NCBI GenBank assembly: GCA_017403155.1
Contig: JAFQOP010000006.1
Span: forward strand, 1-56,947
DNA: 56,947 nucleotides
From: Clostridia bacterium
GTDB lineage: Bacteria > Bacillota > Clostridia > Oscillospirales > CAG-272
Direction of reading: 5' to 3'
Shown: piece by piece, positions 1-56,947 of the stretch
Position numbering within the stretch: the first letter of the stretch is position 1
How the letters are laid out: the number at the start of each line of letters is the position of its first letter
Notes under the pieces: model-generated
What the model saw: the letters and a program-made list of their open reading frames with translations, nothing else
The model's database searches: none
What the model was told of the DNA's origin: nothing
Program-made: the position numbers and the translations under genes

Positions 1-12
1 AACTCTCTAAAA
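1..12 (-). rRNA. 16S rRNA, extreme 5' end only (runs off the left edge)
   Basis: Read on the minus strand, the window ends in TTTTTTTAGAGAGTT, which matches the start of bacterial 16S rRNA (AGAGAGTTTGATCCTGGCTC in related genera). Only about a dozen bases lie inside the window; the exact mature end cannot be fixed. The rRNA-type leader and promoter next to it support the call. This is an inference from a short match. Confidence 0.6.
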
Positions 13-195
13 AAATTGTATATTATCTCACTTCGTGAGCTAATACCTTCTTTAGAGCTATTTATCTAGCTTCTTCTTACTTTTCGAGTATATACTCTTG
101 TGTTTTAACGAGATCTCTTCACACTTTTCAGTGTCAAAAAATTTCATGTTGTTCAATTTTCAAGGAACAAATTGCACTGCTTTTTCGAGCGTGCT
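13..195 (-). other. rRNA operon leader transcript
   Basis: Non-coding, A+T-rich segment between a strong minus-strand promoter (201-229) and the presumed 16S start. It carries TTCCTTGAAAATTGAAC (complement of 151-167), like the motif that precedes rRNA genes in Firmicutes and is linked to antitermination. It also has small hairpins, such as the 5-bp stem at 121-134. No reading frame in it is credible. Confidence 0.6.
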
Positions 196-200
196 TGTCT

Positions 201-229
201 ATTATAATCCTTTTGCTAAAAAAAGTCAA
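201..229 (-). promoter_or_regulatory. Sigma-A promoter of the rRNA operon
   Basis: Minus strand: -35 TTGACT (224-229), 17-bp spacer, -10 TATAAT (201-206). It fires away from htpG into the rRNA leader. The near-consensus hexamers fit a highly expressed rrn promoter. Between it and the htpG promoter (368) lies about 140 bp of A+T-rich sequence with no further recognisable feature. Confidence 0.75.
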
Positions 230-367
230 GTTTTTTTGTGAATTTTTTTTGATTTTGGTGTTTTTCTTCCGTTTTGTCCTGTTTTTACGATTTTGGAATG
301 TCGTATTTGTATATTTTGTACTAAATATTTTTCTTCTGTAAACAATAAAATAATTACCGTAGGTGTA

Positions 368-396
368 TTGACATTGTGCAAAAGGGGTGATATAAT
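368..396 (+). promoter_or_regulatory. Sigma-A promoter of htpG
   Basis: -35 TTGACA (368-373), 17-bp spacer, -10 TATAAT (391-396): both hexamers are perfect consensus. Transcription should start near 403, inside the left arm of the CIRCE element, so a bound repressor would block initiation. Confidence 0.85.
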
Positions 397-400
397 ACTT

Positions 401-427
401 TTAGCACTCAAAAGGCGAGAGTGCTAA
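401..427 (+). promoter_or_regulatory. CIRCE element (HrcA operator) of htpG
   Basis: A perfect inverted repeat, TTAGCACTC (401-409), 9-bp spacer, GAGTGCTAA (419-427), identical to the CIRCE consensus bound by the heat-shock repressor HrcA. It overlaps the predicted transcription start. No hrcA gene lies in the window. CIRCE usually precedes groES or hrcA-grpE-dnaK, so its use on htpG is notable. Confidence 0.95.
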
Positions 428-447
428 AACGGAGGATTTTACAGAAA

Positions 448-2328
448 ATGAGAAAAAAACAATTTAAAACAGAATCACAAAAGCTCCTTGATATGATGAT
501 CAACTCGATCTACACACACAAGGAAATTTTCCTTAGGGAGCTGATATCTAACGCGAGTGATGCTATCGACAAGCTTTATTTTCGCTCTCTTACCGACGAC
601 AGTGTCAATATAAATAAGGAAGACTATTTCATCAGGCTCACCCCGAATAAGGCAGCGCGCACCCTCACCATAACCGACAACGGCTGCGGAATGAGCGCGG
701 AGGAGCTTGAGCGCAATCTCGGAACTATTGCAAAGAGCGGCTCGTTTGACTTCAAGAATGAGAATGGCGAGCAGAGCGAGGTTGACATTATCGGTCAGTT
801 CGGCGTTGGCTTCTACTCTGCGTTTATGGTGGCTCAGAGGATCACCGTGCGCACTCGCAGATACGGCGACGCTACCGCATACGTATGGGAATCGGAGGGA
901 GCTGACGGATATAGAATTGGAGAGTGCGAAAAGGAAAGCTTCGGTACGGAAATTATCCTTTATATCAAAGAAGACACCGAGGACGAGCGTTACTCCGAAT
1001 TTCTTGACGAGTACCGTATCCGCGGACTTGTGCGCAAATATTCCGACTACATCCGTTACCCCATCAAGATGCTGGTGAGCTCACGAGCTCTCAAGGAGGG
1101 CACGGAGGACGAATACGAGGACGTTGTATCTGACGAGGTCCTTAACAGCATGGTGCCCCTCTGGAAGAGAACGCAGTCGGAGGTTACGGAGGAGGAGTAC
1201 AACAGCTTCTACACCGAAAAATTCTTCGACTATGCCCCCCCTGCCAAGGTAATAACACAGCGCTCTGAGGGCACGGTGTCCTTTACCTCGCTGCTGTTTA
1301 TCCCTTCAAAGACCCCTTTCAATTATTACACCAAGGATTTTGAGCGCGGACTTGAGCTTTACTCAAGCGGTGTTATGATTATGCAGAAATGCGCGGATCT
1401 GCTTCCCGACTACTTCGGCTTTGTTCGCGGTGTTGTCGACTCGGCAGACCTATCACTCAACATATCACGCGAGCTGCTTCAGCATGACAGGCAGCTCAAG
1501 CTCATCGCAAAAGCGATAGAAAAGAAAATCAAGAGCGAGCTCGAAAAAATGCTCTCAAACGAAAGAGAAAAGTATGAGAAGCTCTTTGAAGAATTTGGCA
1601 TCCAGCTCAAATACGGCGTGTACTCCGACTACGGAATGCACAAGGATACCCTCAAGGATCTGTTGCTCTTCCACTCCTCAAATGAAAGGAAGCTCGTAAC
1701 CCTCAAGGAATACGTTGAGGGAATGAAGGAGGAGCAGAAGGACATCTACTACGCATCCGGAGAGACACTCGACAGAATCGAGATGCTTCCGCAGGTTGAG
1801 GCAGTTAAGGAAAGAGGCTATGAGGTACTCTATCTCACCGATGACGTCGACGAATTTGCGCTCCGTATTCTCGGCGAATACGACGGCAAGGGCTTCAAAA
1901 ACGTGACTGCGGAGGCACTCGACCTCTCGACGGATGAGGAGAAGGCTGCACTCAAGGAGAAGAATGATGCCGCAGAGGCTATGCTCAACGCTATGAAGGA
2001 GGCTATCGGCAAGGTCAGCGCGGTAAGGTTCACCACCTCGCTGAAGAACCACCCCGTCTGCCTTTCCAGCGAAGGCGAGCTCTCGGTTGAGATGGAGAAG
2101 ATACTGAAGCGCATGCCCGGTGCAGATGAGAATGCTCCGCAGGCAAGCGTCGTACTCGAGATCAATCTCAACCACCCGATTGCAGAAAAGCTCTTCGGCC
2201 TCTTTGCAACCGATACGGAAAAGCTCTCAAAATACGCAAAGATACTCTACTCTGTGGCTTGTCTTATCGGCGGTGTAGCGATAGACGACCCCAAGGAGCT
2301 GACCACTCTTATAACAGAGCTTATGTAA
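448..2328 (+). CDS. htpG: Molecular chaperone HtpG (Hsp90 family)
   Basis: ATP-dependent cytosolic chaperone of 626 aa, the usual bacterial length. The N-terminal GHKL ATPase domain shows ELISNASDAIDKL, the TDNGCGM loop and the GQFGVGFYSAFMV lid segment; middle and C-terminal dimerisation domains follow. The reading frame stays open to a GTG at 421, but that codon lies inside the CIRCE arm. The ATG at 448 follows GGAGG at 431-435 and starts MRKKQFKTES, so it is preferred. Single-gene unit under a CIRCE-blocked promoter, hence heat-inducible. A hairpin terminator follows directly. Confidence 0.97.
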   Translation: MRKKQFKTESQKLLDMMINSIYTHKEIFLRELISNASDAIDKLYFRSLTDDSVNINKEDYFIRLTPNKAARTLTITDNGCGMSAEELERNLGTIAKSGSFDFKNENGEQSEVDIIGQFGVGFYSAFMVAQRITVRTRRYGDATAYVWESEGADGYRIGECEKESFGTEIILYIKEDTEDERYSEFLDEYRIRGLVRKYSDYIRYPIKMLVSSRALKEGTEDEYEDVVSDEVLNSMVPLWKRTQSEVTEEEYNSFYTEKFFDYAPPAKVITQRSEGTVSFTSLLFIPSKTPFNYYTKDFERGLELYSSGVMIMQKCADLLPDYFGFVRGVVDSADLSLNISRELLQHDRQLKLIAKAIEKKIKSELEKMLSNEREKYEKLFEEFGIQLKYGVYSDYGMHKDTLKDLLLFHSSNERKLVTLKEYVEGMKEEQKDIYYASGETLDRIEMLPQVEAVKERGYEVLYLTDDVDEFALRILGEYDGKGFKNVTAEALDLSTDEEKAALKEKNDAAEAMLNAMKEAIGKVSAVRFTTSLKNHPVCLSSEGELSVEMEKILKRMPGADENAPQASVVLEINLNHPIAEKLFGLFATDTEKLSKYAKILYSVACLIGGVAIDDPKELTTLITELM

Positions 2329-2333
2329 TTTTT

Positions 2334-2363
2334 AAAGGCGGAGCCGCAGCTCCGCCTTTTTTT
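2334..2363. terminator. Bidirectional intrinsic terminator (htpG / GH2)
   Basis: An 11-bp perfect stem AAAGGCGGAGC / GCTCCGCCTTT with a 4-nt loop, followed on the plus strand by a T run. It lies between the convergent htpG and GH2 genes and its 3' edge touches the GH2 stop codon, so it probably serves both. Confidence 0.85.
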
Positions 2364-4602
2364 ACTTCTTTTTTATTTTGTTCAGTTCTTCGTTTATAGC
2401 AAGCAATTCCTCCCTGTCAAGCTCGAGTCCAAGCATAGAGGACATAGAAAGAAAACGAAGCAGTGTGAAGCCGCCAAGCATACGCAGCATATCGGGATTC
2501 ACCGAAAAGCCCGCACCCGTGTCACTTTTCTCTGCTGTGGTAAGCCTATCTGTTATGCGAGTAAAGAATGCCCTTCCCTCTTCCGTATCCATTATTACAT
2601 CTATTCTGTCGTTAATGGAGAGATAACCGTCGGGAGAGGTTATCTCAAACCAGTTAAGGACGGTACCCGTTTCCTTCAAAATATATTCCTCATTAGGCTT
2701 TTCCACCTTGCGAATCCTTGCCTCGTCCTTGCACTCTCCCGCGATGGCGGCGATAGCCTGCGAGCCAACGTTTTTTACCCTGAAGGTAAAGAAATGGTCC
2801 TCACTCGTTTTGGTGGCATAGCTTTGGTTATCCACGAAAAGCTCAACGGACGGCTGATTTGAGTAGACCTTGATTTCGGTCTCATCCTCTACTCGGTCTA
2901 CGTATCGCTTCGAGCAGATGTGAACGAAGGGCTCGTCAGAGAGCCATGCCTTATAGGCGTAGAATGCATCCTTTTTATACCCTCTGTCGAAGGTAACAAG
3001 CCCCTTGTGATTCTGCCCGGGCTCACCGCCCTCGGCTCTGGCATCTGCTCCGAAATCAAACATATTCCATACGTAGGTGGCAAAGAGATAATCCCTCGAA
3101 AAGAGCTGCTTTATCAGCTCCTCATGGTAATATGCCTGGTACTCCTCGGTATAGTCGCCCTGGGTCGGAGTTGAGGTGTGCCAATCAAGTGCCTCACACC
3201 CATACTCGCTGACACCTATTGGAATATCGGGATAGTTGCGGTGAAAATTGTCAAACCACTCACCGTTCATTGAAACATCGCCACCATACCAGCCGAAGTA
3301 ATGATTATATGCAACAAGGTCGACAGTCCTCAAATAGGTGGCACCCGTGTCACACATACTGACCGCTGCAACTGCCGTCAGACGCGTTTTGTCAAGACTC
3401 TTAACAAGCCTGTTCAGCTCTCTGTGATTTTCTATGAGGTCGCTGTCCTCACTGCCCGACATTGTTATTTCGTTAGATATCCCCCAGAAGCAAATCGATG
3501 GGTGATTGTAATTCTGTACTATAAGCTCGGTCATCTGGGAGAGGGTGTTTTCTCTTCCCTCTCTTTTGTGCTGCGAGATGTAAGGAATCTCTGCCCACAC
3601 GACAAGCCCAGCCTCATCACACAAATCATAAAACTCCTCGGCTTGCTGATAATGGGCAAGACGGACGGTGCTTGCACCAAGCTCACGAATCAGCTCTACG
3701 TCCTCACGATGATGCTCAGGGAGTAACGCATTACCTATATCCTTTCTGTCCTGGTGACGGGAGACACCGCGCAAGGGATAGCTCTCTCCGTTGAGGAAAA
3801 ATCCACGCTCGGGGTCAACAAAAAAGCTCCTGACGCCAAAGCGCGCCTTCACCGTATCAAGGATGCATTCACCCGAAATCAAGGATGCCTCGGCAGTATA
3901 GAGATACGGGTCATGTCTGCCCTGCCACAGATGGGGATTGTTTATTTCCAAAGTGACGCGAGGATGAGCTGGAGATGCAGCCTTTTGCGCCACTACTCTT
4001 CCGTCACAGTCGAGTATTGATATCCGAACAAGTTGATTGTCAAGTGCCCCCTTCAGATATAGCTCAACGTCTATCTCGGCACATCCGTCCGCGAGCCTCG
4101 GTGTTACGGCAATTGCAGGAGTCGCGCAGTATTCAAGTTCAAAATGCGAAGAAGGTACTCCTATGACGTTTACCCCTCTGTACAGACCTCCGTAGAATGT
4201 AAAATCAGCGACAGATGGGTAGGCGTGTGAAATATCTCTGTTATCCACAGTGATAACCAGGAGGTTTTCCTCATCCAGATGCTCCGTCATATCCACTCGG
4301 AATTTCGAATATCCGCCAAGGTGCGTGCCAATCAGTGCACCGTTGAGATACACCTCGGCATAGTTGTTTGCAGCTCCTATTTCAAGGTATCTGCATTTCC
4401 CCTCGGGCAGCTCCCCGTGCGTGAAGCTCTTTATATATGCCGACACGCATCTTTTATAGTCGTTTCCGCCATCCTGCCCGTCACGCGCATTCCAGGTGTG
4501 CGGTAGGGTTATTTTTTCGGCGTTTTTTGTTACACGGGTGGGTACCTCGGATATATCCTCAACAAAATACCAACCCTTGTTAAAGCTTTTTGTACATCTC
4601 AT
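2362..4602 (-). CDS. Glycoside hydrolase family 2 (beta-galactosidase / beta-glucuronidase type)
   Basis: 746-aa intracellular enzyme with no signal peptide. N-terminal sugar-binding jelly roll (about 1-170), Ig-like domain (180-270), TIM barrel (275-560), then a C-terminal extension. The acid/base Glu is in SICFWGISNE (E378) and the nucleophile Glu in PIGVSEYG (E466). The frame opens 31 codons earlier, but ATG 4602 follows a purine-rich AGAAAGGG site and starts a normal GH2 N-terminus (MRCTKSFNKGWYF). It is divergent from a sugar:cation symporter, suggesting uptake and hydrolysis of the same glycoside. Substrate (galactoside or glucuronide) is not decidable here. Confidence 0.9.
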   Translation of the reverse strand: MRCTKSFNKGWYFVEDISEVPTRVTKNAEKITLPHTWNARDGQDGGNDYKRCVSAYIKSFTHGELPEGKCRYLEIGAANNYAEVYLNGALIGTHLGGYSKFRVDMTEHLDEENLLVITVDNRDISHAYPSVADFTFYGGLYRGVNVIGVPSSHFELEYCATPAIAVTPRLADGCAEIDVELYLKGALDNQLVRISILDCDGRVVAQKAASPAHPRVTLEINNPHLWQGRHDPYLYTAEASLISGECILDTVKARFGVRSFFVDPERGFFLNGESYPLRGVSRHQDRKDIGNALLPEHHREDVELIRELGASTVRLAHYQQAEEFYDLCDEAGLVVWAEIPYISQHKREGRENTLSQMTELIVQNYNHPSICFWGISNEITMSGSEDSDLIENHRELNRLVKSLDKTRLTAVAAVSMCDTGATYLRTVDLVAYNHYFGWYGGDVSMNGEWFDNFHRNYPDIPIGVSEYGCEALDWHTSTPTQGDYTEEYQAYYHEELIKQLFSRDYLFATYVWNMFDFGADARAEGGEPGQNHKGLVTFDRGYKKDAFYAYKAWLSDEPFVHICSKRYVDRVEDETEIKVYSNQPSVELFVDNQSYATKTSEDHFFTFRVKNVGSQAIAAIAGECKDEARIRKVEKPNEEYILKETGTVLNWFEITSPDGYLSINDRIDVIMDTEEGRAFFTRITDRLTTAEKSDTGAGFSVNPDMLRMLGGFTLLRFLSMSSMLGLELDREELLAINEELNKIKKK

Positions 4603-4687
4603 ATTTTTCCCTTTCTCAGCTTGTTGTAATAAAATTATGGGAAAACAGCAAACTAAATATACAGTTAATTTACGAAAGGCTTTATAT

Positions 4688-6082
4688 ATGGACACAACTC
4701 AAGAACTAAAGCGTCCGTTTGGGCTAAGGGACAAGATCGGATATCTTTTCGGAGACTTCGGAAATGATTTTACATTCATATTATCCTCCAGCTTTCTTCT
4801 CAAGTTTTACACTGACGTTATGGGCGTTTCAGCCGCTGTGGTCGGTGCGGTTATGATGATAGCCAGATTTATTGATGGTTTCACAGATATTACTATGGGA
4901 AGAATTTGCGACAGAGGGCGCGTTACCCGAGCGGGGAAATTCAAGCCGTGGATACTCAGAATGTGCGGCCCTGTTGCTCTCTCATCCTTTCTTATATATC
5001 AAAGCTCGCTTGCCGAGCGCGCAATGTGGTTCAAGATTATGTGGCTCGCTGTGACGTATATACTCTGGGGCTCTGTATTCTACACCTCCATAAATATTCC
5101 CTACGGGTCTATGGCATCCGCAATCTCGCGAGAGCCTGACGACCGTCAGTCGCTCTCTACCTTTCGCACCATGGGCTCCACGCTTGCCGGAGTAATTGTC
5201 GGTGCGGGCATTCCGCTTTTTGCCTATAAGGCGGTCGAGGGAAATACTGTGCTGGACGGTGGTACCTTCACGCTCATCGCCGGGATATTCTCCGTGCTTG
5301 CCGTGCTATGCTATCTTGTCTGCTACTTTCTCGTGACCGAGAGAGTGACACCCGAGCCAAGAATTAGCGAGGGCGCACGCAACAATATTCTCTCGCTCTT
5401 CAAAAATGCGTTTGCCAACCGAGCACTCATATCGATTATCGTAGGGTCGGTGGTTATGCTTCTTGCACAGCTGACATTGCAGTCCATGGCAAACTACGTA
5501 TTTCCTAACTACTACGGAAATACCGCAGCGCAGTCTGTTTCCACGCTTGCAATGCTATTCGGGATGATATTTGCCGCCTCGGTGGCAAAGCCGATTGCGC
5601 GCAGATTCGGCAAGGCAGAGGTCAGTGCAATATCGAACCTGCTTGCCGCAGGTGTATCTCTGCTTCTCTTTTTCCTGCGTCCCGAAAATGTATGGGTGTA
5701 CGTTGGACTGTCCTTTATACTTTGGGTGGGACTTGGGATTTTTGCAATGGTGTCGTGGGCACTTATCACCGATGTTATTGACTATGCTGAGATAAAAAAC
5801 GGCGTACGTGAGGACGGGTCGATATATGCACTCTACTCCTTTGCGCGAAAGCTCGGGCAGGCTGCAGCGGCAGGGCTGTCGGGCGTTCTGCTTACACTCA
5901 TAGGCTACACGCAGGAAACTGCGTTTGACGAAGGGGTGCTTGAGGGGATTTTCAACATCTCAACCCTCGTGCCTGCCACAGGCTTCGTTCTGCTTGCGCT
6001 GATTCTTCGCTTCTGGTATCCGCTGAACAGAGATAGGGTGCGCGAGAATGTTGAAATACTGAGGAAAAAGCACGAAGAATAA
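4688..6082 (+). CDS. Glycoside-pentoside-hexuronide:cation symporter (MelB-like, MFS)
   Basis: 464-aa integral membrane transporter with about 12 membrane segments. The N-terminal KIGYLFGDFGNDF and DGFTDITMGRICDR stretches are typical of the GPH family, which imports oligosaccharides or glycosides with Na+ or H+. ATG 4688 is chosen because it follows GAAAGG at 4674-4679 with 8-nt spacing; in-frame ATGs upstream lack a site and fall in the promoter region. It is divergent from the GH2 gene across 85 bp, forming a catabolic pair. No clear promoter hexamers or cre site were recognised in that gap. Confidence 0.9.
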   Translation: MDTTQELKRPFGLRDKIGYLFGDFGNDFTFILSSSFLLKFYTDVMGVSAAVVGAVMMIARFIDGFTDITMGRICDRGRVTRAGKFKPWILRMCGPVALSSFLIYQSSLAERAMWFKIMWLAVTYILWGSVFYTSINIPYGSMASAISREPDDRQSLSTFRTMGSTLAGVIVGAGIPLFAYKAVEGNTVLDGGTFTLIAGIFSVLAVLCYLVCYFLVTERVTPEPRISEGARNNILSLFKNAFANRALISIIVGSVVMLLAQLTLQSMANYVFPNYYGNTAAQSVSTLAMLFGMIFAASVAKPIARRFGKAEVSAISNLLAAGVSLLLFFLRPENVWVYVGLSFILWVGLGIFAMVSWALITDVIDYAEIKNGVREDGSIYALYSFARKLGQAAAAGLSGVLLTLIGYTQETAFDEGVLEGIFNISTLVPATGFVLLALILRFWYPLNRDRVRENVEILRKKHEE

Positions 6083-6084
6083 AA

Positions 6085-6120
6085 AAGTGCGCGTCGGCAG
6101 CTGATCATGCCGACGCGCTT
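6085..6120. terminator. Terminator between symporter and M14 peptidase genes
   Basis: An 11-bp perfect stem GCGCGTCGGCA / TGCCGACGCGC (6089-6099, 6108-6118) with an 8-nt loop. The T run is stronger on the minus side (ACTTTTTTATTC), so it is best placed to end the M14 transcript, but it lies between convergent genes and may serve both. Confidence 0.75.
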
Positions 6121-6147
6121 CTATTACGGCGCAAATTGTTTGTTTTA

Positions 6148-7191
6148 TTATATTTTCCCGTATCTCTCGAGCTGGACGCGGAAGGTCTCCTCAAAAAGAA
6201 TCATGTGAGAGAGATAGATCTGCTCATGCGTATAGCAGGGCTCCCTGTGCTCGGTAAGACCCTGATTTGACTCATAGGTTATAGCAGGCTCGGAGCAGCA
6301 GTGATGCATAGCGGAAATGAGGTTGAAGGACGGGGGTATTTCTCTGTCCTCGCTCCTACGGATGCCGACGTTAGTAAATCCTATACCCTCCTTCTCGCTT
6401 CTTGCCGCAACAGCCTCGGTTACCGCGAGAATCTCCTTCTTCGTCTTCATCGACGAATAGTCGGGAGGAAGTATGTGAGGAGTAGAGTTATCTCCGCCGT
6501 GGAGCAGGATCGAGAAGTCGGGAGCATGCTCGCGGCAGATGTCAAACACAAGCTGTGTGCCCGTGGAGAGCTTACCGCCGATAAAATCCTCGTGCATCAT
6601 ATTTACTCCGTCGTCGTTGAAATAGCCACCCAGGTAATCAACGTAATCCTTGATTGGATGTATCATCTTACATTCGGGCCATCCACAGAGGCTACCGTCC
6701 TTCCATGTGCCCTGGTTGTAGTAGCGCAGGTCGGCAAAGGTACGTCCGACAAAGGTATCGAAGGGGATGTGACTTCTGCCGTCGGGGTTAACCATAGGCA
6801 CAAGGATGAGGTGAAGCTTTTCTGCAAGAGCTACAATAGCATCGTTTCTGTTTCCTGCATAATCAGTGCCCGTTTCGATGAGCTTAATGAGGTTGAGCAT
6901 TGCAGCCGTGCCCTCAAATTCTCCGCCGTGAACACATCCGCAAAGGAATACGGTAGGAACGTAGTCCTCGGACCTCTTGTCCGCGTAGCATTCGATTTTG
7001 CCCTGTGCGCCAAGGGCGCTCGAGCAGTTTGCTGTACGGGGAGGCAGTGTGCTCTTTCCGTACTCGAGCATATAAATGGGTCTACCGCCTGCTGATACGT
7101 AGGGCTGCGTTACAGTGCCCTTCTTTACCATAGCGAGTGTCGACTCTACCTCGTCGAGTCTTGTCTTCCAATATACGGGTCTGTTACTCAT
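6148..7191 (-). CDS. M14 family zinc carboxypeptidase
   Basis: 347-aa protein of the M14 metallopeptidase fold. Zinc ligands are visible as H88 and E91 in CVHGGEFEG and H231 in LLHGGDNS; E307 in ITYESNQG is the likely catalytic glutamate, and VPMVNPDGR is the substrate-binding segment. No signal peptide, so it is probably cytoplasmic and trims peptides or cell-wall peptides after uptake. The exact substrate is not clear. Start ATG 7191 follows GAAAGG. Single-gene unit with its own promoter at 7233-7261. Confidence 0.87.
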   Translation of the reverse strand: MSNRPVYWKTRLDEVESTLAMVKKGTVTQPYVSAGGRPIYMLEYGKSTLPPRTANCSSALGAQGKIECYADKRSEDYVPTVFLCGCVHGGEFEGTAAMLNLIKLIETGTDYAGNRNDAIVALAEKLHLILVPMVNPDGRSHIPFDTFVGRTFADLRYYNQGTWKDGSLCGWPECKMIHPIKDYVDYLGGYFNDDGVNMMHEDFIGGKLSTGTQLVFDICREHAPDFSILLHGGDNSTPHILPPDYSSMKTKKEILAVTEAVAARSEKEGIGFTNVGIRRSEDREIPPSFNLISAMHHCCSEPAITYESNQGLTEHREPCYTHEQIYLSHMILFEETFRVQLERYGKI

Positions 7192-7232
7192 TTCATTTTT
7201 ACCTTTCGGGGTTTCATTTTTACACTAAAACA

Positions 7233-7261
7233 ATTATAGTTTATTAAAGCGGTTTTGTCAA
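7233..7261 (-). promoter_or_regulatory. Sigma-A promoter of the M14 peptidase gene
   Basis: Minus strand: -35 TTGACA (7256-7261), 17-bp spacer, -10 TATAAT (7233-7238), about 40 bp before the start codon. Both hexamers are consensus. Confidence 0.8.
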
Positions 7262-7264
7262 TAG

Positions 7265-7303
7265 AATAAAAAAGAAAACCCCTCGGACTTTTTGTCCAAG
7301 GGG
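7265..7303 (-). terminator. Terminator of the ribosomal protein cluster
   Basis: On the minus strand a 10-bp stem CCCCTTGGAC / GTCCGAGGGG with a 5-nt loop is followed by TTTTCTTTTTT. It lies 17 bp past the rplQ stop and closes the long S10-spc-alpha transcription unit. Confidence 0.85.
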
Positions 7304-7319
7304 CTTAATTTTATTAAGA

Positions 7320-7679
7320 TTACTCTTCGCTCTTATCCGCAGCTACGGGAACAAGCTTTACGATTGCGGTTTCTGCACCGTCACCGCGACGGGGACCCAT
7401 CTTGAATACCTGGGTATAACCGCCGTTAACGTTTGCATAAGCGGGTGCAATAACGTTAAATACCTTCTGTGCTACTTCCTTCTTAGTGATGAAAGCGAGA
7501 GCTGCACGGTAAGCTGCGAGGTCGCCCTTCTTACCGAGGGTGATCATCTCGTCTGCCTTTGCAGATACTTCCTGAGCTCTGGTATATGTGGTCTCAATCT
7601 TGCCTGTTTCAAGAAGAAGAGTTACCATGCCTCTGAGCATAGCCTTGCGCTGAGCAGTGGTTCTGCCGAGTTTTCTCAT
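7320..7679 (-). CDS. rplQ: 50S ribosomal protein L17
   Basis: 119-aa L17, which binds 23S rRNA near the peptide exit tunnel. The N-terminus [19 protein letters not shown] is the family signature and the length is normal for Firmicutes. AGGAGG precedes the ATG by 8 nt. Last gene of the cluster, 19 bp after rpoA, directly before the terminator at 7265-7303. Confidence 0.96.
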
Positions 7680-7698
7680 GTTATTATCCTCCTGTTTC

Positions 7699-8676
7699 TT
7701 ATTCTTCGTCTTTCTTCATACTGAGGTTGAGAGAGCTCAACTTCTGTATGATTTCCTCAAGAGACTTACGGCCAAGGTTACGAACCTTCATCATATCGTC
7801 CTCGGTGCGCTCGATAAGATCCTCTACCGTATCGATACCTGCGCGCTTCAAGCAGTTAAGGCTGCGCACAGACAGATCAAGTTCCTCAACGGTCATCTCA
7901 AGGACCTTTTCCTTCTTCACTTCCGCTCTCTCGACCATGACCTCTGCCTTCTTGGCTTCGTCGGACATATCGATAAAGAGCCTGAGGTGCTCGTTGAGAA
8001 CCTTGGCGGCAAGAGAAATTGCCTCCTTGGCGGATATAGTACCGTTAGTCTTAATCTTCATAGTAAGCTTATCGTAGTCGATGCTATTACCTACACGGGT
8101 ATTCTCTACGTTGTATTCAACCTTATATACGGGTGTGAAAATAGAGTCAACGAAGATAAGACCGATGGGAGCTCCTACGTTAATGCCTGCATCTGCAAGG
8201 TAGTTCTGCTTGTTGACCTCGGAGGGAACGTAGCCGCGTCCTTCGTCAAAGGTGATCTCCATGTAGAAGCGAGCATTCTCGGATACCGTGCAAATGTGAT
8301 GCGCGGGATTGAGAATAGTAAGCTCTGCGTCGGGAGTGATGTCTGCTGCAGTTACATCGCAGGGACCTGTAACGTCAATGACGACAGTCTTGGGACCCTC
8401 GCACTCAACCTTAGCGACAATTCCCTTTACATTAAGAACAATCTCGGGAACGTCCTCCTTGACACCGTTACAAGCGGATATCTCATGAAGGACACCGTCA
8501 ATCTTAATGCTCGTTGCAGCGTATCCGGGAAGGGTGGAGAGAAGAACTCTGCGAAGAGAGTTGCCAAGAGTGTTGCCGTAGCCGCGTACAAGGGGCTCTA
8601 CAACAAATATTGCTTCGCTTTCATCTTCCGTAACGTTTGCAACGTTGATATTAAACTTCTCTATTGCGTTCATCAT
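7699..8676 (-). CDS. rpoA: DNA-directed RNA polymerase subunit alpha
   Basis: 325-aa alpha subunit. The N-terminal dimerisation domain (about 1-230, with [18 protein letters not shown]) assembles beta and beta'. The C-terminal domain (about 250-310, with [12 protein letters not shown]) contacts UP elements and activators. A GAAGGAGG site precedes two consecutive ATG codons and either may be used. It follows rpsD after a 104-bp gap that holds a long hairpin, and is followed by rplQ, the normal alpha-operon order. Confidence 0.97.
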
Positions 8677-8724
8677 TTTTAAAATCCTCCTTCAATTCTT
8701 GTTTAAGTGTTTAAACTGCTTTAA

Positions 8725-8766
8725 GCGAAGAATATGAAAGATATAGCTCTTTCAATATTCTTTCGC
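8725..8766. other. Long hairpin in the rpsD-rpoA gap
   Basis: 8725-8741 pairs with 8748-8766 (about 17 bp, two single-base bulges, 6-nt loop). A second small inverted repeat, GTTTAA / TTAAAC, lies at 8701-8716. No T run follows on the minus strand, so it is unlikely to terminate. It could be an mRNA stability or processing element or an attenuation point that lowers rpoA expression relative to the ribosomal protein genes. Confidence 0.6.
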
Positions 8767-8780
8767 TCGTATGGGAGGGA

Positions 8781-9407
8781 TTACTTAGAATAGAGCTCGA
8801 CGATAAGCTGCTCGTTGAACTCAAAGTCGATGTCGTCTCTTGCGGGAAGAGCAACAACCTTGGTTGCGAGATTAGCTACATCATTCTCAAGCCACTTGGG
8901 AGTAGTGGTGGTTGCCATCTGCTCAGCAAGAGCCTTGATCTTGGTGCTCTCCTTGCTGGATTCCTTAACTGCGATAACGTCGCCAGCCTTTACAAGGATG
9001 GAGGGGATAGTTACCTTCTTGCCGTTAAGGGTGAAGTGAGCGTGGAGGACGAGCTGACGAGCTTCCTTTCTGGATGCTGCCATACCCATTCTGTACACTA
9101 CGTTGTCAAGGCGGCGCTCAAGAAGAACAAGGAGGTTCTCACCGGTGATACCTTCCATCTTCTCTGCCATCTCATAGTAGTGCTTGAACTGTCCTTCAAG
9201 TACGCCGTAGTAGCGTCTTGCCTTCTGCTTCTCACGAAGCTGCTTGCCGTATTCTCCGACCTTCTTACGAGCCGTGCCATGCTGACCGGGAGCAGTGCTT
9301 CTGTGGTCAAATGCACACTTGCCGTTCGTGCATCTCTCACCTTTGAGGTAGAGCTTGCAACCTTCACGACGGCACATCTTACAGTTAGGGCCTGTATATC
9401 TTGCCAT
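8781..9407 (-). CDS. rpsD: 30S ribosomal protein S4
   Basis: 208-aa primary 16S-binding protein. The N-terminal region keeps the cysteine set (CKMCRREGC then CTNGKC) of the zinc-binding form of S4. The S4 RNA-binding domain (about 98-160) contains [13 protein letters not shown]4 represses its own synthesis in several bacteria. It sits inside the alpha operon, between rpsK and rpoA, as in many Clostridia. Confidence 0.96.
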
Positions 9408-9426
9408 TTTACATTACCTCCTTTTT

Positions 9427-9819
9427 TTATACGCGTCTGCGCTTAGGAGGACGACAACCGTTGTGAGGAATCGGTGTTACGTCCTTAATCATTGTGATCT
9501 CAAGTCCTGCGGTTGCAAGAGCACGGATTGCACTCTCTCTACCTGCTCCAGGACCTCTTACAAGAACCTCAACAGTCTTCATTCCGTTGTCAACAGCGAT
9601 CTTAGCAGCGTGCTCTGCTGCAGTCTGTGCTGCGTAGGGAGTAGACTTCTTGGAGCCCTTGAAGCCCATCTCGCCCGAAGTACCCCAAGAGATAACGTTT
9701 CCGTTTACGTCGGAGATCGTTACAATGGTGTTGTTGAAAGTGGAACGGATGTGTGCTACGCCTTTTTCGACGTTCTTGCGCTCGCGGCGCTTCTTGATTA
9801 CCTTCTTAGCTACTGCCAT
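9427..9819 (-). CDS. rpsK: 30S ribosomal protein S11
   Basis: 130-aa S11 of the platform, contacting the mRNA near the E site. The conserved C-terminus [15 protein letters not shown] and the segment [11 protein letters not shown] identify it. 19 bp upstream of rpsD and 13 bp after rpsM, so co-transcribed. Length is normal. Confidence 0.97.
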
Positions 9820-9832
9820 CTTTTCTCACTCC

Positions 9833-10201
9833 TTACTTCTTCTTGTTCGCGATGGTCTTTGCGGGACCTTTTCTAGTTCTTGCGTTAGTCTTGGTACGCT
9901 GACCTCTTACAGGGAGACCCTTTCTGTGTCTGATACCGCGATAGCAATTGATTTCAACCAAGCTCTTGATGTTAAGAGCAACCTCACGGCGGAGGTCACC
10001 CTCTACACGGTAGTTTGCTTCGATTTCATCACGGAGAGCGGCTACTTCAGCTTCGGTAAGGTCCTTAGCGCGAGTATCGGGATTGATTCCTGTCTTTGCA
10101 AGAATATCCTGAGAGCTCTTGAGACCGATACCGTAAATGTATGTGAGCGCGATTTCTACGCGCTTGTTGTTGGGAATATCAACACCAGCTATACGAGCCA
10201 T
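9833..10201 (-). CDS. rpsM: 30S ribosomal protein S13
   Basis: 122-aa head protein forming bridges to the 50S subunit. [19 protein letters not shown] and the H2TH segment [13 protein letters not shown] are diagnostic; the basic C-terminal tail ends [11 protein letters not shown]. It follows rpmJ after 61 bp in the alpha operon. Confidence 0.97.
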
Positions 10202-10262
10202 TTCGATATATACTCCTTTTTAAAATTAATGTCGTCCGAATTGCGTAAACTCTGCCCGAATA

Positions 10263-10376
10263 TCAGCCCTGACGCTGCTTGTGCTTCGGATTCTCGCAGA
10301 TGACCATTATCTTGCCATGTCTCTTAATGATCTTACACTTTTCGCAAATTCTTTTGACGGAAGGCTTAACTTTCAT
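10263..10376 (-). CDS. rpmJ: 50S ribosomal protein L36
   Basis: 37-aa protein too short for a length-filtered ORF search, translated here by hand. It starts [15 protein letters not shown] and ends NPKHKQRQG. Zinc ligands C11, C14, C27 and H32 are all present, so it is the zinc-binding form. It sits between infA and rpsM, the conserved Firmicutes position. The start is the ATG at 10376. Confidence 0.95.
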
Positions 10377-10404
10377 TTTTAATACCTTTCCTTTCGAGTT
10401 TGTA

Positions 10405-10626
10405 TTACTTCTTTCTCCAGGTTATACGGCCCTTTGAGATATCGTAAGGAGAAACCTCAACGGTTACTGTATCACCTACAAGAATTCTGATATAGTTCAT
10501 TCTAAGCTTGCCCGATATTGTTGCGGTTACGATGTGACCGTTCGGGAGCTTTACCTTGAAGACGGTGTTGGGGAGTACTTCGACTACAACACAATCCTCA
10601 AATTCGATAAGATCGCTTTTTGCCAA
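10405..10626 (-). CDS. infA: Translation initiation factor IF-1
   Basis: 73-aa OB-fold protein that occupies the ribosomal A site during initiation. [16 protein letters not shown] and [16 protein letters not shown] are family hallmarks. It lies between map and rpmJ, in the standard order. Confidence 0.97.
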
Positions 10627-10644
10627 AACAATTTCTCCTCTTTA

Positions 10645-11403
10645 TTAATTCTCACTTACTACGGTAAGCAAAATCGGGTCACTGTCGGTTATAAGAACGC
10701 TGTTCTCATAATGTGCTGACAGCTTGCCGTCTGCAGTTACAACCGTCCATTTGTCCTTCAGCACTCTTACGTCCTCTACTCCTGCGTTTACCATGGGTTC
10801 GATGGCAAGCGTCATACCTGAATAGAGTCGCGGTCCCCTGCCTGCTCTGCCGTAATTGGGAACGGAGGGATCCTCATGAAGCTCTGCTCCTACGCCGTGC
10901 CCCGTGTATGCTCTGACAATCGAAAAGCCGTTTGAAATGACGAAATTCTCAATCGCAGCTCCAACGTCCCCGACGCGATTTCCGTGTCTTGCGACCTTCA
11001 TCGCCTCATAGAAGCTCTCCTCAGTGACCGAGATGAGCCTCAGGGCCTCATCGCTTACCTTGCCGACAGGGAATGTTCTTGCACTGTCGCCATTATAGCC
11101 GCGGTAGCGAGCCCCGACGTCGATCTTCACGATATCACCCTCAGCGAGAATTTTTCTCTCCGACGGTATTCCGTGTATAACCTCATCGTTTATCGAGATG
11201 CATGCACTGCCGGGGAAACCGCCGTACCCAAGAAAGGACGGCGTTGCCCCGCACTTTATAATAAAGTCGTGCACCCTTTTGTCTATCTCCTTGGTGGAGA
11301 TACCCGGCCTTATCATATCACGCGCAAGAAGCAATGCCTCTGCGGTGATACGACCTGCCTTTTTCATAAGAGCTGTCTGCTCGGAATTCTTGATGATAAT
11401 CAT
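10645..11403 (-). CDS. map: Methionine aminopeptidase, type I
   Basis: 252-aa metalloenzyme that removes the initiator Met from nascent proteins. Metal ligands are visible: the Asp pair in KIDVGARYRGYNGDSA, His in TGHGVGAELHEDP, Glu in LAIEPMVNAG, and Glu in HYENSVLIT. There is no N-terminal zinc-finger extension. Its ATG overlaps the adk stop codon by 4 nt, so the two are translationally coupled. Confidence 0.97.
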   Translation of the reverse strand: MIIIKNSEQTALMKKAGRITAEALLLARDMIRPGISTKEIDKRVHDFIIKCGATPSFLGYGGFPGSACISINDEVIHGIPSERKILAEGDIVKIDVGARYRGYNGDSARTFPVGKVSDEALRLISVTEESFYEAMKVARHGNRVGDVGAAIENFVISNGFSIVRAYTGHGVGAELHEDPSVPNYGRAGRGPRLYSGMTLAIEPMVNAGVEDVRVLKDKWTVVTADGKLSAHYENSVLITDSDPILLTVVSEN

Positions 11404-12032
11404 TTTCCGATAGCTTCAACCGTGCGTCTGGAAGTCTGGTCAACGTGACCGTTGCCGTCAACGATTTTAAGAATACCCTTTGCAAGGTAGTAATCCTTGA
11501 GAGGCTCGGTCGTTTCGTGATATACTGCAAGGCGGGAAAGCACCACCTCGGGAGCATCGTCTGCTCTCACGGTGAGGGGAGTGTTGCACTTATCGCAATT
11601 TACTCCGTCCTTCGAGGGGTTGTCGGTTACGTGATAGGATGCACCGCAGCCTGCGCATACGCGCCTGCCCGTCATTCTTTCAGCTATAACCTCGTCGGGA
11701 ACCTCTATCGAGATTACTCTGTCAAGAGCGATGCCCATCTCGTCGAGTGCCTCTGCCTGCGGTACGGTACGGGGAAATCCGTCGAGAATAAATCCGTTTT
11801 CGCAATCGGGTTTTGCAAGACGCTCCTTGATGATTCCAATGACAACACTGTCCTCAACAAGTGCGCCTGCTTCAATAAATTTTTTGGCTTTAAGCCCCAT
11901 TTCGGTGCCGCACTTCACAGCCTCACGGATTATTACACCCGTGGAGATTGTGGGGATACCGAGTCTTGCCGACGTTTTGTCAGCCTGGGTACCCTTGCCG
12001 GCTCCGGGAGCGCCAAGAAACATTATTTTCAT
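11400..12032 (-). CDS. adk: Adenylate kinase
   Basis: 210-aa enzyme interconverting ATP + AMP and 2 ADP. The P-loop is GAPGAGKGTQ at residues 7-16, and the LID carries a Cys4 zinc site (CAGC then CDKC), typical of Gram-positive adenylate kinases. It follows secY by 23 bp and overlaps map by 4 nt. Confidence 0.97.
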   Translation of the reverse strand: MKIMFLGAPGAGKGTQADKTSARLGIPTISTGVIIREAVKCGTEMGLKAKKFIEAGALVEDSVVIGIIKERLAKPDCENGFILDGFPRTVPQAEALDEMGIALDRVISIEVPDEVIAERMTGRRVCAGCGASYHVTDNPSKDGVNCDKCNTPLTVRADDAPEVVLSRLAVYHETTEPLKDYYLAKGILKIVDGNGHVDQTSRRTVEAIGK

Positions 12033-12055
12033 TTCGTTTACCTCAATGCGTGGTA

Positions 12056-13534
12056 TTAAAGGAAGCCCTTGTAGTTGCGCATTGTGAGCTGTGCCTCAAG
12101 CTCTCTGAAGGTCTCAAGTACAACGCCTACTATAATAAGCACTGACGTACCGCCGAAGGTAAATACACTCGCGAGCTGAGACGCGGTTGCCTTGTAGCTG
12201 GAAGCGTACGAGTTGTACAGCGACTTGAGAGATGCCTCGTCAAGGAAGCTAGCATATCCGCTGTTCTCAACGAAGGTCGCATAGTCACCAAAATCACCCA
12301 TAAGGATAGAGGAGATAATGGGAGTAAACAGATGCGAGAGGAGTATGGGGAGGAGCGCTACGATCGAAAGGAAGAGCGCGCCTGCAAGAGTTACCTTGCC
12401 AAGAACCTTCTTGATATACATTGCAGTAGGTCTGCCCTGTCTGATACCGGGGATCGTGCCGCCCTGTCTCTTTATGTTGTTCGATACTTCAACGGGATCA
12501 AAGGAGATCTGGGTGTAGAAGTAGGAGAACGCGATTATAAAGATGAACAGAAGAATCGGATATACGATACCGGACTGAGAAAGCTGCTTACAAACGCCGC
12601 CCCAGAAGCCCTCGGAATCTGCGGTGATGCCGCAGAACTGAAGAATTGTGGGAACGAGCGAAAGAATGGAGCTTGCGAAAATGACGGGCATAACACCGGT
12701 CATATTAAGCTTGATGGGAAGGTTGGAGCTCTGTCCGCCGTACATCTTGCGGCCTACTACCTTCTTCGCATACTGGATGGGGATTCTTCTCTCCGAGCCC
12801 GTAACGAAGATTACGAACACGAAAAGTCCGACGAGGATCGCGGTCACAACGAGTGCGAAAAGAATCGAGCCGATGATGTAGAGTGCCTTGCTATTCTCAT
12901 AGCCGAAGGTGGGAACTACAACGTGTGCGATAAGGGTGTAGAAGAAGTTCGGGAACTGGGAGATGATATTAGCAAAAAGTATCATGGAGATACCGTTGCC
13001 GATACCGTGCTCGTTGATACGCTCGCCGAGCCACATAACTATCGATGCGCCTGCGCAGAAGCAGGTGATGATTACGATAGCATAGAACCAGGACATGCTG
13101 CCGAGTGCAACGGGAGAGAGGTAGCTGTTACCCTGTCCGTCGCCAGTCTTGAGCATGAAGTAGTAGCCGATAGCGGTTACAGCTGCGAGTATGAGCGTGG
13201 TAACCTTCGTAATGGTGTTCATCTTCTCCTTATCGTTCTTCGCAATCTCGGAGAGCTTGGGGAAAACGACGGTGAGAAGCTGAATAATAATTGAAGCGTT
13301 AATATAGGGGGTTACACCAAGTGCGAAGAGGGTACCCATACCGAATGCGTTACCTGAGAAGGCGTTAATCTGCTCGAGTATCGTTCCGCTAAAGCCCTGC
13401 GCAAAGGTGTGTGCATCAACGAAAGGAACGGGAATAACAGTACCTATACGGTAGATCAAAAGGATGAAGATCGTGAAGAGTATTCTATTCCTCAGGTCCT
13501 TTGTTTTCCATGCGTTCTTAAGTGTCTGAAGCAT
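12056..13534 (-). CDS. secY: Protein translocase subunit SecY, with an enlarged TM9-TM10 loop
   Basis: 492-aa central pore of the Sec translocon, about 60 aa longer than usual. The order of ten membrane helices is normal: IGTVIPVPFVD near the first, the cytosolic loop VTGSERRIPIQYAKK, and C-terminal QLTMRNYKGFL. The extra length is mainly residues 404-459 between TM9 and TM10, a stretch rich in Ser, Tyr and Ala that faces outside; the corresponding E. coli loop is about 10 aa. The start codon abuts the rplO stop with no gap. Function should be conserved; the loop is the oddity. Confidence 0.96.
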   Translation of the reverse strand: MLQTLKNAWKTKDLRNRILFTIFILLIYRIGTVIPVPFVDAHTFAQGFSGTILEQINAFSGNAFGMGTLFALGVTPYINASIIIQLLTVVFPKLSEIAKNDKEKMNTITKVTTLILAAVTAIGYYFMLKTGDGQGNSYLSPVALGSMSWFYAIVIITCFCAGASIVMWLGERINEHGIGNGISMILFANIISQFPNFFYTLIAHVVVPTFGYENSKALYIIGSILFALVVTAILVGLFVFVIFVTGSERRIPIQYAKKVVGRKMYGGQSSNLPIKLNMTGVMPVIFASSILSLVPTILQFCGITADSEGFWGGVCKQLSQSGIVYPILLFIFIIAFSYFYTQISFDPVEVSNNIKRQGGTIPGIRQGRPTAMYIKKVLGKVTLAGALFLSIVALLPILLSHLFTPIISSILMGDFGDYATFVENSGYASFLDEASLKSLYNSYASSYKATASQLASVFTFGGTSVLIIVGVVLETFRELEAQLTMRNYKGFL

Positions 13535-13978
13535 TTATACCACCTCAGTCTTTCCACCTACTGCCTCGATTTTCTCCTTAGCAGTAGCAGAGAAAACTGC
13601 AGCTTTTACAGTGAGTGCTTTTGTGAGCTCGCCCTCGCCGAGAATCTTAACACCGTCAAAGCAGTTGTTAATGATGCCGGCAGCAAGGAGTGCTGCACAA
13701 TCAACAACGTCGCCGCTGTTGAATTTATTCAAAGACTGAACGTTGATAACGGCATACTTCTTGCCGAATCTGAAGTTGTTAAAGCCTCTCTTGGGAAGCT
13801 TTCTGTAAAGAGGAAGCTGACCGCCCTCAAATCCGGGTCTTACGCCGCCGCCCGAACGAGCATTCTGACCCTTGTGGCCCTTGCCCGCTGTTTTTCCGTT
13901 TCCGGAACCTGCGCCTCTACCCTTACGGAACTTCTCCTTAGTGGAGCCTTCCATGGGTGAAAGTTCATGGAGCTTCAT
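13535..13978 (-). CDS. rplO: 50S ribosomal protein L15
   Basis: 147-aa 23S-binding protein. [20 protein letters not shown] and the Gly/Arg/Lys-rich N-terminal tail ([19 protein letters not shown]) identify it. Its stop codon directly abuts the secY start, so the pair is probably translationally coupled. Upstream neighbour is rpmD. Confidence 0.96.
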
Positions 13979-14003
13979 TTTTTATCCTCCTTTCAAATTC
14001 CGA

Positions 14004-14183
14004 TTAAACGGTTTCAACTTTTACAAGGTGAGAAATTACCTTGATTTTGCCCATCAGGCATGCATCCTTTGCAAGCACGATGGAGTCACCGGGTCTCTTG
14101 AGACCGAGTGTCTTTGCAGTTGCAATCTGATTGTCCTTGCAAGCAATAAGGCTCTTAACGAGTGTAACCTTAACGTTTTCCAT
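14004..14183 (-). CDS. rpmD: 50S ribosomal protein L30
   Basis: 59-aa protein translated by hand, starting MENVKVTLVKSLIACK with a hydrophobic C-terminus ending HLVKVETV. Length and position between rpsE and rplO are as expected. The conserved TAKTLGLKRPGDS core is present. A GGAGGTAACTG ribosome-binding site precedes the ATG. Confidence 0.95.
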   Translation of the reverse strand: MENVKVTLVKSLIACKDNQIATAKTLGLKRPGDSIVLAKDACLMGKIKVISHLVKVETV

Positions 14184-14196
14184 CTCAGTTACCTCC

Positions 14197-14700
14197 TTAT
14201 GCCTTTATATCCTCAACGCTGAGGCCACGAAGAGCTGCAATTTCCTCTGCAGTTCTGAGAGCCTTGAGACCCTCGAAGGTTGCCTTTACAACGTTGGTGG
14301 GGTTGGTGGAACGAAGGCACTTTGCACGGATGTTCTTGATACCTGCAAGAGCAAGGATCGTACGAACAGTACCACCTGCGATGATACCGGTACCGGGGCC
14401 GGCGGGCTTAAGAAGCACTCTGCCTGCACCGTACTCACCGATAACCTCGTGAGGAATGGTGGATCCGTTGAGAGAAACCTCGATCATATTCTTCTTTGCA
14501 TCCTCGATTCCCTTGCGGATTGCATCGGGAACCTCAGCTGCCTTACCAAGGCCGAAGCCTACATGTCCATTTCCGTCGCCTACTACCATGATAGCTGCAA
14601 AGCGGGCGATTCTACCGCCCTTTACGGTCTTGGAAACACGGTTTAATACAACAAGCTGCTCCTGAAGCTGAAGCTCGCCTGCGTTAATTCTTTTTGCCAT
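14197..14700 (-). CDS. rpsE: 30S ribosomal protein S5
   Basis: 167-aa S5, important for decoding accuracy and helicase activity at mRNA entry. The double-stranded RNA-binding-like N-terminal domain contains [15 protein letters not shown] and [14 protein letters not shown]; the C-terminal S5 fold follows. Standard spc-operon position between rplR and rpmD. Confidence 0.97.
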
Positions 14701-14754
14701 GTTTTTTCTCCTTAATAGATTGTTTCTTGTGGGAAACAGTGTATAAACCAGCGA

Positions 14755-15114
14755 TTAGAACTTGAGGCCGCCTTCTCTAGCGCCTTCTGCTAATTCTGAT
14801 ACACGTCCGTGATAAATGTAGCCACCGCGGTCAAATACTACTGCGGAAATGCCCTTTGCGAGTGCTCTCTCGGCGAGGGTAAGACCAACCTTGCGAGCAG
14901 CCTCCTTGTTGGAGCCGATGCCCTCAAAGTCCTTCTCGTAGGTGTTTGCACTTACGAGGGTAACGCCGTTAACGTCATCGATGATCTGTGCCGAGATGTG
15001 TGCGTTGGAGCGGTAAACTGCGAGACGAGGTCTTTCAGGAGTACCCGAAATCTTACCGCGAACTCTCTTATGTCTCTTAAGACGCTGTAAGTTGCTGTCT
15101 GTTCTCTTGACCAT
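14755..15114 (-). CDS. rplR: 50S ribosomal protein L18
   Basis: 119-aa 5S rRNA-binding protein. [20 protein letters not shown] and the C-terminal [19 protein letters not shown] are diagnostic. Normal length and position between rplF and rpsE. Confidence 0.97.
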
Positions 15115-15132
15115 TTTACTAATCTCCTTTCA

Positions 15133-15672
15133 TTATTTACCGGTTTTTCCGGCCTTGCGGCGAATTCTCTCACCGGCATACTTAACACCCTTACCAAGGT
15201 AGGGCTCAGGAGGTCTCTTGGATCTGATAACTGCAGCAACCTGTCCAACAGCCTGCTTGTCTATACCCTTAACGATGATGGTCGTGTTGTTGGGTACGTC
15301 GAACTTAACTCCGTTAGCCTCTTCGAATACAACGGGGTGAGAGTAACCGAGACCGAGAACGAGCTTTGCGCCCTGCTTCTCTACTCTGTAACCTACGCCG
15401 ACGATCTCGAGCTTCTTCTCAAAGCCCTTGGTTACGCCGACTACCATGTTGTTAAGAAGGGTTCTGGTAAGACCGTGGAGTGCACGGTTTTCCTTCTGGT
15501 CGTTAGGACGGGAAACAACAAGAGTTGCACCCTCCTGTGCGATAGTGATGTTGGTGCTGAAGGTCTGGCAGAGCTCTCCAAGAGGACCCTTTACAGTAAC
15601 AACGTTACCGTCAGCAATAGTTACGTTTACGCCTGCGGGAACCGCGATAGGCTCTCTTCCTATTCTTGACAT
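15133..15672 (-). CDS. rplF: 50S ribosomal protein L6
   Basis: 179-aa protein near the factor-binding site, with two repeated alpha/beta domains. [15 protein letters not shown] and [15 protein letters not shown] are the N- and C-terminal signatures. It follows rpsH by 15 bp. Confidence 0.97.
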
Positions 15673-15687
15673 ACCAGTGTTACCTCC

Positions 15688-16086
15688 TTACCAAACGAAT
15701 GCGAGAATCTCGCCGCCTACGTTTGCTACTCTAGCCTTCTTGTCGGTCATAACACCCTTAGAGGTAGATACGATAGCGATGCCGAGGCCGTTCATAACCT
15801 TGGGCATATCCTCGCAGTTAGAGTAAATGCGAAGACCGGGCTTGGAAACTCTCTTCAGACCGTGGATAACCTTCTGCTTGCCGGCGGTGTACTTAAGAGT
15901 AACTCTTATAATACCCTGCTTGCCGTCCTCAACGATCTGGAAATTCTTAATATAACCTTCCTCGAGAAGAATCTCTGCTATGCTCTTCTCGAGATTGGAT
16001 GCGGGAATATCAACAGTCTCATGCTTCGCGTCATTAGCGTTTCTTATTCTTGTGAGCATGTCTGCGATTACGTCTGAAATCTGCAT
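15688..16086 (-). CDS. rpsH: 30S ribosomal protein S8
   Basis: 132-aa 16S-binding protein. [19 protein letters not shown] and [14 protein letters not shown] are diagnostic. In E. coli S8 represses the spc operon. Here it follows an unusually long 154-bp gap after rpsN that contains repeats and hairpins, which could hold a regulatory site. Confidence 0.97.
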
Positions 16087-16240
16087 TTCTTTATCCTCCT
16101 ATATGCAAGCATTTCTTGTTCTTGCTGCCACACGGGTGGCGGCGTATCGGCGGTTAAAGCACAAGGTGCCGCCCGAATATCGGCGGTCCTTTTGTACTTT
16201 CCTTCCGATAAGTTAGAGAATTTAATTACTTAAAATTAAA
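16087..16240 (-). other. Unusually long rpsN-rpsH spacer with repeats
   Basis: 154 bp without a gene inside an otherwise tightly packed operon. It holds a direct repeat TATCGGCGGT (16145-16154 and 16178-16187) and GC-rich inverted repeats around 16126-16144. No small reading frame with a ribosome-binding site was seen apart from the site of rpsH itself. Confidence 0.5.
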
Positions 16241-16426
16241 TTACCAGGATGCCTTTCTTACGCCCGGAATCTCACCCTTGTATGCGAGTTCACGGAAGCA
16301 GATACGGCAGATTCCGTATTTACGGAGGTAGGCGTGGGGTCTACCACAGATCTTGCATCTGTTATAAGCGCGAGTGGAGAACTTCTGCTCCTTCTGCTGC
16401 TTAAGTATCATTGCCTTCTTAGCCAT
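16241..16426 (-). CDS. rpsN: 30S ribosomal protein S14, type Z
   Basis: 61-aa zinc-binding form of S14. The two CxxC pairs are CKIC and CRIC, and the C-terminus is [11 protein letters not shown]. Short zinc S14 in the spc operon is normal for Clostridia. It follows rplE by 16 bp. Confidence 0.97.
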
Positions 16427-16442
16427 TTTCTTTCCTCCTTAA

Positions 16443-16982
16443 TCACTCTGCAAAAGGTGCGCCCATAAGGGTGAGCATCTCTTTTGCCTCGGCGTCGGTG
16501 TTGGCGGTGGTTACGAAAACGATATCCATACCGCGGATCTTGTCAACCTTGTCATACTCGATCTCGGGGAAGATGAGCTGCTCCTTAAGGCCGAGAGCGT
16601 AGTTGCCTCTGCCGTCGAAGCCGTTGGGGTTGATGCCCTTGAAGTCACGAACTCTGGGGAGAGCAAAGCTGAAGAGCTTATCCATAAACTCAAACATCTT
16701 CTCGCCACGGAGAGTAACCTTAACGCCGATCTTCATGCCCTCACGGAGCTTGAAGTTTGCGATGGACTTGTGTGCGTAGGTGGGAACTGCCTTCTGACCT
16801 GCAATGAGGGAGATCTCCTCAATTACGTTGTCGATAACCTTGGAGTTATCCTTTGCGTCACCGCAGCCTACGTTGATAACTATCTTGTTGAACTTCGGAA
16901 TCTGCATTACCGAAGAATAGTTAAACTTGGTCATGAGTGCGGGAGCAACTTCATTCTTATACTTTTCAGCAAATCTTGACAT
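16443..16982 (-). CDS. rplE: 50S ribosomal protein L5
   Basis: 179-aa 5S rRNA-binding protein of the central protuberance. [31 protein letters not shown] and the C-terminal [19 protein letters not shown] are signatures. Located between rplX and rpsN. Confidence 0.97.
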
Positions 16983-16999
16983 TTCGTGCTACCTCCTCA

Positions 17000-17326
17000 T
17001 TATATTTCCGCGCCGCACTTGCAGCAAACGCGAACCTTAACTGTCTTGTCGCCCTCGGTCTTGTATGCGACCTTGGTGCGAACACCCTTGTCACAAGAGG
17101 GGCATACTACCTGAACCTTGGATGCGTAAAGCGCGCCCTCGGTCTTAACGATAGCAGAGTTCTCACCCTGACGTCTTGCCTTCTTGTGCTTGGATACGAT
17201 GTTAGCGCCCTCTACTATTACCTTCTTCTCGGAAGGAGAGGTTGCTACGACCTTACCGCGAGTACCCTTCGAGTTACCGGAGATAACAACGACGGTGTCG
17301 CCAGTTTTTACATGAAGCTTTTCCAT
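17000..17326 (-). CDS. rplX: 50S ribosomal protein L24
   Basis: 108-aa assembly-initiating protein. The KOW motif is at the N-terminus (MEKLHVKTGDTVVVISGNSK). The C-terminal part keeps two CxxC pairs (CPSC, CKCG), as in zinc-ribbon L24 variants. 17 bp after rplN. Confidence 0.96.
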   Translation of the reverse strand: MEKLHVKTGDTVVVISGNSKGTRGKVVATSPSEKKVIVEGANIVSKHKKARRQGENSAIVKTEGALYASKVQVVCPSCDKGVRTKVAYKTEGDKTVKVRVCCKCGAEI

Positions 17327-17343
17327 TATTGTTTCCTCCTAAA

Positions 17344-17712
17344 TTAAAGTACCTCGGGTGCAAGGGACATGATCTTGGTGAACTCATGCTCACGAAGCTC
17401 TCTTGCTACGGGGCCAAAGATACGAGTACCCTTGGGGGTCTTATCTTCCTTAATAATAACTGCAGCGTTCTCATCAAACTTGATGTAAGAGCCGTCTGCG
17501 CGGCGAATCTCCTTAGCAGTTCTTACTACAACTGCCTTAACAACATCGCCCTTCTTTACAACGCCGCCGGGAGCTGCTTTCTTAACAGCGCAAACAACGA
17601 TATCACCGATGCTTGCATAGCGACGTCCTGAACCGCCGAGAACCCTGATGCAAAGAAGCTCTTTGGCACCGGTGTTGTCAGCGACCTTCATTAACGATTC
17701 CTGCTGGATCAC
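17344..17712 (-). CDS. rplN: 50S ribosomal protein L14 (GTG start)
   Basis: 122-aa core protein at the inter-subunit bridge. The frame opens further upstream at an ATG (17736), but that would put the AAAGGAGG site inside the gene. GTG at 17710-17712 lies 8 nt after this site and gives the family N-terminus [18 protein letters not shown] and the usual 122-aa length. It ends with [14 protein letters not shown]. Confidence 0.96.
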
Positions 17713-17778
17713 TGTTTTTTCCTCCTTTTTCGGCAAGCCTTTAACCTGCGTACTGGTTTAGTGATTACTAGAATTTAA

Positions 17779-18039
17779 TTATTTTGCCTTCTCTACAATC
17801 TCAACAAGTCTCCATCTCTTGGTCTTGGAGAGGGGTCTTGTTTCCATTACAGATACTGTATCGCCGATACCGCAGATATTGCCTTCATCGTGAGCGTGGA
17901 TCTTTACCGTTCTCTTGATGATCTTGCCATACTTAGGATGACGAACGTTGTCTACGATAGCTACAACGATGGTCTTATCCATCTTGTTGCTTACTACCTT
18001 ACCAACTCTTACTTTTCTGAGTTCACGAGTTTCGGTCAT
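17779..18039 (-). CDS. rpsQ: 30S ribosomal protein S17
   Basis: 86-aa OB-fold protein binding 16S r[21 protein letters not shown] and [21 protein letters not shown] are diagnostic. Two in-frame ATGs are available. The second (18039), giving MTETRELRK, is 8 nt from GGGAGG; the first is only 2 nt away, so the second is preferred. Located between rpmC and rplN. Confidence 0.95.
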
Positions 18040-18054
18040 TTTCATTACCTCCCA

Positions 18055-18243
18055 TTATGCATTCTTCTCGCGAAGAACAGTCATTACGCGAGCAATGTCA
18101 TGCTTAACTTCTGTGATCTTATGAGGCTTGTCAAGCTGATTGATTGCAAGCTGGAAGCGAAGATTGAAAAGCTCACCCTTGAGCTCGCCGAGCTTTGCAG
18201 AAAGCTCTTCTACGCTGAGTTCTCTGAGTTCATTTGCATTCAT
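18055..18243 (-). CDS. rpmC: 50S ribosomal protein L29
   Basis: 62-aa helical protein near the exit tunnel, a docking site for trigger factor. [18 protein letters not shown] and [18 protein letters not shown] are signatures. Starts 3 bp after the rplP stop. Confidence 0.96.
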
Positions 18244-18246
18244 GGC

Positions 18247-18678
18247 TTAAACCTCCTCATTAGTTTCGGTGTCAGACTTCTTAACAAACTTGCACTTGAT
18301 GGGAAGCTTGTTGGAAGCCAGACGCATTGCTTCCTTAGCCTGCTCCTCGGTAACACCGTCCATCTCGAACATTACGCGTCCGGGCTTAACAACTGCTACC
18401 CAGTACTCGGGAGATCCCTTACCGGAACCCATTCGGGTCTCAGCGGGCTTCTCGGTGATAGGCTTATCGGGGAATATCTTGATCCAAACCTTACCGCCAC
18501 GCTTTACGTATCTGGTCATTGCGATACGGGCAGCCTCGATCTGGTTGGATGTAATCCAAGCGGGCTCGAGAGCAACAAGTCCGAACGAACCGTTCGATAC
18601 AGTGTTGCCGCGAAGAGCTTTACCTGTAAGTCTGCCGCGATGAACGCGTCTGAACTTAACTCTCTTAGGCATCAACAT
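18247..18678 (-). CDS. rplP: 50S ribosomal protein L16
   Basis: 143-aa protein organising the A-site tRNA region. [17 protein letters not shown] and [17 protein letters not shown] identify it. The start codon overlaps the rpsC stop by one base (TAATG), so translation is probably coupled. Confidence 0.97.
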
Positions 18679-19448
18679 TATTTATTGCCCTCCTCTGCGT
18701 TTCTTCTGAAAGGGCGTCCCTCGCCACGACGACCGTCTCTGCGGTCACCGCGTCTCTGGTTGTCGCCTCTTCTCTGGCGTCTGTCGTTGCGATCGTTTCT
18801 TCTGCCCTCGTTGGCAGCCTCAGCGAGAACCTCGCCTCTGTAGATCCAAACCTTTACGCCAATCTTACCGTAGGTGGTATTAGCCTCCCAGAAGCCGTAG
18901 TCGATGTCGGCACGGAGCGTCTGGAGCGGAATAGTACCCTCATGGTAATGCTCGGTACGAGCGATCTCCGCGCCTGCAAGACGGCCGGAGCAGGAAACCT
19001 TGATACCCTTAACGCCAAACTTGATGCTTCTGATGATAGCAGACTTCATCGCGCGGCGGAAAGAGCCTCTCTTCTCGAGCTGTGCCGCGATGGACTCAGC
19101 TACGAGCTGTGCATTTACGTCGGGATTCTTGATCTCGATTACGTTTACTACTACGGGGCGGCCAACCATTGCCTCGAGCTCTGCTCTGAGCTTCTCGATT
19201 TCCGCGCCGTGGAAGCCGATTACAACACCGGGCTTCGCGCACTGGATGAATACTCTTACGCGAGAGCTGTCGCGCTCGATCTCAACCTTGGGAACGCCTG
19301 CTCCGAAGAGCTTGGTCTTTACGTACTCTCTGATCTTGTGGTCGGATACGAGAGTATCACCGAAATCCTTCTTGGAAACGAACCATCTGGAATCCCAGTT
19401 TTTGATTACGCCTACACGAAGACCGTGGGGATTTACCTTCTGTCCCAT
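18678..19448 (-). CDS. rpsC: 30S ribosomal protein S3, with an Arg/Gly/Asp-rich tail
   Basis: 256-aa protein at the mRNA entry channel, longer than the usual 210-230 aa. The KH domain (about 40-110) contains [13 protein letters not shown], and the C-terminal S3 domain follows. The extra length is a tail of about 40 residues made of RRGD/RDGRR-type low-complexity repeats. One-base overlap with rplP. Confidence 0.96.
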
Positions 19449-19450
19449 TG

Positions 19451-19792
19451 TCAGCCTACCTCCTTCTCTTTTACTACAAGTGTTACATGGCTGGTTCTCT
19501 TAAGAATCTGGAATGCTCTGCCCTGAGCTCTGGGCTGAACCCTCTTGAGTGTGGGTCCGGGGCATACGAAGCATTCAGAAACGTAGAGGTTTCCAGCATC
19601 CATGCCAAAATTGTGTTCTGCATTTGCTACCGCGCTCTTGAGAAGCTTTACAAGATGCTCGCATGCAATCTTATTGGTGTTCTTGAGGATTGCCATTGCT
19701 GTATCTGTATCCTTGCCTCTGATGAGGTCAAGAACGATCTTTACCTTGCGCGGAGAAATTCTCACATATTTAAGATGTGCTTTTGCTTCCAT
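19451..19792 (-). CDS. rplV: 50S ribosomal protein L22
   Basis: 113-aa protein whose beta-hairpin lines the exit tunnel; changes there can confer macrolide resistance. [20 protein letters not shown] and [17 protein letters not shown] are signatures. 2 bp upstream of rpsC. Confidence 0.97.
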
Positions 19793-19824
19793 TATGGAAT
19801 TGCCTCCTCTCGCTTATTGCGATT

Positions 19825-20106
19825 TTATTTTCCGTTGTTCGATGTTTTTGAGCCCGCATGACCCTTAAAGGTACGGGTAAGTGCAAATTCGCCGAGCTTG
19901 TGTCCAACCATATCCTCGGTGATGTATACCGGTACATGCTTTCTGCCGTCGTGAACAGCAATAGTATGACCTACGAATTCGGGGAATATAGTAGAAGAAC
20001 GCGACCAGGTCTTGAGCACCTTTTTCTCATTCTTTTCGTTCATAGCAACTATACGGTTGAAGAGCTTCTCTTCAACGTAGGGTGCCTTCTTTAAGCTTCT
20101 GCTCAT
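19825..20106 (-). CDS. rpsS: 30S ribosomal protein S19
   Basis: 93-aa head protein. [19 protein letters not shown] and [20 protein letters not shown]-type segments identify it (here [20 protein letters not shown]). Located between rplB and rplV, normal length. Confidence 0.97.
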
Positions 20107-20125
20107 TGTTATTCTCCTTCTTCAA

Positions 20126-20956
20126 TTACTTAGCGTTTCTGCGCTTAATAATGAATTTGTTGGTTCTTGCCTTCTTGTTTCTCGTCTTGTAACCGAGAGC
20201 AGGCTTACCCCAAGGAGTAACAGGGCCGGGTCTACCTACGGGAGACTTGCCCTCACCACCACCGTGGGGGTGATCGCAGGGGTTCATTACAGAACCGCGG
20301 ACAGTAGGACGGATGCCCTTATGACGGGTCTTACCGGCCTTACCAGCCTTAACAGTCTCATGCTCAAGGTTTCCAACCTGACCGATAGTTGCCTTACACT
20401 CAAGACGTACTATACGAACTTCGCCGGAGGGAAGTCTTACCTGTGCGGTACCGTTCTCCTTTGCCATGAGCTGCGCAAACGCACCTGCAGAGCGAACGAG
20501 CTGAGCGCCCTTGCCGGGATAGAGCTCGATGTTGTGGATGATGGTACCAACGGGAATCTGAGAAATAGGAAGCACGTTACCGGGCTTGATATCTGCATCG
20601 GGTCCTGCGGTTACGACGTCGCCGTCGGTAAGGCCTACGGGAGCGATGATGTAGCTCTTCTTGCCCGCATCGTTCTCAAGGAGTGCGATGTAAGCGGTTC
20701 TGTTAGGGTCGTACTCAACGCCGATAACCTTTGCGCTCTCGTCAACAGTTCTCTTGAAATCGATAAGTCTGTACTTCTGCTTGTTGCCACCGCCGTGATG
20801 ACGAACGGTGATCTTGCCGTAGCTGTTTCTGCCGGCATTCTTCTTTTTGGTTACGACAAGGCTCTTCTCGGGAGAGAACTTAGTTACCTCTGCGAAGGAG
20901 GGGCTTGTCATATTTCTGCGCGACGGTGTGGTCGGCTTATAAGTTTTTACTGCCAT
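20126..20956 (-). CDS. rplB: 50S ribosomal protein L2
   Basis: 276-aa protein needed for subunit association and peptidyl transfer. The C-terminal [20 protein letters not shown] contains the conserved His. Normal length. Located between rplW and rpsS. Confidence 0.98.
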
Positions 20957-20974
20957 TTCTGTCTACCTCCTGTC

Positions 20975-21271
20975 TTAGCTCATGCTATCGAAGAATTCGA
21001 TGGCATTCGAGTCCTCGGAAAGAGTTACGATTGCCTTCTTCCACTCGCCGGTGTATCCGAAGTGAACGCCGTATCTCTTGGGCTTCTTCTTCATGTTGAT
21101 GATGTTGACCTTTACAACCTTGGTCTTCTTGAACATTGCCTCAACTGCCTCAGCAATCTCTGCCTTGGTAGCATCCTTGGCAACCTCGAAGCTGTAGCGC
21201 TTCTGGGGAACGGAGTCCATGCTCTTTTCGGTGATAAGAGGTCTTATAATGATATCTGCATGGAATTTCAT
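20975..21271 (-). CDS. rplW: 50S ribosomal protein L23
   Basis: 98-aa exit-tunnel protein that docks trigger factor and SRP. DIIIRPLITEKSMDSV and VKVNIINMKKKPKRYG are diagnostic. The start overlaps the rplD stop by one base (TAATG). Confidence 0.97.
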   Translation of the reverse strand: MKFHADIIIRPLITEKSMDSVPQKRYSFEVAKDATKAEIAEAVEAMFKKTKVVKVNIINMKKKPKRYGVHFGYTGEWKKAIVTLSEDSNAIEFFDSMS

Positions 21272-21894
21272 TATGCATATACCTCCTCAATCTTGGTTAC
21301 AGCATCCTTAGAAACAACAAGGCTGTTGCAGTTAAGAATGTCGTAAACGTTGATGGTGTTCCACTGAGTGGTCTTTACGCCCTCGATGTTTGCGCAGCTC
21401 TTGATTACGAAGCTGTTAACCTCGGGGAGAACCACAAGGGACTTCTTGTCAGCGCCGATTGCGTCAAGCATAGCAACCATTGCCTTAGTCTTGTACTCGG
21501 TAGCGGTGATGTTGTCAACAACGATCAGCTCGCCTGCTGCAACCTTAGCGGAGAGAGCGCTGAAGAGAGCGAGTCTCTTAACGGTCTTGTTAAGGTTTAC
21601 GCGGTAGGTGCGGGGCTTGGGGCCGAGCGCGATACCGCCGTGTGTCCACTGAGGAGAACGGGTGCTACCCTGTCTTGCATGACCGGTACCCTTCTGCTTC
21701 CAGGGCTTTCTGCCACCGCCGGAAACCTCCGAACGGGTGAGAGTGGACTGAGTGCCCTGTCTCTGGTTCATAAGATATGCTCTTACTGCGGTGTGGAGGA
21801 TCGCCTCGTTAACTTCTGCGCCGAAGATCTTATCGGACAGGCTAACAACGCCTACTTCCTTGCCCGCCATATCAACAACTTTAATATTAGGCAT
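21271..21894 (-). CDS. rplD: 50S ribosomal protein L4
   Basis: 207-aa protein; in E. coli it also represses the S10 operon through the leader RNA. The tunnel loop contains GGGRKPWKQKGTGHARQGS. One-base overlap with rplW, 18 bp after rplC. Whether it acts on the rpsJ leader here is unknown. Confidence 0.97.
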   Translation of the reverse strand: MPNIKVVDMAGKEVGVVSLSDKIFGAEVNEAILHTAVRAYLMNQRQGTQSTLTRSEVSGGGRKPWKQKGTGHARQGSTRSPQWTHGGIALGPKPRTYRVNLNKTVKRLALFSALSAKVAAGELIVVDNITATEYKTKAMVAMLDAIGADKKSLVVLPEVNSFVIKSCANIEGVKTTQWNTINVYDILNCNSLVVSKDAVTKIEEVYA

Positions 21895-21912
21895 TACTGT
21901 GTCCTCCTTCCG

Positions 21913-22542
21913 TTATGCTTTAACCGAATCACGGATGAATACGATGCCGCCCTTTGCACCGGGAACTGCACCCTTTACTGCGATAAGGTTCTTTTCTGCG
22001 TCGATTTTTACAGCAACGAGGTTAAGGATAGTAACCTGCTCGTTACCGTACTGACCTGCCATCTTCTTGTTCTTGAAGACTCTTGCAGGGTCGATAGAGC
22101 CCATAGAGCCGCACTGGCGGTGGATAGGACCCGTACCGTGAGTCATTCTGAGAATGTGGTGACCCCATCTCTTTACGCAGCCGGTGTATCCGCGACCCTT
22201 TGTGATACCCGTAATGTCGACCTTCTCGCCCTGGGCGAAGGTATCGACTGTTACCACGGTGCCTGCTTCAAACGCGCTGCAATCCTCAAGTCTGAACTCC
22301 TTGAGGTACTTCTTGGGGGCAATGCCTGCCTTCTCGAAGTGACCGATCTCAGCCTTTGTGAGGTGCTTCTTCTTTGCATCCTCGTAGGCAAGCTGAATTG
22401 CCTCGTAGCCGTCGTTTTCAACGGTCTTCTTCTGTGCTACCACGCAGGGGCCTGCTTCAATCAGGGTTACGGGTATTACGTTGCCTTTTTCGTCGAAGAT
22501 CTGAGTCATGCCCAGCTTCTTGCCGATAATGCCTTTTTTCAT
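21913..22542 (-). CDS. rplC: 50S ribosomal protein L3
   Basis: 209-aa early-assembly protein. The frame opens four codons upstream (ATG 22554), but that codon contains the GGAGG site. The ATG at 22542 lies 5 nt after GGAGG and gives the family N-terminus MKKGIIGKKLGMTQIF. RVFKNKKMAGQYGNEQVT is conserved. Preceded by a 118-bp gap after rpsJ. Confidence 0.96.
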   Translation of the reverse strand: MKKGIIGKKLGMTQIFDEKGNVIPVTLIEAGPCVVAQKKTVENDGYEAIQLAYEDAKKKHLTKAEIGHFEKAGIAPKKYLKEFRLEDCSAFEAGTVVTVDTFAQGEKVDITGITKGRGYTGCVKRWGHHILRMTHGTGPIHRQCGSMGSIDPARVFKNKKMAGQYGNEQVTILNLVAVKIDAEKNLIAVKGAVPGAKGGIVFIRDSVKA

Positions 22543-22660
22543 TTTTTCCTCCATGTAGTTATTGGTTGACGAGTTTGAATTTCCGCTTTCGCAGCATCGC
22601 CAACGTGACCACTAAGGTCTTGTGGGTTAATTTTGGGATTTGAAGCTCCCGATTTTTGGC

Positions 22661-22969
22661 TTACGCCTTGATCTCGATCTCAACTCCTGCAGGAAGCTCG
22701 ATGCTCATAAGAGCCTCAACGGTCTTCTGCTGGGGGTCAAGGATGTCGATCAGTCTCTTGTGAGTTCTCATCTCGAACTGCTCACGGCTGTCCTTGTACT
22801 TGTGCACCGCTCTGAGGATCGTGATGATCTCCTTGTCGGTGGGAAGCGGAATGGGGCCGCTGACCTTGCTTCCGTTTCTCTTAACAACCTCTACTATCTT
22901 CTGCGCTGCGGCGTCGATGATAGTGGAATCGTAGCTCTTGAGTCTAACTCTGATCTTTCCCTGTGCCAT
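22661..22969 (-). CDS. rpsJ: 30S ribosomal protein S10
   Basis: 102-aa head protein, also NusE in rRNA antitermination. [20 protein letters not shown] and [21 protein letters not shown]-like core identify it. An AAAGGAGG site precedes the ATG. First gene of the cluster; the transcript begins about 260 nt upstream. Confidence 0.97.
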
Positions 22970-22989
22970 TTGTTGTGTCCTCCTTTTGA

Positions 22990-23229
22990 CGAATTGCTTA
23001 CACCGTTTTAAGAAGGGCGAGAGGTTTTACATTGCGCCGTGTGTCTCAAACACACCCTAACAAAATCAGTTCAGATAGCCTCCGCAGGACTACCGGAACC
23101 GATAAAGAACGCAACTTGCCCATAAATAGGCATAACTACTCTTATTTCGCCCGGTTAAATATCGGACATACTCCACGGAAATTCCCTACCTCAAAGGGTA
23201 GCCACCTCCCGCTTCATCGCATATCAAGC
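22990..23229 (-). promoter_or_regulatory. Structured leader of the S10 operon
   Basis: About 240 nt of non-coding leader between the promoter (23236-23264) and the rpsJ ribosome-binding site. On the minus strand it contains a GTGTGT / ACACAC hairpin (23039-23055), a CTACC / GGTAG hairpin near 23185-23205, and a purine-rich GCGGGAGGTGG stretch near its 5' end. It probably controls S10-spc expression. Whether the ligand is L4 or another ribosomal protein cannot be seen from sequence. No terminator-like T run was found. Confidence 0.6.
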
Positions 23230-23235
23230 TTCTTA

Positions 23236-23264
23236 ATTATATAATAATATCCGTTAAAAATCAA
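23236..23264 (-). promoter_or_regulatory. Sigma-A promoter of the S10-spc-alpha cluster
   Basis: Minus strand: -35 TTGATT (23259-23264), 17-bp spacer, -10 TATAAT (23236-23241) in a very A+T-rich stretch. It is placed to transcribe the whole cluster from rpsJ onward. Confidence 0.8.
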
Positions 23265-23529
23265 TACCCCTATGCAAAAAAGAAGAAAAATAGAGTGAGA
23301 AAATCAATGAATTTTAAAGGAAGTTTTTGTGCAACATTTACAAAAATGGCGATTTTGCCGTTTTTTTGCGAAAAATTTTGGAGCGAATTTTTGTTAATAT
23401 TTTTTGTCGGATAGCCGTTTTGTCAACATTTTGTTCATATTTGTAGTGTACAATAGGAGCATACGGCGACTATGCGCGGCTCGCGCGCGTGAATATAAAT
23501 TAAAATGTAGAAAAACGAAGGAAAAGCGA

Positions 23530-24624
23530 ATGAAAAACAAATTCAAGGCGTACGGAATATACCTGCCCGTCTTTCTCATCCTGCTGGCGGCGACTGTAAC
23601 GCTGCGGACGGTGGCATATCTCAACTACTATAACGAGAACAGCGGATACTTTACCAATCCGCTTCTGTCCAACATATCGGGATGGCTGGTGGCGGGAGGC
23701 GCAGCCTTCTTCCTCACATACCTGTTTGTGGCAAGCAGGGAGAATATGCTTATCCCCTCCTTCTCCTCCCCCTTCAACTACGTCCCCTCGGCGCTTGTCA
23801 GCGTCGCGCTCCTCTTTCTCGGCATCGAGCTTATCAGGAGTGCTGATGGTGATGTATTCTCGGTTGTGGCAGGAATCTGTTCAATCCTTGCGATATCCTA
23901 CTTTGTCACAAGCGCGATATCGGTAAAAAGACGCAGCGTCAGACGCTCCGACTTCGGTATTCTTGTTCTTATATTTTTATGTATATATATAGCCTATATC
24001 TATTTTGATTCTATATACCCCATAAATGCCCCCGCCAAGGTAACCGATGAAATGGCATTTCTCGCCATGGCAATCTTTTTTCTCTATGAGACAAGACTCT
24101 CCCTCGGACGAGAGAGATGGCGCGCATACGTGGCATTCGGCTTTATTGCGGCGCTACTCACGGCTTATTCCTCGATTCCCGCCATCATAGTATATCTGGC
24201 AAGGGATACAGTTATATCGCTATCCTTCTACCAGTCCGTATTCACCCTCACCGCATTTATATTCGCACTTTTCAAGCTCCTGCTGGTATCGAGGCTTGTG
24301 CCCGAGAGACAGAGCGAGCTTGTAGAGAAAATTATCAGATACTCAGACGGGCGCACCGCTGAAATAACCGTAACGGCAGAGGAGCCCACCGACGAGGAGG
24401 AATTCTTCGAGGACGAGGACCAGATGTCCATAGCAGATATAGACGTCGAGGCAGAAATCATCGATGCTCCCGGCGTCGAGGAGGGCTTCCTTCTCGAGCA
24501 GGAGCTCCCGACAGCAGAGGAGCCCGTAGCAGAGCCCACCGAGGATACCTATACCGAGGACGGGCTGAATGAGGCACTCCTCAAGGAAACGACAGAAATC
24601 GAAAAGGACGAGCCCACCGAATGA
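23530..24624 (+). CDS. Polytopic membrane protein with acidic cytoplasmic tail
   Basis: 364 aa, family not recognised. About eight hydrophobic segments between residues 8 and 255 are followed by a tail of roughly 110 residues very rich in Glu and Asp. The start is ATG 23530, after GAAGGA; the frame is open further upstream, but without a ribosome-binding site. The last four bases overlap the polA start (ATGA), so the two genes are translationally coupled. This suggests co-expression with polA, but no function is inferred. Confidence 0.75.
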   Translation: MKNKFKAYGIYLPVFLILLAATVTLRTVAYLNYYNENSGYFTNPLLSNISGWLVAGGAAFFLTYLFVASRENMLIPSFSSPFNYVPSALVSVALLFLGIELIRSADGDVFSVVAGICSILAISYFVTSAISVKRRSVRRSDFGILVLIFLCIYIAYIYFDSIYPINAPAKVTDEMAFLAMAIFFLYETRLSLGRERWRAYVAFGFIAALLTAYSSIPAIIVYLARDTVISLSFYQSVFTLTAFIFALFKLLLVSRLVPERQSELVEKIIRYSDGRTAEITVTAEEPTDEEEFFEDEDQMSIADIDVEAEIIDAPGVEEGFLLEQELPTAEEPVAEPTEDTYTEDGLNEALLKETTEIEKDEPTE

Positions 24625-27158
24625 AAAAGATACTTGTAATAGACGGCAACAGCATTATAAACCGCGCCTTCTACGGCGTAAGAATGCTCACCACCAAGAG
24701 CGGAAGGTTCACCAACGCGATATACGGAATGCTTGGAATTGTCCACAAGCAGATGAAGGCGGTGCATCCCGACTATGCCGCAGTTGCCTTTGACCTCAAG
24801 GCACCGACCTTCAGACACAAAATGTACGACGGATATAAGGCAGGGCGCCACCCTACCCCGCCCGAGCTGCTCTCGCAGTTTGCAGATGCAAAGGAATGTC
24901 TCTCTCTTTTGGGAATACACGTGCTCGAGCTTGAGGGCTATGAGGCGGACGATATTCAGGGCACCGTGGCATCCCTTGCCCACACGGCAGAGGAGCCCAC
25001 GGAGAGCTATGTTCTCTCGGGAGACCGCGACCTATTGCAGCTGATTGACGACAAAATCACCGTTCTGCTGGCAAGCAACAGCGATACCACAGTATACAAG
25101 GAGGCGGAGTTCGTCGCAAAATACGGCATCGCCCCCTCGCAGTTCGTCGATATGAAGGCACTGATGGGAGACTCATCGGATAATATTCCGGGTGTCCGCG
25201 GTATAGGTGAGAAAACCGCCGCCAATCTCATAAAAGCCTTTGGCTCGCTCGACGCAATATACGAAAGCATCGACAGCAAGGAAATATCGAAGGGTGTGCG
25301 AGAGAAGCTGACGAGCGACAGAGATAACGCATATCTGTCTCGAACTCTGGCGAAAATCAAAACGGACACCCCGATAAAGGAAACGCTAGAGGACCTTCGC
25401 TACACGGGTCCCGACAGACAGGGACTGCGCAGAAAGCTGGTCGAGCTGGAGCTGATGTCCTTTATATCCCGCTTTGACCTCGACAAGCCCGACACCCAGG
25501 AAGAGGTGCACACCGAGGCTATGCCCGAGGCAAGCTATACCGAGGCGGACGCCTCTCTCCTCCGCGAGAGACTCGGCAGCACCTTTGCCGCAGAGCTTTT
25601 TGACGGTAGGCTCCATTTTTGTAACAAAATGGAAGAAAGATACGTATTTTCAGGCGATTTTTCGGAGCTTTTTGATTTTCTCAAGGGCAAAAGCATTATT
25701 TGCTACGACGCAAAATCGCTCATTCACAAGCTCGTTGCGCACGGGCTCGGAAGCTATGACGAGGTTCGTTTTCTCGATCTTATGCTCTATGCATACGTGC
25801 TGAATCCCGGTGCGGGCAACGCAGGGCTCGAGTCGCTCGCCACCTCCTTCCTCGGTGTCGATATACCCGCAGGCAGACCGTGTGCCGACGTTATGCTGAG
25901 GCTCGAGGAGCCGATGAGAAGAAAGATATCCGAGGACGGAATGCTTGGCATCCTCGACGGACTTGAGCTCCCACTTATATCCATTCTCGCCGAGATAGAA
26001 GAGGTCGGCTTCAAGATAGACAAGGAGGGTATGCTCGAGTATGCAGATGCGCTCGACGACCTTGCCGAGAGTCTCAAGGAGAATATATATTTTCATGCAG
26101 GAGGAGAGTTTAATATCAACTCCCCGAAGCAGCTTGCAGACGTGCTTTTCGTAAGGCTGGGGCTCCCCTGCAGGAAGAAAACAAAGAGCGGATTCTCAAC
26201 AGATGCAGAAACTCTCGAGGAGCTGCGCCCGATATCCCCGATAATCGATGAAATACTCGAATACCGACAGGTTACCAAGCTGCGCGGCACCTATGCCGCC
26301 GCCCTGCCCGAGGTTGCAGACGAAAATTCAAGGATACACACAGATTTCAAGCAGGCGCTCACAGCAACGGGCAGACTCTCAAGCGCTGACCCCAATCTTC
26401 AGAATATTCCAATCAAAACAAAGATGGGCAGGCAGATGCGCAAATACTTTATCGCAGAGGAGGGCAACACTCTCGTTGATGCCGACTACTCACAAATAGA
26501 GCTTCGCCTGCTCGCCCATATCTCAGGCGACTACAATATGTGCGAGGCATTCAAGGCCGGAACGGACATCCACACCAAGACCGCATCCGCAGTATTCGGC
26601 ATACCCGAGGAGGCGGTAAACGAGGAAATGCGCAAGAGAGCGAAGGCAGTAAACTTCGGTATAGTTTACGGCATCAGCGGCTTCTCCCTTTCAAAGGATA
26701 TAGGAACAACCCCCTCCGAGGCAACAAAGTATATCAAAAGCTACCTTATGAATTACCCGAGCATAGATATCTACCTCGATGAGGTGGTAAAGGAAGCGAC
26801 AGAGCGCGGATATACCGCCACACCGATGGGCAGACGCAGATATATTCCCGAGCTCTCCTCCGCAAACGGCAATCTCCGCGCCTTCGGCAAGAGAGTGGCA
26901 ATGAATGCACCCATCCAGGGCGCAGCAGCAGATATAATGAAGCTGGCTATGATAAAGGTGCATCAGGTGCTGAAGGAAAAGCTCCCCGAGGCAAAAATCG
27001 TTATGCAGGTGCACGACGAGCTTGTCATTGAGGTAAGAGAGCAGGACGCAGAGCTCTGCAAGAGCATCGTCAAGGAGGCTATGGAAAGCGCGTACACCCT
27101 TTCCGTGCCGCTCACGGTAGAGGTAACCTCCGGCAAGAGCTGGCTGGATCAGGAGTAA
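24621..27158 (+). CDS. polA: DNA polymerase I, 3'-5' exonuclease site degenerate
   Basis: 845-aa repair and Okazaki-fragment-processing polymerase. The 5' nuclease domain (about 1-290) starts KKILVIDGNSIINRAFYG and has SGDRDLLQLID. The middle domain (about 300-460) lacks the DxE motif of an active proofreading site (the region reads AAELFDGRLHFC), as in several Firmicutes Pol I enzymes. The polymerase domain shows motif A DADYSQIELR, motif B KRAKAVNFGIVYGISGF and motif C VMQVHDELVIEV. The start overlaps the upstream membrane-protein gene by 4 nt. The acetyltransferase gene starts 5 bp after the stop. Confidence 0.97.
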   Translation: MKKILVIDGNSIINRAFYGVRMLTTKSGRFTNAIYGMLGIVHKQMKAVHPDYAAVAFDLKAPTFRHKMYDGYKAGRHPTPPELLSQFADAKECLSLLGIHVLELEGYEADDIQGTVASLAHTAEEPTESYVLSGDRDLLQLIDDKITVLLASNSDTTVYKEAEFVAKYGIAPSQFVDMKALMGDSSDNIPGVRGIGEKTAANLIKAFGSLDAIYESIDSKEISKGVREKLTSDRDNAYLSRTLAKIKTDTPIKETLEDLRYTGPDRQGLRRKLVELELMSFISRFDLDKPDTQEEVHTEAMPEASYTEADASLLRERLGSTFAAELFDGRLHFCNKMEERYVFSGDFSELFDFLKGKSIICYDAKSLIHKLVAHGLGSYDEVRFLDLMLYAYVLNPGAGNAGLESLATSFLGVDIPAGRPCADVMLRLEEPMRRKISEDGMLGILDGLELPLISILAEIEEVGFKIDKEGMLEYADALDDLAESLKENIYFHAGGEFNINSPKQLADVLFVRLGLPCRKKTKSGFSTDAETLEELRPISPIIDEILEYRQVTKLRGTYAAALPEVADENSRIHTDFKQALTATGRLSSADPNLQNIPIKTKMGRQMRKYFIAEEGNTLVDADYSQIELRLLAHISGDYNMCEAFKAGTDIHTKTASAVFGIPEEAVNEEMRKRAKAVNFGIVYGISGFSLSKDIGTTPSEATKYIKSYLMNYPSIDIYLDEVVKEATERGYTATPMGRRRYIPELSSANGNLRAFGKRVAMNAPIQGAAADIMKLAMIKVHQVLKEKLPEAKIVMQVHDELVIEVREQDAELCKSIVKEAMESAYTLSVPLTVEVTSGKSWLDQE

Positions 27159-27163
27159 TCACA

Positions 27164-27631
27164 ATGACAATAAGAAAAGCCACCGAGAGTGATACGGAAA
27201 GACTCCTCGAGCTTCTTTGCGAGGTGCTAGAGATACATCACAGAGCAAGACCCGATATATTCAAAAGCTGTGCAACAAAATATACCGAGGACGAGCTAAA
27301 ATCACTTCTGAAGGATGAAAGCCGACCTATTTTTGTCGCAGAAATCGACACACGGGTGGTGGGATACGCCTTCTGTATGATTAAAGAGACGGTAGGAGAC
27401 AACATTCTCCACGATACAAAAACACTCTACCTCGACGATCTGTGCGTCGACTCAAGCGAGCGCGGAGGCGGAATCGGCAGCGCCCTCTGGGAGCACGTAA
27501 CGAGCTTTGCAAGGAAGATAGGCTGCTACAACGTGACTCTCAACGTCTGGTCAGGGAATACGAACGCCGAGGCGTTTTACGAGAGGCTAGGTCTAAAGCC
27601 ACAAAAGACGCTTCTGGAAAAAATACTGTAA
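27164..27631 (+). CDS. GNAT family N-acetyltransferase
   Basis: 155-aa acetyl-CoA-dependent acetyltransferase. The cofactor motif is in DSSERGGGIGSALWEH (about 103-118), and the GNAT C-terminus NVWSGNTNAEAFYERLGLK is clear. Its ribosome-binding site AGGAG lies in the polA stop region, so it belongs to the polA transcript. Resemblance to the ribosomal-protein acetyltransferase group is not strong enough to name a substrate. Confidence 0.85.
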   Translation: MTIRKATESDTERLLELLCEVLEIHHRARPDIFKSCATKYTEDELKSLLKDESRPIFVAEIDTRVVGYAFCMIKETVGDNILHDTKTLYLDDLCVDSSERGGGIGSALWEHVTSFARKIGCYNVTLNVWSGNTNAEAFYERLGLKPQKTLLEKIL

Positions 27632-27639
27632 TATAAAGA

Positions 27640-27675
27640 CACGGCAAGAGGGTGTGCCCTCTTGCCGTGCTTTTT
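27640..27675 (+). terminator. Terminator of the polA operon
   Basis: A perfect 13-bp stem (27640-27652 with 27657-27669), 4-nt loop, then CTTTTT. It lies between the convergent acetyltransferase and sipL genes; the T run abuts the sipL stop codon. Confidence 0.9.
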
Positions 27676-29189
27676 CATTTAATTATCAGTCTGCCGAGAG
27701 ATGAGATATCTTCTCCGGCCATTACAGACTCAACAGCGGGATTATCAAGAGAAAGCTTTGCGACGGTCGTAGAATACTTTTTCGCAACAGAAAAGAGTGT
27801 ATCCCCCTCTGAAGGATAATAGACGGTTATGACAGAGCTCTGCCTCTGTACCTCCTCGCCCGTAGCGGAAAGCTCTGAGATGCGTCTAACACTTCCTCTC
27901 TCGCTTTCCTTCAAGGTGCAGAGCAAGCTCGCCCTGAGTACAAGGGTGCCTCCATCAATAATGAAGTCGCATACAGGCTCGCCTCTTGTGCAGCAAAGCT
28001 CGATATTTTCACCTATTTGACTACTTATATTTACATTATGCTCAAAAGGCGCACTAACTCTGATAGGAATATAGCCGATGCTTCTGTCCGCGTTAATTTC
28101 ACACGCTATGGCATTAAACTGCAAAATTCCGCTAATTTTCGCTCCTTCTGCATCCATCCTGCAACCAAAGTCACGCACCTCAGCGCAGAGCCAGACGATG
28201 CTGTGCAAATTATCAGTACCGAGTGTCTCGGCATCTACCTTCTGCTCCACCTTAACATCGGTCACGTGGGAGGCGAGGAAGGTGGAATAGCTAAGCTCCT
28301 CATAGGCTGACGCGGTGCACGCGTCGGTGAGATATGCGTCGGTTACAACCTCGAGAGGCTCGTTTTCTATCGCGTATGCACTCACAAGAACCGTAGCGCT
28401 CGCCAAAAGTATTTTGTCATCTCCGTCCTCGCTGACGTCCACACCGACGTGCTTTACGCAGCCCGTCGCCACAATCGGTGCATCGGGAGAAGTGCCGCCT
28501 ATGCTTACTGTCTCGGCGAATGGAACTGTCTTTGCGATTCTGAAGGGCGGCTGCTCGGGAGTCCTCACTATGGCGAATATAACAAGCTCTCCGCGTATTT
28601 CTACTCCGTTCTCCACTGTCCTTGTCTCAAGTATTTTTATCTCCGCACTCGACGCGATGACCTCAACGTCCTCGCCTGCCATACCCTCAAGTCTCTCTGC
28701 CTCCTCGGCATATTCCCTCTCGAGCTCCTCAGAGTAGATATATCTCTCCGAATTTATCACACGGGTGTCGACCTCGGGACTCGCATCGGAGGAAAAGACG
28801 TCGCCTGCGACCTCGGGCGCGCCCTCCTCCGTTACGGAAAACGTGCCTCTGAGCGCCCCCTTCAGGGCGACCTTTCTCGGTCCGGTTATTCTGACCGAGA
28901 GATTTGCAACTGCTATATCTGCGTCGCACCCGACGTATTTCTCACCGTCGGTCGGAAGGCTGAACGCATAATCACTGCTTGTCGAAAGGGAGGTAAGACG
29001 CCCCTCCGCATCTGCGTAAAGCAGCTCATATTCAACCGAGCCGCCCACGTCCACACTATCTCCCGACAGATACTTTCCGCTTGGCACTACCCGAGCCTTG
29101 CTCGAGAGCAGCTTTTTTATATCCCCCATATAATCGGGCAAAACGTAATCGCACGACGTTTCCACGTCTTTTCTTATCTTTCTGTTCAT
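27675..29189 (-). CDS. sipL: SipL-like spore coat/cortex morphogenesis protein (DUF3794 repeats + LysM)
   Basis: 504-aa protein with repeated DUF3794/SPOCS-type domains over about residues 20-400 and a C-terminal LysM domain (about 450-504, with YPSEGDTLFSVAKKYSTT). This architecture and length match Clostridioides difficile SipL, which binds SpoIVA through LysM at the forespore surface. ATG 29189 follows a perfect GGAGGTGA; the upstream in-frame ATG overlaps that site. A possible SigE-type promoter lies at 29215-29244. The symbol is by architecture, not alignment. Confidence 0.8.
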   Translation of the reverse strand: MNRKIRKDVETSCDYVLPDYMGDIKKLLSSKARVVPSGKYLSGDSVDVGGSVEYELLYADAEGRLTSLSTSSDYAFSLPTDGEKYVGCDADIAVANLSVRITGPRKVALKGALRGTFSVTEEGAPEVAGDVFSSDASPEVDTRVINSERYIYSEELEREYAEEAERLEGMAGEDVEVIASSAEIKILETRTVENGVEIRGELVIFAIVRTPEQPPFRIAKTVPFAETVSIGGTSPDAPIVATGCVKHVGVDVSEDGDDKILLASATVLVSAYAIENEPLEVVTDAYLTDACTASAYEELSYSTFLASHVTDVKVEQKVDAETLGTDNLHSIVWLCAEVRDFGCRMDAEGAKISGILQFNAIACEINADRSIGYIPIRVSAPFEHNVNISSQIGENIELCCTRGEPVCDFIIDGGTLVLRASLLCTLKESERGSVRRISELSATGEEVQRQSSVITVYYPSEGDTLFSVAKKYSTTVAKLSLDNPAVESVMAGEDISSLGRLIIK

Positions 29190-29214
29190 AGTCACCTCCA
29201 TATTTTTTCAGTTA

Positions 29215-29244
29215 ATGATATGAAGGCACACCGAAGGTTATTAC
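29215..29244 (-). promoter_or_regulatory. Possible SigE-type sporulation promoter of sipL
   Basis: Minus strand: CATATCAT (29215-29222) resembles the SigE -10 (CATACAMT). GTAATAAC (29237-29244) lies 14 bp upstream, in the SigE spacing, but only partly matches its -35. The start would be about 18 nt before the ribosome-binding site. Motif match only. Confidence 0.35.
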
Positions 29245-29252
29245 ACAAAACA

Positions 29253-29284
29253 AAAAAGGCATTGCTTTTTTCGCAATGCCCTTT
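29253..29284 (-). terminator. Terminator downstream of hprK and the structured stretch
   Basis: Minus strand: stem GCATTGC / GCAATGC extended by flanking G/C pairs, followed by TTTTTTG. It lies 60 bp before sipL and ends transcripts that come through hprK or start in the gap. Confidence 0.75.
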
Positions 29285-29494
29285 TAAATGCGAGTAGCGT
29301 TCAGCTTTTGATGCAGATTTCGGCTCCCTCGAGCCGAAGCAGCAGTCACCTTCCCCGAGCATACTCGAAAAGGCGGAATATGCGCAAGAAATGCTCAGAT
29401 TTTTAGCAGAATATCACGTTTTCTGCCTGAAGCCGTAGTAATCTACGGCGAACTTGGCAAAAAACGGGGGATTATGCAAAAATATGAGTATTTC
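29285..29494 (-). other. Structured non-coding stretch between hprK and the terminator
   Basis: 210 bp with no credible reading frame but several perfect inverted repeats: 29319-29326 with 29331-29338 (8 bp), 29357-29362 with 29391-29396 (6 bp), a GCAGAA / TTCTGC pair near 29405-29427, and 29432-29438 with 29443-29449 (7 bp). Together with the terminator this could be a long hprK 3' end or an unrecognised small RNA. No known RNA family was matched by eye. Confidence 0.5.
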
Positions 29495-30427
29495 TCACTG
29501 CAGACCCATTGATTCCATCAACCTCTTATTAAATTCCTCGGCTGTATTGTAGCCCATACGCTTCTGGCGGTTGTTCATGGCGGCGACCTCTATTACTACG
29601 GAGAGGTTACGGCCCGGGCAGACGGGGAGGGTTATGCTGGGGACATTGATGCCGAGGATATCTACGGTCTCGCTTTCGAGTCCGAGGCGATCGTACATCT
29701 TGCCCTGCTGCCAGTTTTCAAGATTGATAACAAGGTCTATCTTCTCTGTTTCCTTTACCGCTCCCATACCGAAAAGGCGACGCACGTCGACTATACCGAT
29801 GCCGCGCAGCTCGACGTAATGGCGGATGAGTGCGGGCGCCTGACCTACAAGGGTGGTCGCAGACACTCTTTTGATTTCCACAGCATCGTCGGCAATAAGA
29901 CGGTGACCGCGCTTGACGAGCTCTATTGCCGTCTCACTCTTACCCACTCCGGAGTCACCGAGGAGGAGAATACCCTCACCGTAGACCTCGACGAGAACTC
30001 CGTGACGGGTGATACGGGGGCCGAGCATAACGTTGAGATAGGAGATAAGCGCAGCCATAAACTCGGAGGTGCGCTCGGAGGTGCGGAGGAGGGGCACGTC
30101 ATATTTTTCTGCCGCCTGTGCTGTAGTGGGGTCTATCTCGATGGATGAGGTTACGATAACGCTGACAGGCTTTGAACGGAAGAAGTCCTCCACGCGGCGG
30201 CGGCGCTCCTCGGGCTCAAGCTGGGCGAGGAAAAGGTTCTCAACCTTTCCTATTATCTGGATTCTTGCCTGCTCATAATGGTCGTAGAAGCCGACGAACT
30301 GAAGTCCCGGTCGGTTTACGCGGGAGCATGTTATCTCTATATCGTCGGGGAGCTTGGGCAGATATATGGCTTCGAGCGAAAATTTTTCTATCACCTTAGT
30401 GAGAGACACGGTGTTTTTTTCTTCCAT
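29495..30427 (-). CDS. hprK: HPr kinase/phosphorylase
   Basis: 310-aa bifunctional enzyme that phosphorylates and dephosphorylates HPr at a serine, the sensor of CcpA-type carbon catabolite control in Firmicutes. The Walker A motif is LLGDSGVGKSETAIEL; the family signature YVELRGIGIVDVRRLFG follows. Full normal length. It has its own promoter at 30459-30487. It implies that the glycoside genes nearby may be under catabolite control, although no cre site was identified. Confidence 0.97.
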   Translation of the reverse strand: MEEKNTVSLTKVIEKFSLEAIYLPKLPDDIEITCSRVNRPGLQFVGFYDHYEQARIQIIGKVENLFLAQLEPEERRRRVEDFFRSKPVSVIVTSSIEIDPTTAQAAEKYDVPLLRTSERTSEFMAALISYLNVMLGPRITRHGVLVEVYGEGILLLGDSGVGKSETAIELVKRGHRLIADDAVEIKRVSATTLVGQAPALIRHYVELRGIGIVDVRRLFGMGAVKETEKIDLVINLENWQQGKMYDRLGLESETVDILGINVPSITLPVCPGRNLSVVIEVAAMNNRQKRMGYNTAEEFNKRLMESMGLQ

Positions 30428-30458
30428 CTTGGCACCTCTTTTTCTTTTTTACAATGGT

Positions 30459-30487
30459 ATTGTAGCACAAGAGCGCGCGAATTGCAA
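30459..30487 (-). promoter_or_regulatory. Sigma-A promoter of hprK
   Basis: Minus strand: -35 TTGCAA (30482-30487), 17-bp spacer, -10 TACAAT (30459-30464), about 30 bp before the start codon. Confidence 0.7.
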
Positions 30488-30527
30488 ACATTTTCTTAAT
30501 TTTTTATTCTCTTTATTTTAAAATATA

Positions 30528-30556
30528 TTGATTTTTATATTATTTTCTGTTAGAAT
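30528..30556 (+). promoter_or_regulatory. Sigma-A promoter of the lipoprotein gene
   Basis: -35 TTGATT (30528-30533), 17-bp spacer, -10 TAGAAT (30551-30556), 31 bp before the ATG at 30588. It is divergent from the hprK promoter. Confidence 0.7.
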
Positions 30557-30587
30557 AGTGAAAGTTTGAAGAAGAGAGGGATCTGTT

Positions 30588-31664
30588 ATGAAAAAAATAA
30601 GTGCACTCTTTCTATTGCTGGTGACGGTGCTGACGCTTGTCGGATGCTCGGATTACAAGCCCGTCAAGAGCTCGGACGAAGAGGCAGAAACTGCGCTCAC
30701 TATCTCCTACGACGGTGAGAGATACGAGGTGCCCTATGAGCTATATCGCTTCTTTTTTCTCAACTACAAGTCAAAAATAGACGGAGGGGACGCCTCGGTA
30801 TGGTCGGGCAAGGAAAGGGAGCGCTATATCAACGATATCGATGAGCTTATCTACTCTGCCATTGCGGAGATATACGCGGTGTTTCACCTTTGCCTCAAGG
30901 CGGATATCGACCCTCATTCAAGACTTGTCAACGATACCATTGAAACCTATATTGCAGCAAGCGTAGAGGGCGGAACGGTGGACGGAATGATATTTGAGGG
31001 GCACGGCGGCGATTACGACAGATATCTTGCCAGCCTCAAGGAAAGAAATATGAACTACTCGGTTCAGGAAATCCTCTTCCGCTATGCGATATGCTCCGAG
31101 CTGCTTGACCGCGAGTTTGACTCCGAGATAAGCTACACCAATGATGAGATCGAGGACTTCTATTACAGCAACGAGTGTGCAAGAGTAATCCAGTGCTACT
31201 TCAGGCATCTCACCGAGGACGAAAAGGAGCTTTACCCCATCGAGGTAATAGAGGGCATCCGCGAGGGCATGGTGGCAAATGCAGGAAGCGAGGAGGCAAT
31301 ATGCGACTACGTCCTTGCTAACACTAACTTTCTCGATGAGATACGCGACGGTGTTATCATATCAAGATACAGCCTCGACAGGACCCACTACGGAGCGCTT
31401 ACAGATGCGGCTCTGTCGCTGAAGAGCGGAGAGGTCAGCCGGACCGTCAAGGTTGTCACAGACGGCATTGTAGGCTACTATATTCTTTATAGAGCGGCAA
31501 AATCCACCGACCATCTCGAGAGCTGCTACGATGATGTTGAGACAACTTACATACAGAACGAGATAGGAAAGAGGCTTTACACAGCGGCAGAGGGAATTCT
31601 CTCAAATATCCAAAAGACCGCGGCGCTCACAGAGCGCGATTACGCGGCAATATCAATGGGGTAA
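30588..31664 (+). CDS. PrsA/SurA-like lipoprotein (putative peptidyl-prolyl isomerase)
   Basis: 358-aa exported lipoprotein. The signal peptide MKKISALFLLLVTVLTLVGC ends in a lipobox whose Cys20 would be lipidated. The body is helical and Glu/Asp-rich, like the SurA/PrsA N-terminal domain. Near the C-terminus, LKSGEVSRTVKVVTDGIVGYYI resembles a parvulin active-site segment. A role in folding secreted proteins is likely but unproven, because the parvulin domain looks divergent. The orphan gene at 31668 follows 3 bp later. Confidence 0.7.
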   Translation: MKKISALFLLLVTVLTLVGCSDYKPVKSSDEEAETALTISYDGERYEVPYELYRFFFLNYKSKIDGGDASVWSGKERERYINDIDELIYSAIAEIYAVFHLCLKADIDPHSRLVNDTIETYIAASVEGGTVDGMIFEGHGGDYDRYLASLKERNMNYSVQEILFRYAICSELLDREFDSEISYTNDEIEDFYYSNECARVIQCYFRHLTEDEKELYPIEVIEGIREGMVANAGSEEAICDYVLANTNFLDEIRDGVIISRYSLDRTHYGALTDAALSLKSGEVSRTVKVVTDGIVGYYILYRAAKSTDHLESCYDDVETTYIQNEIGKRLYTAAEGILSNIQKTAALTERDYAAISMG

Positions 31665-31667
31665 GCT

Positions 31668-32147
31668 ATGCTGAAGGATGGCGAACGACATTACAGAATA
31701 ACGAGCGTCGGTCCCGACAAGATAAAGAAGGAGCGCATGCACGTGCTCGACTTTACGGTATCGGTCACCGATTTTCTGAACGAGCACTTCAGAGGTGCTA
31801 TGAGCGTATACGTCGAGGGTATGCCCTTTGGCTACGCGGAGGTGAGCCCCGACGGGCTTGCCTACTTCATAAAGCTCTTGCTTATTGAAATTCTCGGTGA
31901 GCATATGCTGCACGCATCCATCACCTGCTCTCAACGGCAGATACGCATAGACGTGAATGCAGGAGGGCGGACACTGGAGCTTGACTGGGCGTTGCATATA
32001 GCAGAAAAATCCGGATTTTCGCTTACTGACGAGGGGGACGGAAAATACGTCCTCACCGCGCCCGTCATACCCGAGAGGCGCCCAAGCGTCTATGCTCACT
32101 CGCGCCGAGAGTTCTATTTCAGAATGCGTGATGTCTTTTTGTTATGA
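31668..32147 (+). CDS. Unknown protein co-transcribed with the lipoprotein
   Basis: 159-aa soluble protein, family not recognised. It has no signal peptide or membrane segment. A central segment (LLLIEILGEHMLHASITCSQ) faintly recalls the fold of histidine-kinase-type ATPase domains, but the N, G1 and G2 boxes are absent. It starts 3 bp after the lipoprotein gene, so it is in the same operon. The stop codon lies 4 bp before ARG box 1. Confidence 0.6.
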   Translation: MLKDGERHYRITSVGPDKIKKERMHVLDFTVSVTDFLNEHFRGAMSVYVEGMPFGYAEVSPDGLAYFIKLLLIEILGEHMLHASITCSQRQIRIDVNAGGRTLELDWALHIAEKSGFSLTDEGDGKYVLTAPVIPERRPSVYAHSRREFYFRMRDVFLL

Positions 32148-32150
32148 ATA

Positions 32151-32168
32151 AATGAATAAATATTCGCT
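32151..32168 (+). promoter_or_regulatory. ARG box 1 (ArgR operator)
   Basis: AATGAATAAATATTCGCT matches the ArgR/AhrC consensus WNTGAATWWWWATTCANW with one mismatch. It lies upstream of the argG promoter, centred 42 bp (four helical turns) from ARG box 2. Confidence 0.7.
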
Positions 32169-32192
32169 GATGCTGAAAATTTATTGCAATTT

Positions 32193-32210
32193 TGTGAAAA
32201 AATATTCATT
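32193..32210 (+). promoter_or_regulatory. ARG box 2 (ArgR operator)
   Basis: TGTGAAAAAATATTCATT matches the ArgR consensus with one mismatch. It ends 7 bp before the -35 hexamer of argG, so arginine-bound ArgR could occlude the polymerase. Confidence 0.75.
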
Positions 32211-32217
32211 TTACCTA

Positions 32218-32246
32218 TTGACATTTTGCATACGAGGGTATAAAAT
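32218..32246 (+). promoter_or_regulatory. Sigma-A promoter of the arg operon
   Basis: -35 TTGACA (32218-32223), 17-bp spacer, -10 TAAAAT (32241-32246). Start expected near 32253; GGAGG (32274-32278) precedes argG. Confidence 0.85.
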
Positions 32247-32287
32247 AATAAAGTAATTTTTAACAACCGTTTTGGAGGAACGAAAAA

Positions 32288-33514
32288 ATGAATAAGAATT
32301 CAATCAAAAAAGTAGTACTTGCATACTCGGGAGGACTTGACACGTCCATCATCATTCCGTGGCTCAAGGAAAACTACAACAACTGCGAGGTTATCGCCGT
32401 ATCGGGTAACGTAGGTCAGGCAGACGAGCTTGACGGTCTGGAGGAAAAGGCGCTCAAGACGGGCGCATCCAAGCTCTACATCGAGGACCTCACCGACGAG
32501 TTTGTCGACGAGTACATAATTCCCACCGTTAAGGCAGGCGCGCTCTACGAGGACTATATGCTCGGCACCTCCTTCGCGCGTCCCATCATTGCTAAAAGAA
32601 TAGTAGAGATTGCACTCGCAGAGGGTGCTGATGCAATCTGCCACGGCTGTACCGGTAAGGGCAACGACCAGGTTCGCTTTGAGCTTGCTATCAAGGCATT
32701 CGCACCCGATATGCCCGTCATCGCCCCCTGGCGCGAGTGGGACATCAAGTCCCGCGAGGAGGAAATTGACTACGCAGAGGCACACAATATTCCCCTCAAG
32801 ATAAACCGCGAAACCAACTACTCCAAGGATAAGAACCTCTGGCACCTCAGCCACGAGGGTCTGGACCTCGAGGATGCAGGCAACGAGCCCATGTATGAGA
32901 AGGAGGGCTTCCTTGAAATGGGCGTATCTCCTCTCCAGGCTCCCGACACCCCCACCTACATCACCCTCGACTTCGAGGCAGGCGTGCCCGTAGCCTTCAA
33001 CGGAGAGAAGATGAGTGCCAAAGAGATTATCCTCGCCCTCAACAAGGTCGGCGGTGCAAACGGCATCGGTCTGCTCGACATCGTGGAGAACCGTCTTGTC
33101 GGCATGAAGTGCCGCGGCGTGTATGAGACTCCCGGCGGAACTATACTCTACTTTGCACACAACTATCTTGAAACAATCTGTCTTGACAAGATGACCATGC
33201 ACGAAAAGCAGAAGCTCGCTATCACCTTTGCCGAGCTCGTTTACAACGGTCAGTGGTACACTCCCCTTCGCGAGGCACTCTCCGCTTTTGTTGACTCCAC
33301 CCAGAAGAACGTAACGGGCAAGGTAAGGCTCAAGCTCTACAAGGGCAATATCATTAAGGCAGGCGTATGGAGCGACTACTCCCTCTACTCCGAGGAGATT
33401 GCTACCTTCGGAGAGGACGATGTTTACAACCAGGCTGACAGTGCAGGCTTCATCAACCTTTTCGGCCTTCCCATCAAGGTGCAGGCGCAGGTTAACGCAA
33501 GAAACAAGAAATAA
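32288..33514 (+). CDS. argG: Argininosuccinate synthase
   Basis: 408-aa enzyme joining citrulline and aspartate with ATP, the seventh step of arginine synthesis. The N-type ATP pyrophosphatase loop is [11 protein letters not shown] near the N-terminus; [13 protein letters not shown] and [20 protein letters not shown] are signatures. First gene of the arg operon, with ARG boxes at its promoter. Confidence 0.98.
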
Positions 33515-33542
33515 TAGCAAATAATTTTTAAGGATTTCAGTT

Positions 33543-34916
33543 ATGGAAAAGATGTGGGCAGGCAGGTTTCTGAAGGCGCTCGACAAAACGGCAGACGGCT
33601 TCAACTCCTCCATTCACTTTGATAAAAGGCTCTATCGCCACGACATTACGGGCTCGCTCGCACACGCGGCAATGCTCCACGAGGTGGGCATCCTCACCGC
33701 ACAGGAGCTCTCCCTTATAACCGAGGGGCTGGGCAAAATACTTGACGAGCTCGAGGAGGGCACGCTTACCTTCGACGAGGATGCCGAGGATATACATATG
33801 TTTGTCGAGGCGGAGCTTACCAAGAGAATAGGCGACGCAGGCAAGAAGCTGCACACAGCGAGAAGCCGCAACGACCAGGTTGCGCTCGACCTGCGCCTCT
33901 ATATGCGAGACGAGGCGAGTGAGGTCTGCGGACTGCTTCGCTCTCTTATAGAATCACTGCTCTACGTTGCCGAGGCAAACCGCGAGACTATCATGCCCGG
34001 ATACACTCACCTGCAGAGAGCTCAGCCAATAACCTTCGCCCACCATCTTATGGCATACTGCATGATGTTTACCCGTGATATAACGAGAATAGAGGATGCT
34101 GTACGGAGAATGAACTATTCCCCGCTTGGCTCCTCTGCTCTCGCGGGTACGACCCACCCCATCGACCGCGATGCGGTTGCCGAGGCACTCGGCTTTGACG
34201 GGGTGAGCATGAACTCGATAGACGGAGTCTCCGACAGAGACTACTGCGTCGAGCTTGAGGCGGCATTCTCGCTCATAATGACACATCTCTCCCGCCTATC
34301 CGAGGAAATCATCCTCTGGTCGAGCTGGGAATTCAAGTTTGTCGAGTTGGATGACGCATACACCACCGGCTCGTCGATAATGCCGCAGAAGAAGAACCCC
34401 GATATGGCGGAGCTTGTGCGCGGCAAGTGCGGCAGAGTCTACGGCGACCTTATGGCAACGCTCACGGTGCTCAAGGGCATCCCTCTGGCATACAACAAGG
34501 ATATGCAGGAGGACAAGGAGGCAATCTTCGACGCAACCGACACGGTAAAGAAGTGCCTCGAGGTCTTTATCCCCATGATAAGGACAATGACACCTATAAA
34601 AGAGAATATGTATGCCGCGTGTAAGCGCGGATTTATAAATGCGACCGACCTCGCCGACTACCTCACCCGTCGCGGTATGCCCTTCAGGACTGCGTACAAA
34701 ACGGTGGGCACCCTTGTCGCAAGGTGCGTCGGAGAGGGCAAGACCCTCGACGAGATATCCCTCGCAGAATACAAAGAGCTCTCACCCCTCTTTGAGGAGG
34801 ACCTGTACGATGAGATCTCACTTGAGAATTGCGTCAGAAAGAGAGTCTCCAAGGGAGGCACGGGCTTTGCCTCGCTTGACGGTCAGATAGAATACGTCAG
34901 AGGTTTTTTGAAATGA
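33543..34916 (+). CDS. argH: Argininosuccinate lyase
   Basis: 457-aa enzyme splitting argininosuccinate into arginine and fumarate. TARSRNDQVALDLRLYMRD and the fumarase-superfamily signature GSSIMPQKKNP are present. 28 bp after argG; the end overlaps argC by 4 nt (ATGA), coupling their translation. Confidence 0.98.
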   Translation: MEKMWAGRFLKALDKTADGFNSSIHFDKRLYRHDITGSLAHAAMLHEVGILTAQELSLITEGLGKILDELEEGTLTFDEDAEDIHMFVEAELTKRIGDAGKKLHTARSRNDQVALDLRLYMRDEASEVCGLLRSLIESLLYVAEANRETIMPGYTHLQRAQPITFAHHLMAYCMMFTRDITRIEDAVRRMNYSPLGSSALAGTTHPIDRDAVAEALGFDGVSMNSIDGVSDRDYCVELEAAFSLIMTHLSRLSEEIILWSSWEFKFVELDDAYTTGSSIMPQKKNPDMAELVRGKCGRVYGDLMATLTVLKGIPLAYNKDMQEDKEAIFDATDTVKKCLEVFIPMIRTMTPIKENMYAACKRGFINATDLADYLTRRGMPFRTAYKTVGTLVARCVGEGKTLDEISLAEYKELSPLFEEDLYDEISLENCVRKRVSKGGTGFASLDGQIEYVRGFLK

Positions 34917-35836
34917 AGAAGATATTTATAGACGGCAAGGCAGGCACCACGGGTCTGCGCATCGAGGAGAGGCTCTCGGGTCGCGACGACGTTGAGATTG
35001 TTTCCCTCCCCGACGAGCTGCGCAAGGACACCGAGGCAAGACGGGAGATTATCAACTCGTCGGACATCGTTTTCCTCTGTCTGCCCGACGACGCTGCACG
35101 CGAGGCGGTCTCGCTCATAAAAAATGAGCACGTTACGGTCATTGATGCCTCGACCGCGCACCGCACCAATCCCGCGTGGGCATACGGCTTTCCCGAGCTG
35201 GACGAGAGCTTTGAGGAAAAGATAAGAACGAGCAACCGTATTGCCGTGCCCGGCTGTCACGCCAGCGGCTTTATCGCGCTTGTATATCCGCTCATCAAGG
35301 CGGGCATCATCAGTAAGACGGCACATCTGTGCGCGCACTCGCTCACAGGATACAGCGGCGGCGGAAAAAAGATGATTGCCGAGTATGAGGCAGCCGAAAG
35401 ACCTGAACTTCTCGAAGCACCGAGACAGTACGGTATCACCCAGATGCATAAGCATCTGCCCGAAATGAAGGCAATAACGGGGCTCGAGTGCGAGCCGCAC
35501 TTTTCTCCCATTGTATCGAGCTTTTACTCGGGAATGGAGGTAACTGTTCCCCTCTTTGCGAGCGATATCCACGGTACAGCGGAGGACATCAGAAGAATCT
35601 ACCGCGAGCGCTATGCATCGGATATTATCCGCTACTGTGAGGATAGCGAGGGGGGCTTCCTTTCCGCCGCTGCATACTCAGGGCTTGACAGCATGGGCAT
35701 CGGAGTATACGGCAACGACGAGCGAATCCTGCTTGTGGCAAGATATGACAACCTGGGCAAGGGCGCCTCGGGCGCGGCAGTTGAGTGTCTCAACGTAAAA
35801 CTCGGCTGTGATAAGACGAAAACACTTTCTTTGTAA
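34913..35836 (+). CDS. argC: N-acetyl-gamma-glutamyl-phosphate reductase, short (type 2) form
   Basis: 307-aa NADPH-dependent reductase, third step of the acetylated route. The N-terminal Rossmann motif is DGKAGTTGLRI; the catalytic Cys is in VPGCHASGF. Length and the GKAGTTG start match the type 2 enzymes best known from Proteobacteria rather than the 340-aa type 1 common in Firmicutes. It overlaps argH by 4 nt. Confidence 0.93.
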   Translation: MKKIFIDGKAGTTGLRIEERLSGRDDVEIVSLPDELRKDTEARREIINSSDIVFLCLPDDAAREAVSLIKNEHVTVIDASTAHRTNPAWAYGFPELDESFEEKIRTSNRIAVPGCHASGFIALVYPLIKAGIISKTAHLCAHSLTGYSGGGKKMIAEYEAAERPELLEAPRQYGITQMHKHLPEMKAITGLECEPHFSPIVSSFYSGMEVTVPLFASDIHGTAEDIRRIYRERYASDIIRYCEDSEGGFLSAAAYSGLDSMGIGVYGNDERILLVARYDNLGKGASGAAVECLNVKLGCDKTKTLSL

Positions 35837-35850
35837 TATAGAGGACAGAT

Positions 35851-37065
35851 ATGGAAATAATTACCGGCGGCGTCTGTGCCGCGAAGGGCTTTACCGCGAG
35901 CGGAATTCACTGCGGCATCAGAAAGAACAAGACCAAGCGCGACCTCGCTCTGATTTACTCGGAGGTGCGTGCCTCGGCGGCAGCGGTTTACACCACAAAC
36001 AAGGTGAAGGGCGCGCCCCTCACCGTAACGAAGAACAATATTGCAGACGGCTATGCAAGAGCCGTGATATGCAACAGCGGCAACGCCAACACCTGCAACG
36101 CAAACGGAATTGAGATTGCAACCGAGACCTGCAGACACCTCGGCGAGGCTCTCGGCATCGAGGGGAGCGACGTTGTTGTGGCTTCTACGGGTGTAATCGG
36201 TCAGCCCCTCGATATCACCCCCATCAAAAACGGCATTCCGGAGCTTGTCGGCGCGCTCTCGACAGATGGCAGCGACAACGCGGCGGAGGGTATTATGACC
36301 ACCGACACAAGGAAAAAGGAGATTGCCGTCAGCTTTACCGTAGGCGGCAAGGAATGCAGGATAGGCGGCATTGCAAAGGGCTCGGGTATGATACACCCGA
36401 ATATGGCGACGATGCTCGTTTTCATCACCACAGACTGTGCAATTTCTCCCGCTATGCTCTCGCGTGCCCTCTCTTCCGACATACAGACCACCTTCAATAT
36501 GGTGAGCGTGGACGGAGATACCTCGACTAACGATATGGTTACAGTGCTGGCAAACGGTATGGCAGCAAACGAGGAAATAACCGACACGGGTGCCGACTTT
36601 GACGAGTTTATGAAGGCACTCAACACAGTTACCGTATATCTGTGCCGCAGGATTGCGGCAGACGGAGAGGGAGCGACAAAGCTGCTCGAGTGTACCGTCT
36701 CGGGTGCCAAGGACGACTTATGTGCGAGGGCTATCGCCAAGAGCGTCATCTGTTCATCTCTTGTAAAGGCAGCAATGTTTGGCTCCGATGCCAACTGGGG
36801 CAGAGTGCTCTGCGCTATCGGATACAGCGGTGTCGAGGTCGACGTCGAAAGGGTTGGCGTCAGCTTCACATCCGCCGCAGGAACGATAAAGGTCTGCGAA
36901 AACGGAGCAGGCATAGACTTCTCCGAGGAGGTTGCGAAGAAGATACTCCTCGAGGACGAGATAACGATAGAGGTAACCCTCGGCGACGGTGACGCGGCAA
37001 GCGTTGCCTGGGGCTGCGACCTCACCTACGACTACGTAAAGATTAACGGAGATTATAGAACGTAA
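35851..37065 (+). CDS. argJ: Bifunctional ornithine acetyltransferase / N-acetylglutamate synthase
   Basis: 404-aa Ntn-type enzyme that transfers the acetyl group from N-acetylornithine to glutamate and may also make N-acetylglutamate. The autocleavage motif GSGMIHPNMATML is present; cleavage is expected before T187 to give alpha and beta chains. Its presence explains why no argA or argE is needed. One-base overlap with argB (TAATG). Confidence 0.97.
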   Translation: MEIITGGVCAAKGFTASGIHCGIRKNKTKRDLALIYSEVRASAAAVYTTNKVKGAPLTVTKNNIADGYARAVICNSGNANTCNANGIEIATETCRHLGEALGIEGSDVVVASTGVIGQPLDITPIKNGIPELVGALSTDGSDNAAEGIMTTDTRKKEIAVSFTVGGKECRIGGIAKGSGMIHPNMATMLVFITTDCAISPAMLSRALSSDIQTTFNMVSVDGDTSTNDMVTVLANGMAANEEITDTGADFDEFMKALNTVTVYLCRRIAADGEGATKLLECTVSGAKDDLCARAIAKSVICSSLVKAAMFGSDANWGRVLCAIGYSGVEVDVERVGVSFTSAAGTIKVCENGAGIDFSEEVAKKILLEDEITIEVTLGDGDAASVAWGCDLTYDYVKINGDYRT

Positions 37066-37946
37066 TGGCACTTGAACTTTCTAACGCACAGCGCGCCGAG
37101 GTGCTCATCCAGGCGCTCCCCCTTATTCAGAAGTATTACGGCAAGGTCGTCGTTGTGAAATACGGCGGAAACGCCATGATAAACGACCAGCTCAAGGAGC
37201 AGGTTATGGAGGACATCGTGCTCCTCCATCTCATAGGAGTTAAAATCGTGCTCGTCCACGGAGGCGGTCCCGAGATAACCGACACGCTCAAAAGGTTCGG
37301 CAAGGAGAGCAAATTCCACAACGGGCTTCGCGTCACCGACAAGGAGACCGCAGACGTCGTGCAGATGGTGCTCGCGGGCAAGATAAACAAGAGCCTTGTC
37401 AACCTGCTCGAGACGAAGGGAGCCGATGCAATTGGTCTGTCGGGTCTTGACGGTCATATGATCAGAGCGGAAATGAAGGACGAGGCACTCGGCTACGTCG
37501 GCAAGATTACAAAGGTCGACGTAAAGCCAATTAACGATATCCTCGAGAAGGGCTACATCCCCGTCGTCTCCACCATTGGCTGCGACAAGGAGGGCAACGT
37601 GTATAACATCAATGCCGACACCGCTGCCGCGTACATCGCAGGCGCCATGGGCGCGTGGCGCCTTTACACCATGACAGACATCGAGGGAATCCTGCGCGAC
37701 AAGGACGACCACACCTCCATCATTTCCTGCATCGACCTCAAGGAGGCAGAGGAGCTGTTCAGGACGGGAGTCATCTCGGGCGGCATGATACCCAAGGTTG
37801 AGTGCTGCATCGATGCTATCAACCTCGGCGTTAAGAAGGTTACAATAATAGACGGCAGAGTGCCCCACGCGCTCCTCATCGAGACTCTTACTAATGAGGG
37901 TGCAGGCACTATGGTTATAAGAGATAAGAAAAATGATAAGCACTAA
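37065..37946 (+). CDS. argB: Acetylglutamate kinase
   Basis: 293-aa amino-acid kinase, second step. VVVKYGGNAM and LVHGGGPEI are the ATP and substrate loops. In organisms with argJ this kinase is typically feedback-inhibited by arginine. The start overlaps the argJ stop by one base, and the end overlaps argD by 14 nt. Confidence 0.97.
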   Translation: MALELSNAQRAEVLIQALPLIQKYYGKVVVVKYGGNAMINDQLKEQVMEDIVLLHLIGVKIVLVHGGGPEITDTLKRFGKESKFHNGLRVTDKETADVVQMVLAGKINKSLVNLLETKGADAIGLSGLDGHMIRAEMKDEALGYVGKITKVDVKPINDILEKGYIPVVSTIGCDKEGNVYNINADTAAAYIAGAMGAWRLYTMTDIEGILRDKDDHTSIISCIDLKEAEELFRTGVISGGMIPKVECCIDAINLGVKKVTIIDGRVPHALLIETLTNEGAGTMVIRDKKNDKH

Positions 37947-39099
37947 ACAAAATGATAAAAATTACGTCGCCTCAACCTACGCAAGATTCGATTTAGAAAT
38001 CACACGGGGTAAGGGGTCGCTCGTTTACGACAGCGAGGGACGGGAGTATATCGACCTCTCGAGCGGAATTGCGACAAACACCTTCGGAATGTGCGACAGT
38101 GAGTGGACCGAGGCTGTTACAAGACAGCTCTCCCTCTTCCAGCATACCTCAAATCTGTATTACAGCGAGCCCTGCGCGACTCTGGCAAGAATGCTGTCCG
38201 AGAGAACGGGAGCGAAGAAGGTATTCTTCTCCAACTCCGGCGCTGAGGCAAACGAATGCGCCATCAAGGTGGCGAGAAAATGGGCGAGGGAAAACAAGCC
38301 CGAGGGACACAACACCATAATTACCCTCAAAAACAGCTTCCACGGCAGGACGGTGACTACCCTCTCCGCAACAGGACAGGACACCTTCCACACCGACTTT
38401 CACCCCTTTACCGAGGGCTTCGTATACGCGGAGGCAAACAACTCTCAAGCTCTCGTCGAACTGGTGAAGAGCACCCCCTGCTGTGCCATTATGGTCGAGC
38501 TCGTTCAGGGAGAAGGCGGCGTTATGGCTCTTGACGGTGAGTTTGTCGATACCGTCAAGGCTCTTGCAAGGGAGCACGAGCTGCTTATTATTGTCGACGA
38601 GGTCCAGACGGGCAACGGCAGATGCGGCAGCCTCTACGCATATATGCAGTACGGTCTGACACCCGACGTAGTCACAACAGCCAAGGGACTTGGCGGCGGT
38701 CTTCCCATCGGTGCAACGATGATGTTCGATAGGGTTGAGGGCACGCTTACCCCGGGCTCACACGGCTCCACCTTCGGTGGCAATCCCGTCAGCTGCGCGG
38801 CTGCAATCTCGGTGCTGAAGCGGATTGACGACACTCTTCTTGCCGACGTCAGAAGGAAGAGCGAGTATATAAAAAAGGCGCTCACGGGCGCAAAGGGTAT
38901 CAAGAGCGTATCGGGTCTTGGACTTATGCTAGGTATTGAAACCGAGCGTGATGCAGGCGAGATAATCCGCGAGTGCATGGAGCTCGGCGTCCTTCCCATC
39001 AAGGCTAAGCACAAGGTAAGACTGCTCCCCGCGCTTAACATCCCCGACGAGCTTCTTCAGCGCGCGATTGACGTAATTAAGACCGTTGCGGCAAGATAA
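37933..39099 (+). CDS. argD: Acetylornithine aminotransferase
   Basis: 388-aa class III PLP enzyme, fourth step. The PLP lysine is K251 in VTTAKGLGGGLPIG, and VDEVQTGNGRCG precedes it. The start overlaps argB by 14 nt in another frame, consistent with coupled translation. argF follows after 12 bp. Confidence 0.96.
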   Translation: MISTKQNDKNYVASTYARFDLEITRGKGSLVYDSEGREYIDLSSGIATNTFGMCDSEWTEAVTRQLSLFQHTSNLYYSEPCATLARMLSERTGAKKVFFSNSGAEANECAIKVARKWARENKPEGHNTIITLKNSFHGRTVTTLSATGQDTFHTDFHPFTEGFVYAEANNSQALVELVKSTPCCAIMVELVQGEGGVMALDGEFVDTVKALAREHELLIIVDEVQTGNGRCGSLYAYMQYGLTPDVVTTAKGLGGGLPIGATMMFDRVEGTLTPGSHGSTFGGNPVSCAAAISVLKRIDDTLLADVRRKSEYIKKALTGAKGIKSVSGLGLMLGIETERDAGEIIRECMELGVLPIKAKHKVRLLPALNIPDELLQRAIDVIKTVAAR

Positions 39100-39111
39100 A
39101 GGAGAACCAAG

Positions 39112-40122
39112 ATGTATAAGTTTAACGAAGATAATATGAATTTTCTCAAGGGTCGCGACTTTTTAAAGCTGCTTGACCTCACCCCGTGTGAAATTTCCGA
39201 TCTTATCACACTCGCCGAGGAGCTCAAGGACAGAAAGAAAAAGGGCATTCCCCACGAATTCTATAAGGGAAGGAACATCGCCCTGATTTTTGAAAAAACG
39301 AGCACCAGAACGCGCTGCAGCTTTGAGGTGGCGGCGCACGACCTCGGTATGCAAGTTACCTACCTCGATCCGACTGGCTCACAGATAGGAAAGAAGGAGA
39401 GCATCGCCGACACAGCTCGCGTGCTTGCCTCAATCTATGACGGCATCGAATACCGCGGCTACGGTCAGGCTATCGTAGAGGAGCTTGCAAGGTATTCCAA
39501 GGTTCCCGTTTGGAACGGACTTACCAACGAGTTCCACCCCACGCAGATACTTGCCGACTTTCTCACAATCAAGGAGCATTTCGGAACACTCAAGGGTGTG
39601 AAGCTCGTATATATGGGTGACGCGCGCTACAACATGGGCAACTCGCTTATGGTGGGTGCGGCAAAGATGGGGCTTGACTTCGTCGCCTGCGCCCCCTCCA
39701 AGTACTTCCCCGACCCTATGCTTGTCGTTGAATGCCGCAAAATAGCAAAGCAAACGGGTGCTACCATAACCCTTGAAACCGACCCGAAAAAGGCTGTCAA
39801 GGACGCAAAAGTCATCTACACAGACGTGTGGGTATCCATGGGCGAGCCCTTCGACGTCTGGGAGGAGAGAATCAACGATCTCGCTCCCTACCAGGTTAAC
39901 ACCGCGCTTATGAACGCAGCGGCTCCCGATGCAGTATTTATGCACTGCCTGCCCGCCTTCCACGACCTCAACACGGGCGTAGGCAGAGAGATGGGTGAGA
40001 GATTCGACCGCGACTCTATGGAGGTCACCAACGAGGTATTTGAGTCCGAGCGGTCCATCGTATTTGAGGAAGCGGAAAACAGAATGCACACGATTAAGGC
40101 GGTTATGGCTGCTACGCTGTGA
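39112..40122 (+). CDS. argF: Ornithine carbamoyltransferase
   Basis: 336-aa enzyme making citrulline from ornithine and carbamoyl phosphate. The carbamoyl phosphate site [12 protein letters not shown] (S64-R68) and the ornithine loop MHCLPAF are present. The length suits either the anabolic (argF) or catabolic (arcB) form; the biosynthetic operon argues for argF. Last gene, with a terminator after it. Confidence 0.95.
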
Positions 40123-40147
40123 TTCCTTATTATAAAATTTTCAAAAA

Positions 40148-40185
40148 AAGGAAGACAGGCGATTTCGCTTGCCTTCCTTTTTTTA
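40148..40185 (+). terminator. Terminator of the arg operon
   Basis: A 14-bp stem with two wobble or mismatched positions (AAGGAAGACAGGCG with CGCTTGCCTTCCTT), followed by a seven-base T run, 25 bp after the argF stop. Confidence 0.85.
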
Positions 40186-40277
40186 TTATGCCCTGTTCAT
40201 TTCCCTATTTTTTCTACACATAGTTTATCCCTCGCAGCAGAAAATAATTTCAGTAAACGAGATGGGATGATATAGGT

Positions 40278-41417
40278 ATGAAACGAATAGCTTTAAAGGC
40301 AGTTAAGTGCCTTTTGATTTTTATATACACACTTGCCTCACTTGTCAGCCTCCCGAAGGCAGAGAGTTGCACAGAGCCTTACGTAAAATGCGACACGGGT
40401 TCGGATGCCAGCACCTTCATTGCTGGAGAGGCGCGTACTGCGGCGCGCGATGTAAATGTCTCCTCGCGCTTTTATGAGCTCTTCTTCGGCAGCGATGAGG
40501 AGAAAAATAATCCCCTTATGCTCTACCCGGGCGGAGGCGTATTCGGACTTCTTATAAACGAGGAGGGAGTCACCGTCACAGCTACCTCACAGTCTCGGGT
40601 GCTCCGCGCAGGCGATAGGATAGTTGCAGTGAACGGAGCACCGATATCCTCAGCAAAGGAGGTTGAGGAGGCTGTAAGCTCCTCGGGCGGCAAGAAACTC
40701 TCGCTTGATATTATAAGAGGAGGAGAGAGGATATGCGTGACCGTCACGCCAAGGATGGAATACGGTGCATATCGCCTCGGAGTGAAGCTCCGCTCCCAAA
40801 CGGCAGGCATAGGCACGGTTACCTTCGTCGACCCAGATACCCTATCATTTGGCGGACTCGGTCACGGAGTTACCGACGGGGGTAGCGGAGAATTCGTTAC
40901 CATAAAGCACGCCGACGCGCTTACGGTTGCGCTGGGCGGCTGCAAGCGAGGAGAGTGCGGCAGCGCGGGTGAGCTTACGGGTGTTCTGAAGCAGGACGAC
41001 GTCGGTGACATAGTCAAAAACTGTGAATCCGGCGTATTCGGTGTGCTCACCTCCCTGCCCGATTACTGCACCAAGCCCATGCCCGTCGGCACGCGCGAGG
41101 AGCTCATAGAGGGAGAGGCGGAGATAATCTCCACAGTAAAAAACGGCTACCGCGAGCACTACAAGATAGAAATCTACGACGTTGATCAGAGCTCCGTCGG
41201 CTCCAAGTCCTTCAAAATCCGAGTCACCGACCCAACCCTCATCGCCCTCACGGGCGGCATAGTACGCGGCATGAGCGGCTCACCCATCATCCAAAACGGC
41301 AAGCTCGTCGGCGCAGTAACACATGTAATGGTGGCAAATCCAACCGAAGGCTACGGGATATTTATAGAAAATATGCTGAATGCGGCAGAAAATCAAGTAC
41401 AGCCGAAGGCGGCATAA
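40278..41417 (+). CDS. spoIVB: SpoIVB serine peptidase (family S55)
   Basis: 379-aa forespore protease that, in Bacillus subtilis, starts SpoIVFA cleavage and SigK activation. An N-terminal signal anchor (about 8-26) is followed by a PDZ domain (about 85-158, RVLRAGDRIVAVNGAPI) and the S55 domain. The triad is visible as H196 (GLGHGVTD), D318 (RVTDPT) and S333 (GMSGSPI); the D-S spacing of 15 equals that of B. subtilis. The last 141 bp, from the codon after S333, recur twice downstream. A terminator shared with the convergent Fic gene follows. Confidence 0.94.
   Translation: MKRIALKAVKCLLIFIYTLASLVSLPKAESCTEPYVKCDTGSDASTFIAGEARTAARDVNVSSRFYELFFGSDEEKNNPLMLYPGGGVFGLLINEEGVTVTATSQSRVLRAGDRIVAVNGAPISSAKEVEEAVSSSGGKKLSLDIIRGGERICVTVTPRMEYGAYRLGVKLRSQTAGIGTVTFVDPDTLSFGGLGHGVTDGGSGEFVTIKHADALTVALGGCKRGECGSAGELTGVLKQDDVGDIVKNCESGVFGVLTSLPDYCTKPMPVGTREELIEGEAEIISTVKNGYREHYKIEIYDVDQSSVGSKSFKIRVTDPTLIALTGGIVRGMSGSPIIQNGKLVGAVTHVMVANPTEGYGIFIENMLNAAENQVQPKAA
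41277..41417 (+). repeat. spoIVB 3'-end repeat, copy A (in the intact gene)
   Basis: Codons 334 to stop of spoIVB. Same length as copies B (42458-42700, without its insertion) and C (46287-46427), with 36 and 32 mismatches respectively by hand count over 141 positions and no other indel. All three begin at the codon after the catalytic serine. Confidence 0.9.
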
Positions 41418-41423
41418 AGAAAA

Positions 41424-41445
41424 AAGAGGGCATTGCCCTCTTTTT
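41424..41445. terminator. Bidirectional terminator (spoIVB / Fic)
   Basis: Stem AAGAGGGC / GCCCTCTT (41424-41431, 41435-41442) with a 3-nt loop and T runs on both strands, between the convergent spoIVB and Fic genes. It overlaps the Fic stop region. Confidence 0.85.
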
Positions 41446-42331
41446 ATATTTTGATATTAAATTTTTGTAAGATATTCTTAAATTTATCCTGAGCCGAAAG
41501 GCAGGTGTCGGTAAGGAATCCTCGCTCGGAATCCCATTCCTTAAGCCCTCGGTAATAAAAGAGCTTATGCTCCTCGTCTATGATAAACGGAACTATATTA
41601 TGCTTTAAGCATTCACCGAACATAATAAGTCTGCCTACTCTGCCGTTTCCGTCTTGAAAGGGGTGTATGCGCTCAAAAGCTACGTGAAATGCCACAATGT
41701 CCTCAAAGTTTTTTTCGCTTTTTCCGTTGTATGCGCTTATAAGAGCCGCCATTTCCGAAGCTACATTTTGCGGCTCTGCGGTATCGATTCCGCCAACCTC
41801 GTTGGGTAGCTTCTTGTATTCACCCACTTTGAACCAATCAAGGCGGCTGTCGCTCGTTCCGCTTTTCAAGAGGAAATGCAGTTCCTTGATGTATCGCTCC
41901 GAAAGCGTAAGATGAGCATTATCTATCATACAGTCAATACATCTGAAATGATTTGACGTTTCAATAATATCATCAACGTTGAATACCTTTTCGGAAAGTC
42001 CTATCGTGTTGGTTTCAAAGATATATCGCGTTTCGTCGTGAGTCAGGCGAGACCCCTCAATATGATTTGAATTATAAGTCAGATCTATCTGCACTCTGTG
42101 ATAAATACCGCCCGAAAGACGCGTCGTCTTTTCCTCACGCAAAATATCAAGCAGCGTGCGTTTTTTGTCCGAGCGCACAGCTCTTTTAGGCTTCTCTGCA
42201 AGCTCGGGAATTTCCCAAATCTTACCCACAAGGCGCGCCCCGGCAACTCGCCCCTCTCTGCAATAATTCCTAACACTTCGCTCGGAAATCTCCCATTTTA
42301 GAGCCGCCTCGGCTACCGAAATATATTTCAT
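41444..42331 (-). CDS. Fic-domain protein with N-terminal HTH domain
   Basis: 295-aa protein. N-terminal winged HTH of the excisionase/MerR-like type (about 1-45, VAEAALKWEISERSVRNYC), then a Fic domain with the complete active site HPFQDGNGRVGR (H223-R234), which transfers AMP or another nucleotide group to proteins. An inhibitory motif S88-x3-E92-G93 (SNHIEG) precedes it, as in class II self-inhibited Fic proteins. ATG 42331 follows GAGGAG. The gene is A+T-rich compared with its neighbours and lies between two spoIVB 3'-end copies. Repeats at its promoter suggest autoregulation. No adjacent antitoxin gene was seen. Confidence 0.9.
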   Translation of the reverse strand: MKYISVAEAALKWEISERSVRNYCREGRVAGARLVGKIWEIPELAEKPKRAVRSDKKRTLLDILREEKTTRLSGGIYHRVQIDLTYNSNHIEGSRLTHDETRYIFETNTIGLSEKVFNVDDIIETSNHFRCIDCMIDNAHLTLSERYIKELHFLLKSGTSDSRLDWFKVGEYKKLPNEVGGIDTAEPQNVASEMAALISAYNGKSEKNFEDIVAFHVAFERIHPFQDGNGRVGRLIMFGECLKHNIVPFIIDEEHKLFYYRGLKEWDSERGFLTDTCLSAQDKFKNILQKFNIKI

Positions 42332-42351
42332 AATAATCTCCTCAAAAACCG

Positions 42352-42361
42352 TTATCGGCAA
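42352..42361 (-). repeat. Fic operator-like repeat 1
   Basis: Minus strand TTGCCGATAA, just downstream of the predicted Fic transcription start. One of three copies of the same 9- to 10-bp word around this promoter. Confidence 0.6.
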
Positions 42362-42372
42362 TTTGTACTGTT

Positions 42373-42401
42373 ATTATACCACATTATCGGCAAAATATCA
42401 A
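42373..42401 (-). promoter_or_regulatory. Sigma-A promoter of the Fic gene
   Basis: Minus strand: -35 TTGATA (42396-42401), 17-bp spacer, -10 TATAAT (42373-42378). The spacer contains a copy of the TTGCCGATAA word, so a protein bound there would compete with polymerase. Confidence 0.8.
42384..42393 (-). repeat. Fic operator-like repeat 2
   Basis: Minus strand TTGCCGATAA inside the -35/-10 spacer of the Fic promoter; 32 bp (three helical turns) from repeat 1 in the same orientation. Confidence 0.65.
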
Positions 42402-42431
42402 GTATTTTCACAAAGCTTTTTAAGAGTTATT

Positions 42432-42440
42432 TTGCCGATA
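42432..42440 (+). repeat. Fic operator-like repeat 3 (inverted)
   Basis: TTGCCGATA in the opposite orientation, about 30 bp upstream of the -35 hexamer of the Fic gene and 18 bp before spoIVB copy B. Confidence 0.5.
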
Positions 42441-42457
42441 GGCGCAAAAATTGAGAG

Positions 42458-42700
42458 GGCTGCCCCATCATCCAAGACGGAAAGCTTATAGGCGCGGTAA
42501 CGCACGTAATACTCCTTGCGAGCTTCGCCGCTCAAGCGGCGGCACTCCGTGCTTGGCTCCGTTTGCGGAGCGCTCGCGGAGCAAGCTCGTCGACTCGTTT
42601 CGCTTGATTATGTGTAGCAGACCCCACCGAGGGGTATGGGATTTTTATTGAGAATATGCTATCGGCGGCTGAGAGTCAGGCTATGCCGAAGGCAGCCTGA
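42458..42700 (+). pseudogene. spoIVB 3'-end remnant, copy B, interrupted by a 102-bp insertion
   Basis: Matches the last 46 codons plus stop of spoIVB. The first part translates GCPIIQDGKLIGAVTHVI and the second [19 protein letters not shown], ending in TGA. Removing 42512-42613 restores a 141-bp copy in one frame, 36 mismatches from copy A. There is no upstream part of the gene, so no functional peptidase is made. It separates the Fic module from the GH31/AraC module. Confidence 0.85.
42512..42613. mobile_element. 102-bp palindrome-rich insertion inside spoIVB copy B
   Basis: GC-rich block with nested inverted repeats (GCCGCT / AGCGGC; GGCTCCG / CGGAGC; CGAGCTT near the left end with AAGCTCG near the right). 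Its limits follow exactly from comparison with copies A and C. No coding capacity; small non-autonomous elements of MITE or REP type look like this. A target-site duplication could not be defined. Confidence 0.55.
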
Positions 42701-42709
42701 CGCCGTCCA

Positions 42710-42895
42710 ACTAAGTTCGCCTATCGGCGAGTGAAGTTCACATTGTGAGTGAAGTTTCCTCAAGGAAGTGAAGTTCGCGCCAACGCGCGAGTGGAATATT
42801 AGATAGGCGAGCTTAACTTCACTTTGCGACATAGGAGTAAAACTTCACTACGAGCTAAGCGAATAACTTCACTTTTGCGCTAACAAAAACTTCAC
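42710..42895. repeat. Array of GTGAAGTT hairpin units facing AACTTCAC units
   Basis: Left half: GTGAAGTT at 42731, 42749 and 42768, plus degenerate starts near 42710 and 42791. Each is followed by a small hairpin whose stem differs but still pairs (CGCC/GGCG, TCAC/GTGA, TTCC/GGAA, CGCG/CGCG). Right half: AACTTCAC at 42815, 42841, 42865 and 42888. The halves form a large imperfect inverted repeat. No open frame. Confidence 0.75.
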
Positions 42896-42926
42896 CGAAT
42901 GACACGAAGAGTCAAATTTCAATAAA

Positions 42927-42981
42927 AAAGTTGTCCCTAGCATAACACACGAAACGAGTGAGTTACAATAGGGACAACTTT
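42927..42981 (-). terminator. Long hairpin, probable terminator of the GH31 gene
   Basis: A perfect 13-bp stem AAAGTTGTCCCTA / TAGGGACAACTTT (42927-42939, 42969-42981) encloses a second 8-bp stem with one mismatch. On the minus strand a run of six T follows. It lies 130 bp past the GH31 stop; the sequence between (42982-43113) holds nothing recognisable. Confidence 0.65.
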
Positions 42982-43113
42982 GTTTTGTCCGAACCTGTTC
43001 ATTTTTTAGAGAAAGCATGTTTCCTTTTTATAACATACTACTCTTCCTTTGATGATATCACTTTATTTATTAATGCTATTTTCGTTGGATCTTGTTCTCA
43101 TAAATTTAATACG

Positions 43114-45291
43114 TCAGAATCTTAAAACATAGTTAAGCGAACCGCTGGCTCGTTGTTCCGCCTTCACGATAAACTCACATTTTTCGCCGTGGACGGCAAA
43201 GGGGACGTCTTCCTCGCGCAGGGTTATACTTTTCGGTATTTTTCCGTGCGCCACAACCTTAACATCACCAAGATCGCTGATGCCGCGAATCTCGGGTATG
43301 GAGTTGTTTATTATATCATGACCGTTATCCCTTCTTCCGCTAAAGGAACCCTTACGCTCGCCAACGGTTAACATCAGCTCGGAGTTTCTGATACCGCTCG
43401 AGGTGATCTCAGTGAGTGCGTATCCTCCCTGCTGATAATCGTAAGTGTATCCGTCATCCTCATATATAGCCGTGCTTCCCGACTCCGACGAAGGATAGAG
43501 ATTGATCACGTACTCATGCTCCCTCTCGGTGAGATACCTCTGAGGTGTCATAGTTACGATAATAGCTCCGCTCTTTACAAACAAGGCTCCGCCAATCCTC
43601 TCGGGTGGTATGTATTTTATACTCCGACCACCGACTATGCTCTCACCTGTAAAGTAATCTATCCACTCCCCCTCGGGCAGTGTAAGATTCATATCAAACA
43701 CTCCGACAAACAATGAGTCACCGAGCATATACGCATTCTTGACATTATCAAACTTGTCAGTGTCACTATATACAAGCGGAAGGGGTCTCAACATTGGTAC
43801 TCCGTCCCTGTGTGCAATAAAGGACGTGTAATAAAGATACGGGAACAAAGACGAGCGCATCAAAGAATAAGACTTGTATATTTCTTTAAGCTCTTCTCCC
43901 AGATACCATGGATAGTTCCAGTAGCTCCAGTTGTTCTGCTGAGTCCATGGCATAAGAAATCCGTAGTGCATCGACTGCAAGTTGGTTACATCTATATCGC
44001 AACCCGAATTTGAATGCCCGCACATTGCATAATTCATAACCGACACCAGCGTCTTAGGACCGCCACCTGTATCTCCCGCCCACGTTGCAGCATATTGTTG
44101 AGTACCAACATAGGCACAAGATGTATTTATCATCAGACGTCTTCCGTTATACTCCTTGTGCCCCTCTGCCATATCCTTTGCAAGTAAAACGGGGTAAACA
44201 TTGTGCACCTCGTTGTCATGGAACCTTCCGCCCCAAAGTCTATCGGGATGTGCCAAGACCTGATTTGAAGCGTCAAGCTTGAAAGCAGCGGCGCCGTTAT
44301 CAACGAATTTTTTCAGGTGCTCGAACCATCTTTCTCCTATTTTAGTTATTTTATCCTGATATATTGCAGACTGTCCCAAATGCACATCCAATATCTCAGC
44401 ATCCTCCGCAAACTCATAATTCTCAACGTACGGATGCGCGTTTTCCTCGTTATATATAACGTCATAGTCCTCACAAAGCCACAACGAAAGCTGCATGCCC
44501 ATTCTTCTGAGATTGTGGAAAAACGTGCCGCTGTCACTCGTGTTTGACGGTTTCCAATAAGGTATATAGAATTTTTCATCATTCCACTTTTTATCGACTG
44601 AGAAGTCGTAATTCTTGCTCATCCAATACGGCTCAAGACCCATACAGTCGCACGGTATACCCATTTCACGATAAAGGCGAGTGTATTCGAGTAGTTGTGC
44701 ATCGTTTATACGTTCATTATTTACGACCGTTAATCCATAAGCAAATTTAGGAAGAAGTATAGGTCTGCCCGTTATTTCGGTTATTGACGTTGTCAAACCA
44801 AGGAGAGTGTCACTTTTGAACAAATAAATATCTGACTGACCGCCCAAAACGCAAATGCTCATCTCATCACTGTTAGTGTATCCGAGATCAAAGACAGAAC
44901 GGTAGGTGGTATTGACGAACAGCGCCCAACCGTCACTTGAAAGAAGTATCGGCATTGGTCCGTAACAGCGTACGTTTTCCTTGTTAAGAGCTATTCGCAT
45001 ACCTCTTATCATCAATCTTTCGCGGTTAGAGTCACCGAGTCCAAACAAACGCTCCTTATCAGATAGCTGAACTTTGATAGAATATCCGTCCTTATATTCC
45101 TTTAACGAGAAGGTAACCTCTCGCTTTACTCCAAATACGACTGAATCGCCAACAATTCTTATATACGCAGAATCTGCGACGGGGACGTCCTGCCCCTTTA
45201 GTATTCCGTAACGGCTAAGCATTGATTTGCTTTCGTCAGTGCTCCTGACGTGATACGCATTTTTGCCAACCTGAAAAATCTTAAGTTCCAT
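43114..45291 (-). CDS. Glycoside hydrolase family 31 (alpha-glycosidase)
   Basis: 725-aa intracellular alpha-glycosidase. N-terminal beta-sandwich (about 1-180), TIM barrel (about 185-530) with nucleophile D340 in AAFKLDASN and acid/base D407 in ATWAGDTGGG, then C-terminal beta domains. ATG 45291 follows GGAGGAG; an earlier in-frame TTG is rejected. It is divergent from an AraC-type regulator, which probably controls it. Substrate (glucoside, xyloside or galactoside) is not decidable. More A+T-rich than the arg region, and it lies between spoIVB copies B and C. Confidence 0.9.
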   Translation of the reverse strand: MELKIFQVGKNAYHVRSTDESKSMLSRYGILKGQDVPVADSAYIRIVGDSVVFGVKREVTFSLKEYKDGYSIKVQLSDKERLFGLGDSNRERLMIRGMRIALNKENVRCYGPMPILLSSDGWALFVNTTYRSVFDLGYTNSDEMSICVLGGQSDIYLFKSDTLLGLTTSITEITGRPILLPKFAYGLTVVNNERINDAQLLEYTRLYREMGIPCDCMGLEPYWMSKNYDFSVDKKWNDEKFYIPYWKPSNTSDSGTFFHNLRRMGMQLSLWLCEDYDVIYNEENAHPYVENYEFAEDAEILDVHLGQSAIYQDKITKIGERWFEHLKKFVDNGAAAFKLDASNQVLAHPDRLWGGRFHDNEVHNVYPVLLAKDMAEGHKEYNGRRLMINTSCAYVGTQQYAATWAGDTGGGPKTLVSVMNYAMCGHSNSGCDIDVTNLQSMHYGFLMPWTQQNNWSYWNYPWYLGEELKEIYKSYSLMRSSLFPYLYYTSFIAHRDGVPMLRPLPLVYSDTDKFDNVKNAYMLGDSLFVGVFDMNLTLPEGEWIDYFTGESIVGGRSIKYIPPERIGGALFVKSGAIIVTMTPQRYLTEREHEYVINLYPSSESGSTAIYEDDGYTYDYQQGGYALTEITSSGIRNSELMLTVGERKGSFSGRRDNGHDIINNSIPEIRGISDLGDVKVVAHGKIPKSITLREEDVPFAVHGEKCEFIVKAEQRASGSLNYVLRF

Positions 45292-45319
45292 ATGCTCCTC
45301 CAAAAAGCTTTGTATGTTT

Positions 45320-45348
45320 ATTATAGCACAGCCAGTTTGCTATGAAAA
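45320..45348 (-). promoter_or_regulatory. Promoter of the GH31 gene
   Basis: Minus strand: -10 TATAAT (45320-45325), 17-bp spacer, weak -35 TTTTCA (45343-45348). A weak -35 fits a promoter that needs an activator such as the adjacent AraC-type protein. Confidence 0.55.
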
Positions 45349-45469
45349 TGATATTTATAAATAACATCGCGTGCGAAGTTGTCAAAAATTAAGATCATTT
45401 TTATTTTATATCTTGAAAAAGCGCTGTAAATTGGTTTATACTAAAAGTGATTTTTGTTTTATTAAGGTT

Positions 45470-46219
45470 ATGTATGATATGGAAATATTAAGATTTCATT
45501 TTGCGCATAGAGAATACGTACCCGAGCTGACGGAGATGGTTCCGATAGTCTCGGATCTGACATTTTGCTTTGATGGGGAGATGCACTATATAATAAATGG
45601 AGAGGAGCTGACACTAAGATCGGGTGATGCCCTTTTCATTCCCAAAGGTACGAAAAGACGGCGCCTTTACACTAACATGCCGAACTACTATGCCAGTATA
45701 AATATACTTCACGATGAGCCCCTTGTGCCAAGCATATGCGGAGTTGTGAGAGGCTGTGCTGACCACGAGGTATTGTATTTAATAAAGCTTATGGAACGCT
45801 CAATAAAAACGGTTTCACTTTTATCGCAGGATAAATGTGTGGGGATTTTCACCTACCTTTACTCCGCAGTATCGGAAATGGCTTGCGACATTGACACACA
45901 TGAAATACGAGTGATAAAGCAATACATAGCAGATAATATCAGAGATCGGATAACATTAGAGGAGCTTGCCAAAGTTGCTCATTTTACACCGCAATACCTA
46001 TGCTCGACATTCAAAAAACAAACAGGAATAACACCGATGCAATATGTCTTAAAGCAGCGTATAGAGCTTGCAAAGCGTATGATTATAACATATCCCATTC
46101 CTTTATACGAAATTGCTCAACGATGCGGTTTTAACGATTATTGCAGTTTTTCGCACTTCTTTAAAAAGCACGAAGGCATATCGGTATCGGAATATAGACG
46201 ATCTATAGGATTATCTTAA
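45470..46219 (+). CDS. AraC family transcriptional regulator
   Basis: About 249-aa regulator. N-terminal cupin-like sensor (about 1-120, with [20 protein letters not shown]) and a C-terminal double helix-turn-helix (about 155-245, [20 protein letters not shown] and [23 protein letters not shown]). The start is uncertain: ATG 45470 is 2 nt from AAGG, ATG 45479 is 11 nt away. Divergent from the GH31 gene, its likely target. A+T-rich. Confidence 0.87.
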
Positions 46220-46286
46220 CAAATGGTGTGAAACCTGTCAACAATTTGTAAAATCGTGTTGTCCTTTATTGACCACACTCCTGTCG

Positions 46287-46427
46287 GGCTCACCCATAAT
46301 CCAAAACGGAAAGCTTGTGGGAGCTGTGACACACGTGCTTGTTGCAAATCCAACCGAGGGGTATGGGATATTCATAGAGAATATGTTAAGTGCGGCAAGC
46401 CAGCAAGCGGAGCGTAAAGCCGCATAA
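46287..46427 (+). pseudogene. spoIVB 3'-end remnant, copy C (open frame retained)
   Basis: A 141-bp copy of the spoIVB end, codons [20 protein letters not shown] through the stop, in one uninterrupted frame with 32 mismatches to copy A, many in third positions. The preceding codon is also Ser (TCG), after which similarity stops. No start codon or upstream domain. A terminator hairpin follows 7 bp later, so this may be the original gene end displaced by insertions. Confidence 0.85.
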
Positions 46428-46433
46428 ATTATA

Positions 46434-46467
46434 AAACTCGGACATTTAATGAAATGCCCGAGTTTTT
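46434..46467 (+). terminator. Terminator after spoIVB copy C
   Basis: Stem AAACTCGG..CATTT / AAATG..CCGAGTTT with one mismatch and a 4-nt loop, followed by TTTTT. No intact plus-strand gene now ends here except the AraC gene 215 bp upstream. The rest of the gap to 46610 holds nothing recognisable. Confidence 0.8.
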
Positions 46468-46610
46468 ACCTTTAGAGAGCAAGATGTTGAAAGCATACCA
46501 AGAAAGTGCGGTATAAAGCGAGGTGTCCCCATTTTCACAGGCTGAAGCCTTTTCGGTCAGCCGACATCCCGTTTTAGTTTGTTACTTTTACATATTAATT
46601 TAAATATAAC

Positions 46611-46638
46611 TTGATTTTTAGAGGCATTATGTTATAAT
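46611..46638 (+). promoter_or_regulatory. Sigma-A promoter of the GH20 gene
   Basis: -35 TTGATT (46611-46616), 16-bp spacer, -10 TATAAT (46633-46638), 34 bp before the ATG. A GGGAGGAG ribosome-binding site follows. Confidence 0.75.
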
Positions 46639-46672
46639 AACACTGAAAACAGTAAACGGGAGGAGCTCTATC

Positions 46673-47923
46673 ATGGCACAGACACATAAGAGCGTAAACG
46701 AATGCATTTTTATGCTCGATTGCGCGAGAAAATACTTTACACCCGAGTGGATAAAGAGGCTGATCGACGAGATAAGTGCAGTCGGCTATAACGCAATAAA
46801 CATACACTTTGCCGAGGACGTTGCAGTGCGCCTCGAGTCGAAGAAATTCCCCTGGCTTGCAGGTGGCGACCATATACTCTGCTCCTTCGGCGAGGAGTAC
46901 GGCTGTCCCGAGAATAACGGCGACTACATAACTCAGGAGGATATGGCGGATATTGTAAGATACGCGCAATCTCGCGGACTTGACGTTATCCCCTCTCTCG
47001 ACTCTCCCGGACACATGACCTATGCGGTCAAGAAATACAAGGAGCGCTTTGGCATAGATATCGGCAACTACTTCCACAAAAACGGAAAAACTGCAATCGT
47101 GCAGACGATGGGCGAGAACGGAGAGACTCCGAGAGTTCCCTACTCTCGAGGAATTGACATTTCAAACGCCGAGGCGGTTGCCTTCGTAAAGGAGCTCTAC
47201 CTCGAGTACGGCACCTTCTTCCGCGAGCTCGGCTGCACGAGCTTTGACATAGGAGGCGACGAGCTTCTCGGCTGGGGAGATGCGGGCAGCATTGACAAAA
47301 CGGTGCCCAAGTGGTGCAACCTCGACCACTGGGAGGCACACGCAAGAGCTCTGACGGGCAACCCGAAGGCTGTGGCATACGACGCGTTTATCCTCTATAT
47401 GAACGATATTTCCGCCCTGCTTCGCTCGCTCGGTTATACCTCTATCCGTATGTGGAACGACGACGTCTACCGCCACTCAGACACAATGTGGCAGGAGGCT
47501 ACCCAGCTTGACAAGGATATTGACGTACAGTTCTGGTCACCCCACACTAACGGAGGAGAGAACACCGCGCAATACTATATAGACCGCGGTCACAACCTTT
47601 ATAATTTCGCACGCCCCTATACCTATTACACTCTCTATCCGATAGGACGCAACCCCTCTTACGTAACTCCCGAGGCGATTATGAAGGAATGGGACCCCTA
47701 CCTTTTTGCAGCTGATAACTCCGAGTGTGACCCCGGCAACAGCGGCTACATCTTCCCACCCTTCAAGGAGGGCAACCGTATTACAGCACCGAATGAGAAG
47801 GTAAAGGGCGCAGGCTTCTGTCTCTGGTGCGACACCCCCGGTGCCGAAACCCAAGAGGAGCTGCTGGAGCACATCCGCCCCTACTTCACCGCCATTGCGA
47901 AGAAGACGCGCGGCAATTACTGA
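46673..47923 (+). CDS. Glycoside hydrolase family 20 (beta-N-acetylhexosaminidase)
   Basis: 416-aa cytoplasmic enzyme removing terminal GlcNAc or GalNAc. The barrel shows VIPSLDSPGHM and the catalytic Asp-Glu pair in FDIGGDELLGWG (D196-E197). It lacks the separate N-terminal GH20b domain of larger family members. Single-gene unit with its own promoter and a strong terminator. Likely substrates are host glycans or cell-wall fragments. Confidence 0.88.
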   Translation: MAQTHKSVNECIFMLDCARKYFTPEWIKRLIDEISAVGYNAINIHFAEDVAVRLESKKFPWLAGGDHILCSFGEEYGCPENNGDYITQEDMADIVRYAQSRGLDVIPSLDSPGHMTYAVKKYKERFGIDIGNYFHKNGKTAIVQTMGENGETPRVPYSRGIDISNAEAVAFVKELYLEYGTFFRELGCTSFDIGGDELLGWGDAGSIDKTVPKWCNLDHWEAHARALTGNPKAVAYDAFILYMNDISALLRSLGYTSIRMWNDDVYRHSDTMWQEATQLDKDIDVQFWSPHTNGGENTAQYYIDRGHNLYNFARPYTYYTLYPIGRNPSYVTPEAIMKEWDPYLFAADNSECDPGNSGYIFPPFKEGNRITAPNEKVKGAGFCLWCDTPGAETQEELLEHIRPYFTAIAKKTRGNY

Positions 47924-47940
47924 TAATTAAAAAGCAACAA

Positions 47941-47975
47941 AAAAAGGAGATACCTTGGCGGTATCTCCTTTTTTT
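47941..47975. terminator. Bidirectional terminator (GH20 / trxB)
   Basis: A perfect 11-bp stem AAGGAGATACC / GGTATCTCCTT with a 5-nt loop, flanked by A and T runs so that it works on both strands. Located between convergent genes; the T run abuts the trxB stop. Confidence 0.92.
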
Positions 47976-48894
47976 ATTTCAAGCTATCTACGTAGCGGCA
48001 GGCAGCCAGCGCTGCAACAGCGCCATCCGCGGTGGCGGTGGTTACCTGACGGACGCTCTTTGTGCGACAGTCACCTGCGACGAACACGCCCTCAAAGCCC
48101 GTTTTGGGAAGGCAGTCCTCGCCTGCAACGACGTAGCCGCGCTCGTCTAGCTCAAGCATTTTTGAGAACATCTCGTTTTCGGGAATCTGTCCGATTGCAA
48201 CAAAGACTCCGTCAACTGCAAGCTCGCTCTCCTCGCCTGTCTCAAGATTCATAAGTCTGATGGCGCGGAGCGCTCCGTCCTCGGAAACAAGCTCGGTAAC
48301 AACGGTGGAGAGTATAACTGAAACGTTATCGCGCTTTTCAATAGCGCTGATAAGACTGCCCTCGCCCGTAAGGAAGCCGAGATTCTGGACAACGTGAACC
48401 CTCTCGCAGCCCTCGGAGAGCAATACCGTCTCCTGAAGCGCGGTGTTGCCGCCGCCGATTATTGCGACCGTCTTGCCCTTGTAGAAGGCACCGTCGCACA
48501 CGGCACAGTAGGATACGCCCTCACCGACAAGCTCCTCCTCACCCTCAAGACCGAGTGTGCGGTGCTTCGAGCCCGTCGCGATTATTACAGATTTGCCCTC
48601 AAATGCATTGTTTTCTGTAATTACGAGGTACCCCGTGTCAATTTTTTCGACCGATTTAACCTCGTCGAGCTCTATCTCGGCGCCATGGGTCATAACCTGC
48701 TCGAGCAGCTTCTCCGCGAGCTCATTGCCACTCATAACAAGGTAGCCGGGGTAGTTCTCCACCCTCGGAGAATGGGTTATCTGTCCGCCGAAGGTTGAGC
48801 GCTCCACAAGGAGGACACTCTTCTCTGCGCGGCGCGCATAGAGCGCCGCTGTGAGACCTGCGGGACCCGCACCAATTATGATAATATCGTACAC
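47974..48894 (-). CDS. trxB: Thioredoxin-disulfide reductase
   Basis: 306-aa FAD/NADPH flavoprotein. The FAD motif is IIGAGPAGLTAALYA, the redox-active pair is CAVC (YCAVCDGAFY), and the NADPH motif is IIGGGNTALQ. It lies 12 bp after the redoxin-fused nrdD, so it is probably co-transcribed and may reduce the fused redoxin domain as well as free thioredoxin. Confidence 0.95.
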   Translation of the reverse strand: MYDIIIIGAGPAGLTAALYARRAEKSVLLVERSTFGGQITHSPRVENYPGYLVMSGNELAEKLLEQVMTHGAEIELDEVKSVEKIDTGYLVITENNAFEGKSVIIATGSKHRTLGLEGEEELVGEGVSYCAVCDGAFYKGKTVAIIGGGNTALQETVLLSEGCERVHVVQNLGFLTGEGSLISAIEKRDNVSVILSTVVTELVSEDGALRAIRLMNLETGEESELAVDGVFVAIGQIPENEMFSKMLELDERGYVVAGEDCLPKTGFEGVFVAGDCRTKSVRQVTTATADGAVAALAACRYVDSLK

Positions 48895-48906
48895 GGGTGC
48901 CTCCTA

Positions 48907-51279
48907 TTACTTGCGCTCGGTGAACGCCTTAATGTTGGAGAGATTTACGACCTTCTCTACCTTTCCGTCCTTTATGCTGATAAGGGTGGGAGCCTGACGA
49001 ATGCCGTACTGCTCGGTGAGCTCGGGATTCTCATGCGCCATGAGCTTCTCATAGGAGATGCCCGCCTTGTCAAGGAAAAGAGTTGCCGCCTTACAGTTGG
49101 GGCAGGTGGGGGTTGCGAAGAGGAGAACCTTCTCCTCAAGTGTATCAGCAGCCTCGAGCGCACACTCGTCGACTACCGCGCTAAGGTTAAGGGGAGATTT
49201 GCCGGTGAGCTTCTTCTCGGAGTATACGCGTCTGTCCTTATATTCCTTTGCCTTACCGTCGTTCCAGTTCTGAACGGGGCGATAGTAGCCCGTGATACGG
49301 CTGTAAACCTCGGTCTTTGCTCCGCACTCGGGGCAGCTGTAATGCTCGCCTGCGATGTAGCCGTGATTCTGGCATACGGAGTAGGTGGGAGAGAGGGTGT
49401 AGTAAGGAAGCTTGTAGTTCTCTGCGATTGTGCGGATAAGAGTCGCTGCACTCTTCCAGTCGGGGAGCTTCTCACCGAGGAAGGCGTGGAATACGGTACC
49501 CGATGTGTAGAGGGTCTGAAGATCGTCCTGAATATCGAGAGCCGCAAAGATATCGTCGGTGAAGTTAACGGGAAGGTGAGAGGAGTTGGTGTAGTAGGGA
49601 GTGTCGCCGGGCTTGGACGCATTCTTGATGTCGGGATAGCGACGAAGGTCGTGCTTAGCAAGGCGGTAAGAGGTAGACTCTGCGGGAGTTGCCTCAAGGT
49701 TGTAGAGGTCGCCGTACTCCTCCTGGTAGTCGGAGAGACGCTCACGCATGTGGTTAAGAACCTCCTTGGTGAACTCCTGGGTCTCGGGGCTGGTCATATC
49801 CTTGCCGAGCCACTTTGCGTTAAGACCAACCTCGTTCATACCAACAAGACCGATAGTCGAGAAGTGGTTAGCAAAGGTGCCAAGGTAGCGCTTGGTGTAG
49901 GGGTAAAGTCCCTCGTCGAGGAGCTTGGTGATTACGGTACGCTTGATCTTGAGAGAGCGAGCGGAGATGTCCATAAGGTGGTCGAGTCTCTTGTAGAAGT
50001 CCTCCTTGTCAGCGGCAAGGTATGCGATTCTCGGCATATTGATGGTAACAACGCCGACAGAGCCGGTGGACTCACCGCTACCGAAGAAGCCGCCCGACTT
50101 CTTTCTGAGCTCACGGAGGTCAAGACGGAGACGGCAGCACATCGAGCGAACGTCGCTGGGCTCCATATCCGAGTTGATATAGTTGGAGAAATAGGGAGTG
50201 CCGTACTTCGAGGTCATCTCAAAGAGAAGCTTGTTGTTCTCGGTCTCGGACCAGTCGAAGTCACGGGTGATGGAATAGGTGGGAATAGGATACTGGAAGC
50301 CTCTGCCGTTTGCGTCGCCCTCGATCATCGTCTCGATGAACGCACGGTTGACCATATCCATCTCACGCTTACAATCCTTGTACTTGAAGGGCATCTCCTT
50401 GCCGCCTACGATAGCGGGAAGCTCAGCGAGGTCAGCGGGAACGGTCCAGTCAAGGGTGATGTTGGAGAAGGGAGCCTGAGTACCCCATCTCGAGGGAGTG
50501 TTTACACCGTAGATAAAGGACTCAACGCACTTCTTTACTGCATCGTAGGAGAGGTTGTCGGCCTTTACAAAGGGTGCAAGGTAGGTATCGAAGGAGGAGA
50601 ACGCCTGCGCGCCTGCCCACTCATTCTGCATGATTCCGAGGAAGTTTACCATCTGGTTGCAGAGGGTGGCAAGGTGCTTTGCGGGAGCGGAGGTAATCTT
50701 ACCCGTTACACCGCCAAGTCCCTCCTGGATAAGCTGCTTGAGAGACCAGCCTGCGCAGTAGCCCGTAAGCATCGAGAGGTCGTGGATATGAATATCCGCG
50801 TTTCTGTGCGCGTTTGCAATCTCATCGTCATATACCTCGGAGAGCCAGTAGTTTGCGGTGATGGCACCCGAGTTGTTAAGGATAAGACCGCCAACGGAGT
50901 AGGTAACGGTGGAATTCTCCTTAACTCTCCAGTCGGTAACGTCAACGTAGCTGTTGACAATGTCCTTGTAGTCAAGGATTGTGGACTTAATGTCACGCAT
51001 TCTTGCGTGCTGGCGGCGGTAGATGATATACGCCTTTGCTACGTCGTCGTAGCCTGCCTGGATAAGAACAGACTCAACCGAGTCCTGGATGTCCTCTACT
51101 GCAACGTGGCCGTTCTTGATTTTAGGCTCGAAATCTGCAGTTACCTTCAGCGCGAGGAAGTCGATGATGTTCTGGTTGTAATTTCTCTCGACCGCGTCGA
51201 AGGCGAGAGCTATCGCGTTTGAGATCTTCTGGATGTCAAAGTCGATAATTTTGCCGTCTCTTTTAATGACTGTGTACAT
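48907..51279 (-). CDS. nrdD: Anaerobic ribonucleoside-triphosphate reductase fused to a C-terminal redoxin domain
   Basis: 790-aa class III ribonucleotide reductase. An N-terminal ATP-cone (about 1-90, IKRDGKIIDFDIQKISNAI) is followed by the catalytic barrel, a zinc-binding CPECG region, and the glycyl radical segment RITGYYRPVQNWNDGKAKEY. After it, residues 715-790 form a thioredoxin-fold domain with a CPNC active site (C726, C729) and a cis-Pro (P764 in RQAPTLI). The fused redoxin suggests that reducing equivalents come from TrxB rather than formate. Promoter at 51366-51394 with NrdR-like boxes; trxB follows. Confidence 0.95.
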   Translation of the reverse strand: MYTVIKRDGKIIDFDIQKISNAIALAFDAVERNYNQNIIDFLALKVTADFEPKIKNGHVAVEDIQDSVESVLIQAGYDDVAKAYIIYRRQHARMRDIKSTILDYKDIVNSYVDVTDWRVKENSTVTYSVGGLILNNSGAITANYWLSEVYDDEIANAHRNADIHIHDLSMLTGYCAGWSLKQLIQEGLGGVTGKITSAPAKHLATLCNQMVNFLGIMQNEWAGAQAFSSFDTYLAPFVKADNLSYDAVKKCVESFIYGVNTPSRWGTQAPFSNITLDWTVPADLAELPAIVGGKEMPFKYKDCKREMDMVNRAFIETMIEGDANGRGFQYPIPTYSITRDFDWSETENNKLLFEMTSKYGTPYFSNYINSDMEPSDVRSMCCRLRLDLRELRKKSGGFFGSGESTGSVGVVTINMPRIAYLAADKEDFYKRLDHLMDISARSLKIKRTVITKLLDEGLYPYTKRYLGTFANHFSTIGLVGMNEVGLNAKWLGKDMTSPETQEFTKEVLNHMRERLSDYQEEYGDLYNLEATPAESTSYRLAKHDLRRYPDIKNASKPGDTPYYTNSSHLPVNFTDDIFAALDIQDDLQTLYTSGTVFHAFLGEKLPDWKSAATLIRTIAENYKLPYYTLSPTYSVCQNHGYIAGEHYSCPECGAKTEVYSRITGYYRPVQNWNDGKAKEYKDRRVYSEKKLTGKSPLNLSAVVDECALEAADTLEEKVLLFATPTCPNCKAATLFLDKAGISYEKLMAHENPELTEQYGIRQAPTLISIKDGKVEKVVNLSNIKAFTERK

Positions 51280-51323
51280 TGCTCTTTCTCCTGTTGATTT
51301 TTGTTTATTTTATTTTTTGCTTA

Positions 51324-51339
51324 ACACTAGATATTGTGC
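51324..51339. promoter_or_regulatory. NrdR-box-like site 1
   Basis: ACACTAGATATTGTGC resembles the palindromic NrdR box (ACACWATATWTWGTGT type). It lies about 20 bp downstream of the predicted nrdD transcription start. Confidence 0.6.
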
Positions 51340-51347
51340 CGACACAA

Positions 51348-51389
51348 AAAAGTCGGCGTACATATAGTATAGTACACACGCCGACTTTT
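51348..51389 (-). terminator. nrdG terminator / dyad enclosing the nrdD promoter -10
   Basis: A perfect 12-bp inverted repeat AAAAGTCGGCGT / ACGCCGACTTTT (51348-51359, 51378-51389) with an 18-bp centre. For RNA coming from nrdG it forms a stem followed by a T run, an intrinsic terminator. The nrdD -10 lies in its loop, and RNA starting there contains only one arm. It could also be an operator dyad. Confidence 0.65.
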
Positions 51390-51394
51390 GTCAA
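51366..51394 (-). promoter_or_regulatory. Sigma-A promoter of nrdD-trxB
   Basis: Minus strand: -35 TTGACA (51389-51394), 17-bp spacer, -10 TATACT (51366-51371). Flanked by NrdR-like boxes on both sides and nested in the dyad at 51348-51389. Confidence 0.8.
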
Positions 51395-51401
51395 CAGAAA
51401 A

Positions 51402-51417
51402 ACACAATATTTTGTAT
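51402..51417. promoter_or_regulatory. NrdR-box-like site 2
   Basis: ACACAATATTTTGTAT, directly upstream of the nrdD -35. 31 bp (three helical turns) from site 3, the spacing typical of paired NrdR boxes. Confidence 0.65.
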
Positions 51418-51432
51418 TTTTTTTGATTTTTG

Positions 51433-51448
51433 TAACAATATCTAGTAT
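51433..51448. promoter_or_regulatory. NrdR-box-like site 3
   Basis: TAACAATATCTAGTAT shares 12 of 16 positions with site 2. It overlaps the last base of the nrdG stop codon. Confidence 0.5.
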
Positions 51449-52137
51449 CATTTACCCCTTATTTGTGCATTTGGTACATACACCCTTACAGCCTCCAGAA
51501 ATTCTGCCAAGGTTTTTGTATCAACGCCCTGTGACGAGGGGCAAATCAGGTCTCCCGAGTCGATGAAATTCTGCAGAAAATAGCGAGGCGCACCCGCTAT
51601 CCATTTGCCTATCTCGGTCATGCTCTCGGAAGTGTGGTGCCCTGCCACAACCGTGGTGCGGAACTCAAAGTCAATCGCGCCCGAGAGCAGATATGCAACA
51701 CTCTCGCGAATCGGAGCGATATCCAGCCCCTCGACACCTGCTGTGAGGGGATAGAGCTCGGGCGAATTCTTTATATCCATAGCGACGTAATCAATAAGCC
51801 CGCGCTCAACGAGCGAGCGCAGAAGTGCGGGATTCGTGCCGTTGGTATCTAGCTTCACCGAATAGCCGAGGCTCTTAATATTATTTATAAAGGTAGGAAG
51901 TCCGCTGTAAAGGGTCGGCTCTCCGCCCGTCACACATACACCCGACAGCTTTCCTCTCCGACTCTCGAGAAAGGCATACAGCTCCTCCTCGGTGATATTC
52001 TCCCCTCCCCTGCCGAGCACGAGGGAGGCATTGTGGCAGAAGGGGCAACGGAAGTTGCACCCACCGAGAAAAACGGTGGCTGCAAGCCTGCCCGGATAGT
52101 CAAGCAGCGTCAGCTTTTGAAGTCCTTTTATTATCAT
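51448..52137 (-). CDS. nrdG: Anaerobic ribonucleotide reductase activating protein (radical SAM)
   Basis: 229-aa radical SAM enzyme that installs the glycyl radical on NrdD. The [4Fe-4S] cluster motif CX3CX2C is CNFRCPFC, followed by the SAM-binding VTGGEPTL. It starts at ATG 52137 after GAGGT and has its own promoter. The 168-bp gap to nrdD holds a terminator and the nrdD promoter, so the two genes can be expressed independently. Confidence 0.94.
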   Translation of the reverse strand: MIIKGLQKLTLLDYPGRLAATVFLGGCNFRCPFCHNASLVLGRGGENITEEELYAFLESRRGKLSGVCVTGGEPTLYSGLPTFINNIKSLGYSVKLDTNGTNPALLRSLVERGLIDYVAMDIKNSPELYPLTAGVEGLDIAPIRESVAYLLSGAIDFEFRTTVVAGHHTSESMTEIGKWIAGAPRYFLQNFIDSGDLICPSSQGVDTKTLAEFLEAVRVYVPNAQIRGK

Positions 52138-52168
52138 ATCTTACCTCACACACTTCATTCTGAATATG

Positions 52169-52197
52169 ATTATATATCAAAGCTCGCCCTTTGTCAA
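52169..52197 (-). promoter_or_regulatory. Sigma-A promoter of nrdG
   Basis: Minus strand: -35 TTGACA (52192-52197), 17-bp spacer, -10 TATAAT (52169-52174), about 30 bp before the start. No NrdR-like box was seen beside it. Confidence 0.8.
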
Positions 52198-52278
52198 ACA
52201 AAAGTTTCAAAAGAAGGCATTCACGCCCGTCATCTGCACCAAAACGAAGCAAAAAACTTTACACGGGTGGCTATTATA

Positions 52279-52309
52279 TGTATTTTGGCGCCTTTTTTGG
52301 TAATACTTA
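52279..52309 (+). promoter_or_regulatory. Possible forespore-type (SigF/SigG) promoter of sigG
   Basis: TGTATT (52279-52284), 17-bp spacer, AATACTTA (52302-52309) partly fits the SigG/SigF consensus (GHATR, 17-18 bp, CATWHTA), which would allow autoregulation. The match is partial. Confidence 0.35.
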
Positions 52310-52342
52310 CTTCACGGGTATTTCTACCCCGAAGGAGCCATT

Positions 52343-53125
52343 ATGCGAAAGAATTACGTTGAGATATGTGGGGTCGACACCTCGAAGCTTATAACACTGA
52401 AGGAGGAGAAGAAGCGAGAGCTGCTTATAAGATGCAAGGCGGGAGACAAGGCTGCAAGAGAAGAGCTCATTCTCGGGAATCTGCGCCTTGTGCTAAGCAT
52501 CGTTGGAAAGTTTACCCCCAAAAACGAAAGTGCCTCTGACCTCTTTCAGGTCGGGTGCATTGGACTAATAAAGGCGATAGATAACTTCAACACGGAGCTT
52601 GACGTAAGATTCTCCACCTATGCCGTGCCTATGATAATCGGTGAAATACGCCGACATATGAGAGACAATAATTCGGTAAGAATATCGCGAAGCATGCGCG
52701 ACCTCGCCTACCGAGCCCTTCAGGTCAAGGAGGATATCTGTGCCCGCCACGGCAGAGACGCGACCATAGCGGAGATAGCAACCGCCCTCGGCGAAACGGA
52801 AGCGGCGGTCGGCGCCGCAATGGAGGCAATAGTGGAGCCCGCCTCACTATACGACAGCATCTTCTCCGACGGAGGAGAGGACTCTATGTACGTTATAGAC
52901 AAGGTTGCCTCGGAGGGAGGCACGGGAGATGAGGACCTCGTCGAGAGCATCTCGCTGAGAGAGGCGCTGAAGCGTCTCGGAGAGCGCGAGATGGGCATCA
53001 TATCCCGTCGCTTCTTCAAGGGGAGAACACAGATGGAAATTGCAGACGAGATAGGAATCTCGCAGGCGCAGGTCTCACGGCTCGAAAAGGGCGCTATTGA
53101 AAAGCTGAGAAAGTATATGTCCTGA
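52343..53125 (+). CDS. sigG: Sporulation sigma factor SigG
   Basis: 260-aa sigma-70 family factor of the late forespore. The N-terminus YVEICGVDTSKL is the SigG signature. Region 2 contains NLRLVLSIVGKF and DLFQVGCIGLIKAIDNF; region 4 has TQMEIADEIGISQAQVSRLEKGA. ATG follows AAGGAG. It stands alone here, not behind spoIIGA-sigE as in many Firmicutes. spoIVB and sleB homologues in this window belong to the SigG regulon in Bacillus. Confidence 0.94.
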   Translation: MRKNYVEICGVDTSKLITLKEEKKRELLIRCKAGDKAAREELILGNLRLVLSIVGKFTPKNESASDLFQVGCIGLIKAIDNFNTELDVRFSTYAVPMIIGEIRRHMRDNNSVRISRSMRDLAYRALQVKEDICARHGRDATIAEIATALGETEAAVGAAMEAIVEPASLYDSIFSDGGEDSMYVIDKVASEGGTGDEDLVESISLREALKRLGEREMGIISRRFFKGRTQMEIADEIGISQAQVSRLEKGAIEKLRKYMS

Positions 53126-53174
53126 CTTATGGCATAACGAGCAGGTGCCGCCTCATATAATAAATATTTTCAAA

Positions 53175-53206
53175 AAATAAAGCGACTCTTTCGAGTCGCT
53201 TTATTT
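53175..53206. terminator. Bidirectional terminator (sigG / membrane protein)
   Basis: A perfect 14-bp stem AAATAAAGCGACTC / GAGTCGCTTTATTT with a 4-nt loop, between convergent genes. Its right arm reaches the stop codon of the membrane-protein gene. Confidence 0.88.
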
Positions 53207-53834
53207 AATTTCTCTTGAACTGGAATACCGAGCAAAGTATGCCGAGGACGACGCCGACTGCAATTGCTATAATTGGACTTATCTCCATTGGAATAAGCGC
53301 CAAAAGCAGACGGGATACTGTCATCATCGAGAGGGTTGCCGTGCCGAGAATGAACAGCGGCTTAAATATCTTCTTTGCTATGATGCCGAAGATTACAGCA
53401 GCTACGATGGGAACGATAAGCGAGCCCGGGAATTCGGCAAGGAAGGGCTCCTCGATTATTGAAATCACTACCGTGTTGAGGAATCCGCCGAGGAAGTAGC
53501 CTATACCTGCACCTACGATAAATATTGCAAACTTCTGCAGCCAGACAATAACGATGGCACCTATGATGGCGCAGCCGACAGCGACCGCGATATTAAACCA
53601 GGGCTCGGTCATAGAAAGCTTCTCGGCGAGGATGGGAGCAAGGTACACGTATCCCGGATAGCCGAGAAGTGCCGCACCGATCAGGTGGAGGGAGAGCTTA
53701 TAAAGCTTGAAGCTGAAAAGAGCAAAAAGGGTAAGTGCAACGGCAATTATAATCGTCGCAGGTATTCCTGCAACTCCCAGGTCTGCCAAAAACTGCTCGG
53801 CACCGAGAGTGATGGTATCTGTTGCTTCTGTCAT
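53205..53834 (-). CDS. Polytopic membrane protein, possibly DUF4203/TMEM198-like
   Basis: 209 aa with about six or seven hydrophobic helices and a short soluble N-terminus. Glycine-rich helices (IVGAGIGYFLGGFL, GAALLGYPGYVYL) recall the DUF4203/TMEM198-like group, but the match is weak and function is unknown. ATG 53834 follows AAGGAGG; earlier in-frame starts lie inside the upstream gene. 10 bp after the phosphoribosyltransferase gene, so in one operon. Confidence 0.7.
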   Translation of the reverse strand: MTEATDTITLGAEQFLADLGVAGIPATIIIAVALTLFALFSFKLYKLSLHLIGAALLGYPGYVYLAPILAEKLSMTEPWFNIAVAVGCAIIGAIVIVWLQKFAIFIVGAGIGYFLGGFLNTVVISIIEEPFLAEFPGSLIVPIVAAVIFGIIAKKIFKPLFILGTATLSMMTVSRLLLALIPMEISPIIAIAVGVVLGILCSVFQFKRN

Positions 53835-53844
53835 CTTTTCCTCC

Positions 53845-54396
53845 TTATATCGGCTTACCGCTCTTGTCAAAGAGAGGCAGCTTTTCAAGATAAATTATGT
53901 CGTCGCGATCCTGCGCATCGCCCTCGGCAAGAATTGCCATCCTGCCAACAACGATACCGCCTGCCTGCTCAACGAGGCTCTCGATTGAATAGAGGGAACC
54001 ACCCGTGCTTATAACGTCATCAACGATAAGCACGCGCTTGCCGCGCATATATTCGGCATCGTCGCCGTCGATGTAGAGTGTCTGCGACGCGGCGGTGGTT
54101 ATCGACTGCGTCTGGCACTTCATTACGTCTCGCATGTAGAGCTTGACCGATTTGCGCGCAAGAATGTAGCGGTTAACGCCCATCTGACGGCTCATCGCAT
54201 AAACAAGGGGAATGCCCTTGGACTCTGCGGTTATCATTACGTCATGCTCGGGTGCGCGCTCGCACAGCGCTGCCGCGCAGTGCTCGGTAAGCTCCACGTC
54301 ACCGAAGAGAACGAATGCAGCAATATCAAGCTTATCGGTAAGAGGACAGAGCGGAAGCTCGCGCTCAAGTCCTGCAATATTCATCTTATATCCCAT
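53845..54396 (-). CDS. Purine phosphoribosyltransferase (adenine phosphoribosyltransferase-like)
   Basis: 183-aa type I PRTase converting a purine base and PRPP to a nucleotide. The PRPP loop is VLIVDDVISTGGSL, and the second loop region has AESKGIPLVYAMSRQMG, most like Apt. An ATG at 54396 follows GAGGTGAT. Xanthine or other purine specificity is not excluded. No purine riboswitch was seen in the 60-bp leader. Confidence 0.8.
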   Translation of the reverse strand: MGYKMNIAGLERELPLCPLTDKLDIAAFVLFGDVELTEHCAAALCERAPEHDVMITAESKGIPLVYAMSRQMGVNRYILARKSVKLYMRDVMKCQTQSITTAASQTLYIDGDDAEYMRGKRVLIVDDVISTGGSLYSIESLVEQAGGIVVGRMAILAEGDAQDRDDIIYLEKLPLFDKSGKPI

Positions 54397-54428
54397 GGTA
54401 TATCACCTCGCAGATTTATTCTACCTAT

Positions 54429-54457
54429 ATTATACAATGTTATATAAAAAAAAGCAA
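54429..54457 (-). promoter_or_regulatory. Sigma-A promoter of the phosphoribosyltransferase operon
   Basis: Minus strand: -35 TTGCTT (54452-54457), 17-bp spacer, -10 TATAAT (54429-54434), about 32 bp before the start codon. Confidence 0.7.
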
Positions 54458-54524
54458 CAAGCAAAAGCAAAAAAAATGAAAGTTTTATAAGGCAGACTTC
54501 CCCTCCTCTTCCATATTTTTTGCA

Positions 54525-54554
54525 TTGAAGAAAATGCATAATCTGTGATAAAAT
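54525..54554 (+). promoter_or_regulatory. Possible promoter of the sleB-like gene
   Basis: -35-like TTGAAG (54525-54530), 18-bp spacer, TAAAAT (54549-54554). In Bacillus sleB is read by SigG; no convincing SigG site was found, so the call is weak. Confidence 0.35.
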
Positions 54555-54619
54555 AAGTGACGCAATGCAAAGCGTGTATTCGCAGAGCAAAACAAAATTC
54601 CAAAAGAAAGGAGAAATGA

Positions 54620-55552
54620 ATGGTAAAAAGAAAAGGACTTTCGATTTTTGCATTAGTTTTATTATGTACAATCCTCATCGGGCTGATACCGCAGGTGCAT
54701 GCCGATGCCACAGAGGAGTTGACCCTCGGTGAGATGGCGGCGCGCGGACGCTCCGTCAGTACATACTCCCTTGATACCGTGTCATCAAAAAACGTACACG
54801 CCTACCCGACGCGCCCCGTTACCCTCGGGGGGACAAGCATCGGTAGCATCGCAAGGGTGATAAACGGAGAGAGCTACCTGCCGATACGGCACTTCGTCGA
54901 GAGGCACGTCCCGGGAGCACGCATCAGCTACAACAGTGCGGCACGGACGATTGCAGTAAGCGGCGCCGGGTATAATATATCGGTCTCAGACGGTGCTTAT
55001 GCCACTTATGCGGCAGGCAGAGTATTCTTTTCACGCACTCCGTCGGTAATACTGTCTGACGGACGGATGTACGTCCCCGTGTCAAATTTGGCAAAGGCAT
55101 TTTCACTCTCGTACAGAGTGACGGCAAGCGGCACGCTTGCCCTCGCAGGAGCACCGACGCCCCCCGTCAGCGCAGAGCGTTATTATGACGCGGATGCTGT
55201 CTATTGGCTCTCGCGCATCATCAGCGCAGAAAGCCGCGGCGAGCCCCTTATAGGGCAAATTGCAGTGGGCTGCGTGGTGCTCAACCGCACCCGTCACCCC
55301 TCCTTCCCGAATACTATCTGGGGAGTTATCTTTGACCGCAAGTGGGGCATTCAGTTCAGCCCCGTGGCAAACGGCACGATATACGATACTCCTGCCGCAA
55401 GCTCCATCCTTGCCGCCAAAATTTGTCTTGACGGCTTCAGCATTTCGGAGGACGTGCTCTACTTTTTGCGTCCATCGGCATCCTCATCCTCGTGGATTGT
55501 CAACACACGCCCCTTCCTGTGGGTGATAGGCAATCACTACTTCTTTGCATAA
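54620..55552 (+). CDS. sleB: Secreted SleB-type spore cortex/cell wall hydrolase
   Basis: 310-aa exported protein. A signal peptide (about 1-28, ending in QVHA) is followed by a copper-amine-oxidase N-like domain (about 70-170, SYLPIRHFVE and GRMYVPVSNLAKAF) and a C-terminal hydrolase-2/SleB domain (about 185-310) with ISAESRGEPLIGQIAVGCVV, where the Glu is the likely catalytic residue. SleB enzymes cut spore cortex muramic-lactam peptidoglycan during germination; a vegetative wall role is possible. AAAGGAG precedes the ATG. Confidence 0.83.
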   Translation: MVKRKGLSIFALVLLCTILIGLIPQVHADATEELTLGEMAARGRSVSTYSLDTVSSKNVHAYPTRPVTLGGTSIGSIARVINGESYLPIRHFVERHVPGARISYNSAARTIAVSGAGYNISVSDGAYATYAAGRVFFSRTPSVILSDGRMYVPVSNLAKAFSLSYRVTASGTLALAGAPTPPVSAERYYDADAVYWLSRIISAESRGEPLIGQIAVGCVVLNRTRHPSFPNTIWGVIFDRKWGIQFSPVANGTIYDTPAASSILAAKICLDGFSISEDVLYFLRPSASSSSWIVNTRPFLWVIGNHYFFA

Positions 55553-55556
55553 AGGC

Positions 55557-55587
55557 AAACGGCTCCCGCTCGGGAGCCGTTTTTTTT
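55557..55587 (+). terminator. Terminator of the sleB-like gene
   Basis: A perfect 9-bp GC-rich stem CGGCTCCCG / CGGGAGCCG (55560-55568, 55571-55579), extended by A-T pairs, followed by eight T. Confidence 0.95.
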
Positions 55588-55588
55588 G

Positions 55589-55619
55589 TAACCAAAAAGG
55601 CGAGGAATTTCTTCCTCGC
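55589..55619 (-). terminator. Duplicated terminator, copy 1 (distal)
   Basis: 31-bp segment, identical to 55651-55681, holding the hairpin GCGAGGAA / TTCCTCGC. On the minus strand a T5 run follows. It lies downstream of the gene that ends at 55803. Confidence 0.7.
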
Positions 55620-55650
55620 TGATTAAGTCAATACTCGCTCTCGCTCGTGT

Positions 55651-55681
55651 TAACCAAAAAGGCGAGGAATTTCTTCCTCGC
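55651..55681 (-). terminator. Duplicated terminator, copy 2 (proximal)
   Basis: Second perfect copy, 62 bp from the first. The first terminator met by transcripts from the gene at 55803. The stretch 55682-55802 holds only one small inverted repeat (GGCTTT / AAAGCC) and nothing else recognisable. Confidence 0.75.
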
Positions 55682-55802
55682 CTCTCGGTCAATCTAATCG
55701 TTCTATTATGCTTTGTTTGTCTAATGTTAAATTTTGTTTTTTGTTTTTGGCTTTCTTGGAAAGCCGAGTGATTTAAACCTTTTTAATAGTTACCTATTTA
55801 TC

Positions 55803-56947
55803 TTATGCCTTACCCCAGTAAGCGCTTCTCCAATCCATGTATGCACTACTCGATGCAGCATATGCGAACATTGCCTCAGCAAGAGCAAGATCAGCCTCGG
55901 TCATGCTAGCTGCGTTATCGTTAAGGAAGCCTGCAATGGTGAACTCTGCGGATGCAACGGGAGCTGCACCTGCGACAGCAGCTACAACCTGGTTGGTAAC
56001 GGTTACGTCAGCCTTGTTGTAGATGTCGATGGTGATAACAGAAGTCATACCCCATACTCTTACGTTGTGAGCATAGCATCTGTCCATATCCGTAGAGAGG
56101 ATGCTTGCTCTGGTCTGTCCAACGGGGTATGTGCCGTGAACAGTATAAGGAGTTCTCAGTATAGCCATATAGCCTTCAGCGGGGTCAACCTCAACAGCAA
56201 GCGAGTTAAGACCCGAAGAGTAAACGACTGCAACGTTCTCAATGTATGCCTCAATAGCGGAGAGGTCGTTGGTAGCAGTCTTGTCGATTACGTTGTCAAC
56301 AACGGACATATAGGGCTCAGCAAGATCGTATACAGTGTTGAACTCATCGGTGGGAGTCTGACCTGCTGCTACGTTAGCCTGCTCAACCATTCTCATCATA
56401 TCCGCCATAGCGGTCTTGAAGGTAGACTGGTCGATGGTGTCATACTTGCCGGAGGTAAGAACGTAGTTAACGTACTTAGCAACGTTTACCTCGGGAGCAA
56501 CATAAGTGAAGGTCATACCGTTCCACTGGTAGGTAACGGTGAAGGGGAAGTTGTTGTCTGCACCTGCAGCGCCGGGCCACGAGGGAACGGAGCTCCACTT
56601 ATTGCCTTCAAGGTCAGTAGTGCTGGGAGCGGGGAATCTCCAGTTACCGTATGCAACCTCGCCGCCGTTGTTAGCATTGATGCTTACGTAGGTAATACCC
56701 TCGGGAGCCGCGGGAATATAGTGGTTGAACTGGAAGTGAGCAATCATGTCGAAGTTGAACATGATGTCAACCTTACCGGCGAAGTAGGTAGCCTCGGAGC
56801 CCTCAACAAGAGTGAAGGACATCTCGGTTGCATCGAGAGGAATGTAGGTTCCGCCTACCCAATCCTTGGCAATCTGCTGAACCATTCCGTTAGTGCCGGG
56901 AACGTCGGTTGCGGGAGCGGTAGCGTTCAAGCCGGGGAATGCCTCGG
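55803..56947 (-). CDS. Unknown protein, 3' part only (5' end beyond the window)
   Basis: The frame is open to the right edge, so at least 381 residues of a longer protein are seen. Family not recognised. The sequence is rich in Ala, Thr, Val, Tyr and Asp with almost no Cys or Lys, and has beta-type stretches (MSFTLVEGSEATYF, PFTVTYQWNGMTFTYV). That composition suits an exported or surface protein, but the signal peptide region is not in view. Two tandem terminators follow it. Confidence 0.6.
   Translation of the reverse strand, partial: EAFPGLNATAPATDVPGTNGMVQQIAKDWVGGTYIPLDATEMSFTLVEGSEATYFAGKVDIMFNFDMIAHFQFNHYIPAAPEGITYVSINANNGGEVAYGNWRFPAPSTTDLEGNKWSSVPSWPGAAGADNNFPFTVTYQWNGMTFTYVAPEVNVAKYVNYVLTSGKYDTIDQSTFKTAMADMMRMVEQANVAAGQTPTDEFNTVYDLAEPYMSVVDNVIDKTATNDLSAIEAYIENVAVVYSSGLNSLAVEVDPAEGYMAILRTPYTVHGTYPVGQTRASILSTDMDRCYAHNVRVWGMTSVITIDIYNKADVTVTNQVVAAVAGAAPVASAEFTIAGFLNDNAASMTEADLALAEAMFAYAASSSAYMDWRSAYWGKA

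Follow-up and report, generated by a model that had tools for sequence, protein, structure and literature searches.

The sporulation gene spoIVB as a probable attachment site for large-serine-recombinase elements in Clostridia

The window, by which we mean the whole analysed stretch of 56,947 nucleotides from a Clostridia bacterium, contains an intact forward-strand spoIVB gene (40278..41417) for a SpoIVB peptidase of family S55 with a PDZ domain (PF05580, E = 1.7e-67; self match 100%). The last 144 bp of the gene (41274..41417, forward strand), here termed end A, comprise the B' half of the proposed recombination site and the remainder of the gene. They begin with the Ser codon (41274-41276), directly 3' of the proposed crossover dinucleotide TG (41272..41273, forward strand), which forms the last two bases of the Met332 codon. 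A reverse-strand Fic-domain gene (41444..42361; PF02661, E = 1.9e-18) separates end A from a second spoIVB end, B (42458..42700, forward strand), which is split by a 102-bp palindromic repeat at 42511-42612. Next come a 49-bp inverted repeat of a half-site P (42930..42978, no strand assigned), an attP-like palindrome both arms of which match GTTGTCCYTWNNNNAACNCAC, and the cargo of a second module, consisting of a GH31 glycosidase gene on the reverse strand (43114..45303; PF01055, E = 1.2e-27) and a forward-strand gene for an AraC-type regulator with a cupin domain (45371..46219; PF12833, E = 7.3e-21). The regulator gene ends 39 bp before the P half-site GTTGTCCTTTATTGACCACACTC (46258..46280, forward strand), which is followed by CTG and is the sole exact match to the P pattern in this genome. 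The third end, C (46284..46427, forward strand), completes a P-O-B' junction, O being the exchange point, and is open from its Ser codon to the stop.

The first outer neighbour of end C is a forward-strand GH20 gene (46673..47923; PF00728, E = 1.3e-33), followed by genes for TrxB, NrdD and NrdG, these three named by eye. The same outer neighbours occur in synteny at the related locus L061, with a shorter GH20 relative and with other cargo between the ends, a pattern that the first-pass annotation of this DNA had expected of an insertion site. End C is probably the displaced original spoIVB end. A search of the window's genome (87% complete) found no spoIVB ends besides A, B and C, its fifth match, on contig C20, being a weak match to the PDZ region.

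The first-pass annotation had described three diverged copies of the spoIVB 3' end (A 41277-41417, B 42458-42700, C 46287-46427), with the Fic gene between A and B and the GH31 and AraC genes between B and C. The copies are present, Pfam confirmed the genes, and the open frame of C with its terminal stop codon was likewise borne out. The hand counts were also right: A differs from B at 36 and from C at 32 of 141 positions, and B differs from C at 40 of 141, the 102-bp insert of B being excluded. The start of the unit, placed at the codon after Ser333, needs correction. End C carries a Ser codon as well (TCG versus AGC in A), so that at the protein level the copied unit starts one codon earlier and the breakpoint lies just 5' of Ser333, after the shared TG. 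Changes between A and C are mostly synonymous (dS 1.66 versus dN 0.13). The spoIVB ends have diverged under strong purifying selection and, because their differences are mostly synonymous, are not decayed tandem copies. Since synonymous sites are near saturation, the 141-bp ends were grouped by nearest-neighbour identities in place of a tree. By this measure the three ends do not form a cluster of recent copies from a single gene, such a cluster having been named as the outcome contrary to insertion. End A shares 0.852 identity with the nearest gene ends of other genomes, 0.815 with C and 0.769 with B, and A and B are each closer to relatives elsewhere than to one another. End B, unlike end C, has no P half-site 5' of it, and the Fic segment is therefore not bounded like the second module; it is a further insert, degraded or differently bounded.

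Additional spoIVB ends were found in 22 of the 69 genomes of the genus. The fixed left breakpoint predicted for relatives does recur, though its position is immediately before the presumed catalytic Ser codon. Among the collected loci, the half-site P (GTTGTCC..TTGA.CACACTC.TG) precedes 16 of the 17 end copies that keep their start; these 16 copies were located by profile, and P abuts the copy start in them as well. The exact P pattern matched ten times in the 69 genus genomes (reversed control, 0), and nine of the matches adjoin a profile-found spoIVB end. At the tenth (G073:C68), the stretch 3' of P can be read as a repeat-interrupted end by eye alone; the profile does not detect it. One wider scan, with a pattern that itself demands part of Gly-Ser-Pro, yielded 75 loci, at 69 of which the profile detects a spoIVB end following P. 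Single-end sites, also expected among relatives, were recognized by shared synteny at L073, L082, L090 and L092.

Of 75 distinct spoIVB genes, 74 have ATG immediately before the Ser codon, and in two pairs of related spoIVB genes identity falls at the TG. In L066/L074, the most extreme of all gene pairs, 167 of 180 positions are identical just upstream of the breakpoint and 43 of 60 just downstream, and the Ser codons are TCG and AGC. Two elements from two genomes match at 3137 of 3138 positions and cease to match at the Ser codon.

No integrase had been noticed in the window, and neither PF00589 nor PF00239 occurs on its contig. The window's genome has three matches to these families, on contigs C14, C5 and C2; its serine recombinases are only distant (20-25% identity to the enzymes described next), which counts against the model proposed below. 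In relatives, recombinase genes lie directly beside spoIVB ends, as had been anticipated. They form triplets that end 41 bp (L174) and 31 bp (L115) before P, and all six proteins scanned from two triplets contain PF00239, PF07508 and PF13408; the identity of the other three triplets is based on tblastn similarity. A first protein search, in 47 genomes, collected 30 loci, with a spoIVB end only at the two already known. A search of 397 genomes added three orthologues of the end-proximal enzyme (49-56% identity), all in triplets and all beside a P-like site and a spoIVB end, two of them belonging to one near-identical element. With these three, five of five orthologues abut such a site and end. 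Resolvase, Recombinase and zinc-ribbon domains occur together in the enzyme-bearing elements and not in the window's module. Given this linkage, the enzyme is very probably the triplet of large serine recombinases. The earlier idea of an integrative element at a gene end is supported, with the change that this triplet very probably takes the place of a tRNA-type integrase.

Enzyme-carrying elements interrupt spoIVB in three of the five genomes that have them (G134, G102 and G281). The left junction splits the gene at the same codon, with P' next, and both hybrid junctions, B-O-P' and P-O-B', are present on separate contigs; the two junctions of a genome presumably bound one element. As inverted repeats, P and P' match at 18/23 (G134), 14/23 (G102) and 17/23 (G281) positions, values equalled in 0, 11 and 0 of 20000 shuffles, respectively, and a pseudo-palindromic attP of about 50 bp was reconstituted from two contigs per genome. 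The part of PMC3783163 available to us describes a 25-bp attP half-site and a pseudo-palindromic attP. The hybrid pair was not found in G274 and G359, where an intact gene lies on one contig and the triplet, with a P-O-B' junction to a different end, on another. This arrangement counts against the model, and it may reflect strain mixture or misbinning. Among nine proteins scanned for families (two had none), the G134 element encodes a TraG-type ATPase, an SLT transglycosylase and PcfJ, and the G102 element RepA_N, ParB and SSB, so the interrupting elements look conjugative. The centre of the palindromes from the window's genus is 3 bp long, versus NTGT in the elements' attP, which also speaks against the model; the palindrome at 42930..42978 likewise has a centre unlike that of the enzyme-bearing elements' own attP.

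From these sequence comparisons we propose, with a probability of about 0.8, that spoIVB is the attB of large-serine-recombinase elements, and that the modules and both junction types follow from this. The attB would be written B-O-B', with O, the exchange point, at the TG that immediately precedes the codon of the presumed catalytic Ser, and the enzyme-bearing elements would carry a roughly 50-bp inverted-repeat attP, P-O-P'. Integration, presumably catalyzed by the triplet, would leave B-O-P' on the left, with spoIVB cut, and P-O-B' on the right, with the displaced gene end. A second kind of module would read B-O-B'e ... cargo ... P-O-B'; here a complete foreign spoIVB end, B'e, would replace the left half, so that spoIVB reads through intact. 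Incoming DNA itself would have brought end A. The spoIVB ends would have been exchanged by the serine recombinase route, and such an enzyme would have moved the recombinase-less modules in trans. Within this model, the site, its recurring breakpoint, both types of junction and the linkage between triplet and site are directly observed.

The second module type is the commoner one and carries metabolic operons, often with a regulator; the window holds a version without a recombinase, which lies behind an uninterrupted spoIVB, carries GH31 and AraC as metabolic cargo and ends at C. Among 74 unique junctions with mixed cargo, two have a triplet-type recombinase upstream, both in hosts with a cut gene, and none of the modules behind an intact spoIVB has one, at least 1.5 kb upstream being in view for only 49 of the 74. 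This finding, the absence from the window's genome of any close relative of the triplet and the differing ends of related spoIVB genes would all fit a spread of the recombinase-less modules by homologous recombination (e.g. natural transformation) across spoIVB and its flanks. The role of the serine recombinase would then have been confined to the initial insertions that cut the gene, P would be the relic of an old boundary, and selection would have favored the foreign end for repairing SpoIVB. Such a spread, which is compatible with the attB site and its enzyme, is possible, but we do not favor it. The P-to-B' spacing is uniform in the 74 junctions, where the search pattern presets it, and P also abuts the start of the 16 profile-found copies. 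Moreover, of the 64 junctions at which an ORF is visible, 35 have their nearest cargo ORF on the same strand as P and stopping within 50 bp of it, which looks as though P is maintained as a boundary, and L037, L038, L039, L128, L129, L150 and L172 have two P-O-B' junctions each.

The interrupting elements could also be excised developmentally, like skin in sigK or gin in gerE, in which case spoIVB would be reassembled during sporulation, and the modules that restore the gene would have done away with the need to excise. The one-codon cut in G134, G102 and G281, with both halves kept, agrees with this, as does gin, which according to the accessible portion of PMC5595907 has three serine recombinase genes and rebuilds its gene. 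Even so, we consider excision unlikely, albeit compatible with the attB model, for elements with the conjugative look that TraG-like, RepA_N, ParB and SSB proteins give them. Far less probable is the alternative offered in the first-pass annotation, tandem spoIVB duplication with subsequent internal deletion and decay. Short partial tandem ends do lie beside the gene in L041, L044, L049, L056, L059, L065 and L066. Against duplication stand the recurring breakpoint with a conserved half-site outside it, the divergence of the ends under purifying selection, the greater nearness of A and B to ends elsewhere, and near-identical elements joined to different ends.

The gene spoIVB is needed for sporulation. 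Serine recombinases also serve the SCC elements at staphylococcal orfX/rlmH, which build composite arrays at the 3' end of one gene, with a short repeat. The elements described here share the recombinase class and the composite arrays at a gene 3' end with SCC; they differ in enzymes and target, and the SCC repeat is short. Streptococcus ICEs with a serine integrase triplet, in the text of PMC4701971 available to us, target and disrupt mutT, hsdM or traG. They resemble the present elements in having three adjacent integrases in the same orientation near the element end, site-specific insertion within a protein gene and very short direct repeats, but the present elements enter spoIVB at its presumed catalytic Ser codon, and the majority of the modules observed lie behind an intact gene and have no integrases. 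The Dehalococcoides ssrA islands, as partially consulted (PMC3146451), likewise have a serine recombinase (the CcrB-like DsiB), target 3'-end repeats that part the islands, and metabolic cargo discordant with the integration module. There, however, the target is the tmRNA gene, sixteen islands have an integration module and the repeats are short target ends, whereas the repeat here is a 141-bp coding end with a presumed active-site residue. Serine recombinases and the interruption of a sporulation gene within its coding sequence are shared with gin in gerE; gin has girAB and a distant girC, whereas here three adjacent enzymes lie at the right end, another gene is hit and a gene-restoring form exists (PMC5595907, in the same portion). 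Tandem elements at one gene that keep att sites and have lost recombination and conjugation genes are known as CIMEs and accretion (PMC7563491, in excerpt). The window's module is similar: it keeps P-O-B', has no PF00589 or PF00239 on its contig, lacks transfer genes as judged from the gene list alone, and occupies a site that triplet elements use elsewhere. According to the same excerpt, ICEs with serine integrases insert at internal positions of genes that are conserved yet dispensable; in contrast, the restored target here is a gene needed for sporulation.

We found no account of spoIVB as a site for serine recombinases or integrative elements in the literature searched, which left most subscription journals outside, and the titles and abstract beginnings of papers on spoIVB with prophage, genomic islands or conjugative elements do not describe one. 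Under the attB model, a conserved sporulation gene would be a recurrent attachment site in Clostridia, with exchange at the presumed active-site serine codon and two solutions within one system, namely to interrupt spoIVB or to keep a spare gene end in place. With mobile DNA at one exact codon, whether the gene is cut or kept whole, spoIVB appears to be a docking site for metabolic gene blocks, and some of the differences in metabolic gene content between gut Clostridia would thereby be accounted for at a single locus. The triplet and the spoIVB attB provide a concrete candidate pair of enzyme and site. More tentatively, and at somewhat less than even odds, spoIVB may be the docking gene of an integron-like serine recombinase exchange system in gut Clostridia. 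Conjugative elements that carry the triplet would insert and stack recombinase-less cassettes in trans, each cassette having a small metabolic operon and a working spoIVB end with the presumed catalytic serine, and every insertion would also replace the active-site end of this developmental protease.

Several other candidates were set aside. PF00589 occurs in 62 of the 69 genus genomes, but the one PF00589 protein of the window's genome (344 aa), Xer-like by eye, lies on another contig, and a tyrosine recombinase was rejected as the enzyme. That protein is also the genome's sole member of the family to which the integrase of an integron cassette array would belong. In 44 further genomes, none of the PF00589 matches listed was on G134:C3 or G102:C86. 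In G028 (stretch L099) a tyrosine recombinase lies about 5 kb upstream of spoIVB, an observation at odds with the attB model. PF00239 occurs in 24 of the 69 genus genomes, and the serine recombinases of G035, G069, G075, G027 and G000 (20-26% identity to the triplet) and of G028 (no match to it at 1e-10) were for that reason not assigned as the enzyme. Because the copies are diverged coding ends and P is on one side only, we also discarded IS ends, Tn7-like ends and target duplication. As to a phage origin, the exact P motif is absent from viral_contigs. Ten faecal 'phage' records, perhaps host contigs, match the spoIVB end, and a plasmid search gave three matches, two of them annotated as spoIVB.

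The window holds three diverged spoIVB 3' ends, located where the first-pass annotation had placed them: end A (41277-41417), which terminates the intact gene, a SpoIVB peptidase S55 by domain search, end B (42458-42700) and end C (46287-46427). The cargo was also as described, with a Fic gene between A and B and GH31 and an AraC regulator between B and C, and the recount of differences per 141 positions agreed (A-B 36, A-C 32) and added B-C (40), with B taken without its 102-bp insert. Neither PF00589 nor PF00239 matched on the window's contig, in line with the reported lack of an integrase, and no spoIVB end beyond these was found in the source genome (1,506,923 bases, 21 contigs, 87% complete). 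The proposed breakpoint after Ser333, which we take to be the catalytic serine of SpoIVB, was not borne out. The Ser codon belongs to the copied unit (TCG in C, AGC in A), and the breakpoint therefore lies between Met332 and Ser333. Fic and Doc-like genes, named by eye, occur at 41444-42361 of the window, in L048, L052, L060, L066 and in other fetched loci, several adjoining spoIVB ends; their clusters comprise 10 and 12 fetched loci, some overlapping. A short repeat array of agtgaagttc variants lies 3' of end B (about 42711-42895), and a similar array follows a partial end in L041.

Tandem duplication of spoIVB with internal deletion had been offered as an alternative. A and C differ at 22.2 of 33.2 synonymous and 12.8 of 107.8 non-synonymous sites (dS 1.66, dN 0.13); the values were dS 2.22 and dN 0.12 for A and B, and dS 1.75 and dN 0.18 for B and C, again without the insert. 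These mainly synonymous changes show that all three were working gene ends during most of their independent history. End A is up to 0.852 identical to gene ends of other genomes, compared with 0.815 to C and 0.769 to B, and the nearest gene ends to C and B are those of L057 (0.852) and L014 (0.806). We reject a decayed spoIVB duplication because dS greatly exceeds dN between the ends and because A is closer to foreign gene ends than to B or C.

Displaced ends recur in the genus. The last 49 SpoIVB residues were matched in 61 of 69 genomes (E <= 1), and 22 of the 69, the source genome included, had at least one end other than the full gene (E < 0.05, hand count of the list); in one of the 22, G004, full spoIVB was not found. 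A nucleotide profile of gene ends was applied to the window and to 60 further loci, taken from the surroundings of these genes and from order-level relatives. Seventeen displaced copies kept the start of the profile (model position 1-4), and 16 of them, two from a genome of a different family in the same order (G051, locus L037), stood directly behind the same approximately 26 bases, aaaTTTGTTGTCCtttaTTGACCACACTCGTG with variations, which we call half-site P of a proposed attP. The exception was end B of the window. The remaining copies began at model position 13-20, some with P ahead of a repeat, or at 37-58. The exact pattern TGTTGTCCNNNNNTGANCACACTC had 10 matches in the 69 genomes and none for the reversed control; nine adjoined a profile-detected spoIVB end, and the tenth (G073:C68) is followed by SGSPII, a repeat and, by eye only, a gene-end-like tail.

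Several repeats accompany these ends. Palindromic repeats of about 100-130 bp interrupt displaced ends (window 42511-42612, L042, L043, L046, L048, L050, L055, L059, L066), many beginning actccttgcg and finishing cgcttgattat; the interruptions fall repeatedly at two points, near model 57|58 and 92|89. A second type of partial end, found right after the spoIVB stop codon in L041, L044, L049, L056, L059, L065 and L066 (several in a row in L066), begins near model position 41-58 behind a repeat of about 100-135 bp, and looks like a small unit bringing its own gene end at a different breakpoint. Palindromes of about 49 bp made of P half-sites are located 3' of intact spoIVB genes or of spoIVB ends (window 42930-42978, L041, L045, L047, L049, L061, L062, L064, L068, L071, L074, L075), often with a third P-like site about 40 bp further on, e.g. 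CTCTTCCTTGGATGATG. By eye their arms covary (CCCTA/TAGGG, CCCTTA/TAAGGG) around a 3-bp centre, CAC in L045, L049 and L061; they could be relic attP sites, terminators or both.

A wider scan of genome_contigs with GTTGTCCNNNNNNNANNACNNNCNTGNNNGGNWSNCC gave 79 matches in 75 loci. A spoIVB end followed from its start in 64 loci and 120-150 bases on, behind a repeat, in five more (profile, E <= 0.01); L132 and L149 had SGSPII only, and L103, L133, L141 and L154 were chance matches. Record titles of the 69 loci named a herbivore host in 41 cases (Lapin read as rabbit) and no host in 22, the others being other Clostridia, including Lachnospiraceae, Candidatus Limivivens and Candidatus Agathobaculum. 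Because the pattern itself demands a piece of Gly-Ser-Pro and a set spacing, only unrequired bases test P. Among 74 unique junctions (wider scan, genus loci and window, minus the four chance loci, with L132 and G073 still included), TTG at positions 11-13 and C at position 15 were each present in 68, and the Ser codon behind TG started with A in 36 junctions and with T in the other 38.

Some elements cut spoIVB. The sole long spoIVB match in genomes G134, G102 and G281 stops at residue 333-336, and the left junctions read CAGGGCATG then TGAGTGATGTATTATAGGGACAAC, CAGGGAATG then TGGGTGAGTTATAATTGGGACAAC, and CAAGGTATG then TTCACGAGTTATAATGGGAGCAAC, respectively. Read in inverted orientation, these P' half-sites match the P of their own genome at 18, 14 and 17 of 23 positions, a match equalled by 0, 11 and 0 of 20000 shuffles; in G281 the two arms share one departure, GTTGCTCCC and GGGAGCAAC. 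In all three genomes the left and right junctions are on separate contigs; presumably they bound one element in each. The elements look conjugative, judging from the genes behind the left junctions: ParB, RepA_N and SSB with a ParA-like frame (by eye) in G102, and a TraG-type ATPase and SLT transglycosylase in G134. The displaced end of G102 precedes one other ORF and then a Spo0A-like frame (by eye); Spo0A is presumably the usual spoIVB neighbour, and a cluster labelled Spo0A by eye lies 3' of spoIVB in L087, L090 and L092. Over 5,064 bp the G359 element shows 99.96% identity to that of G281, and the match between the two stops at the Ser codon. G274 and G359 carry an intact spoIVB with a different end on another contig, which counts against the simple picture; strain mixture or misbinning is possible.

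The junctions B-O-B', B-O-P' and P-O-B', where B and B' are the half-sites of attB in spoIVB, fit exchange by a serine recombinase at a single TG (O). In size and symmetry the reconstituted P-O-P' resembles an attP as described in the available part of PMC3783163, and gene-restoring modules would fit the same scheme if a foreign gene end replaced P'.

Candidate enzymes adjoin P. Locus L174 (Lachnospiraceae) encodes tandem large serine recombinases of 557, 570 and 536 aa, the last stopping 41 bp before P, and such a triplet is also present in L115 (Candidatus Limivivens intestinipullorum), where its last enzyme stops 31 bp before P; paired by position, the orthologues share 57, 47 and 53% identity. 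In a motif-free test of the enzyme-site link, the third enzyme was used as query against 397 genomes of the L174 family (E <= 1e-110). Three genomes matched besides the query genome (56, 49 and 49% identity), both 49% orthologues with one stop codon within the aligned stretch. All three sit in triplets and are followed by a P-like site and directly by a spoIVB end, one cut by the contig edge after 33 bases. Recombinase genes beside spoIVB ends, a feature for which the first-pass annotation had proposed a search, are present for all five end-proximal orthologues, each with a P-like site, two of the five representing one near-identical element. A longer match list (47 genomes) supplied 30 loci, to which five other recombinase loci were added; within the stretches in view, a spoIVB end occurred in just the two that were known before. 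Such an enzyme lies upstream in only 2 of the 74 junctions, with at least 1.5 kb of upstream DNA in view for 49. The G134 contig (G134:C3 1-85600, L212-L216) also encodes RecD2 and PcfJ, with many more genes by eye only, and the L174 element may extend over 85 kb of it.

In the window's genus no such recombinase was found in the modules, and the spoIVB genes examined were intact. An intact spoIVB lies 0.9 to 6.5 kb upstream in the same locus for 27 of 74 junctions. An ORF is in view at 64 junctions, and at 35 of these a same-strand ORF terminates inside P or no more than 50 bp from it. Domain scans of 71 of the 98 listed cargo proteins, which by the analyst's choice included spoIVB itself (2) and recombinases (2), identified glycyl-radical enzymes (6), radical-SAM activases (5), AraC regulators (4), FAD oxidoreductases (3) and EamA transporters (3). 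The expected signs of an insertion site were seen: L073 and L082 contain a single end without a module, and the window and L061 differ in the DNA inside the last end although a GH20 relative, TrxB, NrdD and NrdG lie beyond it in both (names by eye). L071 has extra DNA ahead of neighbours that adjoin the gene directly in L073 (names by eye).

Gene-restoring modules could instead spread by homologous recombination, a route that we hold to be possible, if somewhat doubtful, and that is compatible with the main account of a site and its enzyme. Gene ends appear exchanged in some pairs: L066 and L074 agree at 167 of the 180 bases that precede the Ser codon and at 43 of the 60 that follow, and L167 and L175 at 161 of 180 and 46 of 60. 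In a ranking of every pair of 75 distinct genes these two were the most extreme, and the type of Ser codon differs in both. Eight pairs exceeded 0.74 upstream identity; in the remaining six any step was smaller or not clear.

Serine integrase triplets are known from streptococcal ICEs, which disrupt mutT, hsdM or traG (PMC4701971, in part). According to the available part of PMC7563491, serine-integrase ICEs use internal sites of dispensable genes, and most tyrosine-recombinase elements leave the product unchanged; an intact spoIVB at a serine-recombinase site does not fit this division. As far as the accessible text of each source goes, the nearest working analogue is the Dehalococcoides ssrA islands (PMC3146451) and the nearest case within a sporulation gene is gin in gerE (PMC5595907), while the PMC6814731 island, with three serine recombinases scattered along it, is not close. 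No description of spoIVB as an attachment site was found in the literature searched, mostly outside subscription journals.

A tyrosine recombinase (G028:C21:19091-19564) lies about 5 kb upstream of the G028 spoIVB. Among faecal records classified as phages, ten (MT836771.1, MT837803.1 and eight more) match the spoIVB end, and are perhaps bacterial contigs.
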